Positions 1-64,000 of a stretch of DNA of 64,000 nt are shown piece after piece. Below the pieces are notes generated by a model that was not told the DNA's origin, made no database searches, and saw nothing but the letters and a program-made list of their open reading frames with translations. How positions within the stretch are numbered: the stretch's first letter is position 1; every line of letters begins with the position of its first letter. The DNA lies in assembly GCF_000426745.1 (NCBI RefSeq), contig NZ_KE384564.1, forward strand, positions 17,246 through 81,245, in the 5' to 3' direction. Position numbers and translations under genes: made by a program. The stretch comes from Veillonella montpellierensis DSM 17217. Its GTDB lineage: Bacteria; Bacillota; Negativicutes; Veillonellales; Veillonellaceae.

Positions 1-1320
1 CATGTTATTTTGCATACCACATATGAACAATGCTTAAAAGAAGGCGTTCACTTCTTACAAGAATGGTATTTACTTGATCTTGTAAAAGTAGATGGCCATA
101 TCTGTGGTGCCGTTATCTGGAACATGAAAGAAGGTAAAGTAGAAACCATCAAAACGAAGGCAATCGTATTAGCCACTGGTGGTTCTGGCCGTATTTTCTG
201 GACTCGTACCACAAATCCATTCTTGTCTACCGGCGATGGTATGGCAGCTGCATTCCGTGCAGGGGCTGCCTTGAAAGATATGGAAATGGTCCAATTCCAT
301 CCAACCGGTTTAGGTAAAACTGGTATCTTAATGTCTGAAGCTGTTCGTGGCGAAGGTGGTTACTTATTAAACTCCGAAGGCGAACGGTTCATGAAAAAAT
401 ATGCACCGAATAAAATGGAATTAGCGTCTCGTGACGTAGTAGCGAAAGCTATCGAAGTGGAAATCGCTGAAGGTCGTGGCCTTGGTGGATCTGGTCTAGA
501 CGCTTATGTAGTAGCTGACTTACGCCACTTAGGACCAGAAGTAATCATCGAAAAATTACATGGTATTCGCGACTTAGCGATTTCCTTCGAACATGCGGAT
601 CCATTAGTACAACCTGTGCCAATTCGTCCTACTTGCCACTATATTATGGGTGGTATCGACGTAGTAGACTACAAAACATGTGCTACTGAATTACCAGGCT
701 TGTTCGCCGCTGGCGAATGTTCCTGTATCTCGATTCACGGTGCCAATCGCCTTGGCGGTAACTCCTTAGCCGACGGTGTCGTATTTGGTCGTGTAGCTGG
801 TACTGGTGCGGCTAATTACGCTACCACTCATGAACAAGTGGAATGCACAACACAATTAGAAGAAAAAGCAGCTGAATGGGAAGCTAAGTTCAAAGAAGTC
901 ACTGCTCGCAAAACTGGTCGTCCTGTTGTAGAAATTCGTGATGCTCTAGCAAATGCGATGTGGAATAAATGCGGCATCTTCCGTAATGAAGAAGGTATGA
1001 CAGAAGCGTTAAACGAAATCAATCAATTAATTGAAGACTATAAAACTTGCTACGTTGGTGATGCAGAACGTACGTACAATATGGCGTTTGTTAACTACTG
1101 TGAAATCAACTCCATGTTGACAGTAGCAAAAGCAATCGTATCTGGTGCTTTATATCGTAAAGAATCGCGTGGTGCCCACTTACGTGAAGACTTTACGAAG
1201 CGTGATGATGTAAACTTCTTAAAACATAGTTTACAATACTTACAAGATGACGGAGAGTACAAATTGACAACCCGTGATGTAGTATTCACTAAATATGAAC
1301 CACAAGAAAGGAAGTACTAA
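1..1320 (+). CDS. sdhA: Succinate dehydrogenase/fumarate reductase flavoprotein subunit (5' end missing)
   Basis: FAD-binding catalytic subunit that interconverts succinate and fumarate. The reading frame is open to the window edge, so the N-terminal dinucleotide-binding region is missing. Visible are the FAD-domain end (VLATGG), the substrate-site HPTG, the RGEGG capping-domain segment, the HYxMGG motif and the SIHGANRLGGNSL segment of the C-terminal FAD-binding region. A Shine-Dalgarno for the next gene lies inside its last codons, so it is the first of three co-transcribed subunits. The CCG-domain partner downstream marks the enzyme as a non-classical (type E) complex. Whether the missing N-terminus carries a Tat signal, as in the periplasmic methylmenaquinol:fumarate reductase, cannot be seen. 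Family certain; direction of physiological use inferred. Confidence 0.95.
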   Translation, partial: HVILHTTYEQCLKEGVHFLQEWYLLDLVKVDGHICGAVIWNMKEGKVETIKTKAIVLATGGSGRIFWTRTTNPFLSTGDGMAAAFRAGAALKDMEMVQFHPTGLGKTGILMSEAVRGEGGYLLNSEGERFMKKYAPNKMELASRDVVAKAIEVEIAEGRGLGGSGLDAYVVADLRHLGPEVIIEKLHGIRDLAISFEHADPLVQPVPIRPTCHYIMGGIDVVDYKTCATELPGLFAAGECSCISIHGANRLGGNSLADGVVFGRVAGTGAANYATTHEQVECTTQLEEKAAEWEAKFKEVTARKTGRPVVEIRDALANAMWNKCGIFRNEEGMTEALNEINQLIEDYKTCYVGDAERTYNMAFVNYCEINSMLTVAKAIVSGALYRKESRGAHLREDFTKRDDVNFLKHSLQYLQDDGEYKLTTRDVVFTKYEPQERKY

Positions 1321-1321
1321 G

Positions 1322-2290
1322 ATGAGACAAATTACTTATAATATCACCCGTTATAATGAAGGCCGTTCTTATGTACAATCCTTTACATTTGATTACGAGC
1401 CAGATCGCACTATCCTTTGGGGCCTACAAAAAATCAAAGATACCCAAGATCCTACGTTAACATTCTTAGCAGCGTGTCGTTCCGCTGTATGTGGTGCTTG
1501 TTCCGTAAGAGTTAACGGTCAAGCTATGTTGGGTTGCGAAGCTAAAATTGATGAAGTAACAGAACGATTCCATAGCGATACGATCGACATTGCTCCTATC
1601 GGTAATTTCCGTGTGATTCGCGACTTGGTCGTTGATTGGGAAGCCAAAGTAGATCGCTTACGTACAGTAGCTCCTTGGATTTATATGAAGGCGGAATTTG
1701 CCAAAGGCAACGTGCGTCAAACACCAGCCGATTTCAAAAAATTCGTAGCCGGCACAGAATGTATTCTTTGTGGTTGCTGTGCCTCAGAATGTAATAAATT
1801 GACTGCCAACGAAGAAGACTTCTTAGAACCATATGTATTTACTAAGGCCAATCGCTTTGTATTGGATAGCCGTGACGAAGCCCCATTTGCTCATATCAAT
1901 CCTGCCTTAGCCCATGGCTTATGGAAATGCGTACACTGCATGAACTGTATCTCCCGTTGTCCTAAACATTTGAAACCAGCTCACGATATTTCCAATATGC
2001 GTAGAGAAGCAACAAAAGATGGTAATTTTGGTACAGGCATTGACCAAAAAGGGCCACGTCATGCGTTAGCTTTCAAAGACGACTTGAAGAAAACAGGGCG
2101 CTTGAAAGAAGTATCCATGAGTTTGAAATCCGATGGTATCGTGGACTCCTCTAAACAAATGTTTTACGCATTACGATTAATGAAACATGCTAAAATCAAT
2201 CCATTGGAATTAATCGTACCGCAACAACCAGTAAATGGTATTGACGGCGTTCGTAAGCTTATCAAAATGGCAGAGGAGGCTAGCAAATAA
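1322..2290 (+). CDS. sdhB: Succinate dehydrogenase/fumarate reductase iron-sulfur subunit
   Basis: Electron-transfer subunit of 322 aa. The ATG at 1322 is preceded by GAAAGGAAG, which overlaps the end of sdhA. The N-terminal plant-type [2Fe-2S] ferredoxin domain has Cys52, Cys57, Cys60 and Cys72. The C-terminal domain has two cysteine clusters, Cys147/150/153/157 (with an extra Cys152) and Cys203/206/209/213, consistent with [4Fe-4S]/[3Fe-4S] centres. It is longer than the roughly 240 aa classical SdhB, which fits the type E enzymes. Its stop overlaps the next start by one base (TAATG), implying translational coupling. It passes electrons between the flavoprotein and the CCG-domain subunit at the membrane. 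Confidence 0.95.
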   Translation: MRQITYNITRYNEGRSYVQSFTFDYEPDRTILWGLQKIKDTQDPTLTFLAACRSAVCGACSVRVNGQAMLGCEAKIDEVTERFHSDTIDIAPIGNFRVIRDLVVDWEAKVDRLRTVAPWIYMKAEFAKGNVRQTPADFKKFVAGTECILCGCCASECNKLTANEEDFLEPYVFTKANRFVLDSRDEAPFAHINPALAHGLWKCVHCMNCISRCPKHLKPAHDISNMRREATKDGNFGTGIDQKGPRHALAFKDDLKKTGRLKEVSMSLKSDGIVDSSKQMFYALRLMKHAKINPLELIVPQQPVNGIDGVRKLIKMAEEASK

Positions 2291-3162
2291 TGAAATACGC
2301 ATTTTTCCCTGGCTGCGTACTTGAAAGTGCAGCAAAAGAAGACTATATGGCAACCAAAGCGGTTGCTAAACGCTTAGGTATTCAAATTGAAGAGATTAAT
2401 GGCTGGACCTGTTGTGGTGCTTCCCATGTGCAAGACATCGAGCCATTGACAACCTTGGCTACCAACGCTCGTAACATTGCTTTAGCAGAAGAACAAGGAT
2501 TAGATGTATTGACTGTATGTAATACATGTACCCTTATGCTTCGAGAAGCCAAAAAAGAATTAGATGAAAATGCCACTAAACGGACAGAGGTCAACAATAT
2601 GCTCGCACAAATTGGCAAAGAGTATAAAGGTACTTCAAACATCACTCATTTCTTATGGGTCTTAATTCGCGATTATGGATTAGATAAACTCCGTACACAA
2701 GTGATAAAACCACTAACTGGTTTACGGGTGGCTGAATATTATGGTTGCCATATTCTTCGTCCGCAAGAAACAATGGACTTTGAAGATTACCAATTGCCAA
2801 CTAGCTTATTTGATTTAATTACCGCCATTGGTGCGACACCAATCGACTTCTCTCGCAAATTAGATTGCTGCGGTTTCCATGCCGTATATCCTGCGCATGA
2901 TTCAGTTATGCAAATGACTGGTTCCATCAATGCAGATGCTGTCAAAGAAGGGGCGGATTGCGTGGTAACTCCTTGCCCTCTTTGCCAAATGCAATTGGAT
3001 ATGTTCCAAAAAGAAGCAGAACAAACTGTATCGAAAGGAAAAGACATGCCAATCTTGCACATGTCACAATTAATCGGCTTGGCGCTTGGCATCAGTCCTA
3101 AAGAAATGGGTATGACCTCTCGTCACTTAACTGATGTAGGTTCTATCTTACAGTACATATAG
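2290..3162 (+). CDS. CCG-domain (HdrB/SdhE-like) membrane-associated subunit of type E succinate:quinone oxidoreductase
   Basis: Protein of 290 aa with two cysteine-rich CCG domains like heterodisulfide reductase HdrB and the third subunit of methylmenaquinol:fumarate reductase. The first domain shows FFPGC at residues 5-9, then WTCCG and CNTC. The second shows YGCHILRP, LDCCGFHA and CPLCQMQ. There are no transmembrane spans or heme-ligating helices, so it replaces the usual cytochrome b membrane anchor and is thought to reach the quinone through peripheral attachment. The start overlaps the sdhB stop. It is last in the operon; no strong terminator follows immediately. The name sdhE is used for this family but also for an unrelated assembly factor, so no symbol is given. 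Confidence 0.9.
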   Translation: MKYAFFPGCVLESAAKEDYMATKAVAKRLGIQIEEINGWTCCGASHVQDIEPLTTLATNARNIALAEEQGLDVLTVCNTCTLMLREAKKELDENATKRTEVNNMLAQIGKEYKGTSNITHFLWVLIRDYGLDKLRTQVIKPLTGLRVAEYYGCHILRPQETMDFEDYQLPTSLFDLITAIGATPIDFSRKLDCCGFHAVYPAHDSVMQMTGSINADAVKEGADCVVTPCPLCQMQLDMFQKEAEQTVSKGKDMPILHMSQLIGLALGISPKEMGMTSRHLTDVGSILQYI

Positions 3163-3239
3163 TATACACATGTCATATCGTATAATCGATATACTATGGC
3201 ATCTATCACACAATAGGTACCTATACCTAACATACTAGG

Positions 3240-3530
3240 AGGTTATAACAAAATATCCTCCACTAACACAGAGGAACGTTGATAAAAAATATGAACTACC
3301 CCCTTCAAAATGATGTTCAAATTTGGGGTGCCGTTCAATAGCAACGTTCCTCTGTATTTATATGTTAATAGGAAAAAGTATCTCAACATATCCTTTTCAT
3401 TACTCTAGTGTGGTCATGGTCAAATCTAGTACCAATGCATACAGTTACATCAAATCGGAAAAATCTAGCCGACTAGTATCCCATTAAATTATGGCATTTT
3501 TCTCAGATAAACAACACTTTCTTTTGACCC
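3240..3530 (+). mobile_element. Decayed insertion-sequence left end (copy A) with transposase N-terminal remnant
   Basis: The region aligns by eye with 12228-12462: a TAACAAAAT-type end, a GAGGAACGTTG stem-loop, then an ATG at 3416 followed by codons reading M-K-x-x-T/S-N-A-Y/H-x-Y, shared with the other copy, then a stop and a frameshift. Only the left end survives; no catalytic domain is present. The N-terminal pattern ending near DYGILI resembles IS1182-type transposases, but the family is not certain. It lies between the sdh operon and potE and cannot be autonomous. Confidence 0.5.
3268..3355. repeat. 14-bp perfect inverted repeat enclosing IS3-like end sequences
   Basis: ACAGAGGAACGTTG at 3268-3281 is matched perfectly by its reverse complement at 3342-3355. 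The same stem appears in the copy at 12228-12462 with a short loop. Here the loop is enlarged by about 46 bp (3292-3337) bounded by TGAACTACCCC and GGGGTGCCGTTCA, an imperfect inverted pair that resembles the two ends of an IS3/IS150-type element abutted together. Confidence 0.5.
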
Positions 3531-3783
3531 CCAAATAATGAAAGTATATACAAAAACTACTAGTATGCGTATAGGTAGTGTACTATACATAAGAGATACC
3601 GCTATGTCAAAATAAGTATATCTGTATGGAATCGATATATGACAATACGTACTGAGCCGATAATCACCTTCTTAATGTATATACTACGATATAAGAGGCA
3701 AAATATAGTTATATGCTATTTCATTAGGCACAGAGTAGACAATGTATAGTTCTCCTAGCAACAAAATTCAATCCTTCCCAAAG

Positions 3784-3840
3784 CATAGAAAAGACGTACC
3801 GTAATGAGCCATAGTCTCTTTACGATACGTCTTTTCTATG
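3784..3840 (-). terminator. Terminator downstream of potE
   Basis: A 21-bp stem with one mismatch (3784-3804 with 3820-3840). The T-rich segment CTTTTCTATG lies at the base on the minus strand. It sits 20 bp past the potE stop. Confidence 0.75.
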
Positions 3841-3860
3841 TGTCTATAAAATCTTATAGA

Positions 3861-5201
3861 TTAATCTTTAATTGTCACAGAACGGCTGATAGCGCGACGG
3901 AAATAAGGTACTAAGCGAAAGGCTACTTGATAAATCACAAAGCCTATAAGAACCACACTTAACCCGCCAATAACAGCTATATCGCCTGCTGCATACATAG
4001 CATATAGACAATATACTAACGCAATCACTAGGAACGGTTTAATGCGCGAGCGCATCGCTAGTGGTGCATGTTCCTTTTTTAATAATTTACTAGCTGCTAA
4101 CAATGTCAAAATATAAGGGAATACATTGGTAACAACTGCTAGATTAACTAAGTTAACAAACTGACGATTTAAACTTTCATCCGTCGTCATTAACGCCATC
4201 CCCGTTTGCACCGTTAAAATAATAACGAGTCCACGTACAGGTGCGTCGGCACGATTAACTCGAGCAAAAATCTTAGGGAATAGTCCTTCTTCTGCACAAG
4301 ATTTAAATACGCGAGATAATGTAAATTGCCAACAAAGAATGGCACCACAACAAGATATGACCATCATGGCCATAACAATCTTGCCGATTGTATCATTAAA
4401 CATATAGGCAAAGGTAAGTCCAAATGGTGCGGTAGAGTGTAATAAGTCTACATGTGGCACAATCCCTGCCATAACATTCGTGGAAAAAATATAAATAACC
4501 GCTACGATTAATGTACCAAAGAATGTAGCAATTGGTACATTCTTTTTCGGATTTTCTACTGCATCTGCATTAGCTGCTGCTGATTCAAAGCCTAAGAAAC
4601 TCCAAAGCGTCAATGCGATGGATTCACTAACTGCATCAAAGAATGGCATTCCATTAGGGTTCCAGACGGATACATACATATCCGCACTAAAGTAGTACCA
4701 ACCAACGGTACTGATGAAAATAACGGGTAGTACGGATCCCCATACGGTAATATTACCAATTCTTCCTGTCCGACGATTGCCTCCAAAATTAAGAATCGCC
4801 GCTAACCAAAGTAAAACAATGGTGGCTTCACTAATTTGCCACGGATTCAATGTGACATCAAATAATACAGCTGCGTAGCCGACTGCAGAAATAGCAATCG
4901 CTACATTAGCAATGACAAGCGATACGGCATATGCGTAGTTCGCCATAAAATGCCCGGTTCTACCAAAAGTATACTCCGAGTAACCGCCCATGCCACCCCG
5001 TTTAGTAGAGAACATACCGCATTGTGCAAAAATGTATGCTAATACTAACGAGCCCAAAGCCGTTACTAACCATGATAAAATCGAAATTGTCCCTACCTGT
5101 GCAAGTTGTGTAGGTAACATAATAATTCCTGCGCCAAACATATTAGCGGCTACCAAAGTGGTAAGCTGGAATACAGACATTTTTCTAGCGGTTGTTTTCA
5201 T
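3861..5201 (-). CDS. potE: Putrescine-ornithine antiporter (APC family)
   Basis: Inner-membrane amino acid/polyamine antiporter of 446 aa with about twelve hydrophobic segments. It closely follows E. coli PotE along its whole length as I recall that sequence: the N-terminal NMFGAGIIMLPT, AQCGMFSTKRGGMGGYSEY, VSLVIANVAIAISAVGY, and ALTLWSFLGFESAAANADAVENPKKNVPIA. It exchanges ornithine for putrescine, or takes up putrescine with protons. The start is backed by AAAGGGG, 8 bases upstream of the ATG. It is monocistronic, with a terminator behind. No ornithine decarboxylase gene is adjacent, so import or exchange cannot be settled; the neighbouring argG/argH make an ornithine/arginine link plausible. 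Confidence 0.88.
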   Translation of the reverse strand: MKTTARKMSVFQLTTLVAANMFGAGIIMLPTQLAQVGTISILSWLVTALGSLVLAYIFAQCGMFSTKRGGMGGYSEYTFGRTGHFMANYAYAVSLVIANVAIAISAVGYAAVLFDVTLNPWQISEATIVLLWLAAILNFGGNRRTGRIGNITVWGSVLPVIFISTVGWYYFSADMYVSVWNPNGMPFFDAVSESIALTLWSFLGFESAAANADAVENPKKNVPIATFFGTLIVAVIYIFSTNVMAGIVPHVDLLHSTAPFGLTFAYMFNDTIGKIVMAMMVISCCGAILCWQFTLSRVFKSCAEEGLFPKIFARVNRADAPVRGLVIILTVQTGMALMTTDESLNRQFVNLVNLAVVTNVFPYILTLLAASKLLKKEHAPLAMRSRIKPFLVIALVYCLYAMYAAGDIAVIGGLSVVLIGFVIYQVAFRLVPYFRRAISRSVTIKD

Positions 5202-5352
5202 GTATCAATCCCCTTTCTCCGGTGGTGAATTTTTTCTCGTCCATAATTCACTGTAATGGTTTAATACCGCCTACACGTACATCAGTTCTCGCGGAAATGG
5301 GCAAGAATGTGATGACGTTAAAATTGTGTATTCTATTGTCAGTATACTTGCT

Positions 5353-5388
5353 AGTATCATTTATACATAATTACAATCATATGATACT
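5353..5388. promoter_or_regulatory. Inverted repeat in the potE upstream region
   Basis: AGTATCAT (5353-5360) and ATGATACT (5381-5388) form a perfect 8-bp inverted repeat about 150-190 bp before the potE start. The surrounding sequence is AT-rich and could hold the promoter. No known regulator is assigned; the site is a weak candidate. The rest of 5202-5783 shows no gene. Confidence 0.25.
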
Positions 5389-5783
5389 ATTCATGTTCAA
5401 AACTCTTATATAATTATAATTATCTATAAACAAATGCATCAGTATCTGTTTCTTAGTACTGATTTATAATACCATCATTTTCATGAGAATGAAAGTGTTT
5501 TTTTACAATAAAAAATGCTTACCAACCTAGTTATTATCTATAATGGCAAGGCTCTATACGAATGAGATTGTCATATATGGCTTATTACCTACACTTTCCA
5601 CGCTACTACGCTCTACTATGCTCCAATAGAGGACATCAAAAGTTACACACATTGAATAAAAACGGATATTTTAGCCATATATCTCTAATATTTTCTATTT
5701 TAACTACCTTAGCTGCATATTTTACCCATTTCTCCGCTTATAGTTTGTAAAATTTTACGGCTTACCTAACCTAAATCGTCTGT

Positions 5784-5836
5784 ATAAAAAAAGCTATCGC
5801 CATATGTCCATGATACATAGACATATAGCGATAGAA
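5784..5836 (-). terminator. Terminator downstream of argH
   Basis: CTATCGCCATATGTC and GACATATAGCGATAG pair with one mismatch. On the minus strand the stem is followed by a run of seven T. It lies about 30 bp past the argH stop. Confidence 0.85.
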
Positions 5837-5866
5837 GAGTGTCACCTGATCCTATCGATAGAGATA

Positions 5867-7294
5867 TTAAGGTTCAACTTGTTGAATGATGCGTAACCAT
5901 TCTTGTATTTGGGCTTCTTCACGGTGAATTACCGCTTGTCCAACCTGCCGCTGCCGAGCTACGCATTCTGGTGCAGTGCCACTATAATTATTTCTACCTT
6001 TCACGCAAGATTCTATCGTAATCGCATCTAAAATATCCGCTTCAAAATGGGGCGAAATAGCTTTAAAGTCTTCTACGGTCAAATCTAGTAATACGCAATG
6101 ATTTTGAATACAATGTTGCACCGCAGCGCCTACGATTTCATGAGCTTCTCTAAAAGGTACGCCCTTTTTAGCCAAATAATCTGCCATATCCGTAGCATTG
6201 GAAAAATCATCGTCTAATACATCATGCATCCGCTTGCCGTTTACTTTCATACCACGAAGCATAGCCGCATTGATGGATAAGCCAAAATGAACGGTATCTA
6301 TCGCATCAAAAATACCTTCTTTATCTTCTTGCATATCTTTATTATAGGTTAATGGCAGTCCTTTTAATGTGGTCAATAATCCTAGCAAGTGACCGTAAAT
6401 ACGACCCGTTTTACCACGTACTAATTCGCATACGTCAGGATTTTTCTTTTGTGGCATAATGCTAGACCCCGTACAGTGGGCATCATCTAATTCGATAAAT
6501 CCAAATTCGGTAGTGGACCATAGGATCAATTCTTCACTAAGACGACTCAAGTGCATCATACATAAGGAAGCAAAGCTCAAAAATTCTACTACATAATCAC
6601 GATCACTCACTGCATCCATACTATTTTCATAGATGGAAGAAAATCCTAATAGTTGTTGCGTATATGATTGATCAATGCCGTAGGTACTCCCAGCTAGAGC
6701 CCCCGCACCTAAAGGCATGCTATCCGCATGAGTAAACACTAAAGGCAATCGTTCAAAGTCCCGTTGCATCATGGAAAAGTAGGCCATCATGTGGTGTGAA
6801 AACAATACAGGCTGCGCCCGTTGTAAATGGGTATAGCCAGGCATGATAACATCTTCATACTTGCTAGCCACTTCTAAAATAGCTTTTTGCATATCTACTA
6901 ATAACGTCGCCATATGAACTACTTCTTTACGTACTAGCATATGCAAATCTACGGCGCATTGGTCATTGCGACTACGTCCCGTATGAAGTCGCCCTCCAGC
7001 TTCACCGATAGCATCGGTTAATCGTTTTTCAATATTCATATGAATATCTTCTAAGGCTACGGAAAAGTCGAAGGACCCGCTTTCAATTTGTTCTCGAATG
7101 GCGGTTAATCCCTCTACAATAGCATCACAATCAGCTTGTGAAATAATGCCTTGTTTTGCTAACATCTTGGCATGTGCTTTACTGCCTGCAATATCCTCTG
7201 CATACATTCGTTGATCAAAGGCGATGGAAGATGTGAAATCTTCTACCGCTTTATCGGTTCCCTTTGTAAATCGGCCACCCCATAATTTTGCCAT
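5867..7294 (-). CDS. argH: Argininosuccinate lyase
   Basis: Cytoplasmic last enzyme of arginine synthesis: argininosuccinate to arginine and fumarate. It has 475 aa, the usual length. Visible motifs are the N-terminal WGGRF, HTGRSRND at 104-111 (substrate binding), GYTHLQRAQP near 153 with the catalytic His, and the fumarase/aspartase superfamily signature SSIMPQKKNPD at 277-287, whose serine is the proton-abstracting residue on the mobile loop. It lies 149 bp after argG in the same direction, with a strong hairpin between, so expression relative to argG may be tuned by partial termination. Confidence 0.97.
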   Translation of the reverse strand: MAKLWGGRFTKGTDKAVEDFTSSIAFDQRMYAEDIAGSKAHAKMLAKQGIISQADCDAIVEGLTAIREQIESGSFDFSVALEDIHMNIEKRLTDAIGEAGGRLHTGRSRNDQCAVDLHMLVRKEVVHMATLLVDMQKAILEVASKYEDVIMPGYTHLQRAQPVLFSHHMMAYFSMMQRDFERLPLVFTHADSMPLGAGALAGSTYGIDQSYTQQLLGFSSIYENSMDAVSDRDYVVEFLSFASLCMMHLSRLSEELILWSTTEFGFIELDDAHCTGSSIMPQKKNPDVCELVRGKTGRIYGHLLGLLTTLKGLPLTYNKDMQEDKEGIFDAIDTVHFGLSINAAMLRGMKVNGKRMHDVLDDDFSNATDMADYLAKKGVPFREAHEIVGAAVQHCIQNHCVLLDLTVEDFKAISPHFEADILDAITIESCVKGRNNYSGTAPECVARQRQVGQAVIHREEAQIQEWLRIIQQVEP

Positions 7295-7326
7295 GTAATA
7301 CTCCTTTTCTTACCATACCTAGCAAG

Positions 7327-7366
7327 AAGAACCTCAGTCACATATACCGATGTGGCTGAGGTTCTT
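7327..7366 (-). terminator. Hairpin between argG and argH (possible partial terminator)
   Basis: AAGAACCTCAGTCACAT pairs with ATGTGGCTGAGGTTCTT over 17 bp with one G-T pair and a six-base loop. On the minus strand TTCTTCTT follows rather than a clean T-run. It could be a weak terminator or an mRNA-stabilising stem. Confidence 0.55.
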
Positions 7367-7443
7367 TACACGCCTATGTACCAATGCATCGGTGATAGGT
7401 AGTCCATAGGTATATAGTATCGTCTATGTATGGTACATACTAA

Positions 7444-8655
7444 TTATTGATGAGATTTTTCTTTCATTAATGCATTAATTTTTAATGGCAATCCAAATAG
7501 ATTGATAAAGCCTTCTGCATCTGCTTGGTTATATACATCATCTTCTTCAAAAGTAACAAATTCTTGACTGTATAAAGAATATGGACTAGTGGCACCAGCA
7601 CTCATAATGTTGCCTTTGTATAAATGTAATGTAACTCTTCCTGTCACTGTTTGTTGTGTAGTGTCTACAAAGGCTTGAAGTGCATCTCGCAATGGAGCAA
7701 ACCACATGCCATCATATACTAATTCAGCATATTTATTGGCGATTTGTTCTTTATAGTGGTACGTAGCTCTATCGAGGCAAAGATATTCTAGTTCTCTGTG
7801 GGCATACATAATAATCGCTCCCCCTGGATTTTCATAAACCCCACGAGATTTCATGCCTACCAATCTATTTTCTACAATATCTACAATGCCGATACCATTT
7901 TTTGCACCTATATCATTAAGCATTTGTAATAAAACAAGTGGGCTTGCTTGTTTTCCATTCACCGCTACTGGTACACCTTCTTTAAAATCGATGGTCACCT
8001 CTGTTACGGCATCTGGCGCTTCCATTTGTGATTTACATACTAATAATACATCATCTTTTGGTGCGTTAGCAGGATCTTCTAAATGACCGCCCTCATGAGA
8101 TAAATGCCATACGTTTTGGTCCATACTATATGGATGTGATTTCGTAGCCACTACAGGGATATTATGCTTAGCTGCATATTCCATACAATCTTCACGGCCC
8201 TTGAATTCCCATTCTCTCCAAGGAGCGATAATCTTAGTATTTGGTGCTAATGCTTTGATTGCCAATTCAAAGCGAACTTGGTCATTCCCTTTGCCAGTAG
8301 CACCATGAGCGATGGCATCAGCTCCTTCTTGTTGTGCCACATCGACAAGAATTTTAGCGATTAATGGTCGTGCGAAAGAAGTACCTAATAAGTATTTCCC
8401 TTCATATACGGCACCAGCTTTTACAGTAGGCCAAATATAATCTTTCACAAATTCTTCTTGTGCATCCACAATATACGCTTTAGAAGCACCAGAAGCGATG
8501 GCCTTCTTTTCTACGGCGGCATAATCTTCTGGTTGCCCTAAATTAACACAACAAGCAATCACTTCACAACCATAATTTTCTTTTAACCACGGAATGATAA
8601 CCGATGTATCTAATCCGCCTGAATACGCTAATACTACTTTTTTTACATCACTCAT
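7444..8655 (-). CDS. argG: Argininosuccinate synthase
   Basis: Joins citrulline and aspartate with ATP in arginine synthesis. The N-terminal ATP-pyrophosphatase P-loop is AYSGGLDTS (residues 10-18). Further family segments are [12 protein letters not shown] and the C-terminal YSLYSQEF. The start is set at the ATG at 8655 (403 aa), because AAGAGG sits 8 bases before it. An in-frame GTG three codons earlier abuts that ribosome binding site and is unlikely. The gene has its own promoter about 200 bp upstream, with a long perfect inverted repeat over its -35 element. argH follows in the same direction. Confidence 0.97.
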
Positions 8656-8853
8656 GGTAGACACCTCTTAACCCCATTACTACGTATTAATTTATCATAT
8701 GCATAATCTACTGTTGGAGTATAAAACTTGTTCAACTAAGTAAAAGCAAACCATCGGCAAGACTTATATGCAGCTAACACGACCATGGCAATATCACTTA
8801 CCTATCCGTTTGCTCCTATTCATGCACATATATACTCTATAACTACGGTTTTC

Positions 8854-8882
8854 ATTATACAACCGTAAGAATTTTTATGCAA
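8854..8882 (-). promoter_or_regulatory. argG promoter
   Basis: On the minus strand TTGCAT, a 17-base spacer and a perfect TATAAT. This gives an untranslated leader of roughly 190 bases before the argG ATG. The -35 element overlaps the inverted repeat at 8865-8905. Confidence 0.8.
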
Positions 8883-8905
8883 GTATTTTTTATAAAAATT
8901 CTTAC
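8865..8905. promoter_or_regulatory. Candidate ArgR/AhrC operator over the argG promoter
   Basis: A perfect 14-bp inverted repeat (GTAAGAATTTTTAT and its complement) with a 13-base centre covers the -35 element of argG. On the minus strand one edge reads TGCATAAAAATTCTT, close to the ARG-box pattern TGNATWWWWATNCA. Position and composition suit an arginine repressor. No argR gene is in the window. Confidence 0.5.
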
Positions 8906-9564
8906 AATCACAATTTGATAAACTATCTACACCGCTTTGCACAGCAGATAATGATTAATTAGTTCGTCTTTTGTCAACTTTTACTCTACTACTTATATGT
9001 ATATTTCTTTATGCAGTCATTATAAATATACTCCATTCATATCACTTTCAAACGGCTACACTACATGTAATCAGTGTATCCATGTCATCAGATTGTACAT
9101 AATGCATAACATCGTTTCTATGAAAGCACGCCCCATACTACGATTCATCTATTCGAAACTCTATCTAATAAACATGACTTACCTCATAGTAGTCTGTGTT
9201 ACAGCAAAATGATGATGAAGTCATACTATCATCTACTAAGTGCCGCTGATTTTGCTGTGTCTATTCGTTTACGAGGTCTGCGGATTGCTAATTCTATGAT
9301 TCATTCACTATGAACGAGGCTTACGTAATTAGCCTACAAGCGATGTATACTGATTACAAAATAAATAACGTAGAAAAAGAAGTAAATCCTCTAGTTGTCA
9401 TTTAGCTATTTATTATGCATACTAATTGCCGAAATAGATAACTTAGAAAAAGTCCCTATATATCGGCAAACTTGTAGATTCTCATAGTCATATGCCTTTA
9501 TTCTCCAAGTGACGCATCATAATTTTCTATCTCCCCCTAGAGTCTTATACATCCAAGTTACAAA
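8906..9564. other. Gene-free spacer
   Basis: About 660 bp between the argG control region and a bidirectional terminator. The longest open frames (for example 8997-9212, +) lack a ribosome binding site and resemble no protein I recognise. No tRNA, repeat or transposon relic was recognised. It may be a degraded gene. Confidence 0.4.
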
Positions 9565-9600
9565 AAATACACTGAAAGAAATTATTCTTTCAGTGTATTT
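9565..9600 (-). terminator. Terminator downstream of the transglycosylase gene
   Basis: A perfect 16-bp stem (AAATACACTGAAAGAA) with a four-base ATTA loop. The A/T-rich stem base gives T-rich flanks on both strands, so it can act in both directions. It lies about 245 bp past the stop at 9846; 9601-9845 holds nothing else visible. Confidence 0.75.
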
Positions 9601-9845
9601 ATATTGATAGTAGTGTCTATACTTTGTATGCGTAAGCAATATCATAGCCTATACGCCAGAAACGTAGATGTGTCTACGGCACAAATCTAAGTCCTATTCT
9701 AGTTACCAATGATAAATGGATGCAAAGGATCCATCATCCATATCCTAATACGGCTTGTACTAGTACCTAGAATCATACCGCTCACCAGCATACATAGTTA
9801 GTTTGCATAAAGGAATACACCTGTCTACTATGAACGAATCTCTAG

Positions 9846-10907
9846 TTAATTTCCAATATACCCTGGCGCTCTATCACCGCGCTTAGCCTCTTCAGATGAT
9901 GCATTATCCTTTGTACGAACAGGATTGTCCGTATCCTTTGAGGAATTCTTATCAGCAGAGGACTTGTCTTTCTTTGGCGTTAACAATTCCGTCGCCTTGT
10001 GCCCCGTTACCGCTTCTACTACTGAATCAAGAGAAATGCTTGCTCCATCCTTAGGTAACACAGTATCATCAAATTCTGGCTCATCCTCCATACCAAGGGG
10101 ATCATGAAACGCTGATTTTGCTTCTGCTGGACTAATCATATCCTGTGCTACCATCTGCATAAGCACCGTATATTGTCGTTCCTTAGCGGCCTGATAGTTA
10201 TCTCGTGGATTATAATAGGTAGGCGCTTGTGGTAATCCCGCTAGCATAGCTGATTGCGCTAAAGATAGGCGAGCTGGCGTGGTGTCAAAATAGCCTTGTG
10301 CCGCCGCCTTAATCCCCGTATAATTATTACCAAAATAAACGGAGTTAAGATACATGGTAATAATCTCATCCTTTGAATAATGCCGTTCTACTAGAAAGGC
10401 TAACACCATTTCTTCTAATTTACGAGAAAATGTACGATGACTCGACAAAAAAATATTCTTTACCAGTTGCTGGGTAATCGTGCTACCCCCTTCAACCGTT
10501 TGTCCTGCCATGGTATTCATATATAGGGCACGTCCTATGCCTTGTACATCAATGGCGCCATGATCATAAAATCGTTTATCCTCTGCTGCTATTAACGCTT
10601 TCTTAGCGAAATCACTAATATTTCCCTCCCTCACTTGGTTATCCGGGCTAACACGTCGATTGATAGCTTCGGCTACAGCATCTTCAATGTGAAATAAACG
10701 ATACAAACGATCTAACACAGTCAATTGATCTTCCGAGGCCGTACTGCGCTCATCTTCAGGTAGTGTACTACTTGTTTCTTCCGTCTCTATAGTGTCCGTA
10801 TGGCTTGCTATATATTCATCATAGGCAATTAAACCGCCTACCACGAGAAATAAGGCAATAACCGCGCCAATCACTATACGACATATACATTTTATTAAAA
10901 TCATCAT
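9846..10907 (-). CDS. Membrane-anchored peptidoglycan glycosyltransferase (GT51), no transpeptidase domain
   Basis: Polymerises lipid II into glycan strands at the outer face of the cytoplasmic membrane. The 353 aa comprise an N-terminal membrane anchor (about residues 7-29), an acidic Ser/Thr/Glu linker, then a GT51 domain with EDKRFYDHGAID (catalytic Glu), GGSTITQQLVKN, and RKLEEMVLAFLVERHYSKDEI. Instead of a penicillin-binding transpeptidase domain it ends in a Lys/Ser/Asp-rich tail (about residues 290-353). It is therefore a monofunctional transglycosylase with an unusual tail, or a class A PBP that lost its second domain. The start ATG is one of two adjacent methionine codons, without a strong ribosome binding site. 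Confidence 0.85.
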   Translation of the reverse strand: MMILIKCICRIVIGAVIALFLVVGGLIAYDEYIASHTDTIETEETSSTLPEDERSTASEDQLTVLDRLYRLFHIEDAVAEAINRRVSPDNQVREGNISDFAKKALIAAEDKRFYDHGAIDVQGIGRALYMNTMAGQTVEGGSTITQQLVKNIFLSSHRTFSRKLEEMVLAFLVERHYSKDEIITMYLNSVYFGNNYTGIKAAAQGYFDTTPARLSLAQSAMLAGLPQAPTYYNPRDNYQAAKERQYTVLMQMVAQDMISPAEAKSAFHDPLGMEDEPEFDDTVLPKDGASISLDSVVEAVTGHKATELLTPKKDKSSADKNSSKDTDNPVRTKDNASSEEAKRGDRAPGYIGN

Positions 10908-11018
10908 ATACTTATCATATCACATTTAAGTGAGAATTGACATTTATATATATGCTAATTCTATTGTATCGATTTTTCATGTATAATATAGATAAGTATA
11001 TATAAAGGAGTAAAAATT

Positions 11019-11297
11019 ATGAAACAATGTATGGATGCCCCCAATTTACATCGTCGTATTAGTAAAATTATTGGTCAAGTACAAGCCATCGATCGTATGA
11101 TTGAAGAGGATGTGCCTTGCGAAGATATTCTCAGCCAAATTAATGCCGCTAAATCAGCCTTACATAAGGTAGGCCAAGTCGTACTGGAAGGCCATATCAA
11201 TCACTGTGTACGCGATGGCATTGAACATGGCGACGTAGATAAAACAATTTCTGATTTTACAAAAGCAGTCGAACGATTTGCCAATATGGGCAAGTAA
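11019..11297 (+). CDS. CsoR/RcnR-family metal-sensing transcriptional repressor
   Basis: All-helical DNA-binding metal sensor of 92 aa. It shows the family N-terminal Arg/Lys-rich helix (HRRISKIIGQVQAIDRMI) and candidate ligands Cys34, His59 and Cys63 (VPCED, EGHINHC). These match the Cys-His-Cys Cu(I) site of CsoR, although other family members sense Ni, Co or sulfide. AAAGGAG precedes the ATG. A consensus TTGACA at 10937 could belong to its promoter. It lies 24 bp before dapF on the same strand; no metal exporter is adjacent. A distant CopZ-like HMA protein is at 57336. The effector is therefore inferred. Confidence 0.85.
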   Translation: MKQCMDAPNLHRRISKIIGQVQAIDRMIEEDVPCEDILSQINAAKSALHKVGQVVLEGHINHCVRDGIEHGDVDKTISDFTKAVERFANMGK

Positions 11298-11321
11298 CCG
11301 ACTAGAAACGAGGTATTTCCT

Positions 11322-12158
11322 ATGAAATTTACTAAAATGCATGGTTTGGGCAATGATTTTGTCATGTTCACAGATCCTAACGGTGCCCATAAGGATTATA
11401 CACAGGCTGCCATTACCTTGTGCGATCGTCATACGGGGATTGGCGCCGATGGTATCATTGTGGTCATTCCCTCTGAAATAGCCGATATTCGTATGCGCAT
11501 CATAAATGCTGATGGTAGCGAGGCAGAAATGTGTGGCAACGGCATTCGTTGCTTTGCCAAATATGCCTATGAAACAGGGGCGATGCCAAAAACAACATTT
11601 TCCATCGAAACATTAGCGGGTATTATGAAACCAACCTTAACGATACAAGATGGAATTGTAACAGAAGTAACCGTTGATATGGGACATCCTTTCTTTGATG
11701 CTAAGGATATTCCTATGAATATAAGCGCTCACAAAGTCATTGATTATCCCATAACTGTAGCAGGCCAAGAAATGCATATCAGCTCCTGCTTGTTAGGTGT
11801 GCCCCACACAGAGGTCTATGTGGACGATGTAATGACCGTTCCACTCACTACCTTAGGTCCCCTAATTGAAACGCATCCTCTATTTCCACGTCATACCAAT
11901 GTTAACTTTGTACAAATTATCAATGACCATCATATAAAAGTATGCACGTGGGAACGTGGCGCTGGGGCTACCTTAGCCTGTGGTACTGGTTCCTGTGCGT
12001 GTGCTGTTATGAGTCACGAAAAAGGATTAACCACTCGTGAAGTAGATGTAGAACTTGCACTAGGCACATTACACATTACCTATCTACCAGACGGCACCGT
12101 CCTCATGAGAGGCCCTGCAGAAATTGTATTTGAAACAGAGCTTCCCATGACTATTTAA
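11322..12158 (+). CDS. dapF: Diaminopimelate epimerase
   Basis: Converts LL- to meso-diaminopimelate for lysine and peptidoglycan in the cytoplasm. It has 278 aa, the normal length. The N-terminal segment is KMHGLGNDFV. Both catalytic cysteines are seen: the first in EMCGNGIRCFAKY (near residue 73) and the second in LACGTGSCACAV (near residue 220). It starts 24 bp after the csoR-like gene and is probably co-transcribed with it. A pairing of a metal sensor with a cell-wall gene is not functionally obvious. Confidence 0.97.
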   Translation: MKFTKMHGLGNDFVMFTDPNGAHKDYTQAAITLCDRHTGIGADGIIVVIPSEIADIRMRIINADGSEAEMCGNGIRCFAKYAYETGAMPKTTFSIETLAGIMKPTLTIQDGIVTEVTVDMGHPFFDAKDIPMNISAHKVIDYPITVAGQEMHISSCLLGVPHTEVYVDDVMTVPLTTLGPLIETHPLFPRHTNVNFVQIINDHHIKVCTWERGAGATLACGTGSCACAVMSHEKGLTTREVDVELALGTLHITYLPDGTVLMRGPAEIVFETELPMTI

Positions 12159-12227
12159 CAAGCATCTCCATATCGATGTCTATCATAGGGCACTAAGAAA
12201 GACTCATTGCTCTACAAAGAATAAAAA

Positions 12228-12462
12228 GGGACTGTAACAAAATAACCCATAAATAAAATAGAGGAAAGTTGAACAAAAAGCATCAACGTTCCTCTATTTT
12301 TATATTTTAATAGGCCAAAGGGCCCGAAGGCCCTTTGCATTGGTATAATGTAATTATGAACAAACCTACTAGCAATGCACATACTTATACCAAATTGGTA
12401 AGGCCTCACTCACTAGTTTTACCATGGGATTATGGCATTTTGATCAAATAAACAACGCCTTT
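12228..12462 (+). mobile_element. Decayed insertion-sequence left end (copy B)
   Basis: It starts with GGGACTGTAACAAAAT, a sequence like insertion-sequence termini. Then come a GAGGAA-GTTGA stem-loop, a GC-rich hairpin (AAAGGGCC-CGAA-GGCCCTTT, 12315-12334) and a 31-codon ORF (12356-12451) that ends MNKPTSN...LPWDYGILIK-stop. The ORF reads as the first residues of a transposase. It matches copy A at 3240-3530 in order and orientation. The rest of the element is gone. Confidence 0.55.
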
Positions 12463-12795
12463 TTATTCTCTAACTTGAACCTGCTAGCAAGTTAGATTGC
12501 CCAAAGAGCGAATCGCACGATTAATAACCATACACCACTGGTAATCGTATCCTAGTGCAGTAATTGGTATATACACTGCTTCGGTAGCACGACTCATTAC
12601 AAATCATATCCTATAAAGAAATATCTTGCTCTGAGTACGCTATCCCTACATTACGTGTAACAGTAAAAATAGCACCCTATTCTTCTAATTGCTTGGTTAC
12701 TTTATGATTCTACCGCGTTTCAAAGCAAAGTGGGAAGACTATCAATTAATTGACTCCATGATTAGCTATGAAATGATTCATATTATATGAGAAAG
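12463..12795. other. Gene-free spacer between IS remnant and terminator
   Basis: About 330 bp with no supported gene. A 28-codon frame that ends near 12790 (MILPRFKAKWEDYQ...) could be the end of a lost gene, but it has no ribosome binding site. Confidence 0.3.
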
Positions 12796-12836
12796 GCTGA
12801 AAGAAATGACATGTCATTTCTTTCAGCTCTTTTTTA
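12796..12836. terminator. Bidirectional terminator
   Basis: A perfect 16-bp palindrome GCTGAAAGAAATGACA with its complement directly abutting. It is followed by TCTTTTTT on the plus strand and CTTTCT on the minus strand. It ends the citrate-locus transcripts (minus strand, stop at 12865). Confidence 0.8.
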
Positions 12837-12864
12837 TAACTCTGTCTGTTACATATGAAAATCA

Positions 12865-14205
12865 TTAGATAGTAAATAGACCTAATAAGGCACCAAAAGT
12901 AAGAGAAATTAAAGAAAGTACAAATAATCGTGGTGCACAGAATTTTAACATGTCTTTAATTTCTACGCCTGCCAAGCCACAAGCCAAGAATGTTGTTGCC
13001 GCATGAGGTGTTACTAATACGCCATAGTTTTTGGAAATCAACATAGCCATCGCCATATTATGTCCATCAATACCAAATTGTTGTCCTACGCTAATAGCGA
13101 GTGGTACAAGACCAAAGAAGTAGGAGTCAGTACCTAATAACATACCGATTGGCACACCAAAAATACCGAATACAGTTTGCAAATGTCCACCAATAGCATC
13201 TGGCACTAAGCCGATTAACAAGGATGCCATGGATTTCATCATACCTGTTCCGTCTAAAACACCTAAGAAGATACCGGATGCCAATAGGATCATAGGCATG
13301 GTCAAGGCTGTATCTGCATGCATTTTAATCGCCTTGGATTGCGCTTTCGCCCCAGGGAAATTAATAATTAAAGCTATGGCCAACCCTAGCATAAATGCGC
13401 CATATAATGGTACTTTTGTAAAGCAAAGAAGGCCAATAACACCAAGGGTAATCAACAAGTTAATCCAGATTAACTTAGGTCGTTTCATAGCGTCAAATTC
13501 TGCTTGAGAATGACCTATATCACTATCCTCAACGGTGCTATCAAGTAAAGCAGCTTTACCAGTGGCATGTAGACCAGCACCGCGACGTTTTTCAACCCAT
13601 CCCATATAGGCCGCAAATAGAACGACAATGACAAGTCCTACGCCTTGTAACGGGATTAATTGTTGCCACAATGCATTTACATCTGCATTGAGTACAACAC
13701 CTGTACGCGCTACAGGACCGCCCCATGGCACCAAGTTCATAATACTCATCGCTGCCCCGATAATAACTAGCAACGTAACTGGTCGAATATGTAACTTCTT
13801 ATACACTGGCAACATGGCTGGAATGGTAATTAATAATGTAGAAGCTAAGGAACCATCCATATGCGCAATAACGGCAATCAAGGAAGTGGCAATCGTAACC
13901 GCCATAATATTATTGCCCGCTTTTTTGGATAGCCAATTAACCATAGGATCAAATAACCCTACATCCCCCATGAGAGCAAAGAATACGATTGAAAAGATAA
14001 ATAATACCGCTGTAGACCAAGTTTTGGATACGCCAGCTTTCACGAACGCAAAGATTTCGTGTGGTCCAAAACCTACAATCACAGCCGCTACAATAGGCAC
14101 AATAACAAAAATAGGAACAGGATTTGTTTTTGATTGAATCAACGCCCAAACGATGGTTACAATCATCAAAATTCCCATTACACCAAGAAGTGTTTCTCCA
14201 TACAT
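12865..14205 (-). CDS. CitMHS-family citrate (metal-citrate) transporter
   Basis: Inner-membrane carrier of 446 aa with about twelve hydrophobic spans. It has the CitMHS-type N-terminus (PVPIFVIVPIVAAVIVGFG), a conserved AHMDGS segment and a C-terminal LISKNYGVLVTPHAATTFL. The family takes up citrate as divalent-metal or proton complexes. The start is placed at the ATG at 14205, because GGAGG lies 8 bases upstream; an ATG five codons earlier overlaps that site. It lies 316 bp downstream of citF in the same direction, with a hairpin between. Together with the DASS transporter upstream it gives the locus two unrelated dicarboxylate/citrate transporters. Confidence 0.85.
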   Translation of the reverse strand: MYGETLLGVMGILMIVTIVWALIQSKTNPVPIFVIVPIVAAVIVGFGPHEIFAFVKAGVSKTWSTAVLFIFSIVFFALMGDVGLFDPMVNWLSKKAGNNIMAVTIATSLIAVIAHMDGSLASTLLITIPAMLPVYKKLHIRPVTLLVIIGAAMSIMNLVPWGGPVARTGVVLNADVNALWQQLIPLQGVGLVIVVLFAAYMGWVEKRRGAGLHATGKAALLDSTVEDSDIGHSQAEFDAMKRPKLIWINLLITLGVIGLLCFTKVPLYGAFMLGLAIALIINFPGAKAQSKAIKMHADTALTMPMILLASGIFLGVLDGTGMMKSMASLLIGLVPDAIGGHLQTVFGIFGVPIGMLLGTDSYFFGLVPLAISVGQQFGIDGHNMAMAMLISKNYGVLVTPHAATTFLACGLAGVEIKDMLKFCAPRLFVLSLISLTFGALLGLFTI

Positions 14206-14367
14206 AAGCAAATCCTCCATGTATATAATAACAAAAAGTGGGTTCTAACTTATAACAATGTGCTCATTGGTAACAACACAGAGAAAATAATAATTATACA
14301 TACAAGTACATGACTTACTAACACTCATTCGTTATACTTAGAAAACTAACTATAACATACTATTGAT

Positions 14368-14408
14368 ATCGAGCCGATACCATATCTATTAATATGGCAC
14401 GACTCGAT
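14368..14408. promoter_or_regulatory. Two-tier stem-loop between citF and the CitMHS gene
   Basis: ATCGAG...CTCGAT encloses CCATAT...ATATGG. No T-run follows on either strand, so it is not an obvious terminator. It may stabilise or process mRNA, or be an operator. The spacer 14206-14521 holds nothing else recognised. Confidence 0.35.
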
Positions 14409-14521
14409 GTTCTATACCGATATAACTATTATTACCATACTGTATTAACTACTACAGCTGTATGATAGCTTATCAATCAAATGCTCTCTAGTCTATTCCA
14501 GTAACCATGTACTCATGCGTA

Positions 14522-16072
14522 CTATACTAATGGTTTGCGAACCACGTCAATCACAGAGCCGTCACGATATTCTACGACAGCTACAATATCTTCATCTTTA
14601 TCAGATACGGTAACTGATTCTGGTTTGCCGACTAAATCAAAAGCAATTTGTTGTAATTCTTCAATTGTATAAATTGGCAAGTTGCTATCTCTTAAGGCAT
14701 CGATTAAATCTTTGCGATTTGGATTGATAGCAATGCCTCGTTCTGTAACAATCACATCTACAGATGTACCTGGTGTGATAATGGTTTGTACGCGATCTAA
14801 AATCATTGGCAATCGACCACGTACTAATGGACATGTAATGACAGTGCATTTAGCGCCTGCTGCTGTATCACTATGGCCGCCAGAAGCACCCATCAACACG
14901 CCATTTGAGTCCGTCATGCAGTTGACATTGAAATCAACATCTACTTCTGTAGCACCCAAGAATACTACGTCAAGATAATTCGTCATGCAATCAGTCCAAG
15001 GATTAGCATACATGGACGCACTCATTTCAATATGATTAGGATTTGTATGTAATGAAGCTGCCGCTGTTATATCAAATGTTTGTGTATCATAGACTGCATC
15101 GATTAGATTGTCTTCTAACATGCCTGCCAAGATACCAGTAGCACCGCCAATACCAAAACCAGCTTTGATACCTTTCGCTTTCAATTTTTCACCGATGAAC
15201 TTAGCCACTGTCAATGGAGCACCGCCAGCGCCTAATTGGAATGCAAAGCCTTCTTTAATAATCCCTGCTTCATCTAAAAAGGCTGCCGCCATTTCAGCGA
15301 TTTTAATTTGTATTGGGTTTTTAGTAAATCCTACTGCCCCTGACGCAATGCCTTCTGGGTCCCCAATGGATTCTACTTCTACGATATAATCTACATCGGT
15401 TTGTGGTACAGAGTAAGGATATACATAATCTACTAAATTATCAGTAATAGCCACGGTTACATCTGCATAATGTGAATCTACCATAGCATAGCCTAAGGCA
15501 CCACATGCTGATTTACCTTCAGAACCAGTAAAATTACCGCGACGGTCACAAGTAGGAGCCCCCATAAATGCTACGTCAATATGAACTTCTCCAGATTCAA
15601 TAGCTCTTGCACGGCCACCATGAGAACGAATGACTACAGGACGTTTTAATACGCCTGGATTGTTAGTAAGAAATTTACCAAGGGCAGAACGCAAGCCTGA
15701 TGTTTCAATGGCTGTAACGGTACCATCTTTAATCATATCCACTAAGAAGTCATGGCAAGGGCTTAAGGAGCTAGATGCAACGGTAATGTCTTTAATGCCT
15801 TTCGCTTGAATGCGTTCCATCACCATTTGGCATATATAGTCGCCATTACGTAAATGATGGTGAAAGGACACTGTCATACCATCTTTTAAGCCTGCTTTTT
15901 CAATTGCTTCATCAATGGAAGCTACAATTTTATTAGGCTGTTGTCCATACGCACGTACTGTACGGCCTACACGATGTGTGTTTGGTGTAATCGCAAATTC
16001 GCCTTGATATACTTCTTTACCGCTAAGGTACGGCAAGTTTGTTGGGATGTCACGACCTGCTTTATTTAACAT
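14522..16072 (-). CDS. citF: Citrate lyase alpha subunit (citrate:acetyl-ACP transferase)
   Basis: Swaps acetyl for citryl on the carrier in anaerobic citrate cleavage. The chosen start (ATG at 16072, 516 aa) has GGAG 9 bases upstream; an ATG at 16090 lacks one. Strongly conserved CitF segments are MTVSFHHHLRNGDY, TVASSSLSPCHDFLV, IRSHGGRARAIESGE, AFMGAPTCDRRGN, NPNHIEMSASMYANP, LMGASGGHSDTAAGAK and PLVRGRLPMILDRV. It overlaps the citE end by 11 bp. The order in transcription is citD-citE-citF. citC, citX and citG are not in the window. The adjacent CitD lacks the usual prosthetic-group serine, so the natural acyl donor is uncertain. Confidence 0.95.
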   Translation of the reverse strand: MLNKAGRDIPTNLPYLSGKEVYQGEFAITPNTHRVGRTVRAYGQQPNKIVASIDEAIEKAGLKDGMTVSFHHHLRNGDYICQMVMERIQAKGIKDITVASSSLSPCHDFLVDMIKDGTVTAIETSGLRSALGKFLTNNPGVLKRPVVIRSHGGRARAIESGEVHIDVAFMGAPTCDRRGNFTGSEGKSACGALGYAMVDSHYADVTVAITDNLVDYVYPYSVPQTDVDYIVEVESIGDPEGIASGAVGFTKNPIQIKIAEMAAAFLDEAGIIKEGFAFQLGAGGAPLTVAKFIGEKLKAKGIKAGFGIGGATGILAGMLEDNLIDAVYDTQTFDITAAASLHTNPNHIEMSASMYANPWTDCMTNYLDVVFLGATEVDVDFNVNCMTDSNGVLMGASGGHSDTAAGAKCTVITCPLVRGRLPMILDRVQTIITPGTSVDVIVTERGIAINPNRKDLIDALRDSNLPIYTIEELQQIAFDLVGKPESVTVSDKDEDIVAVVEYRDGSVIDVVRKPLV

Positions 16073-16994
16073 TAATTTCAGCTCCTTCATCTACTTCTAC
16101 TTTAATACCTGCTGCCCGTGCTTTATCAATAATGCGTTGTGCACGGACTACGATAGGTCCATCAATCATTTTTCCGTCTACTGCAATAACGCCTAAATTA
16201 TTTTTCAATGCATTCGCATAGCTATTCAATACTTTAACAGAATGAGCAATTTCTTTTTCATCTGGTGTAAATACTTGATGAGCCAATTTAATTTGGCTAG
16301 GATGAATACACGATTTTCCATCAAAGCCAAGGGCTTTAATATAGGTTACTTCTTCTACAAAGCCTTCAGGATCTTTCACATCAGAGAAGACTGTATCTAC
16401 GCAACGGATACCCGCTTCACGGGCAGCCAATAAAATCGATTGACGCGCAAACGCCAATTCTACGGCTGGTTTCGATTTACCTGTACGAAGATCAGCGCGA
16501 TAATCTTCTGCACCAAGAGCAATGCCTACCACGCGAGGGCCATGGCAAATTTCTCGCACATTATATAAACCTTTTACGGATTCAATGGCAACGATGATAT
16601 TAATAGTGCCTTCTTCCCATCCATTTTCTTTTTCCACTTCTTCAATCTTACGAGCTACTAATTCCACTTCTGATACGTCTTCTGTTTTTGGTAAGCGAAT
16701 CAAATCAGGTTTAGCAGGAATAATTACTTCCATATCTTTAATACCATATGGTGTTTGTGTAGGATGATTGATACGAACCACTGTTTCTGCACGGAATTTC
16801 ATAGACTTTAATGCTTCTGCGGTCATTAATCGAGCCGTATCTTTTTCTGTAACAGGAATGGAATCTTCTATATCAAACATCAAACTATCTGAACCGTGAA
16901 TATCCGCACTGTTAATCATTTTAGGTGAATTGCCCGGTACGAACATCATCGACCGAGAAATACGAGCTTTTGCTGCTTCTGTTAATGCACTCAT
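16062..16994 (-). CDS. citE: Citrate lyase beta subunit (citryl-ACP lyase)
   Basis: Splits the citryl thioester to oxaloacetate and the acetyl thioester. It is a 310 aa TIM-barrel protein of the CitE/HpcH family. RSMMFVPGNSPKM starts the barrel. LMFDIEDSIP and VAIESVKGLYNVREI carry the conserved acidic Mg2+ and active-site residues, and GIALGAEDYRADL and CIHPSQI are conserved family blocks. The ATG overlaps the citD stop (TAATG) and the gene end overlaps citF. Stand-alone CitE-like proteins act on CoA esters, which is relevant given the odd CitD next to it. Confidence 0.95.
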   Translation of the reverse strand: MSALTEAAKARISRSMMFVPGNSPKMINSADIHGSDSLMFDIEDSIPVTEKDTARLMTAEALKSMKFRAETVVRINHPTQTPYGIKDMEVIIPAKPDLIRLPKTEDVSEVELVARKIEEVEKENGWEEGTINIIVAIESVKGLYNVREICHGPRVVGIALGAEDYRADLRTGKSKPAVELAFARQSILLAAREAGIRCVDTVFSDVKDPEGFVEEVTYIKALGFDGKSCIHPSQIKLAHQVFTPDEKEIAHSVKVLNSYANALKNNLGVIAVDGKMIDGPIVVRAQRIIDKARAAGIKVEVDEGAEINVK

Positions 16995-17263
16995 TATTCT
17001 TGGCTCCCCCTTTCTAAGGCACCCATAACACGGGCTTTAATCGCATAGTCCCAAGCTGCTTTATCATCACAAATTACTTTCACACCGTCAAAGCCTTGTT
17101 CTTTCACTGTGTTAATAATCAATTCTTCAATATGTTTGCCATATTGACGCATCACTTTTGAAGTTAATTCCACTTCAATACCTGCACTAATTGGTTCCAC
17201 TGTAACGAGAACATCTTGCTTTTCATCAAAACCAGCCGTAGCAGTTTTCACTAAATGCTTCAT
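16994..17263 (-). CDS. citD: Citrate lyase gamma subunit (acyl carrier protein), attachment serine absent
   Basis: Small carrier subunit of 89 aa (known CitD about 97). The body matches the family: VTVEPISAGIEVELTSKVMRQYGKHIEE, ICDDKAAWDYAIKARVMGAL. In characterised CitD the phosphoribosyl-dephospho-CoA arm is on Ser14 of AGTLESSD. Here the matching stretch is AGFDEKQD, with Lys15 at the serine position and no nearby serine; Thr7 and Thr9 are the nearest hydroxyl residues. I re-read the codons (GGT TTT GAT GAA AAG CAA GAT) and see no frameshift. A good ribosome binding site (AGAAAGGA) precedes it and it is coupled to citE. Either the carrier has lost its arm or it is modified differently. Confidence 0.85.
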   Translation of the reverse strand: MKHLVKTATAGFDEKQDVLVTVEPISAGIEVELTSKVMRQYGKHIEELIINTVKEQGFDGVKVICDDKAAWDYAIKARVMGALERGSQE

Positions 17264-17288
17264 AGTATATCCTTTCTTAGGTACATCT

Positions 17289-17315
17289 GAAAGTTACTAC
17301 ATCGTAGTAACTTTC
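17289..17315. promoter_or_regulatory. Perfect hairpin between citT-type gene and citD
   Basis: GAAAGTTACTAC and GTAGTAACTTTC flank a three-base loop, with no T-run behind, so an mRNA processing or stability element is more likely than a terminator. A second small stem (ACATTG-CA-CAATGT then TTTTT on the minus strand, 17346-17362) right after the transporter stop could end some transcripts. Confidence 0.45.
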
Positions 17316-17372
17316 CCTACAACATAAAATACAATAGGTCTATAAAAAACATTGTGCAATGTCTTTACCTTG

Positions 17373-18779
17373 TTAACCGATATAGCCTGTAAGGGACCAC
17401 CATAACGGGCTAATCGTAAAATCAATAATCAAATACACAATAACCAGTAACGCTCCCACAGTCCACCAAGTTTTTACGGTGTTATATCCAGCGGAGAAAA
17501 TAATTGGTCCTGGGGACGCACCATAGTGTGTTAAGGAGCCGCCAAACGCATTCGTCGTCAACATTAATAAGCCGAATAGCGCAGGATCTACGCCTGTCGC
17601 CTTACCCACTGTCAAGAATACGGGCATCATAGATGCGATATAGGCTGTACTGGAGGCAAATAAATACCGAATAGCGCAGCTGATAACCGCCAATATAACT
17701 GCCACCATAAGTGGGGAAAGGTCGAATGCCATATGACTTTCCATGAATATAGCCAACCAGTCAAAGAATTTCGCTTTTGATAAGGCTGTCGAAATACCGA
17801 GTAAGCCACCAAACCAAATGAATGTGTTCCACACCGCTTTGGTTTCTACAATATCATTCCATGTAATAATCTTAGTCAATAAGGTGAATGCCATCGCTAC
17901 CAGTGCTACTGCAGTGGCATTTACGGCAATACCGATAGATGGCAAGGCCCAACCGATAAGGGCTAAGACGAAAATCACACAGAGGATTTTTTCACTACTC
18001 TTCATATCGCCTAGTTCTGCTAACCCCTTAGCGGCTAACGCTTTATTATCAATGGTTGTCACTGTAGGTCGATCCACATAGTACGCAATCAACGGTGTGA
18101 TGATTAGCATTAACAAACCAGGAACGATCATGGCTAATGCCCATTCACCCCACGTCAATGAGATGCCTAAAATTTTATTCACAAAGTCTAAGGCAAGTAG
18201 ATTGGGCGCCATGGCGGTCATGAAAATAAAGGATGTTATTTTTGTAACAAAATAACCATTCATCAAAATATAGGAACCACCTTTACGGGCTGTTTCACCA
18301 GGAAATGAGTGAATAGATTCTGCAATGGATAAATTGATTGGATATACAATGCCTGCTGCACGAGCCGTATTCGATGGTGTAGCTGGAGAAAGTATAAAAT
18401 CAATCAATGCCGTTACATATCCCAAGCGCAATACGCTGCTACCAAATAGACTCACTAAATGATACGCCAATCGATGTCCCAGTCCCGTCTTACCAAACGC
18501 AACACTTAGCGAAAAGGCTGCAATAATCATCCATAAGGATGTGGAGCCATAGCCAGCCAATAATATTTTGGCATTATCCATAAAAATAGAAGATGCGGCA
18601 ATAATGGCTAAAAATATAATCTGTACGGAATAGGGTTTTAACATAAGCCCTACAATCGCTGATAAATAAAAACCTAATAGGCGCCAACCTTCTTGACTCA
18701 ACCCGTCTGGGGCCCCTGAAAACCATGTATATAATGGAATGGCTATCATGATAGCTAATTTCCAAATTTTGTTATTCAT
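17373..18779 (-). CDS. citT: DASS-family citrate/dicarboxylate antiporter (CitT-like)
   Basis: Inner-membrane carrier of 468 aa with about twelve spans, of the divalent anion:Na+ symporter/CitT family. It shows the family signature segment SPATPSNTARAAGIVYPI and a second-half counterpart near TTNAFGGSLTHYGASPGPIIFSAGY. Probable job: citrate uptake against succinate, or dicarboxylate exchange. The start at 18779 is chosen for GAAGGGA just upstream; the longer frame has none. It is the first gene of the citrate locus, behind a LysR gene and a palindromic candidate operator. E. coli citT likewise sits with citrate lyase genes. Substrate inferred from context. Confidence 0.85.
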   Translation of the reverse strand: MNNKIWKLAIMIAIPLYTWFSGAPDGLSQEGWRLLGFYLSAIVGLMLKPYSVQIIFLAIIAASSIFMDNAKILLAGYGSTSLWMIIAAFSLSVAFGKTGLGHRLAYHLVSLFGSSVLRLGYVTALIDFILSPATPSNTARAAGIVYPINLSIAESIHSFPGETARKGGSYILMNGYFVTKITSFIFMTAMAPNLLALDFVNKILGISLTWGEWALAMIVPGLLMLIITPLIAYYVDRPTVTTIDNKALAAKGLAELGDMKSSEKILCVIFVLALIGWALPSIGIAVNATAVALVAMAFTLLTKIITWNDIVETKAVWNTFIWFGGLLGISTALSKAKFFDWLAIFMESHMAFDLSPLMVAVILAVISCAIRYLFASSTAYIASMMPVFLTVGKATGVDPALFGLLMLTTNAFGGSLTHYGASPGPIIFSAGYNTVKTWWTVGALLVIVYLIIDFTISPLWWSLTGYIG

Positions 18780-18931
18780 ACAAATCCCTTCTATCGACTT
18801 ACTACTCTGTATATATTCCACCTAGAATCTATACTATACAAAACTACACAACATATCTATTTCTATACACTAAGTCTATAACAATATCCTTATAATATGT
18901 GTATATGGAATACATATCATTCCATACATTC

Positions 18932-18999
18932 ATTATATATGGTCTAGTAGAAGAAGAAAAATAGAAGCCTCTTATAGGGGGGTATAAAACTTTTATACC
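18932..18999 (-). promoter_or_regulatory. citT-type gene promoter with candidate LysR-regulator site
   Basis: A perfect TATAAT (minus strand, 18932-18937) with a poor -35 suggests an activator-dependent promoter. A perfect 9-bp inverted repeat, GGTATAAAA-C-TTTTATACC at 18981-18999, is centred about 65 bp before the expected transcription start. This is the usual place of the LysR-type recognition site, and it contains a T-N11-A. The LysR gene is immediately upstream. Confidence 0.5.
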
Positions 19000-19036
19000 T
19001 ATTGAACAACAACTACGTAACTCTTGTTACTTAACA

Positions 19037-19076
19037 AAAAAAGTTCACGTCTATATAATACATAGACATGAACTTT
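19037..19076 (-). terminator. Terminator downstream of the LysR-type gene
   Basis: AAAGTTCACGTCTAT pairs with ATAGACATGAACTTT (one mismatch). TTTTTTG follows on the minus strand. It separates the regulator transcript from the citrate genes. Confidence 0.85.
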
Positions 19077-19096
19077 CATTATCCATATAAGGACAC

Positions 19097-20002
19097 TCAT
19101 TCTTTGTAAAAGAACGATGTGTCTACTACTTCGTGTTCCTTATAATACGCTGTCACAAATTCTATAAAAATTTTAGCAGCTGATAAATTTAATATGCTTT
19201 CATTATAAAACATCTTTGTGCTTCTTGTCACGAAATTTCCCTGTTTATCACATACGGGGCGCACCACAATATCTCGATCCTTGCAAGAACCAAGTCCCAT
19301 ATAAGTAAGGATTGACCAGCCTAGTCCTTCCCGTACAAAGTGGCGACAGGTTACCATGGAATTCACTTCCATCCCTAATGTTAACATTTGTGGAATATGT
19401 TCTCCACACCAAGTTTCAATCACATTGGCTACGGTTGGATCTGTTTGATATCGAATATATGGAATGTCCCCTAATTCGTGAAATGGAACGGGGTCTTTAT
19501 AGACAACACAGTACGGTTCCTCTAATAAGGTAGTAGCTTGACCTACACCATTATAGTCACCTCGTGCAAAGGCAATCATGCATTCGCCAGAATTAAAAGA
19601 TTTAATTGCTTGGTGGCTAAATCCTGTTTTTACATGCACCGTAATGTCTGGATACTGTTCCCTAAACAGTCGTAACAAGCGCGGCAATTCATAATCAGCA
19701 AAATTAATGGAAGAGGAAATTTTTAAGGTGCCACTAATTTTGCCCGATACGGAGCTTAATTTTTGTCGCAATGACTCTTGTTCGCCTAGCATGTGGCGGC
19801 AATATTCATAAAACACTTCGCCCTCTGGCGTAAGGATAATCCCTTCATTGGTTCGCAATAATAAAGATATATCTAACTCACGTTCCATATGACGCAATCG
19901 ATAGCTAAGAGCCGGTTGCGATATAAACAATTTACCAGCTGCTTTCGTAATATTCCCTTCTTCAACTACCGTAGTAAACGTTTTCCATTCTCTTTCATCC
20001 AT
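19097..20002 (-). CDS. LysR-family transcriptional regulator (candidate regulator of the citrate locus)
   Basis: DNA-binding regulator of 301 aa. The N-terminal winged helix-turn-helix (about residues 1-60) includes EEGNITKAAGKLFISQPALSYRLRHME. The C-terminal two-lobed effector domain (from about residue 90) begins GTLKISSSINFADYELPRLLRLF. It lies 55 bp after pyk, same strand, and just upstream of the citT-type gene, from which a terminator separates it. The palindrome at 18981-18999 is its likely target. A small-molecule inducer such as citrate is a guess from location. The name citR would be speculative. Confidence 0.88.
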   Translation of the reverse strand: MDEREWKTFTTVVEEGNITKAAGKLFISQPALSYRLRHMERELDISLLLRTNEGIILTPEGEVFYEYCRHMLGEQESLRQKLSSVSGKISGTLKISSSINFADYELPRLLRLFREQYPDITVHVKTGFSHQAIKSFNSGECMIAFARGDYNGVGQATTLLEEPYCVVYKDPVPFHELGDIPYIRYQTDPTVANVIETWCGEHIPQMLTLGMEVNSMVTCRHFVREGLGWSILTYMGLGSCKDRDIVVRPVCDKQGNFVTRSTKMFYNESILNLSAAKIFIEFVTAYYKEHEVVDTSFFYKE

Positions 20003-20057
20003 AGATTGCTCCTATCTATCGGCATACACGATGCCCTACAACACCAACACATCTATG

Positions 20058-21812
20058 TTAACGAGCATTAACGGTTCCTTCAAATACTTTTCCCCGTACG
20101 CCATCAACAGTAACAATTTGACCATCCTCCAAAACACGTTCTGCCTCTTTTGCTCCCAAAATAACTGGTATGCCTAAGTTAATACCTATAATGGCTCCAT
20201 CCGATGTAAATCCATCTTCTACCGTAATTAAGGCACCTGCCTGTTTTGCTAATGCCATATAGTTAGGCTCCATAGTTCCTATAACAAGGATATCCCCTGG
20301 TTGAAAGTGTTCATGACTTTCATGGCGACTGGCTATGTATATACGCCCCGTAGCAGACGTACTGCCAAGGCTATTACTATCAATTAACACATTGCCCGCC
20401 ACGTGCACGCGAATCATATTCGTTGTGCCATGTGAACCAGATTGTACACCGGCTGTAACGACGACTAAGTCGCCAGAAGAGATACAATTATCCGCTAAGG
20501 CTTGGTGTATGGACTGGGTTACCATGTCGTCAGAATTAGTACATGCAGGTCCTTTAATCGCCTGAACGCCCCAATACAGTTGCATACGTCGAATCGTAGC
20601 CGCATGAGGTGTTACCGCTACCACTTGACAGCTAGGCCGATGGCGTGCCACGCCAATCGCCGTAGCGCCCGTTTCTGTACAGGTAATAATCGCACTGGCC
20701 CCTAAGTTGTTAGCCACGTCTACACTGGCCGCACAAATCGATTCCGTCGTATTCATGGAGCCTGTTCTAATTTGCCGTCCCGCATTGTCATAAATACTCG
20801 CTTGTTCTGTTACTTCTGCAATTCGTGTCATCGTTTGTACCGCTTCCACAGGATAGGCACCATTTGCCGTTTCCCCACTCAGCATAATAGCATCTGTGCC
20901 ATCTAAAATCGCATTCGCCACATCGCTTGCTTCTGCTCGTGTTGGTCTCGGTTGATGAATCATAGATTCTAACATCTGCGTCGCCGTAATGACGACTTTC
21001 CCCGCTTCATTGCATTTTCTAATAATCATTTTCTGCAATACAGGCACTTCTTCCGCTGGAATTTCCACGCCTAAATCGCCACGAGCTACCATTATGCCGT
21101 CCGCCATTTTTAAAATATCATCGAGGTTGTTAAGACCTTCTGCATTTTCAATTTTTGCAATAATTTTTATATCTTTTCCCTTGCCTTCACTTTCTAAGAT
21201 GCGACGAATGGCCACCACATCTTCACCGCGTTGTATAAAAGAAGCGGCGATGTAATCCACATACTGTTGGCAGCCAAATCGTAAGTCTGCTTCATCCTGA
21301 GCGGATACGGCTGGCAAATGTAATGGCACGCCTGGCACCGCCACACGCTTACGATCGCCAATTTCTCCACTGTTATTCACATAGGTCACAATATCCGTAT
21401 CGGTAATTTCTACCACCGATACCTCCACAAGTCCATCGGCTAACAAAATACGATCTCCTATGGATACATCATGAATAAGGCCCGCATAACTAACGGTGCT
21501 ACGTTCTTGATTCCCCATAACCGCTTGCGTCGTCAATGTAAACGTTTGTCCTGCTTGTAAATATACTGTTCCCTCTTCAAATAGACCTAGTCGTACTTCT
21601 GGTCCTTTCGTATCCAACATCAATGCCACTGGTTGCCGCACAATAAGTGCTGCATCACGCACCATGTTCATTCGTTCTTCTTGCTGTTCATGCGTACCAT
21701 GAGAAAAATTAAACCGCGCCACATTCATGCCAGATTTCAACATGTTTTCTAATATACCCGGTTGGTCGGTACCTGGGCCTATGGTACATACAATTTTAGT
21801 TCGCTTATTCAT
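20058..21812 (-). CDS. pyk: Pyruvate kinase with C-terminal extra domain
   Basis: Glycolytic enzyme: PEP + ADP to pyruvate + ATP. It has 584 aa versus about 470 for short forms. Residues 1-470 have the barrel (TKIVCTIGPGTDQ, ARFNFSHG, the MVARGDLGVEIP region, KVVITATQMLESM) with metal- and PEP-binding residues intact. The last roughly 100 residues form the PEP-utilising-like extra domain found in Bacillus-type enzymes. In those the motif reads TSHA; here it is TSDG, so the histidine is lost. This histidine is not known to be needed for pyruvate kinase activity. It sits between dnaE and the LysR gene, with short gaps on both sides. Confidence 0.95.
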   Translation of the reverse strand: MNKRTKIVCTIGPGTDQPGILENMLKSGMNVARFNFSHGTHEQQEERMNMVRDAALIVRQPVALMLDTKGPEVRLGLFEEGTVYLQAGQTFTLTTQAVMGNQERSTVSYAGLIHDVSIGDRILLADGLVEVSVVEITDTDIVTYVNNSGEIGDRKRVAVPGVPLHLPAVSAQDEADLRFGCQQYVDYIAASFIQRGEDVVAIRRILESEGKGKDIKIIAKIENAEGLNNLDDILKMADGIMVARGDLGVEIPAEEVPVLQKMIIRKCNEAGKVVITATQMLESMIHQPRPTRAEASDVANAILDGTDAIMLSGETANGAYPVEAVQTMTRIAEVTEQASIYDNAGRQIRTGSMNTTESICAASVDVANNLGASAIITCTETGATAIGVARHRPSCQVVAVTPHAATIRRMQLYWGVQAIKGPACTNSDDMVTQSIHQALADNCISSGDLVVVTAGVQSGSHGTTNMIRVHVAGNVLIDSNSLGSTSATGRIYIASRHESHEHFQPGDILVIGTMEPNYMALAKQAGALITVEDGFTSDGAIIGINLGIPVILGAKEAERVLEDGQIVTVDGVRGKVFEGTVNAR

Positions 21813-21897
21813 ACTATACCTCTATAGGCATACACATTCCATCTCTATTACATAATAGAAATCACTGGTGGAATCAGGTATTACCTTTACTAAACCA

Positions 21898-24800
21898 TTA
21901 ATAAAACTCTATACAATCTTCACCTAAGATCGTCACCAACTGGTGGCACATCTCGTCTGTCGGTGTAAAGTAAAAACTTGGATGCAACGGAATAGATTTA
22001 CGTTGCTTCTCTAAATAAAAGCTAACCGGTACATTGCCCGTCGCCTTCGTAAGTAATGTTTTTAATTGTTGGCTCACTTCTGGTGTATCACACTCTATAG
22101 GAATATGAATCACCATCCGTCGCACTGTATGATAATTAACTTTCAAAGGCATGACGGACTCAGCGATGATTTGAACGCCTTTTTCATCTGCATCAACACG
22201 ACCTTTAATTTTAACAATCATATCTACCGCTATATAAGGTTGTGCTTTTTGATAGGTTTGTGGAAACAAAACTACATCACTAGCGCCAGTAAAATCTTCC
22301 AACCGCACAATGGACATCAACTCATTGCGTCGTGTCATGCGATCTGTTTTACTCGCAATCAAACCTCCCACTGTCACTTGCTTGCCATCATAGGCTTCTG
22401 GATTATCTCGCAAGCGCCCCAATTCAAACAAGGACGATAATTCATTGGCATAGCTACTTAACGGATGTCCCGTAATATAGAATCCTGTATATTCTTTTTC
22501 ATCCTTTAACTTTTCCTCTTCCGATAAATCCTCTATATGAGGCGTCTTAATATAATCTATATCTTCTTCTAACCCACCAAACAAATTCATCGTTCCTAAG
22601 GCTTGATCTTTTTGTTGTTTACTGCCCACAGCCTGAGCCGCTTCATACATATGCAACAACTGATTGCGATTTTCACCAAAGCTATCCATAGCACCACAGC
22701 GAATTAAACTTTCTAATAACCGTTTATTCACCACTTTCGCATTCACCCGTTTACAAAAATCAAGAAGTGACACATATTGTCCCGCTCTTTGGCGCTCTAC
22801 AATAAGCTGATCAATGGCATTATCCCCTACATTTTTAATGCCCCCTAATCCAAAGCGAATCGCCTTATCTTGTACCACAAATCCATGTTCACTGTAATTC
22901 ACATCGGGGCCCAATACAGTGACATCATGTTTCTTACATTCATTAATATAATAGGTAAGTTTATCCATGTTCGTCATAAAGCTCGTCATGGTAGCTGCCA
23001 TAAATTCAGGGAAATAATGTGCTTTTAAATAAGCCGTTTGATAGGCAATATACGCATAGGCAGCACTATGTGATTTATTAAATCCATACCCTGCAAAATA
23101 CACAAGCAAATCAAAGACTTCATTAGCAATGGCATCGTCAATCTGATTCTTACGGGTGCCAGCGATAAAAGATTCGCGCTGTGCTTTTAAGACAGATTCT
23201 TTTTTCTTACCCATAGCACGACGCAATAAATCAGCTTGCCCCAGTGAAAAGCCACCCATAACAGAGGCAATTTGCATAACTTGTTCTTGATACAAAATAA
23301 CACCGAATGTATCTTTTAAAATAGGCTCTAACAAAGGATGCAAATAAGTTACTTCGCGCTGTCCATGACGACTTTTAATAAAATCATCTACCATGCCACT
23401 GCCCAATGGACCTGGCCGATATAGGGCCACAAGGGGGATTAAATCTTCAAAATGTTCTGGTCCTAAGGCCATTACAAGTTTTGTAATCCCCTCTGACTCT
23501 AGTTGAAATACCCCTGCCGTATCGCCACGACTTAAAATTTCACACGCCTTTTTATCATCCAAGGGAATGCGATTTATATCAATCGTAAGGCCGCGATTTT
23601 TTTGAATGAGTGCCAACGCATCTTCTATAACTGTCAACGTGCGCAACCCTAAAAAGTCCATTTTTAACAGACCTAACTCTTCAATATTATCCTTGTCATA
23701 TTGCGTCACAAATCCTTCTTCATTGGCATTTTGCACAGGCACGTGATCGTCTAAAGGATCTGCAGAAATCACGATGCCTGCTGCATGGGTTGACGTATTA
23801 CGAGCAATGCCTTCTAGCTTTAGGCAAAAATTAATAAGTTCCTGTACAGCCCTATCACTTTCATAGAGCACTTTTAATTCTTTACTTTTCAAAGCCTTTT
23901 CTAAGGTGATGCCGAGTTCGTTAGGAATCATTTTAGCAATGCGGTTTACTTCGGCTAATGGCATGTCTAAGACGCGCCCTACATCGCGAATAACCGCCCG
24001 TGCCGCCTCTGTACCGAACGTAATAATTTGCGACACCCGTTCTTGTCCATATTTAGCGGTTACATAGCGAATGACATCGTCGCGCCGTTCATAGCAAAAG
24101 TCCATATCAATATCGGGCATGCTCACCCGTTCAGGGTTCAAAAATCGTTCGAACAAAAGATTATATCGCAACGGGTCTAATCCAGTAATTCCCAACAGAT
24201 AGGCCACTACAGAACCAGCGGCACTACCACGACCAGGACCGACTGGGATATGATGATCCCGAGAATATTTCACGTAGTCCCACACGATAAGAAAATAATC
24301 ATCAAAGCCCATATCTCCAATAATACGCAGCTCATAATCAAGGCGCTCCATCAATTCTTCTGTCGTGCTTTCATAGCGATGAGGAATCATGGACTCGCAT
24401 AGGTTTCGCAAATAACTATGTGCCGTTTCTCCTTCTGGCACATCGTAATGGGGCAAATGATGCTCATCGAAGGAAAATGTCACGTTACACCGCTCAGCAA
24501 TGCATAACGTAGTATCCAAGACCTCGGGAACATGCGAAAACAGTTCCGCCATTTCATCGCCCGTTTTCATATAAAACTCGTCATTGGGAAATTTCATGCG
24601 ATCCACATCAGCTCGCTTGGCCCCTGTCGATATGCACACCTTAATATCTTGTGCATCCGCATCATCACGATTCACATAGTGAAAGTCATTGGAGCAAACT
24701 AAGCCCACCCCATACTCTTTGCTTAACTGAATCAATGCCTCTTGTACGGTGAGTTCTTCTGGAATACCGTGATTTTGAATTTCTAAGAAAAAGTTATCCT

Positions 24801-25305
24801 TACCGAACACATCAATATACCATTCTATGGTGCGCTTCGCCGCATCCATATTGTCTTGCAGAATATATTGAGGTATTTCTCCTTGTATACACGCACTCAA
24901 CGCAATAAGGCCTTTACTATGCTTTGCAATCAAGTCATGATCCGCTCGTGGCTTAAAATAATACCCTTCTGTAGAGGCTTTGGAAACAATTTTAACTAAA
25001 TTGCGATAGCCTTCCATCGTTTCCGCTAACAATACCAAATGCTTAAGTCGTTCTCTCCGTCGCCCTTCTGGTTTATCGAAGCGACTCTCAGCCGTCACAT
25101 AGATTTCACAACCAATGATTGGTTTAATACCTGCGGCTACGGCTTGTTTATAAAAGTAAATGGCTGCATACATATTCCCATGGTCAGTAATGGCTACTGC
25201 AGGCATATTGCATTCTTTTGCTTTACTGATGACATCTGGTAAACGCGAAATGCCATCAAGCAAACTAAATTCAGTATGTCCATGAAGATGTACAAATGGT
25301 CGCAT
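21898..25305 (-). CDS. dnaE: DNA polymerase III alpha subunit (DnaE)
   Basis: Replicative polymerase catalytic subunit of 1135 aa. It has an N-terminal PHP domain (HGHTEFSLLDG at 8-18, ITDHGNMYA near 40), then the palm with PDIDMDF at 397-403 carrying catalytic aspartates. FGxxAARAVIRDVGRV and GYGFNKSHSAAYAYIAYQTAYLK are typical DnaE blocks. A C-terminal OB-fold region (VTVGGLIASKTDRMTRRNELM) and tail follow. The length and lack of a 3'-5' exonuclease insertion make it DnaE, not PolC. It is probably transcribed with pyk, 85 bp downstream. Confidence 0.97.
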   Translation of the reverse strand: MRPFVHLHGHTEFSLLDGISRLPDVISKAKECNMPAVAITDHGNMYAAIYFYKQAVAAGIKPIIGCEIYVTAESRFDKPEGRRRERLKHLVLLAETMEGYRNLVKIVSKASTEGYYFKPRADHDLIAKHSKGLIALSACIQGEIPQYILQDNMDAAKRTIEWYIDVFGKDNFFLEIQNHGIPEELTVQEALIQLSKEYGVGLVCSNDFHYVNRDDADAQDIKVCISTGAKRADVDRMKFPNDEFYMKTGDEMAELFSHVPEVLDTTLCIAERCNVTFSFDEHHLPHYDVPEGETAHSYLRNLCESMIPHRYESTTEELMERLDYELRIIGDMGFDDYFLIVWDYVKYSRDHHIPVGPGRGSAAGSVVAYLLGITGLDPLRYNLLFERFLNPERVSMPDIDMDFCYERRDDVIRYVTAKYGQERVSQIITFGTEAARAVIRDVGRVLDMPLAEVNRIAKMIPNELGITLEKALKSKELKVLYESDRAVQELINFCLKLEGIARNTSTHAAGIVISADPLDDHVPVQNANEEGFVTQYDKDNIEELGLLKMDFLGLRTLTVIEDALALIQKNRGLTIDINRIPLDDKKACEILSRGDTAGVFQLESEGITKLVMALGPEHFEDLIPLVALYRPGPLGSGMVDDFIKSRHGQREVTYLHPLLEPILKDTFGVILYQEQVMQIASVMGGFSLGQADLLRRAMGKKKESVLKAQRESFIAGTRKNQIDDAIANEVFDLLVYFAGYGFNKSHSAAYAYIAYQTAYLKAHYFPEFMAATMTSFMTNMDKLTYYINECKKHDVTVLGPDVNYSEHGFVVQDKAIRFGLGGIKNVGDNAIDQLIVERQRAGQYVSLLDFCKRVNAKVVNKRLLESLIRCGAMDSFGENRNQLLHMYEAAQAVGSKQQKDQALGTMNLFGGLEEDIDYIKTPHIEDLSEEEKLKDEKEYTGFYITGHPLSSYANELSSLFELGRLRDNPEAYDGKQVTVGGLIASKTDRMTRRNELMSIVRLEDFTGASDVVLFPQTYQKAQPYIAVDMIVKIKGRVDADEKGVQIIAESVMPLKVNYHTVRRMVIHIPIECDTPEVSQQLKTLLTKATGNVPVSFYLEKQRKSIPLHPSFYFTPTDEMCHQLVTILGEDCIEFY

Positions 25306-25427
25306 AGTATGTCCGCCTTTCTCACATAATAATCCAACTATATTATACCATATATATCGATTATCTTTACGAATCTAACTAGTAGATTTCTCTTGTCAAT
25401 ACCATCCCTACCACTAGTAACAGTCGA

Positions 25428-26255
25428 TTATCTATGGTGTGACGGGTGAAAGTAAGCCCTCATCTGTGCCTTACGCATACGCCAATCTGGCAAGATGCTT
25501 TCTACTACGGCATGAAACGCTGGAGAGTGATTGGGATGAATAAAATGGGCATATTCATGAACCATAACATATTCAATAAATGACTCTGGCCCATGAAGCA
25601 AAGTCAAATTCATTTTAATGATGCCTTTGCTCGGCATACACGATCCCCAGCGGCTACGCATGCGTTGCTCTTTAATCTGAGCCAAAGGCACATCATAAGA
25701 GGCCGCTAAAAATCGTTCTTGTACCAGATTAGACCATCGAACAAAGACGGCATGACCCCACGTTTTTAAAAATTTTTCACCCATCGCCTGTCGTTCTTCA
25801 CAGGTTGCCTCTGGTAAAGCATACAAAGTAAGGGTCGATTGTCCATCGTACACCATCCGTGATTGTCGTTTACTAGGAGCCCTATTCACCACTAGCGAAA
25901 CGGGACGGCCTAGCAAAATGATGTCTTCCCCTTCTGTATAGGAAGGCCTAAAGCGTCTATCATCCGCTTGTCGCAAGCGCCACTCTTTTCTAGCTCGCTC
26001 AATAAACGATAGATGAGATACTACAAAATCATCGATTTGTTCTACCGGTACAGACCGTGGCGCCGACACACGCACCGAACCATCCGCAAGTACTCGTAAA
26101 TTAATACGTTTTACAGGCTTTCTCGTCAGCTCATAGGAAAGGCATTCCCCATCCTCTTCGATTACCCGTTCCAAAGTCGTTACTGCTGATGATGGCTGAC
26201 TTACGCCGCCTATAAAAGGCAATCTTCTTATCCTATCCCATAGTCTATTCATCAT
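25428..26255 (-). CDS. YgjP/SprT-like zinc metallopeptidase-domain protein
   Basis: Protein of 275 aa with the DUF45/YgjP zinc-binding core at the C-terminus: MVHEYAHFIHPNHSPAFH has HExxH plus a downstream His ligand. SRWGSCMPSKGIIKMNLTLLHGP is the conserved block preceding it. The N-terminal half has the usual YgjP beta segments (YELTRKPVKRINLRVLADGSVRVSAP). No signal peptide, so it acts in the cytoplasm. The substrate is unknown for the family. It is transcribed alone or with upstream genes; typA lies 323 bp upstream and has its own terminator. Confidence 0.85.
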   Translation of the reverse strand: MMNRLWDRIRRLPFIGGVSQPSSAVTTLERVIEEDGECLSYELTRKPVKRINLRVLADGSVRVSAPRSVPVEQIDDFVVSHLSFIERARKEWRLRQADDRRFRPSYTEGEDIILLGRPVSLVVNRAPSKRQSRMVYDGQSTLTLYALPEATCEERQAMGEKFLKTWGHAVFVRWSNLVQERFLAASYDVPLAQIKEQRMRSRWGSCMPSKGIIKMNLTLLHGPESFIEYVMVHEYAHFIHPNHSPAFHAVVESILPDWRMRKAQMRAYFHPSHHR

Positions 26256-26477
26256 TCATCCTCTACTACTCTACCCATCGTAGATGTATACTACCATACA
26301 CCTATGCATCCTAAGTATATACATCCCATATATACTAATATGCTACGTATCACTTCATGTATATTCATCATATCACATTCGTCTAGCATACCCTAGGCTC
26401 ACTACTATTTTCCATACAATCATCCTAATCGATGTATCCAAGCGCACTTATTAACTCACCCATTACTAGCACAAAAA
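26256..26477. other. Gene-free spacer
   Basis: AT-rich spacer between the metallopeptidase start and the typA terminator. It presumably carries the metallopeptidase promoter; I recognise no specific site, repeat or RNA. Confidence 0.4.
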
Positions 26478-26509
26478 CCTCCTTATCACACCAAAGTATG
26501 ACAAGGAGG
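26478..26509 (-). terminator. Terminator downstream of typA
   Basis: CCTCCTTATCA pairs with TGACAAGGAGG with one mismatch. TTTTTG follows on the minus strand. It lies 70 bp past the typA stop. Confidence 0.85.
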
Positions 26510-26578
26510 CCTACGTCTATGTATGCATGCGTAGTAAGAGCTGTGACAACTTACTACATGATGCTACAAGTATAATCA

Positions 26579-28390
26579 TTATTTTGCATTCTTAGCCGCT
26601 TTTGCACGAGCCGATCTATCTAGAATTGCTTTGCGCAAACGAATGGATTTTGGTGTAATTTCAACCAATTCATCATCATTAACCCATTCTAATGCTTGTT
26701 CCAAACTCAAAATACGAGGTGGTGTTAAACGAACCGCTTCATCAGAAGAACTAGAGCGCATATTCGTAACATGTTTTTTCTTACATGGGTTGACTTCCAT
26801 ATCTAATTCACGAGAATTTTCACCGATAACTTGACCAGCATATACATTTTCATTGGCCCCTAAGAATAAGACGCCTCGATCCTGTACAGAGTTTAAACCG
26901 TATGGAGTCGTTTCCCCAGTTTCAAATGCTACAAGTGCACCACGAGTACGACCAGGAATATCACCTTTGTATGGTGCATATCCATGGAACACATGGTTCA
27001 TAATACCAGTCCCTTTTGTATTGGTTAAGAATTGTGATCTAAAGCCAATCAAGCCACGAGCCGGAATAACAAATTCCATGCGCAAATAGCCAGCTAATTC
27101 AACCATATTGATAAGTTCCGCTTTACGAACCCCTAAGGATTCCATAACTGTACCCATAAATTCTTGTGGCACATCAATTGTTAAATATTCTAATGGTTCA
27201 CACATTTGATCCTGAATGCGTTTAAAAATTACTTTTGGTTTCCCTACTTGCAATTCATAGCCTTCACGACGCATTGTTTCAATTAATACGGCCAAATGTA
27301 ATTCTCCACGACCAGATACTTTAAAAGCATCCGCCGAGTCAGTATCTTCTACTTTCATAGACACATTCGTTTGAATTTCTCGATACAAGCGATCGCGTAA
27401 ATGACGACTTGTGACAAATTCACCTTCACGACCTGCAAAAGGAGAGTTATTAACCATAAACATCATGGATAATGTTGGTTCATCAATAGTAATGGTTGGC
27501 AACGCTTCTGGATTTTCTGCATCCGCCACTGTTTCACCAATATTAATATCTTCAATGCCGATGAAAGCAATAATATCGCCTACTGTTGCTTCTTCAGTTT
27601 CTACGCGATTTAACCCATTATAGGTGTACACACGACCAATTTTAGCTCTCCGTGTGTCTTCCCCATTCATAACAACCACTGGTTGATTTGGTCTCATTTT
27701 ACCGCGAACAATACGACCTACTGCGATTTTACCTACATATTCATCATAGTCTAAGGTAGTTACCATAAATTGTAATGGCCCATCTGCATCAGCTTCTGGT
27801 GCTGGAATTTCATCAATTAATACCTTAAACAATGGTGTTAAGTCTGTAGCTTCATCGTCCATATTCGTTTTGGCAATACCTGCACGAGCCGATGCATAGA
27901 CTACAGGGAAATCAAGTTGATCATCATTCGCTTCTAATTCCATAAATAACTCAAGCACTTCATCTTCCACATCATGCACACGTTGATCTGGACGGTCAAT
28001 TTTATTGATAACCACAATTGGTTTCAATCCTTGTTCTAAGGCTTTACGCAATACATATTTAGTTTGTGGCATAGGGCCTTCATAGGCATCCACCAATAAC
28101 AATACGCCATCAACCATATTCAATACGCGTTCTACTTCGCCGCCAAAATCAGCATGGCCTGGGGTATCTACAATATTAATTTTAATGCCATCATGCATGA
28201 CAGCCGTATTTTTAGAAAGAATGGTAATCCCTCTTTCTCGTTCCAAATCATTAGAATCCATCACACGTTCTGCGACTTTTTCATTGTCCCGGAAAATATG
28301 GCTTTGTTTCAACATGGCATCCACCAACGTTGTTTTACCATGGTCAACGTGAGCAATAATAGCGACATTACGAAGATCTTCGCGAATCAT
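26579..28390 (-). CDS. typA: Ribosome-associated GTPase TypA/BipA
   Basis: Translational GTPase of 603 aa that binds the ribosome and helps assembly and stress adaptation. The G domain is clear: AHVDHGKTT (G1, near residue 13), RGITI (G2), DTPGHADF (G3), NKIDRPDQR (G4) and an SAR element (G5). EF-Tu-like domain II, two alpha/beta domains like EF-G III and V, and the TypA-specific C-terminal domain follow ([34 protein letters not shown]). Normal length. Monocistronic by flanking terminators. Confidence 0.97.
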
Positions 28391-28440
28391 AAATATCCTC
28401 CCTTACAGGTAATGTAAATTTATATGTGGTTCTCATATAC

Positions 28441-28478
28441 TAAAATAAAGTGTCCATAGCAATGAACACTTTATTTTA
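28441..28478 (-). terminator. Terminator downstream of murB
   Basis: A perfect 13-bp stem TAAAATAAAGTGT with complement and a 12-base loop. T-rich at the base on both strands. It lies between the murB stop and the typA start. Confidence 0.8.
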
Positions 28479-28657
28479 TCACATATTATAAAACTATGCC
28501 ACCTATTTATCGACTTTCCTAGTAAGCATGAAATCATCACGCCCTACGCATTGGTCTGATACTACATAAACATGCCTACCATCACTTCATATAAACAGAT
28601 GCTACCGCATAAATTTCTAACGTCCATCGTCTAATAATGTCTACCAACTAGCACCAT

Positions 28658-29596
28658 CTATTTATCAATGCCTAGTAACCGCACCTCTGGTTCTAATTGC
28701 ACACCATGCGCTTCATAGACTTTATCTTGAATTTGTCCAATCAGTGTCAATACATCACATGCAGATGCATGACCTTTGTTGATAACAAAACCCGCATGTT
28801 TTTCAGAAACTTGTGCATCACCTACTGACAAGCCTTTCAGACCCGTTTCTTCAATCAAGGTCCCTGCAAAATAGCCTTCTGGTCGTTTGAAAGTAGATCC
28901 TGCGCTAGCATATTCCAATGGTTGCTTGGATTCACGACGCCTTGTTAAATCCTCCATAAGTGCTTGTATCTCACGCGCATCGCCTGTTTCTAATGTCATT
29001 TCCACTTGGGCAATCACTTCTCCCGTATGTTGAAAAACACTATGGCGGTAAGCGAAATCAAATTCACCAGTTGTATATTTTCTACAAGCTCCTTTCGCAT
29101 CAACTGTCCAGACGGCAGTGACGACACGACTCATTTCGCTAATGTAAGCGCCTGCATTCATAAATACAGCACCGCCCAAGCTGCCAGGAATACCTACGGC
29201 AAACTCAAGACCTGTTAGGGAATTCGCTAAGGCAAATTCAGATACTTCTTTTAACAAAAAGCCTGACCCCATAGTCATAACGCCCTCTTTACAAGATTTA
29301 ACGGTCGTCATACGCGCTAGGCTCACCACAGCGCCACGTATGCCACCATCACGGACAAGCACATTGGAACCTAGGCCCAATATAGTCAGTGGTATTTGAT
29401 AGCGGTCTATCATTTGCATGACAAAGCTCAGTTCCTCAATCGTACGAGGTGTAACGAATACATCTACTGGTCCACCGATTTTAAAGGTCGTATGATCTGC
29501 TAGTGGCTCTTTTTCACGTACCAGTTCCGCAGGCAATTTACTAGCAACTGCTTGTATAAAATCCTTAATGTTTTGGTTGTTCATCGCCATGATCAA
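28658..29596 (-). CDS. murB: UDP-N-acetylenolpyruvoylglucosamine reductase
   Basis: FAD/NADPH enzyme that reduces the enolpyruvyl group to form UDP-MurNAc in the cytoplasm. About 308-312 aa, type II MurB. HTTFKIGGPVDVFV starts the FAD-binding domain. LGLGSNVLVRDGGIRG, GIPGSLGGAVFMNAGAY, YAYRHSVFQ-like (FDFAYRHSVFQ) and YASAGSTFKRPEGYFAGTLIEETGLKG (with the catalytic Ser) are conserved. The start is uncertain: the TTG at 29596 has GGAAGGA 10 bases upstream, while ATGs at 29590 and 29584 are farther from it. The start overlaps the ylbF end. Confidence 0.95.
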   Translation of the reverse strand: MIMAMNNQNIKDFIQAVASKLPAELVREKEPLADHTTFKIGGPVDVFVTPRTIEELSFVMQMIDRYQIPLTILGLGSNVLVRDGGIRGAVVSLARMTTVKSCKEGVMTMGSGFLLKEVSEFALANSLTGLEFAVGIPGSLGGAVFMNAGAYISEMSRVVTAVWTVDAKGACRKYTTGEFDFAYRHSVFQHTGEVIAQVEMTLETGDAREIQALMEDLTRRRESKQPLEYASAGSTFKRPEGYFAGTLIEETGLKGLSVGDAQVSEKHAGFVINKGHASACDVLTLIGQIQDKVYEAHGVQLEPEVRLLGIDK

Positions 29597-29930
29597 GAAT
29601 CTTCATTCCTTCCGTAATTGGTGCGCTAATGATGCGATAAATGTCATTGGAAATTTGGCTCCATCGAACATGTGCTTGCAAATAGGCTTGTGCCGCTTCA
29701 TTCGCTTGAATCATAGGCATTAAATCCTCTTGCTTTTTCAACAATTCTGCTTCATTCGGCGCCTTCGCCAATTTAGCATATTCCCATTCCATTTGTTGGG
29801 CCATGAAAGTCCGTACTAGCCCAGTAGCAGTTGCATCGCCTTCTACTCGTTGTTGTGCTTCCATTAACGCTTTGTACTCTTCACTATCTCGCATAGCTTT
29901 TGCTAAGTCATTTGCTTTATCGTAATTCAT
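29565..29930 (-). CDS. YlbF/YmcA-family regulatory protein
   Basis: Small all-helical cytoplasmic protein of 121 aa of the YlbF/YmcA (DUF964) family. In Bacillus, members form a complex that modulates RNase Y-dependent mRNA processing. It shows the typical layout of long amphipathic helices (AKAMRDSEEYKALMEAQQRVEGD, ANEAAQAYLQAHVRWSQISNDIYRII). It overlaps murB by about 30 bp, so the two are translationally linked. Role here inferred from the family only. Confidence 0.8.
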   Translation of the reverse strand: MNYDKANDLAKAMRDSEEYKALMEAQQRVEGDATATGLVRTFMAQQMEWEYAKLAKAPNEAELLKKQEDLMPMIQANEAAQAYLQAHVRWSQISNDIYRIISAPITEGMKILDHGDEQPKH

Positions 29931-30003
29931 ATGTTCCTCCTACTACAATACTCACTGTCACAGCCTATACATCTCTATATAGACTATCATATCTTGTATA
30001 TAT

Positions 30004-30471
30004 CTATTTTATCTTTTTTAAATCGGGATACCCCAATTGACGCATAGCTTCATAAGAAACAATTGCCACTGCATTAGAAAGATTCAAGCATCGTGCCTCC
30101 TCTTTCATAGGAATGCGAATACTCGTTTCCTCATGCGCTTTAAGTAGTTCTTCTGGTAATCCTTTTGTTTCCTTTCCAAACACAAGCATATCGCCCATTT
30201 TATACTGCACATCACTATGCACATGCTTTGCCTTAGAAGATGTAAAATAAAATGTCCTATCTGGATAGGCATCAAACACTTCTTGTAAATTTTCATGAAT
30301 ACGAATATCCACTAAATGCCAATAATCAAGGCCTGCCCGTTTCAGATATTTATCCTCAATGGAAAACCCTAATGGCTTGACTAAGTGCAACGTCATGTGA
30401 TTGGCGGCACACAATCGTACAATATTGCCCGTATTTCCGGGAATTTCTGGTTCTACTAATACTATTTCCAT
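30004..30471 (-). CDS. trmL: tRNA (cytidine/uridine-34 2'-O)-methyltransferase TrmL
   Basis: SPOUT-class methyltransferase of 155 aa that methylates the wobble ribose of tRNA-Leu isoacceptors. Motifs in order: EIVLVEPEIPGNTGNIVRLCAA at the N-terminus, then LVFGKETKGLPEELL, and RIPMKEEARCLNLSNAVAIVSYEA at the C-terminus, forming the knotted SAM site. The start ATG at 30471 has AAAGGAT upstream and begins exactly like other TrmL proteins; a longer in-frame start would add 25 unlikely residues. Gene spacing suggests its own transcript or one from the moaC side. Confidence 0.92.
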   Translation of the reverse strand: MEIVLVEPEIPGNTGNIVRLCAANHMTLHLVKPLGFSIEDKYLKRAGLDYWHLVDIRIHENLQEVFDAYPDRTFYFTSSKAKHVHSDVQYKMGDMLVFGKETKGLPEELLKAHEETSIRIPMKEEARCLNLSNAVAIVSYEAMRQLGYPDLKKIK

Positions 30472-30652
30472 ATATCTATCCTTTATCCTATATGATGAGT
30501 TCATTGTACTACAAAAGACGTATTCTCTCAATATCCTAGATATCATAGTCTAATCGTCACGTTCGATGGATATCTGTACCGTGATGTATACTACATCTAA
30601 ACTTATAACTTTCTATCCATAGAGCGCACTCTGTTACACCATTTTAAGGCTT

Positions 30653-31153
30653 CTACCTATGTATGTTTCTATCTACCGCTTCGCGCCGTATAAAATGTCC
30701 ACTCTTGCCACCGTCTTTTTCTACCAAGTAAATGGGGCCTATCACCATACCTTTATCGACAGCTTTGCACATATCATATATCGTTAACAGTCCTACATGA
30801 ACCGCCGTGAGCGCTTCCATTTCAACGCCCGTTTGCCCTCTGGTCTTAACCATAGCAGTAATCTTTATCTGCCATGTATCAGGCACTAGCTGACAATGCA
30901 CGTCTACCTTCGTCAATGCCAACGGATGACATAAGGGGATTAACTGACTCGTTTGTTTAGCCCCCATAATCGCCGCCAATTGTGCTACGGATAAAACGTC
31001 GCCCTTTTTCATGGTCCCCTCTTCTATTCGTTTATAAATTGTTTCATTCACCGTAATGAATCCTTCTGCTACCGCCATACGATCCGTGATTGCCTTATGG
31101 CCCACATCAACCATGCGTGCATTGCCGTCTTTATCAAAATGTGTCAATTCCAT
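30653..31153 (-). CDS. moaC: Cyclic pyranopterin monophosphate synthase MoaC
   Basis: Second step of molybdenum cofactor synthesis: converts the MoaA product to cyclic pyranopterin monophosphate. It has 166 aa, standard length. [16 protein letters not shown] at the N-terminus, the [14 protein letters not shown] block and [28 protein letters not shown] with the catalytic acidic/Lys residues are diagnostic. No other moa genes are adjacent. The 31154-31239 gap to the divergent hydrolase gene is short. Confidence 0.97.
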
Positions 31154-31239
31154 ACTGTGCCTCTATTCTAATCATCACCACATGTGATATACTTATCTAA
31201 ATATCCTATGTAACTATAGTCTATAAAATTCATTATACC

Positions 31240-31273
31240 AGATAGGATTTTTCCTATCTATCTAGAATATAAT
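31240..31273 (+). promoter_or_regulatory. Promoter with overlapping palindrome before the UPF0173 gene
   Basis: A TATAAT at 31268-31273 with no good -35. Where the -35 should be lies a perfect palindrome AGATAGGA-TTTT-TCCTATCT (31240-31259). It could be an operator for the hydrolase gene; the regulator is unknown. Confidence 0.35.
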
Positions 31274-31343
31274 ATACATAGGCACTAACCGTATGGTTGC
31301 TATCATCATACACTAGGGATTCAATGACGTGGGAGGTATAAGT

Positions 31344-32018
31344 ATGTCTAATCAATTAACGTATTTCGGTCATGCCTGTTTCATGCTAACACATGAGACT
31401 ACATCTATCATATTTGATCCATTTTTAACCGGCAACACATGGGATACTGCTCGTCCTGAAGATATTTCATGCCAATATATTTTTATATCTCATGGTCACG
31501 ACGATCATTACGGCGATACGAATACCATCGCTAAAGCAAATGATGCACTAGTAATTTCTACTGCCGAAGTAGCCAAAAAAGCGGCCGATGCTGGTTGTCG
31601 CACTCATGCCATGCACTTAGGGGGCAAATATAATTTTGACTTTGGATCCATTCGCCTTGTGCCAGCATTCCATGGTTCTGGTGTTCCTGGTGGTCACGCT
31701 TGTGGTTGTCTTGTAGAATTCTACGATACTCGTCTCTATTTTGCTGGCGATACAGCCCTATTTAGCGACATGAAATTACTAAATCGATTTGGCGAAATCG
31801 ACTATGCCCTATTACCGATTGGCGATAACTATACGATGGGTATCGAAGATGCAGCACTCGCAGCCTCCTGGGTCAACGCGAATGTAACAATTCCAATTCA
31901 CTACAAAACATGGCCCGTAATTGATAAAGAACCAGCGGTATATACAGCACTCATTGAAAGCAAGTATAATAAGGCGGGTCTTGTCGTAGAACCAGGATCT
32001 ACCATCGAATTAGGCTAA
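31344..32018 (+). CDS. UPF0173 metallo-beta-lactamase-fold hydrolase
   Basis: Metal-dependent hydrolase of 224 aa of the UPF0173/YtkL group. It begins YFGHACFML. The metal site SHGHDDHYGD (HxHxDH) lies near residue 48, AFHGSG gives a further His, FAGDTALF the bridging Asp, and IPIHYKTWP the last His. No signal peptide, so it is cytoplasmic. The true ATG is at 31344 after GGGAGG; an upstream in-frame start overlaps that site. Substrate unknown in the family. It is convergent with the XRE gene through a shared terminator. Confidence 0.9.
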   Translation: MSNQLTYFGHACFMLTHETTSIIFDPFLTGNTWDTARPEDISCQYIFISHGHDDHYGDTNTIAKANDALVISTAEVAKKAADAGCRTHAMHLGGKYNFDFGSIRLVPAFHGSGVPGGHACGCLVEFYDTRLYFAGDTALFSDMKLLNRFGEIDYALLPIGDNYTMGIEDAALAASWVNANVTIPIHYKTWPVIDKEPAVYTALIESKYNKAGLVVEPGSTIELG

Positions 32019-32092
32019 TAGGCCGTACACTTACTAGCTCTAGGTATCTAGTAAGTACACATCATGATAGGTATTCCCAACCTATCACACAA

Positions 32093-32136
32093 AAGAGAAG
32101 TTTCTCATCCTATGCTAGCGAGAAACTTCTCTTTTT
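32093..32136. terminator. Bidirectional terminator between the UPF0173 and XRE genes
   Basis: AAGAGAAGTTTCTC and its exact complement with a 13-base loop, followed by TTTTTT on the plus strand and TTTTGTG on the minus strand. It serves both convergent genes. Confidence 0.88.
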
Positions 32137-32147
32137 TATGCTCACGT

Positions 32148-32519
32148 CTATTTAACTTTACATCGATCAAACTTTGAAAAAATGGTTTCTAATTCTTTCA
32201 TCAATAGTTGTTTTTGTGATTCCTTCAATACATATACTTCACCTTTAAAAGCAATGTGTTTACTTTTAACCACTGCATATAAATCACAAGGCGGTAAATC
32301 GCCATCTGTAGTAATGCCGATTAAGTCATCTAAGGACACATTGTAATATTTAGCCAATTGATATAAGGTGTCTACGTCTGGTTCACGGTATCCCGTTTCA
32401 TAGTTAGACAACGCCGCATTACTAATCCCAATATTTTTAGATACTTTAATTTGACTTTGTCCTATACGCAATCGTGCTTGTTTTAAATTTTTATGCAATT
32501 GCATAGCTACTACCCCCAT
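32148..32519 (-). CDS. XRE-family helix-turn-helix regulator
   Basis: Protein of 118-123 aa. The Cro/CI-type helix-turn-helix (about residues 6-65) reads LKQARLRIGQSQIKVSKNIGISNAALSNYETGYREPDVDTLYQLAKYYNVSLDDLIG. The C-terminal roughly 50 residues have no recognised domain. Two starts are possible: an ATG with GGAG 5 bases upstream (32519) or an ATG five codons later. It resembles stand-alone phage-type or developmental regulators, but nothing around it is phage-like. Target unknown. Confidence 0.85.
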   Translation of the reverse strand: MGVVAMQLHKNLKQARLRIGQSQIKVSKNIGISNAALSNYETGYREPDVDTLYQLAKYYNVSLDDLIGITTDGDLPPCDLYAVVKSKHIAFKGEVYVLKESQKQLLMKELETIFSKFDRCKVK

Positions 32520-32882
32520 AGTTACTCCATCAACGACCTACTCATCTATGTATATGTCTATCTGGTTTGTCACGTACTACCAATGGGTCCATTCATCGCT
32601 AACACTTGTTTCATATCGGATACTACATGTCCATCATGGTCCACTATAGTCCAGCGCCTCGAGTATAGCTCTAGTTGAAAGTCCATCTAGCTAGGTATAC
32701 TTATAATTTAATACACCTACTACATATGTCGACTAAGAAGATTATTTCTAGATTCGTATTGGCCTAGTACTATGACGTGTAAGTATTTTGCACCCATCTG
32801 ACACCAATCAATTACTATATACATACGTATTACAGATTTCCCTATTTGTATAAAGCAATCATCGTGCATTTTCTATAGATTA
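32520..32882. other. Gene-free spacer
   Basis: About 360 bp upstream of the XRE gene and downstream of hemL. No convincing terminator for hemL, no repeat and no RNA gene was recognised. Confidence 0.4.
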
Positions 32883-34190
32883 TTACATGTTCTTCTGTTG
32901 TGCTATGGCACAGAACGCCTCCTTAGCAATTTGAAGTGTAGTCTTAATATCTGACTCACGATGCGATAGGGACATGAAATTACTTTCAAATTGACTTGGC
33001 GCATAATAAATGCCATGTGACAAATTATAGTGGAAAAATTGTTTAAATTGTTCCATGTTACATGCATTTGCCTCTTCAAAATTAGTGACTGGTTTCTCTG
33101 AGAAAAATAGAGTAAACATGGATCCCACATGTTGCACTTGTACTGGCACTTCTGCTGCATGTGCCGCATCTAACAAACCTTCACAGAGCATATCTGTCGC
33201 CGTTTCCACTTGTTTAAATACAGTTGGGTTGCGTTGCAAAATAGATAAGGTTGCTAATCCAGCTGTCATGGCTAATGGGTTACCACTCAATGTGCCCGCT
33301 TGATAAATAGGGCCACTTGGTGCGACTTGACTCATATATTCTGCTTTACCGCCGAAGACTGCCATAGGCATTCCACCGCCTACAATTTTGCCTAAGCAAG
33401 TTAAATCTGGATCAATATGATAATACTTTTGGGCCCCTCCGGCACTAGCACGGAACCCACACATCACTTCATCAAAAATAAGTAGGGCGCCTGCGTTACG
33501 CGTTTCTTCACGCAAGCATTCTAAAAAGCCTGGTACTGGTGGTACACATCCCATATTACCTGCCACTGGTTCTACAATAACACCAGCTATATCATGGCCT
33601 TTTTCTTTAAATAAAGCGCGTACCCTTTCTATATCATTGTAGGGAATGGTAATGGTATTGGCCGCCACGCCTTGTGGCACACCGGGACTATCGGGTACGC
33701 CGAAGGTAGCCAATCCAGACCCAGCTTTTACTAATAAGGAATCACTATGTCCATGATAGCAACCGATGAATTTCACAATGCAATCACGACCTGTCACGCC
33801 ACGAGCTACGCGTATAGCACTCATAGTGGCTTCTGTACCAGAGTTAACCATGCGCATCATTTCCATAGACGGCATAAATGCTTGGATCTTTTTCGCCACT
33901 TCTGTTTCTAACAACGTAGGCGCGCCATAGCTAGTGCCACGAGGGATAGCTTCCTGTAAGGCCGCCACCACTTCTGGATGGGCATGACCTAAAATCATAG
34001 GTCCCCAAGATAAAACATAGTCAATGTATTCATTATTGTCGATGTCGTAAATGCGACTGCCCGAGGCAGCACTGATAAACGGTGGTGTACTTCCTACGCT
34101 ACGATAGGAGCGAACTGGACTATTAACACCGCCTGGCATATATTCTTTTGCTTCTGTAAAAGCTTGTTTAGATTTGTCTAGTGTCCACAT
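32883..34190 (-). CDS. hemL: Glutamate-1-semialdehyde 2,1-aminomutase
   Basis: PLP enzyme converting glutamate-1-semialdehyde to 5-aminolevulinate. It has 435 aa. GGVNSPVRSYRSVGSTPPF at the N-terminus, VNSGTEATMSAIRVARG, CYHGHSDSLLVKAGSG, LIFDEVMCGFR and DLTCLGKIVGGGMPMAVFGG with the PLP-binding lysine in GKIVGGG are all present. It is the last gene of the tetrapyrrole operon, 9 bp after hemB. Confidence 0.97.
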   Translation of the reverse strand: MWTLDKSKQAFTEAKEYMPGGVNSPVRSYRSVGSTPPFISAASGSRIYDIDNNEYIDYVLSWGPMILGHAHPEVVAALQEAIPRGTSYGAPTLLETEVAKKIQAFMPSMEMMRMVNSGTEATMSAIRVARGVTGRDCIVKFIGCYHGHSDSLLVKAGSGLATFGVPDSPGVPQGVAANTITIPYNDIERVRALFKEKGHDIAGVIVEPVAGNMGCVPPVPGFLECLREETRNAGALLIFDEVMCGFRASAGGAQKYYHIDPDLTCLGKIVGGGMPMAVFGGKAEYMSQVAPSGPIYQAGTLSGNPLAMTAGLATLSILQRNPTVFKQVETATDMLCEGLLDAAHAAEVPVQVQHVGSMFTLFFSEKPVTNFEEANACNMEQFKQFFHYNLSHGIYYAPSQFESNFMSLSHRESDIKTTLQIAKEAFCAIAQQKNM

Positions 34191-34199
34191 ACGATCCCC

Positions 34200-35174
34200 T
34201 TATGCTTGTAGCCAACGTGCTACATCTAATGCATGATATGTAATAATAATCTTAGCGCCAGCTCGTTTCATCGATAACAAGGTTTCTAATACCAATTGTT
34301 TCTCATTGATGAGATTGGCCTGTGCTGCTGTTTTCACCATGGCATATTCACCGCTTACATTATATACGGCTAGTGGGTAATTATACCGATCCCTGGCTTC
34401 ACGAACCACATCTAAATAGGATAGAGCCGGTTTAATCATGATGATATCAGCTCCTTCAGCGATATCGCCTTCAATTTCACGCATCGCTTCATAACGATTG
34501 GCTGGATCCATTTGATAGGACTTGCGATCGCCAAATTGCGGTGCCGAATGAACCGCATCTCTAAAAGGTCCATAATAGGCAGAAGCATATTTCGCCGCAT
34601 AGCTCATAATCGATACATTCTTAAAGTTCGCCGCATCTAATCCTTCTCGAATCGCTGCCACACGACCATCCATCATATCTGATGGTGCTACAATATGTGC
34701 CCCGGCCCGTGCTTGACTGACCGCTACTTTTACCAATAAAGGCAATGTTTCATCATTTAAAATTTCATGATGTTCAATGCAACCACAATGGCCATGGTTC
34801 GTATATTGGCATAAACATACATCACCTACGACAATCAACTCTGGCACTTCTTGTCGAATTGCTTGAATCGCTTGTTGTACTGGTTGTGACATATCCCATG
34901 CAGAAGAGCCCAATTCATCTTTATAGGTTGGTTCTCCGAATATTTCTACTCCTCGAATACCTAACTGATGTGCCTCTTTTGCCACTTTTACAGCCTCATC
35001 TACCGACAAGTGATATTGGCCTGGTAAAGAGGAGATTTCTTCGCGAATACCTGTACCAGCAACCACAAAAATAGGATAGATTAAATCAGTAACATCTAAT
35101 GTAGTTTCTCTTACTAAATCTCTCATCGCTGCAGTTGTACGCAGACGACGGGGACGATAGGTTAAATCGATCAT
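34200..35174 (-). CDS. hemB: Delta-aminolevulinate dehydratase (porphobilinogen synthase)
   Basis: Condenses two 5-aminolevulinates to porphobilinogen. It has 324 aa from the ATG at 35174, which has AAGGAG 8 bases upstream; an in-frame GTG three codons earlier abuts that site. [15 protein letters not shown] supplies three cysteines for the catalytic zinc type. The Schiff-base lysines are in [17 protein letters not shown] and [10 protein letters not shown]. It starts right after the cobA-hemD stop and is co-transcribed with it. Confidence 0.97.
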
Positions 35175-35179
35175 AGCTA

Positions 35180-36697
35180 TCACTCCTTATTGCCTGTAGC
35201 ATGTGCTACAAGCGCTGCTACTAAACCATCAATCGTATATTCTTCACTAATAACAGTAGGCTCTAATCCTGCTTTCACCGCTGTAGCTGCCGTAATCGGC
35301 CCAATGCAAGCGATATGAGTATCGCTCAATAGCGACGCGTCGCCTACTAAGGCCAATGTGTTTGTCACTGTAGATGAACTAGTAAATGTAATATAATCTA
35401 CGGTTTTGCTAGCTAACGCCTCTTGTAACACTTCACGTTGACTCATATCTTGTACGGTTTCATATAAACGAATCACATCTACATCGATGCCACTAGCGCG
35501 TAAGCCATCGGAAATGACCGATCGGGCCACTTTAGGTTGTACTAACAATACTTTATCCCTATCACCTACCACAGCTTGTAAGGTTTCTACCACTGATTCA
35601 GCTTGATAATTAAGAGGTATACAATCTGGACGAATGCCATAGGCATGTAACGCTTTTCCTGTCGCTACACCGATGGCACAGATTTTATGATTACCTAGAG
35701 CCCGTGTATCTAACCCTCTATCGGCTAAGGCTTTGAAAAAGTAGCGTACCCCTTCGGCAGATGTAAACGTAATATACGAATAAGCCCGTAAATTTTCTAA
35801 CATTGCGCGCGTTACTTCATCCAATGCCAACGCCTGTGTCTTAATCGCCGCCGCCTCAATTACATTGGCCCCTAAGTTTAATAACGCTTCCGACAAAGCA
35901 CTGGCCTGACGTCTTGCGCGAGTGACTAACACGGTCTTACCAAATAGCGGTTTATTATCAAACCACCGCAATTGGTCACGTAAGTTTACTACATCGCCAA
36001 CGACGATGATTGCTGGTGATGTGAGTCCCGCTTTCGCCACATCATCTACCACATGTTCCAAAGTAGACACCAAGGTTTCTTGAATTGGTTTCGTACCCCA
36101 TCGCACTAAGGCTACTGGTGTAGACGGTGCGCGACCATGCGCCATAAGTTCTTTCACAATCATCGGTAAATGTCCAATTCCCATGACAAAGGTAAGTGTA
36201 TCCACAGCGGTCGCAAGACCCTTCCAATGCATGCCCGATTCTCGTTTTGTAGGATCTTCATGACCAGTAATCACTGCAAAAGACGTAGCAACTGCACGAT
36301 GTGTTACAGGAATCCCTGCATAGGCCGGTGCAGAAATAGCGGAAGTAACGCCCGGTACAAATTCAAAGGCTACGCCAGCCTCATGTAAGGCTAAGGCTTC
36401 CTCGCCGCCACGACCAAATACAAGAGGATCGCCCCCTTTTAAGCGAGCTACCACCTTGCCTTCAAGTCCTTTTTTTACCAATAATTCATTGATTTCATAT
36501 TGATGCATAGTATGGTCCCGACATTGTTTCCCTGCATAAATGATCTCAGCATCGTCTCTAGCCCATTGTAATAATTTACTATCTGCCAGATAATCATAGA
36601 CGATAACATCTGCTCGTTCGATGCATTCTTTTCCTTTAACGGTAATGAGCTTGCTGTCTCCAGGACCTGCACCAATTAAATATACTATGCCTGCCAT
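35180..36697 (-). CDS. cobA-hemD: Fused uroporphyrinogen-III C-methyltransferase / uroporphyrinogen-III synthase
   Basis: Bifunctional protein of 505 aa. Residues 1-245 are a SUMT (CobA) methyltransferase: [56 protein letters not shown]. Residues about 250-505 are a HemD domain: [19 protein letters not shown] and [13 protein letters not shown]. HemD closes hydroxymethylbilane to uroporphyrinogen III, and CobA methylates it to precorrin-2, so the fusion channels flux toward siroheme/cobalamin. The fusion is known in clostridia and Negativicutes. It overlaps hemC by one base. Confidence 0.95.
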
Positions 36698-37635
36698 TAT
36701 TTTATGATCCCTTCTTTAATCAATGTTTCTATAATCTGCTTGCCCCCCTCTTCATACAATGCTTTTGCCAAGTTTTTACCCAACATATTCGCTTTGCAAA
36801 GAGGGCCAGAAATACTGCCTTCATATACATCTTTACCATCAATGGAAGCAATTAATCCTTGTAGTGTTAATTGATGATTATCAATCATCCCATGAACGCC
36901 CATCGGCACTTGACAATTGCCTTGTAATTGCCGCAAGAAACTGCGTTCGCCTTCAACAGCACATCGCGTTTCCTCATGATTAATCGGTACTAACATAGAA
37001 AGCATTTCTTCATCATCGTCTCGACATTCGATTGCTAATGCGCCTTGTCCTACAGCGGGAATCATATCATCAACGCTAAACACTTGGGTAATCAAATGAT
37101 CGAGTCCCAATCGTTTTAAACCAGCTTGTGCTAATACGATGGCATCAAACTGTTCATCCTCTAACTTGCGAAGTCGCGTCTGCACATTACCACGCAACAC
37201 ATGAATATCTAAATCAGGCCGTGCATGCAACAATTGTGCTTGACGTCTCAAACTACTAGTGCCTACTTTAGCCCCTTGTGGCAACTGATCAAGCGTTTTA
37301 TACACCGGTGCCACCAACGCATCATAAGGCGCTTCTCGTTTGCTAATCGCCCCTAAGATCAATCCATCTGGTAACTCTGTAGGCATATCTTTCAAACTAT
37401 GTACAGCTATATCGATGTCTCCCCTATGCATAGCTGCCTCTAATTCAGCCGTAAACAAACCTTTACCGCCAATATCCGCCAACGGTTTTTCTAAAATGGC
37501 ATCGCCCTTCGTCGTAAAATGTACCAATTCAATCGTACAAGTTGGATATAGCCTCTGTAATTCATCGCGAATATACGTAGCTTGCCATACAGCCAACGCA
37601 CTTTGTCGTGTACCAATTTTAATACTATTTCTCAT
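36697..37635 (-). CDS. hemC: Porphobilinogen deaminase (hydroxymethylbilane synthase)
   Basis: Polymerises four porphobilinogens to hydroxymethylbilane on a covalently held dipyrromethane cofactor. It has 312 aa. IKIGTRQSALAVWQA at the N-terminus, HSLKDMPTELP, GTSSLRRQAQLL and LRGNVQTRLRKL are the substrate-binding arginine motifs. The cofactor cysteine is in RQLQGNCQVPMGVHG. It overlaps hemA by 11 bp and cobA-hemD by 1 bp. Confidence 0.97.
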   Translation of the reverse strand: MRNSIKIGTRQSALAVWQATYIRDELQRLYPTCTIELVHFTTKGDAILEKPLADIGGKGLFTAELEAAMHRGDIDIAVHSLKDMPTELPDGLILGAISKREAPYDALVAPVYKTLDQLPQGAKVGTSSLRRQAQLLHARPDLDIHVLRGNVQTRLRKLEDEQFDAIVLAQAGLKRLGLDHLITQVFSVDDMIPAVGQGALAIECRDDDEEMLSMLVPINHEETRCAVEGERSFLRQLQGNCQVPMGVHGMIDNHQLTLQGLIASIDGKDVYEGSISGPLCKANMLGKNLAKALYEEGGKQIIETLIKEGIIK

Positions 37636-38908
37636 GGTCAGTTTCCACCTTTAAGTTAAATATGTCCCTAAACAATTCCCAATATAGTCCTTCCTCTTCG
37701 GTACCAGCAATCTCGCTAAGCCGAATCATTGGTTCTCGTAATAGTTTGCGAACAATCATGCGAGACATGGAGTCCATCATTTTTATGTCGTGCTCTGTAG
37801 CATGAGGCAACTTCACTAAGGCACGATGCAACTCACGACGACGAATCGTTTCCCCTTTATCGGACAGTTGCACCATCATGGGACGGACTGACAAATAATT
37901 TAACTTTTCATTAATTTCATCCATCGCCAATTGAATCATTGGCTCCGCCTTCTTAGCCTCTGCTTGACGAATGTGCTTATTGGCCTCTACCACGCTTTCC
38001 AAGGCGTCAATATTAAACAAGTAAATACCGTCCATTTGTGCCACCATCGGGTCTATATCACGTGGCACGGCAATGTCGATCATCACGATCGGCTTGCCAT
38101 GGCGTGCTTTTATAATATCGCGAGCATGCTCTGCTTTTACAATGTAATGTGGCGATCCAGTGGAGGTAATAATAATATCTGCCAACTTAGCCTGCTCTAC
38201 AAAATCGTCTAGTTTAATGGCTTGGCCGTTGAATCGTCGAGCCAACAGTTCCGCTTTAGAAAAGGTCCTGTTCGACACAAAGATCGTTTTGACCCCTTTC
38301 GCCTGCAAATGTGTGGCCGTCAGCTCACTCATTTTGCCTGCCCCTAAAATTAATACGGTTGCCTCTGAAAGTGGTTTATCCAAACTATCTTCCGCTAAAT
38401 TAACCGCCGTATAACTAACGGATACAGGGGTATTGGCAATACCCGTTTGGGTGCGAATCAGTTTGCCCACATGGATGGCTTTTTGAAATAAAATATTAAA
38501 AACCGCTCCCGTAAAGCCCGCTGTGGCAGCAGATAAATAGGCCGTTTTTAATTGGCTCAAAATTTGCCCTTCTCCTAATACCAAGGAATCAAGGCTAGCC
38601 GCTACGCGAAATAAATGTTCAATACAATCTTCCCCTTCTAATAAGAAGAATGCCTCTTCATCAATGGAATCTGTATGCTTTAACTCTTTCATTAAGGTCA
38701 GCATATACTGATGTGGATCGTTTACATCCTCTAGTACGGCGTAAATTTCTGTACGGTTACAGGTCGATAACACAACGCATTCGCTGATATTATCATAATG
38801 ATATACCTCATCGAGGGCTGTACTTACTTCACTTTTATCAAAAGAGAATTGTTCTCGCACATTGATGGGGGCCGATTTATGATTTAGTCCTAATACCACT
38901 AATTGCAT
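37625..38908 (-). CDS. hemA: Glutamyl-tRNA reductase
   Basis: First committed step of C5-pathway tetrapyrrole synthesis: Glu-tRNA to glutamate-1-semialdehyde. It has 427 aa. The nucleophilic cysteine is in VVLSTCNRTEIYAV (near residue 48). DSLVLGEGQILSQLK is a catalytic-domain signature. A Rossmann NADPH domain (ATVLILGAGKMSELTATHL) and a C-terminal dimerisation helix follow. It overlaps the upstream precorrin-2 dehydrogenase by about 30 bp. Confidence 0.97.
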   Translation of the reverse strand: MQLVVLGLNHKSAPINVREQFSFDKSEVSTALDEVYHYDNISECVVLSTCNRTEIYAVLEDVNDPHQYMLTLMKELKHTDSIDEEAFFLLEGEDCIEHLFRVAASLDSLVLGEGQILSQLKTAYLSAATAGFTGAVFNILFQKAIHVGKLIRTQTGIANTPVSVSYTAVNLAEDSLDKPLSEATVLILGAGKMSELTATHLQAKGVKTIFVSNRTFSKAELLARRFNGQAIKLDDFVEQAKLADIIITSTGSPHYIVKAEHARDIIKARHGKPIVMIDIAVPRDIDPMVAQMDGIYLFNIDALESVVEANKHIRQAEAKKAEPMIQLAMDEINEKLNYLSVRPMMVQLSDKGETIRRRELHRALVKLPHATEHDIKMMDSMSRMIVRKLLREPMIRLSEIAGTEEEGLYWELFRDIFNLKVETDHEK

Positions 38909-39521
38909 GGTTCAATGTTTCCTCCACTTGTTGCCAGTTTCCTGCTAAAATTTCGTTAAACTCTCGATGTCCCAATTGGGCTCGCCAAAATGCTTCTCTC
39001 TCTGATGCCGTCAGTAACAGCTGTTTAACTTCTTGTCGATACGTATTTAATATAGGTAATATACTAGCTACCTGCTGGTAGCGTTGTTCCAAGTCACAAC
39101 GAATCAGTGCATTCATCCGTGGACTACTACGTCCTGTACTAATCGTCATATGCAAATCGCCTAGTGTCACCACAGAAGGCATCGTAAAATCACAATCCCT
39201 ATAATCATCTGCTCGATTCACCAAAGCGCCTTGTAATCGCGCTTCCTTAGCCGCTTGTTCATTAACACTATGTTCATTCGTAGCAATGAATACAAACGAG
39301 GCTACGCCTATACATCCTGGAACATATGCTTGTTGATGCCAAGTAAGTAATTGTTCCTCGCTCCATGTCCGAATGGTATCCGTCACGCGAGGGCTAATAA
39401 TTTCAACCTTTGCTTGTGCTTGTAATAGGGTCTTAATTCTTCGCTCTGCCACAGAGCCTCCCCCGATTACTACACACCGCTTATGTAACATATTAATTGA
39501 CATTGCAAGCATATGATTCAC
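38877..39521 (-). CDS. Precorrin-2 dehydrogenase (siroheme synthase N-terminal type)
   Basis: NAD-dependent enzyme of 204-214 aa that oxidises precorrin-2 to sirohydrochlorin; homologues may also insert iron or cobalt. Rossmann motif CVVIGGGSVAERRIKTLL, then FVFIATNEHSVNEQAAKEA, LVNRADDYRDCDFTMPSVV, and TISTGRSSPRMNALIRCDLE. It is like CysG residues 1-210 without the methyltransferase, which here is in cobA-hemD. The start is uncertain: GTG at 39521 or a downstream ATG at 39512 or 39503. It is the first gene of the operon, only about 30 bp after the divIVA terminator. Confidence 0.9.
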   Translation of the reverse strand: MNHMLAMSINMLHKRCVVIGGGSVAERRIKTLLQAQAKVEIISPRVTDTIRTWSEEQLLTWHQQAYVPGCIGVASFVFIATNEHSVNEQAAKEARLQGALVNRADDYRDCDFTMPSVVTLGDLHMTISTGRSSPRMNALIRCDLEQRYQQVASILPILNTYRQEVKQLLLTASEREAFWRAQLGHREFNEILAGNWQQVEETLNHAISGIRTKS

Positions 39522-39551
39522 TCATCTTTCTTAGATTATCAATGTTAAAAA

Positions 39552-39573
39552 CGGCTTGACTTACATCAAGCCG
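39552..39573 (-). terminator. Terminator between divIVA and the tetrapyrrole operon
   Basis: A perfect 8-bp GC-rich stem (CGGCTTGA) with a six-base loop, then TTTTT on the minus strand. It leaves only about 30 bp before the next start codon. Confidence 0.85.
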
Positions 39574-39592
39574 ATTTGTAATGTTCATATAG

Positions 39593-40153
39593 TTACACGT
39601 CTGTAGATTCTACAGGTGTTGTTTCTTCTACTACGTCTACAGATGATGCGACTTGATTGTCTAGTGCCGCTTCTCTATCTGCTTCTGCCGATGTTTCAAC
39701 TTTACTATCTTCTAGTACGATGCTATCTAGCATTTTAATTTGCGAATATAACATCGATTCAATTTTCGCTTTAAACACAGCAATTTCATGTTGAATGGTG
39801 GCGTACTTTTCTCTAGCTTCTCGAAGCGATGTATCTGCTTCTTCTAGCATCGTCTGTTTTTGCGCGCTTGCTTCTTGAATAATGAGTTCTGCTTCCTTAC
39901 GTGCCGACTCTTTTACATTTTCTCCCGTTTCTTTCGCAAGAGCCAATGTATTATTCATGGTTGCTTCCATTTGTTCATATTGAGCAATGCGTTTTTCTAA
40001 TTGCTCCATACGATCCGTCATTTCACGATTACTCCGATATAATTCTTCATAATCACCTTTTAATTCGTCCATAAAGGCATCGACAGACTCTTTACTATAT
40101 CCACGAAATCCCGTTTCAAACTCTTTATTATGAATATCCATTGGTGTAATCAT
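39593..40153 (-). CDS. divIVA: DivIVA-domain cell division/polarity protein
   Basis: Coiled-coil protein of 186 aa that binds curved membrane at septa and poles. The N-terminal DivIVA lipid-binding domain reads ITPMDIHNKEFETGFRGYSKESVDAFMDEL, followed by a long coiled coil (about residues 30-145) and an acidic Val/Thr/Ser tail. It is the last gene of a ylm-type cluster (pgeF-yggS-sepF-proC-ylmH-divIVA), as in many Firmicutes. Confidence 0.95.
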   Translation of the reverse strand: MITPMDIHNKEFETGFRGYSKESVDAFMDELKGDYEELYRSNREMTDRMEQLEKRIAQYEQMEATMNNTLALAKETGENVKESARKEAELIIQEASAQKQTMLEEADTSLREAREKYATIQHEIAVFKAKIESMLYSQIKMLDSIVLEDSKVETSAEADREAALDNQVASSVDVVEETTPVESTDV

Positions 40154-40167
40154 ATATTGACCTCCTA

Positions 40168-40953
40168 TTATATAAATCGTTTGAGATATACGCCCATACG
40201 ACCTTTTTTTGTGGTTCCCGTAATGGAATCGACTTGCATACGGCCTCGGCCACGCATAGAAATAATATCGCCTTCTTTAACTTCTTGGGAAGGCCCTTTT
40301 GCTGGTTGCCAATTGACTTGCAATAAACCAGCCCGAATGGCATCCACCAATTTAGTACGCGACATACTAAATCCGGACGATGCTACCGCATCTAACCGAA
40401 AGGACGGCACAGTCGTTCTTATTTCTTTTACCTTTTCTTCCTTTGGCAAAATAGATGTTAACGGTATCTGTGTCACTTCAATGGTAACCATGGCAATTTT
40501 TGTAAAGTTCTGTACAATAAATTCAGCCACCGTATGGTCAACCAATATCTGTGCGCCGCCTTGTTGCATAATAATATCGCCAAATTTAGCTCGATCAATA
40601 CCTAGCGCCATAAGTGATCCTAATACATCGCGATGGGTTAACAAGCGAAATCGCGGATCCCAGGACAACTGTAATGCGAGGATTCCAAAATCTACAGTAC
40701 CTTTAAAATCACTATCTACAAAGGCAATGCGCAATCGTTCTGCCCCTGTATAGCCACCATCGGTGACAATCTGTAATTGTGGATAATTAGCGCGAATCGC
40801 ATCGGCAATGACGCACCCAGAAGGTGTCATAAACTCAGTTACGCGAAAGGGCTTACCCTTAACGACTTGCTTTGCTAAATCTAACATACGCCGTGCTTCT
40901 TCGCCATTACCACTAGCTTCAAAATAGCGTATTAATTTTTCTTTTTCATTCAC
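40168..40953 (-). CDS. ylmH: YlmH-type S4-domain RNA-binding protein
   Basis: Cytoplasmic protein of 261 aa. The C-terminal S4 domain (about residues 180-250) reads FRLDAVASSGFSMSRTKLVDAIRAGLLQVNW with VKEGDIISMRGRGR. The N-terminal domain has GGYTGAERLRIAF and LTHRDVLGSLMALGIDRAKFGDI, diagnostic of YlmH. Homologues bind ribosome-nascent chain complexes and rescue stalled large subunits. It overlaps proC by one base and is 14 bp before divIVA. Confidence 0.92.
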   Translation of the reverse strand: MNEKEKLIRYFEASGNGEEARRMLDLAKQVVKGKPFRVTEFMTPSGCVIADAIRANYPQLQIVTDGGYTGAERLRIAFVDSDFKGTVDFGILALQLSWDPRFRLLTHRDVLGSLMALGIDRAKFGDIIMQQGGAQILVDHTVAEFIVQNFTKIAMVTIEVTQIPLTSILPKEEKVKEIRTTVPSFRLDAVASSGFSMSRTKLVDAIRAGLLQVNWQPAKGPSQEVKEGDIISMRGRGRMQVDSITGTTKKGRMGVYLKRFI

Positions 40954-41762
40954 TACGATTTCCCCAATTCATTTGAGCGCTCATAGCAAGCAATAATGCC
41001 ATCGTGAATGGCAGATCGCAAGCCACCTTTCTCCATAGCTAAAATGCCAGCAATGGTAGTTCCACCTGGCGATGTTACTTGGTCACGCAAGATAGCAGGA
41101 TGTGTTCCTGTTTTTGTAGCCATCATACCAGCGCCTAATAAAGTCTGTGCAGCCGCCTTAATCGCCAATGCTCGTGGCAATCCAATACGTACACCTGCAT
41201 CGGCCAAGGCGTCCATCATCAAAAATGCATAACCTGGACCAGCGCCAGACAAGGCGCCTAGTCGATCAAGATCCATTTCCGATACTACTTCGACCTGACC
41301 TATAGCAGAAAACAGAGCTTGTACCTGTTCCGTTACTGCTAGCGATGCGTTTTGTCCCGCTGCGATGGCAGTCATCCCCGCCCCTACAGCAGCCGGCATA
41401 TTCGGCATAGCACGATACCAATCGGCCTGAGGTAAGGCACTTTCTAATGTATGTAGCGTGATGCCTGCGGCAATAGAAATGCATGTAGTATGTGGTGGAA
41501 TTTCTTTCAGTTCTACTAGTACGTGAGGCAATACCTGTGGTTTAACGGCTAACAGAATCGTATCGAAGCCATCCGTTTTCCAATCTGGTAACGACGTAGT
41601 TACCGAAATTCCTAATTCCTCTTCTAATGCACGAGCATGCTCCTCTGTACGCACCGTAACAAGCAGCTCGTTTCTCGTGATAACGCCTTTTTCTAGCGCA
41701 CCTCTAAGGATAGCTCCACCCATAGCACCAGCACCGATGCATAGGATTCGACCTAGCACATA
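40953..41762 (-). CDS. proC: Pyrroline-5-carboxylate reductase
   Basis: Last step of proline synthesis, NAD(P)H-dependent. About 269 aa, with RILCIGAGAMGGAILRG (dinucleotide site) and the C-terminal signature ALSGAGPGYAFLMMDALADAGVRIGLPR, then LRDQVTSPGGTTIAGI. The start is unclear: a GTG at 41762 has AAGGTGG 8 bases upstream, while a GTG at 41771 overlaps that site. It sits in the ylm cluster where the membrane protein YlmG is often found. Confidence 0.95.
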   Translation of the reverse strand, partial: YVLGRILCIGAGAMGGAILRGALEKGVITRNELLVTVRTEEHARALEEELGISVTTSLPDWKTDGFDTILLAVKPQVLPHVLVELKEIPPHTTCISIAAGITLHTLESALPQADWYRAMPNMPAAVGAGMTAIAAGQNASLAVTEQVQALFSAIGQVEVVSEMDLDRLGALSGAGPGYAFLMMDALADAGVRIGLPRALAIKAAAQTLLGAGMMATKTGTHPAILRDQVTSPGGTTIAGILAMEKGGLRSAIHDGIIACYERSNELGKS

Positions 41763-41780
41763 TACCACCACCTTATACTA

Positions 41781-42266
41781 TTATAATTGAGGCTCTTTCC
41801 ATGCAAATTTTTCATTTAATTCTGTATATGTTTTATCATTATAATCAATGGATATATTCATAGGCACACACATAAATATGTCCTTACCCACTTTTTCTAA
41901 TTTACCGTCCAAAGCAAAGGTGGCACCACTTACAAAGTCAACGATGCGTGCCGCTTCATGAGGATCTGTATTTTCAAAATTGATCAATACAGGACGCATA
42001 TCGCGTAATTGATTCGTAATGGCTTCAGAATCTTCAAACACCTTTGGTTCAATTACGATTACTTTCATCGCCGTAGGACGTTGACTTACTGGTGAATGAC
42101 CACTCACTTTGTTAGGACGAAATTCAGATGTTTCCTTAGGTTGTGGTGCATTTGGTTGTCCATACTCTGCATCATCATAGTCATCGTACTCATCGTATTC
42201 ATCATACCGATCATCATTCATTCCCAAGAAGTTTTTTATCCCTGCAAATTTGTCTGTAAAAGCCAT
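41781..42266 (-). CDS. sepF: Cell division protein SepF
   Basis: FtsZ-binding septum protein of 161 aa that polymerises into rings and tethers FtsZ to the membrane. The start at ATG 42266 has GAGGAGG upstream. The N-terminal amphipathic segment (MAFTDKFAGIKNFLGM) is the membrane anchor, followed by an Asp/Tyr-rich linker (residues about 18-35). The SepF core is VIVIEPKVFEDSEAITNQLRDMRPVLINFENTD and RIVDFVSGATFALDGKLEKVGKDIFMCVP. It overlaps neither neighbour and lies in the division cluster. Confidence 0.95.
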   Translation of the reverse strand: MAFTDKFAGIKNFLGMNDDRYDEYDEYDDYDDAEYGQPNAPQPKETSEFRPNKVSGHSPVSQRPTAMKVIVIEPKVFEDSEAITNQLRDMRPVLINFENTDPHEAARIVDFVSGATFALDGKLEKVGKDIFMCVPMNISIDYNDKTYTELNEKFAWKEPQL

Positions 42267-42288
42267 ATTAATCCTCCTCAATGTATGC

Positions 42289-42975
42289 CTAGAAATATAC
42301 ACGCTCGCCGAAAATGGCCGTGCCTACACGAACAACATTGGCACCTTCTTCTATTGCAATTTCAAAATCATGGGTCATCCCCATCGATAAATACTGTATT
42401 TGTTCTGGTTGAAAGTATTGCTTCATATCTTCATATAAGGCATGTGCGACTCTAAAGATAGGTCGTGTATCTTCTGGATTTTCAAAATAAGGTGCTATGC
42501 ACATCAAACCGCGCACACAAACGTGGGGCAATGTACTCGCATACGTTCTTACCTCTGGAAATTCCTCTACAGTCAAACCTGTTTTACTTGCTTCACGAGC
42601 TACATTCACTTGCAATAAAACATCTTGTATTATGTCGTGTTTTGCTGCGACTCGCTCAATTTCATCCAATAACTTTTTACTGTCTACGGAATGAATCAAA
42701 TCAAACATAGGCACTGCTTGCCTAACCTTATTCATTTGCAAATGACCCAACAAATGCCATCGCACCGTGGGTCCCTTATATGTTAATTGCTTTTCTTTTG
42801 CTTCTTGTACACGGTTTTCGCCTACATCAGTGACTCCTAAGGATGCTACGGTTTCTACCGCTTGGACTGGATGATTTTTAGTCACCGCTACCAACGTCAC
42901 TTCATCAACACGGCCAGCACGTTTCATACACTGCTGTATACGATCACGAACCGTCTGTAATGATGTTTCAATCAT
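42289..42975 (-). CDS. yggS: YggS-family PLP-binding protein
   Basis: PLP homeostasis protein of 228 aa, single-domain alanine-racemase-like barrel. LVAVTKNHPVQAVETV holds the PLP lysine. GENRVQEAKEK, WHLLGHLQMNK, HSVDSKKLLDEI, VNVAREASKTG and LSMGMTHDFEIAIEEGANVVRVGTAIFG are diagnostic. The ATG at 42975 has GGAG 8 bases before it; a second ATG two codons earlier is possible, and the longer upstream frame is not supported. It follows pgeF, as in ylmD-ylmE of Bacillus. Confidence 0.95.
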   Translation of the reverse strand: MIETSLQTVRDRIQQCMKRAGRVDEVTLVAVTKNHPVQAVETVASLGVTDVGENRVQEAKEKQLTYKGPTVRWHLLGHLQMNKVRQAVPMFDLIHSVDSKKLLDEIERVAAKHDIIQDVLLQVNVAREASKTGLTVEEFPEVRTYASTLPHVCVRGLMCIAPYFENPEDTRPIFRVAHALYEDMKQYFQPEQIQYLSMGMTHDFEIAIEEGANVVRVGTAIFGERVYF

Positions 42976-43102
42976 CGTCATCGCTCCTATACAATTACAA
43001 ATAAAATGCCCTTTGCCTACAGACTCATACACTATAGGCGATTTTATTATATACTATTTAGCTCATAATGTATAGGAATTTTAATCGTTCTCGTCGTTTT
43101 CA

Positions 43103-44002
43103 TCAATTCTCATCTTGTAGCATGGTAAACAAAGCCATCCGTCCCGTACGGCCTTGTTCACGGCGATAGGAAAAACAAGCATCACACGTCATACTATCGA
43201 TACCGCTTTTCATAATTTGATTGGTCGGCACACCCTTATCTACTAAACTATGAATAATAAAGCTCCATAAGTCGACATGCGGTGTTGCGTTAGAGGCACC
43301 GGGACGCGTTATATACCGAACTATCGCATCGTGGTGCATCGCCTTTTCCATAAATCTATGGGCCAATGCTTCATTCACTTCAAAGGAAGTCGGTCCAATA
43401 GAAGGACCTAAAAATACATAACAATCAGCCGCTTGCGTGCCATACGCTTCGTGCATAGCTTCTAACGTAATCGTCGGCAACATGCCAATGGTCCCTTTCC
43501 ACCCTGCATGAATCACCGCTACGGCTCGATGTTTTGTATCGTAAATGCATAGAGGTACACAGTCAGCTGTAAATAATAACAATGGCACAGAAGGTAGATT
43601 CGTCATCATCGCATCACAATCAGCCAATGCCGTTTCCTGTGATAAGGCCCCTGCCCCTATGTGACTTTCATCAACACGTGCCACCCTAAGACCATGCACC
43701 TGATTGGCACAGGTTAAGCGTTCCACCGAAACACCTAAATAGGCGGCCACACTGCGGCGATTTTCAATCACATGAGCCGGTTCATCACCCACATGCAGCG
43801 CCAAATTAAACGACTCATACGGTGCTATCGACGCACCACCCATGCGAAACGTAGAACCAAGAATCAGTGGAAATGGTGTAAACGAAAGAGGGTGCTGAAA
43901 GTACCACGATGTACCTTTCTCCGTTACCACTTCTTCTATCGTTGTCCTATCATCAAAATTCGTTGGTAAAACCATCGCATCTATTTTCTTTCCTTCTTTC
44001 AT
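43103..44002 (-). CDS. pgeF: PgeF/YfiH-type peptidoglycan editing factor (multicopper-oxidase-like domain)
   Basis: Protein of 299 aa of the YlmD/YfiH family. E. coli YfiH removes L-Ser wrongly placed in muropeptide precursors, and other members act on purine nucleosides. The motifs ANQVHGLRVARV, FTADCVPLCIYDTKHRAVAVIHAGWKGT (His and Cys metal ligands) and FLGPSIGPTSFEV are diagnostic. The N-terminal roughly 35 residues are extra. It lies between the radical SAM gene and yggS, same strand. Confidence 0.9.
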   Translation of the reverse strand: MKEGKKIDAMVLPTNFDDRTTIEEVVTEKGTSWYFQHPLSFTPFPLILGSTFRMGGASIAPYESFNLALHVGDEPAHVIENRRSVAAYLGVSVERLTCANQVHGLRVARVDESHIGAGALSQETALADCDAMMTNLPSVPLLLFTADCVPLCIYDTKHRAVAVIHAGWKGTIGMLPTITLEAMHEAYGTQAADCYVFLGPSIGPTSFEVNEALAHRFMEKAMHHDAIVRYITRPGASNATPHVDLWSFIIHSLVDKGVPTNQIMKSGIDSMTCDACFSYRREQGRTGRMALFTMLQDEN

Positions 44003-44107
44003 AACGTCCCTTCTCTATTACTATCTGTACAATAAGTGAGCATCCTATCTTTAACTATCTAACACAGTAATGTAGTATCATCATACGATCTTTCCCTAGC
44101 TAAAAGG

Positions 44108-45835
44108 TTATTTACATACACCACATCGCTTACAACCAGACCTACAAGGCGGCGTATAGATTTCTTGTAAACACCGCTCCCACTCCATCTGTAAATAGCC
44201 ATCTTTCAGTTGCATGTCCAATACATCCCACGGTTGTGGATCAGAAAAGGATCGCTCTTTATAAAGTTCATGTTCCATGTCAATGCCTTGTGCTTTACAT
44301 ATACGCTTAAAGTCTTTACTGCCCCGTTCCAATGCACAAGCGGCTATAACAGATCCTAGGCGTCGATCGCCACGAGCCAACACGCCTTGCACATATGCTT
44401 CTTTAGGCGATTCTATGAGCACTTCAATGCGCCTATTTTTTTGCAACGATTTTTTAATATATTGCAGCTTCTTTTCAATATCTTTTTGATGCGCCATCGG
44501 CATCCATTGAAACGGTGTAAACGGTTTAGGAATAAAAGGATTAATACTCAACGTTAACCTTCCCGTACAGCCCACTGTATTCATATAGGTCTGTGTACGC
44601 TTGGCTAATTCAATGAGTGCCTCTATATCTTCATCTTGTTCTGTCGGTAATCCAATCATAATATACAAGCGAATATGGCGAATACCAGCCTGACCTGCCA
44701 ACATAGCCGCTTTTCGTAAATCCTCTTCACGAATCCCCTTATTAATCACTCGTCGCAATCGTTCGCTTCCCGTTTCGGGGGCGATAGTAATCGTCTTTTG
44801 CCCGCTATCAGCAAGACCATTGACTACATCTTGTGTCAACGAGTCCGCACGAAGGGATGCACAAGAATAGCGCAAACCTTTCGCGCGAATGTAATTCACC
44901 AATGCATCAATCTCTGGATAATCAGAAATAGCGGCACCCATGAGGCCTACTTTTTTCCCTAGTGCGGCCGCCCGATCGACGCCAGCTTTCAACATATCTA
45001 AATCACGCACCCGCGGTGTACGATATGTATAACCCGCCATACAAAAGCGACAATGACGCCCACACCCACGCGCCACTTCCACAATATACATGGCACCAAA
45101 TTCTGTAAAATCAGTAGCTACAACGGTTTCTCCCTCTCGCTGTAATGGTCGCCAATGGCGCTGTATCTTAGTCGGTGCCCCTTCTGCCACATCATACCCA
45201 GCAAATTCCCCTTCTGTATCATAAAGAGGTGTATATAACATAGGCACATAGACGCCTGGCAATCGGCTTAACCGTTTCATAATCTCCTGGCGCGCCAATC
45301 CTTCTTCTTTGCCCTCATAGATACAATCTAGCATATCACTGATTAGGCCTTCCCCTTCCCCGATAATACAAGCATCAAAGAAATCAGCAAATGGTTCTGG
45401 ATTAAATGTCGAACAAGGGCCTCCGGCAATCACAATCGGATCAAATTCTGTCCGCTCCTTTGCCATCACCGGTACTCGTCCTAATCGGAGCATGCGGGGA
45501 ATATGAAAGTAATCCATTTCAAAGGTAACATCGATACCAATCACATCGAAACTATCCATGGAGCGCCTTGTTTCCACACTCATAAGTGGCGTTTTAGTTT
45601 TTTCATACACTTCTAGTTCTTGTCGTTCTGGCAAAAAAATTCGTTCACATACACTGTCGCTTCGCTCATTAATCTCTTGGTATACAATTTGGATGCCTAA
45701 ATTGCTCATTCCTACATAATAGGTGTTCGGATACGCCAGTGCTACCTTGTACCGAGCATGAGGATCAATATGACAGCGATTGACTTCCCCTTCATGTAAT
45801 TCTTGCAGCCGACTAATAAGAGTATTTCGATTCAT
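44108..45835 (-). CDS. TIGR03960-type B12-binding/radical SAM protein
   Basis: Protein of 575 aa. The N-terminal part resembles B12-binding radical SAM enzymes (YPNTYYVGMSNLGIQIVYQEIN, FDPIVIAGGPCSTFNPEPFADFFDACIIGEGE). The radical SAM core has EVARGCGRHCRFCMAGYTYR, with CxxxCxxC near residue 260 for the [4Fe-4S] cluster, and ITIAPETGSERLRRVINKG. The C-terminus has a Cys-rich end (CRSGCKRCGVCK). A partner TIGR03936 domain protein, common in this family, is not next to it. Substrate unknown; the family often sits near rne/rng and ribosomal genes. It is the first gene of the divIVA cluster. Confidence 0.88.
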   Translation of the reverse strand: MNRNTLISRLQELHEGEVNRCHIDPHARYKVALAYPNTYYVGMSNLGIQIVYQEINERSDSVCERIFLPERQELEVYEKTKTPLMSVETRRSMDSFDVIGIDVTFEMDYFHIPRMLRLGRVPVMAKERTEFDPIVIAGGPCSTFNPEPFADFFDACIIGEGEGLISDMLDCIYEGKEEGLARQEIMKRLSRLPGVYVPMLYTPLYDTEGEFAGYDVAEGAPTKIQRHWRPLQREGETVVATDFTEFGAMYIVEVARGCGRHCRFCMAGYTYRTPRVRDLDMLKAGVDRAAALGKKVGLMGAAISDYPEIDALVNYIRAKGLRYSCASLRADSLTQDVVNGLADSGQKTITIAPETGSERLRRVINKGIREEDLRKAAMLAGQAGIRHIRLYIMIGLPTEQDEDIEALIELAKRTQTYMNTVGCTGRLTLSINPFIPKPFTPFQWMPMAHQKDIEKKLQYIKKSLQKNRRIEVLIESPKEAYVQGVLARGDRRLGSVIAACALERGSKDFKRICKAQGIDMEHELYKERSFSDPQPWDVLDMQLKDGYLQMEWERCLQEIYTPPCRSGCKRCGVCK

Positions 45836-46125
45836 CTAACGCCTTTCTCACTGAAACAAATGCGATTATTCCTATACCCATACCACTTCACCAGATGGAA
45901 GCAATATAGCTACATAGCAATCATCGTCCTAACAATGCCATCGCCATATAGCAGCACTTATCACTATAGTGCTACACATGGCCATATCTAATAGATTCAT
46001 TAAATTGTATTATACCATATAAATATAAATTAAAAGGGATATCCCCGACGTGTACTGGTAACGGAATGAATCGCATAATTACCACTATACCGCACCATCA
46101 TTACCGTTACACAGTATAACATGCT
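45836..46125. other. Upstream region of the radical SAM gene
   Basis: About 290 bp without a gene, presumably carrying the promoter of the division cluster. No clear operator or RNA element. It is bounded by the TTAC microsatellite. Confidence 0.35.
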
Positions 46126-46243
<118 letters not shown>

Positions 46244-46353
46244 GCATATTACTCCATCTCATGAATATGGCAACATTATAATAGTACTATTTCTTCCTCT
46301 TTCTAGTATCCTATGGCGCGCTATGACAAAATGATTGCCTGTCCCTAGTGTAA

Positions 46354-46394
46354 AAGAAGCATATGCTACTAGCAATAAGTAGCATATGCTTCTT
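46354..46394 (-). terminator. Terminator downstream of the DUF4198 gene
   Basis: A perfect 17-bp stem (AAGAAGCATATGCTACT) with a seven-base loop, then TTTTAC on the minus strand. It lies about 110 bp past the stop. Confidence 0.8.
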
Positions 46395-46507
46395 GATAAA
46401 GGCGTACATAGTCAACATATCCGAACACCTAACTAGAAATAAGTTATCTACGGATACGAGGAAGATGTACCATCTATACTAAGATAGGACTTCCTATAAT
46501 CTGTTAA

Positions 46508-47230
46508 TTATTCTTCAGGATAAATTGTAAAGGACAAGGATGAGAAGTATTTATTTTGTGTACCTGCATCACCAGATGGATAGCCAATTTCTACACCGAT
46601 AACATTTAAACCATTGGCGTTAACAGTAACGGTAGCACGACCATTGGCATCTGCTTGACTTTCATTTGTCAAATCATTTAGCACATCTTTAATTAATGGT
46701 GCATTTGCCATTGGTTTGCCATCTTTTAACACTTGAATTTCAAAAGTATCACCTTTTTTCAATGTTAATGGATTTACCATTGGTACGATTTGAATTGGCA
46801 TATCACTAATAACCATAGGTTTAGCTGATGCATCCCAGTAGTTAATATTCCATTTTATTGCATGTGTTGTCTTCACTGCGTTAGGGACTTGATTAAATGG
46901 TTTGTTGACCATTTTGCCATCTGTTGTTTTAGTAAAGTACCCATAATCAAAGTAAGTAGCAGTCACACCTAAGTTATCAGGTGTTAAAATAGATACGTTC
47001 TTATGATGATTAACTACAGTAACTGGTGCCACTTGCCCCATTGTAGTATAGCCATCAATTTTTTGTACACAGCTAGGTGAGTACGCATTATCCAATGGAC
47101 CTTCACCTAATACAAGTGCTTTTTCATCAAGGCGATTTGCAAACCATACACCATGTGCATCAACTGCAGTCATAGCCGCACTCGATACTAACGTAGCTAA
47201 ACATAATCCTAAGGCCAATTGCTTCTTCAT
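46508..47230 (-). CDS. Exported DUF4198-family protein, possible metal-binding
   Basis: Protein of 240 aa. A clear Sec signal peptide (MKKQLALGLCLATLVSSAAM...) is predicted to be cut after VDA, leaving a mature N-terminus beginning His-Gly-Val-Trp. DUF4198/NikM-like proteins typically start with this His after the signal and are linked to transition-metal uptake. The C-terminal part forms an Ig-like beta domain (LKKGDTFEIQVLKDGKPMANAPL, NGRATVTVNANGLNVI). GGAGG lies 6 bases before the ATG, and a Fur-box-like sequence lies right upstream of that. It is monocistronic, with its own terminator. The metal is unknown; iron regulation is inferred. Confidence 0.75.
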   Translation of the reverse strand: MKKQLALGLCLATLVSSAAMTAVDAHGVWFANRLDEKALVLGEGPLDNAYSPSCVQKIDGYTTMGQVAPVTVVNHHKNVSILTPDNLGVTATYFDYGYFTKTTDGKMVNKPFNQVPNAVKTTHAIKWNINYWDASAKPMVISDMPIQIVPMVNPLTLKKGDTFEIQVLKDGKPMANAPLIKDVLNDLTNESQADANGRATVTVNANGLNVIGVEIGYPSGDAGTQNKYFSSLSFTIYPEE

Positions 47231-47245
47231 ATAATACCTCCTAAA

Positions 47246-47260
47246 TGATAATAATTAACA
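47246..47260. promoter_or_regulatory. Fur-box-like site upstream of the DUF4198 gene
   Basis: TGATAATAATTAACA matches the 7-1-7 Fur core TGATAATNATTATCA at 14 of 15 positions, counting N as a match. It lies between the likely promoter and the ribosome binding site. AT-rich background makes chance matches possible. Confidence 0.45.
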
Positions 47261-47453
47261 AAATTCAACTATACTTTTATCATACATCGCATGACGCCCT
47301 TTGTATAATGATGATTATGCATAATTGACGCATTATCTAGCATAATACTTCCCCTCTATCGACTCGATACGCCCTATATAAGAAAAAAATTGTGAGCATA
47401 TAATCAATAATCATAGTAAATACAGTACTCTTGCCATAAATGATTATACTATA

Positions 47454-47544
47454 CAGTGCTATGTATATAATTCATAGACCGTTAAAAATTTTTACACCTA
47501 TGAAATATGCTCGCAGTGCCATATATATAATTTATAAACCGTTA
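47454..47544. repeat. Two-copy 31-bp direct repeat, 60-bp period
   Basis: Copies at 47454-47484 and 47514-47544 start CAGTGC and end ACCGTTA, with four mismatches in 31. They lie 225-315 bp upstream of the DUF4198 start. Each copy carries a TATATAATT segment that could act as a -10. The rest of the 47261-47833 spacer holds only the hairpin at 47714. Confidence 0.75.
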
Positions 47545-47713
47545 CCTTTTCTCCGTGAAAGGCGCTCCTCCTAACATTCATACCAATGCTATTCATAATA
47601 AAACTATCCTCCTTATCTATCATAAAATCATAGGCATATCTCTATCTTCATAAAACCACATAGATGGCTCTATCTGTCATAAAAGTAGTAACGCGCATCA
47701 AAAAGATAAAATA

Positions 47714-47746
47714 CCGATAGAGCTAGTATTTAACTAGTTCTATCGG
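47714..47746 (-). terminator. Second hairpin downstream of ilvC
   Basis: CCGATAGAGCTAGT pairs with ACTAGTTCTATCGG with one G-T. TATTTTATCTTTTT follows on the minus strand. It may back up the ilvC terminator. Confidence 0.6.
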
Positions 47747-47833
47747 CATTAACAGCAACACTTTTTGTCCTATAACCCAAGTATTTGCTAGACTTCCCTT
47801 AGTAAGGCAATACGTTTTCTTCTAGACACAAAA

Positions 47834-47874
47834 AAGCTGTAACAAAAGGGGACATCCCCATTTCGTTACAGCTT
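47834..47874 (-). terminator. Terminator downstream of ilvC
   Basis: AAGCTGTAAC pairs with GTTACAGCTT around an inner GGGG-ACAT-CCCC stem. TTTTTTG follows on the minus strand. It lies about 60 bp past the ilvC stop. Confidence 0.88.
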
Positions 47875-47932
47875 CTACTCATACTAAGAGTATCTGTCTA
47901 CGTATACTCACCTATGGCTATTTCGCTCTCAC

Positions 47933-48955
<1,023 letters not shown>

Positions 48956-49191
48956 TCATTTTACAGTCATCTACGTGTATCTATAGATTACTGTATCTAC
49001 TCTACATCAATTCTATAGAAAATACAATCTTTTTCATAGCAAAATATTGCATTTATTATAACTCTTTGTTATATGTTATATATCTATCATACATACATGC
49101 TACCTTTGCTAACTTGTATCAACCAACACTATCATATTATGAATCCTTTCAAAGAAAACTAGCGCACCATTCGTCGCCCATACTCACTATG

Positions 49192-50070
49192 CTATGATTC
49201 AACGATCATAAATGGTCGCTCTTTTCGCCAAAGCACGTGCACCGCCACCCCATACAACTCTGACAGTACCGCATCGGTCAGTATATCTCGTTTAGGCCCT
49301 TTCTGCACCACTTGCCCCTCAGCTACTATCGCCACATGCGTAACAGGCGGCATAATTTCTTCAATTTGATGCGTCACATAGACGAAGGGAATACCCCTTT
49401 TGCTCATCTGTACCAAGGTAGTCAAAAATGCTTCTCGATGTTTCACATCTAACCCTGCACAAGGCTCATCGAGAATTAAAAGATCTGGCTCTCCCATAAC
49501 TGCTCGGGCCAACAAGGTCCTCCGTTGTTCCCCGGTAGACAAAAGGCCAAATGTATGATGACGTCTATGGGATAATTGAAAGTCTTCCAGCAAGACGTTT
49601 GCGCTTGTATAGTCTTCTGCCGTCAGTGTGCAATAGGTGCCAATCGTATGATACCGTCCAGATATAATAATTTCTTCCACCGTTTGTTTATATAAAGTTT
49701 GATAAAATCGTGCAAGGCTAGCACTGACAAATCCAATGCGTTCTTTTACAGAAGACCAGTAACACGTGCCAAATTCCTTGCCAAACACACGCAAGATGCC
49801 ACTAGTAGGCATGTGAATCACGGGAATCATGCTGAGCATAGTGGATTTACCAGATCCATTTAACCCTACGACGGCCCAATTTTCACTTTCCTTGACATCC
49901 CAATAGACACCGCGTAAAATTTCTTGTCCCTCTCGTTGAAACGTAATATTTTCATAATGCAACAACTCTCGTGCCGATGCATCAGCCTCTCTTATGGACG
50001 TATCCTCTTTTCTATGAATCGTATCAACGGTTTCTAATCTATATGATTTTCTCTTAGTCATATCTAACAA
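49192..50070 (-). CDS. ABC transporter ATP-binding protein (YlmA-like)
   Basis: Single ABC ATPase of 292 aa. Walker A GLNGSGKST (near residue 73), signature LSTGEQRR, Walker B LLILDEPCAGLD, switch VTHQIEEI. The N-terminal 40 residues are extra and charged. It is closest in style to YlmA/ModF-like ATPases that lack a permease next door; none is seen here. It lies between ilvN and ilvC on the same strand with long gaps on both sides, so a link to branched-chain amino acids is only positional. It could equally be a regulatory, non-transport ABC protein. Confidence 0.85.
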   Translation of the reverse strand: MLDMTKRKSYRLETVDTIHRKEDTSIREADASARELLHYENITFQREGQEILRGVYWDVKESENWAVVGLNGSGKSTMLSMIPVIHMPTSGILRVFGKEFGTCYWSSVKERIGFVSASLARFYQTLYKQTVEEIIISGRYHTIGTYCTLTAEDYTSANVLLEDFQLSHRRHHTFGLLSTGEQRRTLLARAVMGEPDLLILDEPCAGLDVKHREAFLTTLVQMSKRGIPFVYVTHQIEEIMPPVTHVAIVAEGQVVQKGPKRDILTDAVLSELYGVAVHVLWRKERPFMIVES

Positions 50071-50082
50071 TCCCTCGCGCCA

Positions 50083-50227
50083 TCTTTCATGCCATTCTCT
50101 CTCCTATCTTTCATAGCACACTCTCACACTAACCCTCATAGCATTCTCTTACCATATCTGTCATAGCACTCTCTCCGCTATGTTTCATAGCATCTCTCGC
50201 ACTATTTCACAGCATTCTCTCACAGTA
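50083..50227. repeat. Six-unit degenerate tandem array, 23-25 bp period
   Basis: Units start at 50083, 50107, 50132, 50157, 50181 and 50205. The shared core is TTCATAGCATTCTCTC followed by a few bases ending CTA or ATA. It lies just upstream of the ABC ATPase start, in a 526-bp spacer. It is not CRISPR: there are no unique spacers. Confidence 0.8.
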
Positions 50228-50241
50228 CCGCTATACATGAA

Positions 50242-50317
50242 ATCTCAAGTGTTATACAGAGTGTACTATATTTGCCTTGCACTAACTGATGTGCCTGTAT
50301 ATCTCAAGTGTTATACA
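50242..50317. repeat. Two-copy direct repeat, 59-bp period
   Basis: ATCTCAAGTGTTATACA at 50242-50258 recurs exactly at 50301-50317. The similarity continues weakly into TACTATA behind each copy. It directly follows the 24-bp array. Confidence 0.8.
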
Positions 50318-50575
50318 TAATTTACTATAATCTACATAATCTGATCGTAACCATGCACAAACAACGTACACTCTTTTTACCATACCGCCATGGAAACAAT
50401 GCATTACCATGCAAGTGACAGCACTTTGAGAAAATTCTGTTATATCTATCAATCTATAAACGATATCACATAAGTTCCTATGCTTACCGTAATCGTCCCT
50501 CTCTAACTCACGATTATGGGCAACGAGCTCTACGCGAAATCCTCTCTCTGTCCATAGGCTATCATTGAAACACAT
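50282..50575 (-). CDS. Possible small hypothetical protein
   Basis: An open frame of 97 codons just 21 bp after ilvN, same strand. It reads as a mixed soluble protein with no signal peptide or recognised domain. There is no clear ribosome binding site, and its 3' end runs into one copy of the 59-bp-period repeat, which argues against it. It is listed only because no better content explains this stretch. Without homologues it should be treated as doubtful. Confidence 0.2.
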   Translation of the reverse strand: MCFNDSLWTERGFRVELVAHNRELERDDYGKHRNLCDIVYRLIDITEFSQSAVTCMVMHCFHGGMVKRVYVVCAWLRSDYVDYSKLCITLEIYRHIS

Positions 50576-50596
50576 GGCCTACAGTACATCACGTTC

Positions 50597-51088
50597 TTAC
50601 ATTTTCTCACCACGACTCATGGCGGTAACACCTGTTTTAGCGATTTCTAGTACACCGTAAGTTTCCATAATATCAATGAAGCCTTGCAATTTTTCATCAT
50701 CCCCCGTCAATTCTACGATGAGAGACGTAGGAGACACATCTAATACATTGCCTCGATAAATAGTAGCAATCTGCACGATTTGAGAACGTGTCGAATTATC
50801 GGCTCTCACTTTTATCAACATCAGTTCCCGACGCACCACATTTTTAGCGGCAAAAATTTTGACTTTCACCACGTCCACCAATTTATAAATCTGTTTTTGA
50901 ATTTGATCCAACGAAGTATCGTCTGCCGCTTCTACGGTCAACGTGATGCGCGCATAGCCTGGTTGATTCGACACGCCCGATGTCATTTTATGAACGGAAA
51001 ATCCTCGCCGATTAAAAAGACTTAAAATTCTAGCACCAATACCACTTGCATTCTTAGCGATTACTAAAATCTGATGTTCATTCGTCAT
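50597..51088 (-). CDS. ilvN: Acetolactate synthase small (regulatory) subunit
   Basis: Regulatory subunit of 163 aa that confers valine feedback and raises activity of IlvB. The N-terminal ACT domain reads HQILVIAKNASGIGARILSLFNRRGFSVHKMTSG. The second half is the small-subunit C-terminal domain (RRELMLIKVRADNSTRSQIVQIATIYRGNVLDVSPTSLIVELTG). The start at 51088 has AAAGGGGTG upstream; the longer frame lies inside ilvB. It overlaps ilvB by 11 bp. The symbol ilvH is used in some genomes. Confidence 0.95.
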   Translation of the reverse strand: MTNEHQILVIAKNASGIGARILSLFNRRGFSVHKMTSGVSNQPGYARITLTVEAADDTSLDQIQKQIYKLVDVVKVKIFAAKNVVRRELMLIKVRADNSTRSQIVQIATIYRGNVLDVSPTSLIVELTGDDEKLQGFIDIMETYGVLEIAKTGVTAMSRGEKM

Positions 51089-52814
51089 GTAGGGACACCC
51101 CTTTCTTACCAACCATATTCGACACTCTAGCACCTGCTGGAATCATCGGAAACACATTCACTTCTTCGGCGACGCGACAATCGATAACAATGCCTGTATC
51201 CGATGTGAGTATATCACGCAAATGGGCATCTAATTCCTTTCTCGTACTAATACGCATGGCTGGCAAATCAAAGGCCTCTGCCAATTTAACAAAGTCAGGA
51301 CTTACATGTAAATCTACAAAGGAATATCTCCGTTGATTAAATAGTTCTTGCCATTGTCGCACCATACCTAAGTATTGATTATTTAAGATAAGGACTTTCA
51401 CATTCAAATGATATTGTTTCATCATCATTAATTCTTCGAAGGTCATTTGAAAGCCCCCATCGCCCACTACGAGAACGACGGTTGTATCAGGCGCTGCAAT
51501 CGCAGCCCCCATGGCCGCCGGTACGCCATACCCCATAGTGCCAGCACCGCCCGATGTAACCATCGTATGAGGATGTTTAAATGTTAAAAACTGAGCCGCC
51601 CACATTTGATGTTGTCCTACATCGGTAACGATAATCGCCTCTCCATTCACGATCCTATCGACTTCAGACAATACTTCCTGTGGATATAACACACTTTCAT
51701 CATGAGGTGGCACGACCATCGGGTACGTTTCTTGCCATTCATGAATTTGGTTCCACCATTCTTCATGGGTCGCATCTTCAATACAAGTGTTTAATTCAGT
51801 TAATACATGTTTCAAGTCCCCTACAATCGGCACATGAATTTTTACATTTTTATCGATTTCTGCTGGATCGATGTCGATATGAATAATCTTGGCATGCGGG
51901 CAAAAATGATTAGGATCACCTGTAATACGATCGTGAAAGCGAATGCCTGCCGCTATAACCACATCGGCTGCCTCGGTAGCATAGTTCGCCGTCACCGTAC
52001 CATGCATGCCTAGCATGCCTAGCGACAATGGATGGTCTTCTGGGAAACAGCCTAATCCTACCAACGTATTGGCAACTGGCGTCTGTGTCCGTTCTGCCAG
52101 TTCACGCAACTCCTGCCATGCGGAGGCTTTCAATACGCCACCACCAGCAATGATAAGTGGTTTCTTAGCCGTTTTTAACAAGGCAGCCGCCTTTTTAATT
52201 TGACCAATATGACCTTTATACGTCGGATCATAGCCTTCAACAGTGATAGGTTCATCATATAACTTGTCATATACGTCCATAGGAATTGTCTGTAATTGAA
52301 TATCCTTAGGAATATCAATGAGGACTGGCCCTGGACGTCCTGTGGAAGCAATAAAATAGGCGGACTTAATAATCCGTGGTAAGTCCATAATGTCTTTCAC
52401 TAAATAGTTGTTTTTAGTAATCGGCATGGTAATCCCTACTGTATCAGCTTCTTGAAAGGAATCTTTCCCCAGTAAAGATCGCCCCACTTGCCCCGTAATC
52501 GCCAATAGAGGAATGGAATCCACATAGGCCGTCATAATCCCGGTAACTAAATTAGTCGCTCCTGGTCCAGACGTAGCTAAACATACGCCCACCTTGCCAG
52601 ACACACGCGCATACCCATCAGCAGCATGAGCGGCTCCTTGTTCATGACGTACAAAGTAATGATGAAGTTTCACTTCTTCTTCGTTATACTTATAGAGTTC
52701 GTCATAAATCGGAATCACCGCGCCTCCTGGATATCCAAACATATGTCGCACACCAAGACGATATAACGTTTCTAATACAATATGAGCTCCATTTATCTTG
52801 TCCGCACGCATCAT
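51078..52814 (-). CDS. ilvB: Acetolactate synthase large (catalytic) subunit
   Basis: TPP-, FAD- and Mg2+-dependent enzyme forming acetolactate or acetohydroxybutyrate. It has 578 aa. The catalytic Glu is in VRHEQGAAHAADGYAR. GRPGPVLIDIPKDIQ and the FAD-domain GLGCFPEDHPLSLGMLGMHG follow. The TPP motif is in VLVVGDGGFQMTFEELMMMKQYHLNVKVLILNNQ (GDGxxx...NN). AAGGAGG stands 5 bases before the first ATG; the adjacent second ATG (52811) is equally possible. It lies 48 bp after ilvA and overlaps ilvN. Confidence 0.97.
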   Translation of the reverse strand: MMRADKINGAHIVLETLYRLGVRHMFGYPGGAVIPIYDELYKYNEEEVKLHHYFVRHEQGAAHAADGYARVSGKVGVCLATSGPGATNLVTGIMTAYVDSIPLLAITGQVGRSLLGKDSFQEADTVGITMPITKNNYLVKDIMDLPRIIKSAYFIASTGRPGPVLIDIPKDIQLQTIPMDVYDKLYDEPITVEGYDPTYKGHIGQIKKAAALLKTAKKPLIIAGGGVLKASAWQELRELAERTQTPVANTLVGLGCFPEDHPLSLGMLGMHGTVTANYATEAADVVIAAGIRFHDRITGDPNHFCPHAKIIHIDIDPAEIDKNVKIHVPIVGDLKHVLTELNTCIEDATHEEWWNQIHEWQETYPMVVPPHDESVLYPQEVLSEVDRIVNGEAIIVTDVGQHQMWAAQFLTFKHPHTMVTSGGAGTMGYGVPAAMGAAIAAPDTTVVLVVGDGGFQMTFEELMMMKQYHLNVKVLILNNQYLGMVRQWQELFNQRRYSFVDLHVSPDFVKLAEAFDLPAMRISTRKELDAHLRDILTSDTGIVIDCRVAEEVNVFPMIPAGARVSNMVGKKGVSLHDE

Positions 52815-52862
52815 AAACGCCTCCTTTTCAACATGTACCTATCATCAACCTATCATTGTTAC

Positions 52863-54086
52863 TTATTCTTCCAACAAACTAGAACTGTTTAATCGTGTAA
52901 TCATATAGCCTTGTTGTGTAAAGGCTTCAATAATGTTAGCAATATGTTCTTCCCCATTCGTTTCTACAGTGACTTGTAGTTCCACTTCATGAAAGCGATC
53001 TAGATTTTTGAATTGATTGTGATCCAGTTTAATAACATTCGCATCTTGTTTCGCCAATATCTGTGATACTGCCACCAATTGACCCGGCTTATCCGGTAAA
53101 TTAACGGAGAAACTGAAAATACGCCCCCGTACAATCAAGCCTTTCGTAATCATCGAAGAAATCGTCAATACATCGATGTTACCGCCACTGACGATAGATA
53201 CGACTTTTTTGCCACGGCAGGATAATTTTTTCAACCCTGCTAAGGATAAAATTCCTGCATTTTCCGCCACTAGTTTATGTTTTTCCACCAATAACAAAAA
53301 GGCTTCCATCAGTTCATAATCTGATACAGTTACAATTTCATCCACATACTGCTTAATATATTGCAACGTAAGATCGCCCACCAATTTAACCGCCGCTCCA
53401 TCAGCAATGGTACTCGCCTCTTTTAATTCCACTGGCTTGCCTGCTCGAAGCCCCGCCAAAGCACAAGCGGCCCCTTCTGGTTCCACACCAATAATCTTGA
53501 TGGTCGGATTTTTCAGTTTCGCCGCTGCCGCCACGCCGGCCACTAATCCACCGCCTCCGACTGGCACTAACATAACATCTGCATCGGGTAATTCTTCAAG
53601 CACTTCTAAGGCAATCGTTCCTTGTCCTTCTAACACGTCTTCATCATTAAAAGGATGTACAAAGGTATAGCCGTATTCTTCTTGTAATTCACATGCCTTT
53701 TGATAGGCTTCGTCATATACTTCACCATGCAAAACAACTTCAGCGCCCCATCGTTTCGTAGATTCTATTTTGATCAATGGCGTATGTTTGGGCATCACAA
53801 TGACTGCTTTAATTCCTAATTTCTGAGCTGCCAATGCGACGCCTTGTGCATGATTGCCTGCAGATGCAGCGATGACGCCACATTTCTTTTCTTCATCCGA
53901 TAATTTACAAATTTTGTTATACGCTCCACGCACTTTAAACGATCCGGTGCGCTGTAAATTTTCTGGTTTAATGTATACATCATTGCCACATTCGTCGGAA
54001 AATACATCGCTATGTAACAATTTAGTGGTAACAGTAACGGTGCCTAGCCGCTCTCTGGCTTCTATAAAATCATATAACTTATGCAT
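52863..54086 (-). CDS. ilvA: Threonine ammonia-lyase with C-terminal ACT domain
   Basis: PLP enzyme making 2-oxobutyrate for isoleucine. It has 407 aa, the medium-length type. The PLP lysine is in NLQRTGSFKVRGAYNK. AASAGNHAQGVALAA, the glycine-rich loop VPVGGGGLVAGVAAAAK and GAAVKLVGDLT are conserved. A single ACT domain (about residues 325-402) begins VNLPDKPGQLVAVSQIL, so it is presumably regulated by an amino acid. Its place between ilvD and ilvB supports a biosynthetic rather than degradative role. Confidence 0.95.
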   Translation of the reverse strand: MHKLYDFIEARERLGTVTVTTKLLHSDVFSDECGNDVYIKPENLQRTGSFKVRGAYNKICKLSDEEKKCGVIAASAGNHAQGVALAAQKLGIKAVIVMPKHTPLIKIESTKRWGAEVVLHGEVYDEAYQKACELQEEYGYTFVHPFNDEDVLEGQGTIALEVLEELPDADVMLVPVGGGGLVAGVAAAAKLKNPTIKIIGVEPEGAACALAGLRAGKPVELKEASTIADGAAVKLVGDLTLQYIKQYVDEIVTVSDYELMEAFLLLVEKHKLVAENAGILSLAGLKKLSCRGKKVVSIVSGGNIDVLTISSMITKGLIVRGRIFSFSVNLPDKPGQLVAVSQILAKQDANVIKLDHNQFKNLDRFHEVELQVTVETNGEEHIANIIEAFTQQGYMITRLNSSSLLEE

Positions 54087-54196
54087 AATATCCCTCTCTT
54101 ATATGTATCTATCGCGCTATACTACGCACTCACATTGAGCGCTACGGCGCTTTCTTCAATCGGTCACCAATGCACCCGTACATTCCTATCATCTAT

Positions 54197-54329
54197 GAAA
54201 TCACATAGGATACGTAAACGTATCGCCATACCTTAGTGTTTCAAATTCGCTCTGAAATCATATAGAATACGTTTTATATACTTTGGTAGCGACTTTTTCC
54301 ACATTCCTACGAAATCACATAGAACGCAT
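54197..54329. repeat. Three-copy direct repeat, exact 57-bp period
   Basis: GAAATCACATAGGATACGT at 54197-54215 recurs with changes at 54254-54272 and 54311-54329, both steps being exactly 57 bp. The array fills much of the 270-bp spacer between ilvD and ilvA. Confidence 0.75.
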
Positions 54330-54355
54330 TGTATATCTCCTAGACCGCGCTCCTA

Positions 54356-56026
54356 TTAGTCTTCATCCAATAATTCAATCGCCCCACGATCCGCAGAGGA
54401 TACATGCATGGCATATTTTTTCAAATATCCTGTCACATGACTGCGGTAAGGTGCTAAGTTAGCTTTACGTGCTGCAATTTCTTCATCGGATAGCCGTACC
54501 GATAACAAGCCAGCAGGAATGTCGATATCAATCATATCCCCATCTTCCACAATCGCAATCGTACCACCAGCTGCCGCTTCTGGCGATACGTGACCAATCG
54601 AGGCACCTCGAGTAGCACCCGAGAAACGACCATCCGTAATCAACGCTACCGAATCGCCTAATCCCATACCTGTAATGACAGAAGTCGGTGTCAACATTTC
54701 ACGCATACCAGGACCGCCTTTTGGGCCTTCATAACGAATGACAACCACATCGCCTTTTACAACCTTGCCACCCATAATGGCTTCCACTGCTTCTTCTTCA
54801 TTGTTATATACTTTCGCTGGTCCACTATGAACGAGCATACTAGGATCAACGGCCCCTGCTTTCACTACCGAGCCATCGACGGCCAAATTGCCCTTTAATA
54901 CGGCAATGCCTCCCGTTTCATGAACGGGGTCATCAAAGGAATGAATCACATCGTCATCTAAAATGGCCACCCCATTAGCAATGTCCCCTTGTGTAGAAAG
55001 CGATACGGTTTTCGCATCCCCGTGCAAGCGATCATTCATGAATAATCGTTTCATCACCGCTGGAATACCACCAGCCCTATATAAGTCTTCAATGAAATAT
55101 TTGCCTGATGGCGATAATTTAGCCAACTGTGGTGTGGTTTGTGCAATGCGACTAAAATCATCCAGTGTTAATGTCACACCCGCTTCATGGGCAATGGCTG
55201 GTAAATGTAGGGCCGTATTAGACGATCCGCCTAATGCCATATCTACTGCTACGGCATTTTCAAAAGCCTTTCGCGTCATGATATCCTTAGGCCGTAGGTC
55301 TGCTGCTAAGACTTTCAGTACTTGCATACCCGCTAATTTAGCAAGGCGCATACGTTCCGCATAGACTGCAGGAATTGTACCATTACCTGGTAATCCCATG
55401 CCCAATGCTTCGGTTAAGCAATTCATTGTATTGGCTGTATACATGCCAGAACAAGAGCCACAAGTAGGACAAGCCGTATTTTCAATCTCTGCCAATTCCG
55501 CATCATCAATTTGTCCTGTTTGATGTTGTCCCACTGCTTCAAACACATTGCTCAAGCCAATCTTTGTGCCTTTATGAACACCGGCTAACATTGCGCCACC
55601 GCTCACAAATACACTTGGTAAATTCAATCGCGCTGCAGCAATCAACATACCTGGCACAACTTTATCACAATTAGGAATGAATACCATCGCATCAAATGGT
55701 GTGGCCATTGCCGTCGCTTCAATGGAGTCGGCGATAATGTTACGCGTTACCAAAGAATATTTCATGCCTATATGATTCATCGCTAACCCATCACAAATAC
55801 CGATGGTATTAAATTCAATAGGAATCCCACCGGCGTTGCGAATACCATCTTTCACAGCTTGCACCAAATTGCGCAAATGCATATGACCTGGCACGATTTC
55901 ATTAAAAGAATTGGCAATCCCGATAATAGGGCGATGCATTTCTTCATCTACAAAACCTAAGGCCTTCAATAATGATCGATGGGGTGCTCTTGTCACGCCT
56001 GTTGTTAAATTGCTACTTCTGCTCAT
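54356..56026 (-). CDS. ilvD: Dihydroxy-acid dehydratase
   Basis: Fe-S dehydratase for the last common step to the 2-oxo acids of Val, Ile and Leu. It has 556 aa. [39 protein letters not shown] and the Cys pair there bind the cluster. Near the C-terminus [30 protein letters not shown] holds the second signature. The start at ATG 56026 has AAAGG 9 bases upstream; an ATG three codons earlier abuts that site. An intrinsic terminator ends 24 bp before the start, so expression depends on readthrough. It is the first structural gene of ilvDABN. Confidence 0.97.
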
Positions 56027-56049
56027 ACTAGACATCCTTTCACAAGTAA

Positions 56050-56079
56050 TAAAAAAAGACGATTCCTTTGAATCGTCTT
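56050..56079 (-). terminator. Attenuator terminator upstream of ilvD
   Basis: A perfect 10-bp stem, AAGACGATTC-AAAG-GAATCGTCTT on the minus strand, followed by a run of T. It lies between the leader ORF and ilvD. The 5' arm overlaps ACTTTTAAGAC (56075-56085), which is exactly complementary to an 11-base stretch in the leader ORF (56231-56241). Confidence 0.9.
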
Positions 56080-56170
56080 AAAAGTCATAAGCGCAGTATA
56101 TATATGCATATATATTGTGTTCTATAAAGTTTCTAAAGGTAGCCTGCTATGTTGCTATCCTACAACCAAA

Positions 56171-56332
56171 TCAGCAAAGGCTAGTCGTGGCCATTTTCTT
56201 ATTGATTGTAATTAAACTACATTCGCTGAAACTTTTAAGACAGAATCTTGTTAAGTTGTTGTTCATAATTCGAATGCTGTTAATAATTGTGATAATCACA
56301 ATAATCAATAAGCTAATGACTAAACCTAACAT
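56171..56332 (-). CDS. ilv leader ORF, branched-chain-rich (probable attenuation leader peptide)
   Basis: A 53-codon ORF with GGAGGG before its ATG, about 35 bases after a good promoter. Residues 1-22 read as one Ile/Val/Leu stretch (GLVISLLIIVIITII within it): 15 of 22 are branched-chain. The remainder is polar. An 11-base segment of its codons 31-34 is the perfect complement of the 5' arm region of the terminator before ilvD. This is the classic layout of an amino acid attenuator, in which ribosome stalling at the Ile/Val/Leu codons would favour the antiterminator. Alternative: a small single-span membrane protein, since the same residues could form one helix. It is longer than typical leader peptides. 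Confidence 0.7.
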   Translation of the reverse strand: MLGLVISLLIIVIITIINSIRIMNNNLTRFCLKSFSECSLITINKKMATTSLC

Positions 56333-56373
56333 AATTCCCTCCAAAAATTTCAATACCTTCTAAATATGTTTCT

Positions 56374-56402
56374 ATCATAGCACGATATTTTTTATTAAGC
56401 AA
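56374..56402 (-). promoter_or_regulatory. Promoter of the ilv leader
   Basis: TTGCTT, a 17-base spacer and TATGAT on the minus strand. This places the transcript start about 35 bases before the leader ATG. An 8-bp hairpin (ATGGATAT / ATATCCAT, 56414-56439) lies just upstream. Confidence 0.7.
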
Positions 56403-56492
56403 CATAAATCAACATGGATATGTAAAAAAATATATCCATTAGTAATGTCACATATAATAATTTGTAATGCCATATAGCGTATTCGTATGGCA

Positions 56493-56580
56493 TTCATACA
56501 TCATGTATATCATAGGCTACTAGCAGTTTCAAGTCCGCTTATCTACGTAATCTTCATACATCACGTCTATCACAGGCTAC
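56493..56580. repeat. Two-copy 28-bp direct repeat, exact 60-bp period
   Basis: TTCATACATCATGTATAT...CATAGGCTAC at 56493-56520 recurs with three changes at 56553-56580. It lies in the spacer between the cupin gene and the ilv leader promoter. Confidence 0.8.
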
Positions 56581-56731
56581 ACTACAAGGAGCTAGAAGAA
56601 CCGTACTTTCAGTGCTTCATAAGCCTACCTATACGCCATCCAGTTCTACTTATTTTGTGCCATCCATAGGCACCTAGAAAGCTCCGCCTATGTTCCGTTA
56701 CCCTCTATCGACAATAAGGACTGCCATCCTA

Positions 56732-57175
56732 TCAAGAACTTTGTAAAAACTCACGTATTGCTGGATCCTTTTGTAATTCCTCTAGTTTTTCATCGGCCAC
56801 CACAGTCACTTTATCGCGATCAAGGTTCACTAAACATAAAAATCCTAAATAGTCACCTTGATTCGCGCGAAATTGATGCACTGTGCCACTAGGAATTTCA
56901 ATCATATCGCCCACCGCTACATCCACGATGTCGTGACCTAATAAGCATTGCCCCTTACCTCTAAATATCATTACCATATGTGTGTGTTCATGATACTCTA
57001 AGGTACTATACCCATGAGGCTTGACTTCAAAATAGCGAAACTGACAAGGAATATCAAAGGCCCCATCAAACAAGACCTGTCGTGTTACATCTTTAAAAGG
57101 ACTGCCATCTTGCTTATACACCAATAGATCTGTATCATGCCAAGTATAGGTTTGACTGTCAAACTTTTTAATCAT
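56732..57175 (-). CDS. Cupin-domain protein
   Basis: Small single-cupin protein of about 147-149 aa. The first cupin motif is LEYHEHTHMVMIFRGKGQCLLG, with two or three His and a Glu as probable metal ligands; the second is GDMIEIPSGTVHQFRA. The start is uncertain: the ATG at 57175 is 12 bases from AAAGGA, while a GTG at 57181 is better spaced. No signal peptide. Function cannot be told from the fold; it may bind a small ligand or metal. It is separate from the ilv leader by 330 bp. Confidence 0.8.
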   Translation of the reverse strand: MIKKFDSQTYTWHDTDLLVYKQDGSPFKDVTRQVLFDGAFDIPCQFRYFEVKPHGYSTLEYHEHTHMVMIFRGKGQCLLGHDIVDVAVGDMIEIPSGTVHQFRANQGDYLGFLCLVNLDRDKVTVVADEKLEELQKDPAIREFLQSS

Positions 57176-57335
57176 CGTCACTGTAATTCCTTTCTCCACA
57201 ACCCGATAGGTATGAAAGATACATCTACTTCTTAACGTGCCTATATACCTAGCAAACTCTCTCTATATAAAGAGTACCCTTTGTGATAGCCATTACGTTC
57301 ACGAAAGGCTCCACAAAAGGCACTAAGAACTTAGC

Positions 57336-57641
57336 TTATTTAAATAATTTTTTAATCGTTCCCAAAAATCCTGTATGATGGTGTACATGATTTGCTACAC
57401 CAGCTACTTCAAAACCAGTTGCCAAAATAGCATTGCTAATGGTTTCTACATTATTTTTTGTGGAATCATAGGTAATGGTTACTGTTTTTTCTGGTAAATC
57501 AACATGGGATGATACAACACCATCTAATCCAATCGTAGCACCTTCTACTGTTTCTTGACAGTTACCACACATCATACCAGGCACAGTAAATACTTTTGTT
57601 ACCATAGTACCATTTTCACCACAACCACATTCTTTACACAT
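57336..57641 (-). CDS. HMA-domain metal-binding protein (CopZ-like)
   Basis: Protein of 101 aa with one heavy-metal-associated domain. The ligand loop is PGMMCGNCQETVEGA (residues about 21-35), followed by the usual ferredoxin-like beta-alpha-beta fold. It adds a Cys-rich N-terminus (CKECGCG) and a His-rich C-terminal stretch (NHVHHHTGF), both rare in plain CopZ. It probably binds copper or another soft metal in the cytoplasm. No P-type ATPase is near; the only metal regulator in the window is at 11019. Confidence 0.85.
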   Translation of the reverse strand: MCKECGCGENGTMVTKVFTVPGMMCGNCQETVEGATIGLDGVVSSHVDLPEKTVTITYDSTKNNVETISNAILATGFEVAGVANHVHHHTGFLGTIKKLFK

Positions 57642-57928
57642 AGGATGACCTCCTTACTGACTATATATCTATCCGTCACACATTGTATACATCATAACCG
57701 CCACAAGTGAATTTATGTTCACCCATTGGTACATCTATAGTATACAACGATAGCAACACTTAGTCATTATATTTATCAAATTTTCCGTTCCCATATAGTA
57801 CCGATTCCTTCGCTACAACCTAGAGCTATTCAAGTTGTACCGCCAGCACTTGTGGCGCCCTAGTAAAGAACATTCCGACCTGCAATGCCAGGCCATTTTA
57901 GCGCATAGCTATAATAGGCTAGTACACA

Positions 57929-58180
57929 CTACGCATCTTTATGTTTATTATCGTTCACAGACCCAGAAGTCACGTCAATGGTTTCTTTCGCAGCATGAAC
58001 GACCTCTTGTACATCCTCTTTCGCTTCACGAATTGCTTTCTTTTCTGAACTCATAGCGCCTTTAAACTCACGAATACTCTTACCAATAGCGCGCCCCACT
58101 TCTGGTAATTTGCCTGGTCCAAAAATAATCAAGGCAATGACTAAAATAACAATTAATTCTGGAGTTCCAATACCAAACAT
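57929..58180 (-). CDS. tatA: Twin-arginine translocase TatA/TatE
   Basis: Protein of 83 aa. It has a short N-terminal transmembrane helix (about residues 5-22, [17 protein letters not shown]), the hinge [14 protein letters not shown], and an amphipathic helix then a charged tail. It forms the pore or membrane-weakening patches of the Tat system for folded, cofactor-bearing proteins. tatC is not in the window. The flavoprotein of a type E SQR can be a Tat substrate, but its N-terminus is not visible. Confidence 0.93.
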
Positions 58181-58265
58181 AATCTATCTCCTTTATCATA
58201 GTATTTGACTATTACGCATCTATCATCCTAGGACTAAGTACAGATTGCTGTTACCGATTAGTCCA

Positions 58266-59024
58266 TCACCGGTTTTTAACCTGATAAGCCTCTTGGTCTA
58301 CAAACCAATCAATAGGTACCTGTGAAAGAACCGCCCCAGGCAACACATGCCCAATGCGTTCTCGCCATGGTGAGTCTTCATAATCAAGCCGCTGCTGCAA
58401 CACTTTTGCTAAGGCAGCTCGCTTCGCATCACCTACGACGGTATACCACACATGCCGCGCTTGTGAAAGAAATGAAAATGTCATCGTCACACGATCCCAA
58501 ACGTTTCCATCTTCCACCGCTACCACATAGCGCCCATCTTCCTGTAGTGCTAACGACCGAGGAAACAATCCGGCCGTATGTCCATCTTGGCCAAGTCCTA
58601 AAATCGCCAAGTCTACGCCTCTTTTATCGCGAGCGCGCAAAATCGTTTTTACTTCTTTATCATATTCATCCGCTGCATTTCGTACCGTTCCCTTATCTGT
58701 ATGAATTGGGAAAAAGTGCGATGCCCCACACATATTAGAAAACAGCCTTTTTTTAGCTCGATAGAAATGATTATCTGGATCAGACTGTGAAATAAATCGT
58801 TCGTCTGTCCACAAGAAAAACGTACGTTCCCAATCGATTCGATCAATATAGACTGGCGTGTTTAATAATTCAAATAAGCGATTAGGAATCGTACCGCCCG
58901 TAATCGCCACTATGCATGAACCAGTTTCACAAATACTACGCGCCACAAAATCAACGAACGCATCGGCTACAGCCGTTGCCACTTCATCTGGCGTTATGAA
59001 ACTATGCATCACATCCTGTGCCAC
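58266..59024 (-). CDS. pgl: 6-phosphogluconolactonase
   Basis: Hydrolyses 6-phosphogluconolactone in the oxidative pentose phosphate pathway. It has 252 aa. CIVAITGGTIPNRLFELL at the N-terminus, FLWTDERFISQSDPDNHF and LAILGLGQDGHTAGLFPRS are the family signatures and form the phosphate- and lactone-binding site. No zwf or gnd gene is adjacent. The gene is followed by tatA and lies 139 bp after leuB. Confidence 0.93.
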   Translation of the reverse strand: MAQDVMHSFITPDEVATAVADAFVDFVARSICETGSCIVAITGGTIPNRLFELLNTPVYIDRIDWERTFFLWTDERFISQSDPDNHFYRAKKRLFSNMCGASHFFPIHTDKGTVRNAADEYDKEVKTILRARDKRGVDLAILGLGQDGHTAGLFPRSLALQEDGRYVVAVEDGNVWDRVTMTFSFLSQARHVWYTVVGDAKRAALAKVLQQRLDYEDSPWRERIGHVLPGAVLSQVPIDWFVDQEAYQVKNR

Positions 59025-59163
59025 AATGATAAGCCTCCTTCATCTTACGATAGGATTGTCATTAGACTACCTATCATTCGATTATACACTGATTAAACAT
59101 AGTTGTGCAAGAAGGAGGCTATGAGATTTATATATTCCTTGTATTTAAAAAAATAATGACCTA

Positions 59164-60246
59164 CTATCCATCTAATCGTTCTATAACGGCTTGCGCCATG
59201 GCGTGGCATTTTACTGGTCTATCATCGCCACGAGCAATATCCCTTGTGCGATAGCCGTCAGTTAATGCACGGCTTACGGCATGTTCAATAGAATCGGCTA
59301 CGTTAGGGCAATCAAGAGCGTACCGACACATCATAGCCGCTGCCAAGATTGTACCGAGTGGATTGGCTATATCTTTACCCATTATATCGGGTGCCGATCC
59401 ATGAATAGGCTCAAACAAAGGCGTTCCTGTCCCAATCGATGCTGATGGCAATAATCCGATAGAGCCAGACACTACAGCCCCTTCATCGCTCAAAATGTCG
59501 CCGAACAAATTGGTTGTTACCATCACATCAAACTGACCTGGATTCACCACAATTTGTTGCGCCGCATTATCTACATACAAATAGTCAAAGGTCACATCCT
59601 TCGCTTGTGCTGCTTTTTCTTGGGCAATCCGTCGCCATAAGCGTGACGATGCTAACACATTTGCTTTATCCACAGAAGCCACTTTTCCATGGCGCTTGCG
59701 GGCCATATCAATAGCCACATCCATAATTCTTTCAATTTCCATGCGACTATAGGTTTCCTTATCCCACGCTACTTCTTCAGCGCCAGTGCCCGATGCTTCT
59801 GATCGTTCACCAAAGTAAATGCCCCCTGTCAGTTCACGAACAATCATAAAGTCTACCGCTTCTACCCATTCTTGTTTTAGAGGAGATTGCTCACGAAGAG
59901 CTGGAAAAATCTTAACGGGCCGTAAATTGCAAAATAGTCCAAGCGCCTTACGTAACCCTAATATGGCTTTTTCTGGGCGTATAGCTGGATCTACATGATC
60001 CCATTTAGGGCCACCTACGGCGCCTAATAATACGGCATCCGCCTTTTGGCAAGCAGTAATAGTATCCTCTGTCAAAGGTACGCCATAGGCATCGATAGAG
60101 GCGCCTCCTGCCTCTTTTACAATCCATTCTACCGATATATTCGCCTTAGCAAAAGCTACATCACATACACATCGAGTCACATCGATAATTTCCGCGCCAA
60201 TGCCATCACCGGGAATCAGCACAATCTGTCGTGTTTTCTTAGTCAT
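59164..60246 (-). CDS. leuB: 3-isopropylmalate dehydrogenase
   Basis: Oxidative decarboxylation to 2-oxoisocaproate precursor in leucine synthesis, NAD+ and Mg2+. It has 360 aa. IPGDGIGAEI, LGAVGGPKWDHVD, LRKALGLFCNLRPVKIFP and RELTGGIYFGER are substrate-site motifs. NLFGDILSDEGAVVSGSIGLLPSAS holds metal-binding aspartates, and EPIHGSAPDIMGKDIANP follows. It is last in leuACDB. The 202-bp spacer before it carries a degenerate tandem array. Confidence 0.97.
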   Translation of the reverse strand: MTKKTRQIVLIPGDGIGAEIIDVTRCVCDVAFAKANISVEWIVKEAGGASIDAYGVPLTEDTITACQKADAVLLGAVGGPKWDHVDPAIRPEKAILGLRKALGLFCNLRPVKIFPALREQSPLKQEWVEAVDFMIVRELTGGIYFGERSEASGTGAEEVAWDKETYSRMEIERIMDVAIDMARKRHGKVASVDKANVLASSRLWRRIAQEKAAQAKDVTFDYLYVDNAAQQIVVNPGQFDVMVTTNLFGDILSDEGAVVSGSIGLLPSASIGTGTPLFEPIHGSAPDIMGKDIANPLGTILAAAMMCRYALDCPNVADSIEHAVSRALTDGYRTRDIARGDDRPVKCHAMAQAVIERLDG

Positions 60247-60268
60247 ACTCTATCCTCTACCTTCCATG

Positions 60269-60441
60269 GGTATCTCAAAACTCTTCTTTCTGTCTATGGC
60301 AGAATTCTTCTTTCTGTTTCAAAATTCTTCTCGGTCTATCTCAAAAGCTTCTATCTCATCTATCGGGGTAAACTTCTTTTAGGTTTATCATAAAAAGCTT
60401 CGTATCCTATCGATTAGGAATCGTCGTTTTCTATCAATCAT
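60269..60441. repeat. Degenerate tandem array, about 24-bp period
   Basis: Seven or eight units of about 18-26 bp, with a loose core TCTATCTCAAAAxTTCTTCT, fill the spacer between leuD and leuB. Unit starts are near 60269, 60293, 60317, 60335, 60359, 60384, 60410 and 60431. The copies are diverged; the period is judged by eye. Confidence 0.6.
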
Positions 60442-60448
60442 GAATCTT

Positions 60449-60943
60449 CTAAGACTGACGTTGTTTCGCAAAATTAACGAGTCCCCCTGCTTTAGCAATC
60501 TCTTGAATAAACGGTGGCAGCGCTGTCCCCTTATAGGTTTCTCCCGTTGTCAAATTATAGACAATCCCTTTCGTCATATCGATACCGATGGCGTGATCCG
60601 CCTGAATACGCTCCACCTGATCGCCGATTTCAATGACCGGCAATCCAATATTAATGGCATTGCGAAAGAAAATCCGTGCAAAGCTATGCGCCACAATAAC
60701 GGGCACCCCTTTTTCTTTGATGACGCCTGGTGCATGTTCTCGTGACGATCCACAACCAAAATTCTTACCAGCCACCATAATATCACCAGCTTTGACATGC
60801 TTCGCAAAGGTAGTATCAATGTCTTCCATGGCATGGTTTGCCAATTCTTTCCAATCTGCAATCGCCAAATAGCGTGCAGGGATAATCACATCCGTATCGA
60901 CATTATCCCCATAGCGCCATATTTTTTCACTTCTAAAGTCCAT
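60449..60943 (-). CDS. leuD: 3-isopropylmalate dehydratase small subunit
   Basis: Swivelling domain subunit of isopropylmalate isomerase, 164 aa, the short archaeal/Firmicute-type LeuD. IWRYGDNVDTDVIIPARYL at the N-terminus, GKNFGCGSSREHAPGVIK (substrate Ser/Arg) and IVAHSFARIFFRNAINIGLPVIE are diagnostic. It lies 72 bp after leuC and works with it. Confidence 0.95.
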   Translation of the reverse strand: MDFRSEKIWRYGDNVDTDVIIPARYLAIADWKELANHAMEDIDTTFAKHVKAGDIMVAGKNFGCGSSREHAPGVIKEKGVPVIVAHSFARIFFRNAINIGLPVIEIGDQVERIQADHAIGIDMTKGIVYNLTTGETYKGTALPPFIQEIAKAGGLVNFAKQRQS

Positions 60944-61015
60944 CTATCGTTCCTCATACTTTCATCAACAACGCATTCATACTCGATTCACCCAGATAAT
61001 CACTAGCATGCTAAC

Positions 61016-62278
61016 CTACATAATATCATCGGGTCCAGCAAGTCGGCCTAACACAGCACTAGCCGCCGCCACATAGGGACTGGCCAAGTAGATTTCGCTA
61101 TCCACAGGCCCCATACGACCAATAAAATTACGATTCGTAGTAGATACGGTCTTTTCACCAGACGCCATAATCCCCATATAACCGCCTAAGCAAGGTCCAC
61201 AAGTAGGCGTACTGATGACACACCCGGCTGCTAAAAACACATCGAATAGGCCCGTATGCATGGCTTGTTCATAAATTTCTTGCGACCCAGGGATCACAAT
61301 GCATCGCGTAAAATCGGCTACTTTTCGTCCTTTTAAAATCGACGCCGCTTGCACCAAATCATCATAGCGCCCATTTGTACAGGATCCGATAATGACTTGA
61401 TCAATCGAGATGTCATCTGCCACTTCCGTAATATAGTGCGTATTTTCTGGTAAATGAGGGAATGCCACCACCGGTTGTAATGATGCTAAATCGATGGTAA
61501 TGACCTCCGCATATACCGCATCGCTATCGGCATTCGTAGGAATGATGTCATATTGGTAGCGATCTTTTACATAGGCCTCAGTAATTGCATCGTAAGGGAA
61601 TACACCACATTTAGCGCCCGCTTCAATAGCCATATTGCAAATGGTAAAGCGATCCGTCATCGACAAATGTACGAGTCCATCACCAGCAAATTCTAACGCT
61701 TTATACCTCGCTCCATCGACGCCAATACGACCAATTAACGCAAGAATAATATCTTTCCCCGTAATCCATTTCGCCGGTTTACCTGTCAACCGTACTTGTA
61801 TCGTTTCCGGTACTTTAAACCACGTCTTACCTTCCGCCATGGCGACCCCCGCATCCGTCGACCCTACGCCGGTAGAAAAGGCATTCACTGCCCCATACGT
61901 ACACGTATGCGAATCGGCACCAATCATCATAAACCCAGGTCCTACCAATCCATTATCTGGTAAAATAACATGCTCAATGCCGACACGGCCGCTTTCAAAA
62001 TAAGAGGTAATCTGTTCCTTTCTAGCAAAATCGCGCATAATCTTGGCTTGCTCTGCCGATTTAATATCCTTATTCGGCGTAAAATGATCGGGCACCAAGT
62101 AGATGCGATGGCGGTCAAACACCGGCTTATCAATCTTTTTAAATTCTTTTAAGGCCGGTGGAAACGTGATGTCATTCATCAGCACCGCATCGAGTTTACA
62201 TTCGATAATCTGCCCTGGTCTCACCGATACAAGACCTGCATGGCGCGCCATATTTTTTTCTGTAATCGTCATTCCCAT
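61016..62278 (-). CDS. leuC: 3-isopropylmalate dehydratase large subunit
   Basis: Aconitase-family catalytic subunit of 420 aa, matching the short LeuD. The [4Fe-4S] cysteines are in IIGSCTNGRYDDL (first) and CGPCLGGYMG (CxxC). MIGADSHTCTYGAVNAFSTGVGSTD carries the substrate His. NRNFIGRMGPVDSEIYLASPYVAAASA closes it. AGGGGG lies upstream of the ATG. It follows leuA after 1 bp. Confidence 0.97.
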   Translation of the reverse strand: MGMTITEKNMARHAGLVSVRPGQIIECKLDAVLMNDITFPPALKEFKKIDKPVFDRHRIYLVPDHFTPNKDIKSAEQAKIMRDFARKEQITSYFESGRVGIEHVILPDNGLVGPGFMMIGADSHTCTYGAVNAFSTGVGSTDAGVAMAEGKTWFKVPETIQVRLTGKPAKWITGKDIILALIGRIGVDGARYKALEFAGDGLVHLSMTDRFTICNMAIEAGAKCGVFPYDAITEAYVKDRYQYDIIPTNADSDAVYAEVITIDLASLQPVVAFPHLPENTHYITEVADDISIDQVIIGSCTNGRYDDLVQAASILKGRKVADFTRCIVIPGSQEIYEQAMHTGLFDVFLAAGCVISTPTCGPCLGGYMGIMASGEKTVSTTNRNFIGRMGPVDSEIYLASPYVAAASAVLGRLAGPDDIM

Positions 62279-62279
62279 A

Positions 62280-63812
62280 CTAGTGTGCCCCCTCTTCTAA
62301 CTCTTTCGTCAAGTATATAGAATTTACCGCATTAATATAGGCATTCACACTGGATGTAATAATATCCGTACTCACGCCACGACCGTGATATAATACGCCT
62401 TCATGTTCCACTTTTACAATCGCTTCCCCCAAGGCATCCTTACCAGCCGTCAACGCTCTAATGTGGTAATCTTTCAAACTAACAGGAATCCCGATGGCTC
62501 GTTCCACTGCCTTAAGGGATGCGTCCACAGGGCCATCACCGACAGCAGCGTCCTCTGAAAGTCCCGTTGGCGTATGCAAGCGAATGTCTGCATAGGCGTA
62601 GCCACTTTCATTCGAATGGTAGTGATGATGCACCACCGTAATCGCCTTGTGGTAATCCAACGTATCCATAACGAGGGCCATCACGTCTTCATCGTAAATA
62701 TGTTTTTTCCGATCTGCCAATTCTTTAAACTTGGTAAATAGCATATTTATTTTTTCTTCGCTCAAGGTAAATCCCAATTGAGATACATGGTCTTCGAAGG
62801 CGTGTCGCCCCGAATGTTTCCCTAGCACGATATTCGTTTCTCCAGCACCTACCGATTCAGGTGTCATAATTTCATAGGTTCCTGGATGACTCAACACGCC
62901 ATGTTGATGAATGCCCGATTCATGGGCAAAGGCATTGGCCCCCACGATGGCCTTATTCGGTGCCACGGCGACGCCCGTTAATTTAGCCACAATCTTACTC
63001 ACCCGTGTCAATTGTTTTGTATTAATGGGAATCTTGAAATCTCCGTAACAATCCTTTCGTGTAATGAGCGCCATCGTTACCTCTTCCACGCTCACATTGC
63101 CAGCCCGTTCGCCAAGGCCATTCACCGTACACTCCACTTGCCGTGCTCCTGCCTCAATAGCTGCCAGCGTATTCGCATTGGCGAGGCCTAAATCATCATG
63201 GCAATGCACTGAAATAATCGCTTTTTCAATGCCCTTAACATGATCTTTGATGTACGTAATGATGTTTCCAAACTCAATCGGCGTCATATAGCCTACCGTA
63301 TCGGGTACATTGAGTATCGTAGCGCCGCCTTCAATCGCCACTTCAAACACGCGGCATAGAAAATCGAGATCCGTCCGTGATGCATCTTCGGCAGAGAATT
63401 CAATTTCATCAAATTTGCCCGCCGCAAAGGCCAAACACTCTTTTACCCGATCCAAACAAGCCTCTTTTGTCATTTTCAACTTATACTCCAAATGGATATC
63501 ACTGGTGGCGATAAATGTATGCAATCGGCTCCGCTTAGCCCCTTGTAAAGCACGGGCCACTTGTTGAATATCCTCCGTGTTGCAACGAGCTAGGCCACAA
63601 ATCGTAGCGCCCGTCACTTGTTCTGCAATCGTTTTAACCGCTTCAAAATCACCCGGCGACGCTGCTGGAAAACCCGCTTCAATCACATCGATGCCCAACT
63701 TTGCCAAATTCTGCGCAATTTCAACTTTTTCCGGCGTTTGCAACGATACACCCGGTGTTTGCTCCCCATCACGAAGTGTGGTATCAAAAAAATAAATGCG
63801 TTCTCCGTTCAT
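62280..63812 (-). CDS. leuA: 2-isopropylmalate synthase
   Basis: First step of leucine synthesis: acetyl-CoA + 2-oxoisovalerate. It has 510 aa. The start at ATG 63812 has GGAGGG 7 bases upstream. The HMGL-like barrel has FFDTTLRDGEQTPGVSL (catalytic Arg, metal Asp), SVHCHDDLGLANANTLAA (metal His pair) and CTVNGLGERAGN. The C-terminal LeuA allosteric domain (from about residue 390) gives leucine feedback. The operon leuACDB starts here. A strong terminator about 130 bp upstream may act as an attenuator. Confidence 0.97.
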   Translation of the reverse strand: MNGERIYFFDTTLRDGEQTPGVSLQTPEKVEIAQNLAKLGIDVIEAGFPAASPGDFEAVKTIAEQVTGATICGLARCNTEDIQQVARALQGAKRSRLHTFIATSDIHLEYKLKMTKEACLDRVKECLAFAAGKFDEIEFSAEDASRTDLDFLCRVFEVAIEGGATILNVPDTVGYMTPIEFGNIITYIKDHVKGIEKAIISVHCHDDLGLANANTLAAIEAGARQVECTVNGLGERAGNVSVEEVTMALITRKDCYGDFKIPINTKQLTRVSKIVAKLTGVAVAPNKAIVGANAFAHESGIHQHGVLSHPGTYEIMTPESVGAGETNIVLGKHSGRHAFEDHVSQLGFTLSEEKINMLFTKFKELADRKKHIYDEDVMALVMDTLDYHKAITVVHHHYHSNESGYAYADIRLHTPTGLSEDAAVGDGPVDASLKAVERAIGIPVSLKDYHIRALTAGKDALGEAIVKVEHEGVLYHGRGVSTDIITSSVNAYINAVNSIYLTKELEEGAH

Positions 63813-63896
63813 CTCTGTTCCCTCCATCGCTATCATTTCTACATACTACCTGTTATGACTAGATTCGAAACCATCGCCTACTTGGATACCCAATCG

Positions 63897-63922
63897 CCTA
63901 TGGCGAATCCACATGCCATAGG
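63897..63922. promoter_or_regulatory. Hairpin in the leuA leader
   Basis: CCTATGGC and GCCATAGG form a perfect 8-bp stem with a 10-base loop in the segment between the upstream terminator and leuA. Role unknown. Confidence 0.4.
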
Positions 63923-63943
63923 TCACAACTCATGTAGCTCCTA

Positions 63944-63982
63944 TAAAAAAACCCCAGACGAATACATCGTATCGTCCAGGGG
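63944..63982 (-). terminator. Terminator or attenuator upstream of leuA
   Basis: On the minus strand CCCCTGGACGA pairs with TCGTCTGGGG (one bulged base), followed by TTTTTTTAT. It ends about 130 bp before leuA. It could end an upstream gene outside the window, or be the terminator of a leucine-responsive leader; the 5' part is not visible. Confidence 0.75.
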
Positions 63983-64000
63983 CGTCATAAGTATATATCA

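Follow-up and report, generated by a model that had tools for sequence, protein, structure and literature searches.

In the window, a 64,000-nucleotide stretch of the genome of Veillonella montpellierensis, genes for the three subunits of a citrate lyase lie together in one operon on the reverse strand, as is canonical for this enzyme. The gene order is citD (16994–17263; 89 amino acids), citE (16062–16994; 310 amino acids, starting within a TAATG overlap with the citD stop), citF (14522–16090; 522 amino acids) and a gene for a CitMHS-family citrate:proton symporter (12865–14220). A stem-loop search located a terminator-like structure 3′ of the symporter gene (12796–12827, reverse strand), which may mark the end of the operon. 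Upstream of citD, in the same orientation, is a gene for a DASS-family anion transporter (17373–18821); genes for pyruvate kinase and a LysR-family regulator (19097–20002, reverse strand) also lie on the upstream side. The transporters and the regulator were assigned using family profiles; the best model for the regulator is CcpC, with a score below the CcpC cut-off. Elsewhere in the window (32883–38908, reverse strand) there is a compact, ordinary-looking cluster of haem-precursor genes that encodes glutamyl-tRNA reductase, porphobilinogen deaminase, a fused methylase/HemD, ALAD and a class-III aminotransferase.

The CitD protein (ORF 16994–17263, reverse strand), which begins MKHLVKTATAGFDEKQDVLVTV, exceeds the curated score thresholds of the models for the citrate lyase acyl carrier protein (PF06857, 74 bits; TIGR01608, citD; NF009726). 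In the CitD alignment, AGFDEKQD (17213–17236, reverse strand) stands in for the AGTLESSD motif, and Lys15 (codon AAG, 17219–17221, reverse strand) takes the place of the arm-bearing serine of canonical citrate lyases. This column is serine in every ordinary CitD that we gathered; Ser14 of Klebsiella CitD aligns with Lys15. Residues 1–25 contain no serine, and all of the serines of CitD are outside the attachment loop, including the conserved Ser35, a serine that most serine-type CitDs share. The motif AGFDEK[NQ]D is found in all 28 Veillonellaceae genomes, with the lysine encoded by AAA or AAG. The presence of lysine in 28 of 28 genomes, through two codons, excludes a sequencing error, an explanation that the initial annotation had allowed for, and bears out its reading of lysine at the attachment position with no serine nearby. 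Strong purifying selection acts on the gene (median dN/dS of 0.088). When all columns of CitD, CitE and CitF are compared, just one, column 15 of CitD, has the same residue in all four serine-less lineages and never in a serine-type row.

CitE and CitF are both intact, as the initial annotation had stated, judging from family profiles (CitF reaches 665 bits against a TIGR01584 cut-off of 501) and from the retention of residues that are invariant across each subunit family, which in CitE are E43, D44, R74, E138 and D278. CitE falls below the TIGR01588 cut-off, but so does a canonical CitE (L120), and we therefore did not count this score as evidence of divergence. At residues 231–234 (16293–16304, reverse strand), CitE aligns as H-P-S-Q, compared with N-P-R-Q in ordinary CitE. 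The H-P-x-Q form (x not Arg) is present in 25 of 29 serine-less rows. Among the 31 serine rows with CitX it occurs in only 2, which both fall in the Veillonella-type clade. The motif is common to free-CoA lyases of known structure (5ugr, 5vxc, 3qll and 4l9y) and also occurs in 1sgj. We treat it as supporting rather than decisive because it could be ancestral in the CitE superfamily and because one lysine lineage (L245–L247, lineage iii below) retains N-P-R-Q. Of the seven serine rows that lack CitX, three carry H-P-[SK]-Q in CitE, which hints that the arm has been abandoned there too.

Canonical citrate lyases are accompanied by citX and citG. Neither CitX nor CitG had a match in the V. montpellierensis genome (1.87 Mb, 99.98% complete), and finding both would have spoken against the carrier independence that the initial annotation proposed. 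The same searches detected CitX in 78 and CitG in 89 of 300 Negativicutes genomes, and matched controls and relatives strongly. The CitC profile gave only a weak match in V. montpellierensis, possibly to another nucleotidyltransferase (E = 1.9e-5, compared with ~1e-69 for true CitC); Veillonella genomes likewise have weak matches (E = 1e-5 to 1e-9). citX and citG, and probably a true citC, are missing from 26 of the 28 Veillonellaceae genomes. The only two with CitX, CitG and a strong CitC (E ~1e-69), V. seminalis (G055) and its sister (G104), carry a second operon with an ordinary AGTLESSD citD, and citC, citX and citG lie a few kilobases away. These genomes are a natural control within the family, in which the serine and the arm machinery were gained or lost jointly. 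The comparison among Negativicutes that the initial annotation had suggested thus gave the outcome it predicted. Several genomes of two families in the same order (f3 and f4) have a strong CitC (E ~1e-69) and no CitD-family match.

The carrier profile of the Veillonellaceae found closer relatives in other Negativicutes, and the wider search covered 398 Bacillota genomes. Among 29 serine-less rows, 22 come from genomes without any serine-type carrier, and CitX is missing for all 22; the other 7 share their genome with a serine-type carrier, which explains CitX there. Of the 37 serine rows, 30 have CitX in their genome, whereas PF03802 CitX is lacking for 7 (G246, 63% complete; G186 and G192, fragmentary; G642, G421, G634 and G430), so that the absence of CitX alone is no proof of the absence of the arm. 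A transferase of another kind could exist in some of these genomes. An underpowered sign test on independent pairs found agreement in about four of five and disagreement in none (p = 0.125). We rejected genomes with CitG and without CitX as counter-examples, as their carriers are mostly those of malonate decarboxylase (GVTGSGD) and do not belong to citrate lyase; such MdcC-type rows form a group separate from the CitD rows.

Some of the carriers in this wider set have features of their own. In families f38 (L252 and L257) and f111 (L253), CitD bears the serine in genomes without PF03802 CitX, and these species may have another transferase or represent early loss of the arm. The f111 locus adjoins genes for methylaspartate mutase and an ammonia-lyase and is perhaps a citramalate lyase. 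The f38 CitE ORFs are short (239 amino acids), with N-G-R-Q or D-G-R-Q, and in L250, a sister to these rows, alanine stands at the attachment position. Proline occupies this position (AGTMEPSD) in a CitD from a fragmentary genome without CitX (G186; L209, 4200–4523).

Lysine at position 15 occurs outside as well as inside the Veillonellaceae, on at least four separate branches of the CitF tree: the Veillonella-type clade (i), a clade of f18 and Veillonella sp. R32 (ii; L119 and L206–L208), a group linked to TctABC tricarboxylate transporters, isocitrate dehydrogenase, PrpF and aconitase (iii; L245–L247) and a single genome (iv; G499, L249), the placement of which is less sure because of its long branch. 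A single origin of all lysine carriers was rejected on this tree (log-likelihood 343 lower; AU test, p = 6.65e-5); by this phylogeny, the exchange of serine for lysine is an event that happened several times independently. The Veillonella-type clade also includes serine (L112 and L117) and threonine (L110 and L116) at position 15, and lysine is therefore not strictly required. The change is family-wide and recurrent and is accompanied by the CitE motif change and by CitD/CitE fusions, all of which go beyond the initial annotation. A search of an open-access library for earlier accounts of a serine-less CitD returned none. These proteins still go by the name of acyl carrier proteins in the family models and, in consequence, probably in automatic annotation.

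Within lineage ii, Veillonella sp. R32 has a second, distantly related lysine-type citDEF operon near a transposase gene (L119:4932–10081), with a DASS transporter that is split across two overlapping ORFs (8667–9599 and 9542–10081). The f18 operons have a small gene directly 3′ of citF (L206:7567–8148 and L207:7682–8242), which we considered as a hidden CitX and rejected, as it encodes an HD-domain protein of about 190 amino acids.

Six Veillonellaceae genomes of the V. ratti/seminalis/intestinalis group, several of them from named Veillonella species, encode CitD fused in frame to the N terminus of CitE, with some 20–30 linker residues between the two; at loci L065–L069 the fused ORFs have 422–433 amino acids. 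The opposite order, with CitD at the C terminus of CitE, is found in G499 (L249:2008–3327; 440 amino acids), and the two arrangements are independent in-frame events. Among serine-type CitDs for which the neighbourhood was read, there was no fusion. Structure prediction for the V. ratti fusion gave a confident model (pLDDT of 86, pTM of 0.85), in which the CitE part most resembles CoA-bound malyl-CoA lyase and CLYBL. A CitD-profile search of the sequences of known structures returned no match. Among the structural matches listed for the AlphaFold model of CitD (pLDDT of 96), the only full-length one of similar size is MdcC of malonate decarboxylase (5vit_C; TM-scores of 0.80/0.74).

The loss of the attachment serine, and with it of the genes for making and attaching the arm, indicates that the Veillonella-type citrate lyase has very probably lost its covalent arm, and makes the use of free coenzyme A probable. 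The reading that we favour, and consider likely, is of a citrate lyase that acts on free acetyl-CoA and citryl-CoA and in which CitD is a structural subunit. CitF would move CoA from free acetyl-CoA onto citrate to give citryl-CoA and acetate, and CitE would split free citryl-CoA into oxaloacetate and acetyl-CoA; because this acetyl-CoA returns to the cycle, CoA would be a diffusible catalytic cofactor. CitD would carry no thiol and would be retained to hold CitE and CitF together. With the arm gone, its biosynthesis (citG), its transferase (citX) and its acetylating ligase (citC) would be unnecessary, and so dispensable and lost. By the established biochemistry of these enzymes, CitF and CitE are able to act on free CoA esters, so that removal of the arm would need no new chemistry; for the separated subunits, PMC3832036 cites Dimroth and Eggerer (1975). 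Characterized stand-alone CitE-like enzymes use free acyl-CoA as a substrate (PMC3832036), and in malonate decarboxylase the decarboxylase subunits take malonyl-CoA instead of the carrier (PMC5534430). Of the two interpretations in the initial annotation, carrier independence with a structural CitD is the better supported, the use of free CoA being an inference, and a group attached at Thr7 or Thr9 is rejected because these positions vary in close relatives (position 7 can be A; position 9 can be Q, M or S).

A more speculative extension is that arm-bearing lyases repeatedly became free-CoA enzymes by way of the serine-to-lysine exchange, with the CitD lysine gripping the 3′-phosphate of CoA noncovalently. 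This phosphate is present in free CoA and absent from the arm, and the lysine at the loop tip may help to hold it. In malonate decarboxylase, the serine at the loop tip is about 10 ångströms from the ribose of a modelled CoA (PMC5534430); by analogy, a lysine there could be within reach of the 3′-phosphate of free CoA.

Gene context bears on the substrate. The operons of relatives within the Veillonella-type clade have neighbours that encode PEP carboxykinase, a protein resembling oxaloacetate decarboxylase, a 2-hydroxycarboxylate transporter (2HCT) and a citrate transporter (CitMHS), which makes a role of citrate in and oxaloacetate out likely. Citrate lyase is among the differentially expressed genes in a study of V. 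dispar (PMC10100942), consistent with an expressed enzyme. An arm-free lyase with another substrate, such as citramalate, could be suggested by the homology of citramalate lyases, which are annotated as citrate lyase (PMC4682846), and by the HMGL-like and CoA-transferase III genes next to the lineage ii operons; the neighbours of the Veillonella-type relatives, and the pyruvate kinase and CcpC-like regulator genes near the V. montpellierensis operon, make this improbable.

The fate of the carrier itself could be read in other ways. Serine-bearing CitDs in genomes without PF03802 CitX leave room for transferases of an unrecognized kind, and some Ser/Thr residues of CitD, such as Ser35, are conserved, so the usual or a related arm might sit on another residue. 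We consider this quite unlikely: CitG, which makes the precursor, is missing as well, Thr7 and Thr9 vary, and Ser35 is shared with serine-type carriers and lies away from the loop. Lys15 might instead bear a different covalent group (lipoyl-, biotinyl- or acyl-like), which would fit its invariance in the Veillonellaceae and its convergence in four lineages; the occurrence of threonine or serine in close relatives (L108 with lysine and L110 with threonine have nearly identical CitE and CitF), a predicted fold that is like that of MdcC and unlike biotinyl and lipoyl domains, and the fact that no attachment gene was seen adjoining serine-less operons make such a carrier highly doubtful. The joint loss of serine and modification genes would also be expected of a decaying remnant without lyase activity, a reading that is scarcely credible given retention in all 28 genomes under the purifying selection noted above, intact catalytic residues and an operon maintained across genera.

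The swinging arm is a textbook trait of bacterial citrate lyase. The Veillonellaceae, which are common bacteria of the mouth and gut, and several other Bacillota lineages appear to manage without it, with selection still maintaining a carrier protein that has lost its cofactor. A serine-less citDEF would be a simple citrate-cleaving enzyme for the laboratory, with three genes and no modification machinery.

The Veillonella type resembles the ATP-independent citrate lyase of Klebsiella and E. coli (EC 4.1.3.6) in its citD-citE-citF order, nearby citrate transporter and catalytic residues; it differs in lacking the attachment serine, citX, citG and probably a true citC, in having H-P-x-Q rather than N-P-R-Q in CitE and, in some genomes, in a CitD–CitE fusion. 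It shares the CitE fold and H-P-x-Q with the free-CoA enzymes malyl-CoA lyase, human CLYBL and RipC, whereas these have no CitD partner and the V. montpellierensis CitE, far from standing alone, is encoded in the same operon as CitD and CitF. The citramalate lyase of Clostridium tetanomorphum is homologous and also has three subunits, but is reported to cluster with CitCXG (PMC4682846) and acts on a different substrate. MdcC of malonate decarboxylase has the fold of CitD and an attachment residue at the same loop tip, but carries its arm on Ser25 and works with MdcB, MdcG and other partner enzymes; the combination of an SGD-serine carrier with mdcB and mdcG is not seen here, and the protein matches citD models instead. 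Another parallel to the proposed route through free citryl-CoA is that of the Aquificaceae (PMC5441870), in which a citryl-CoA lyase follows a citryl-CoA synthetase. There, citryl-CoA is made by the synthetase and not by CoA transfer, and no CitD or CitF is known to take part.
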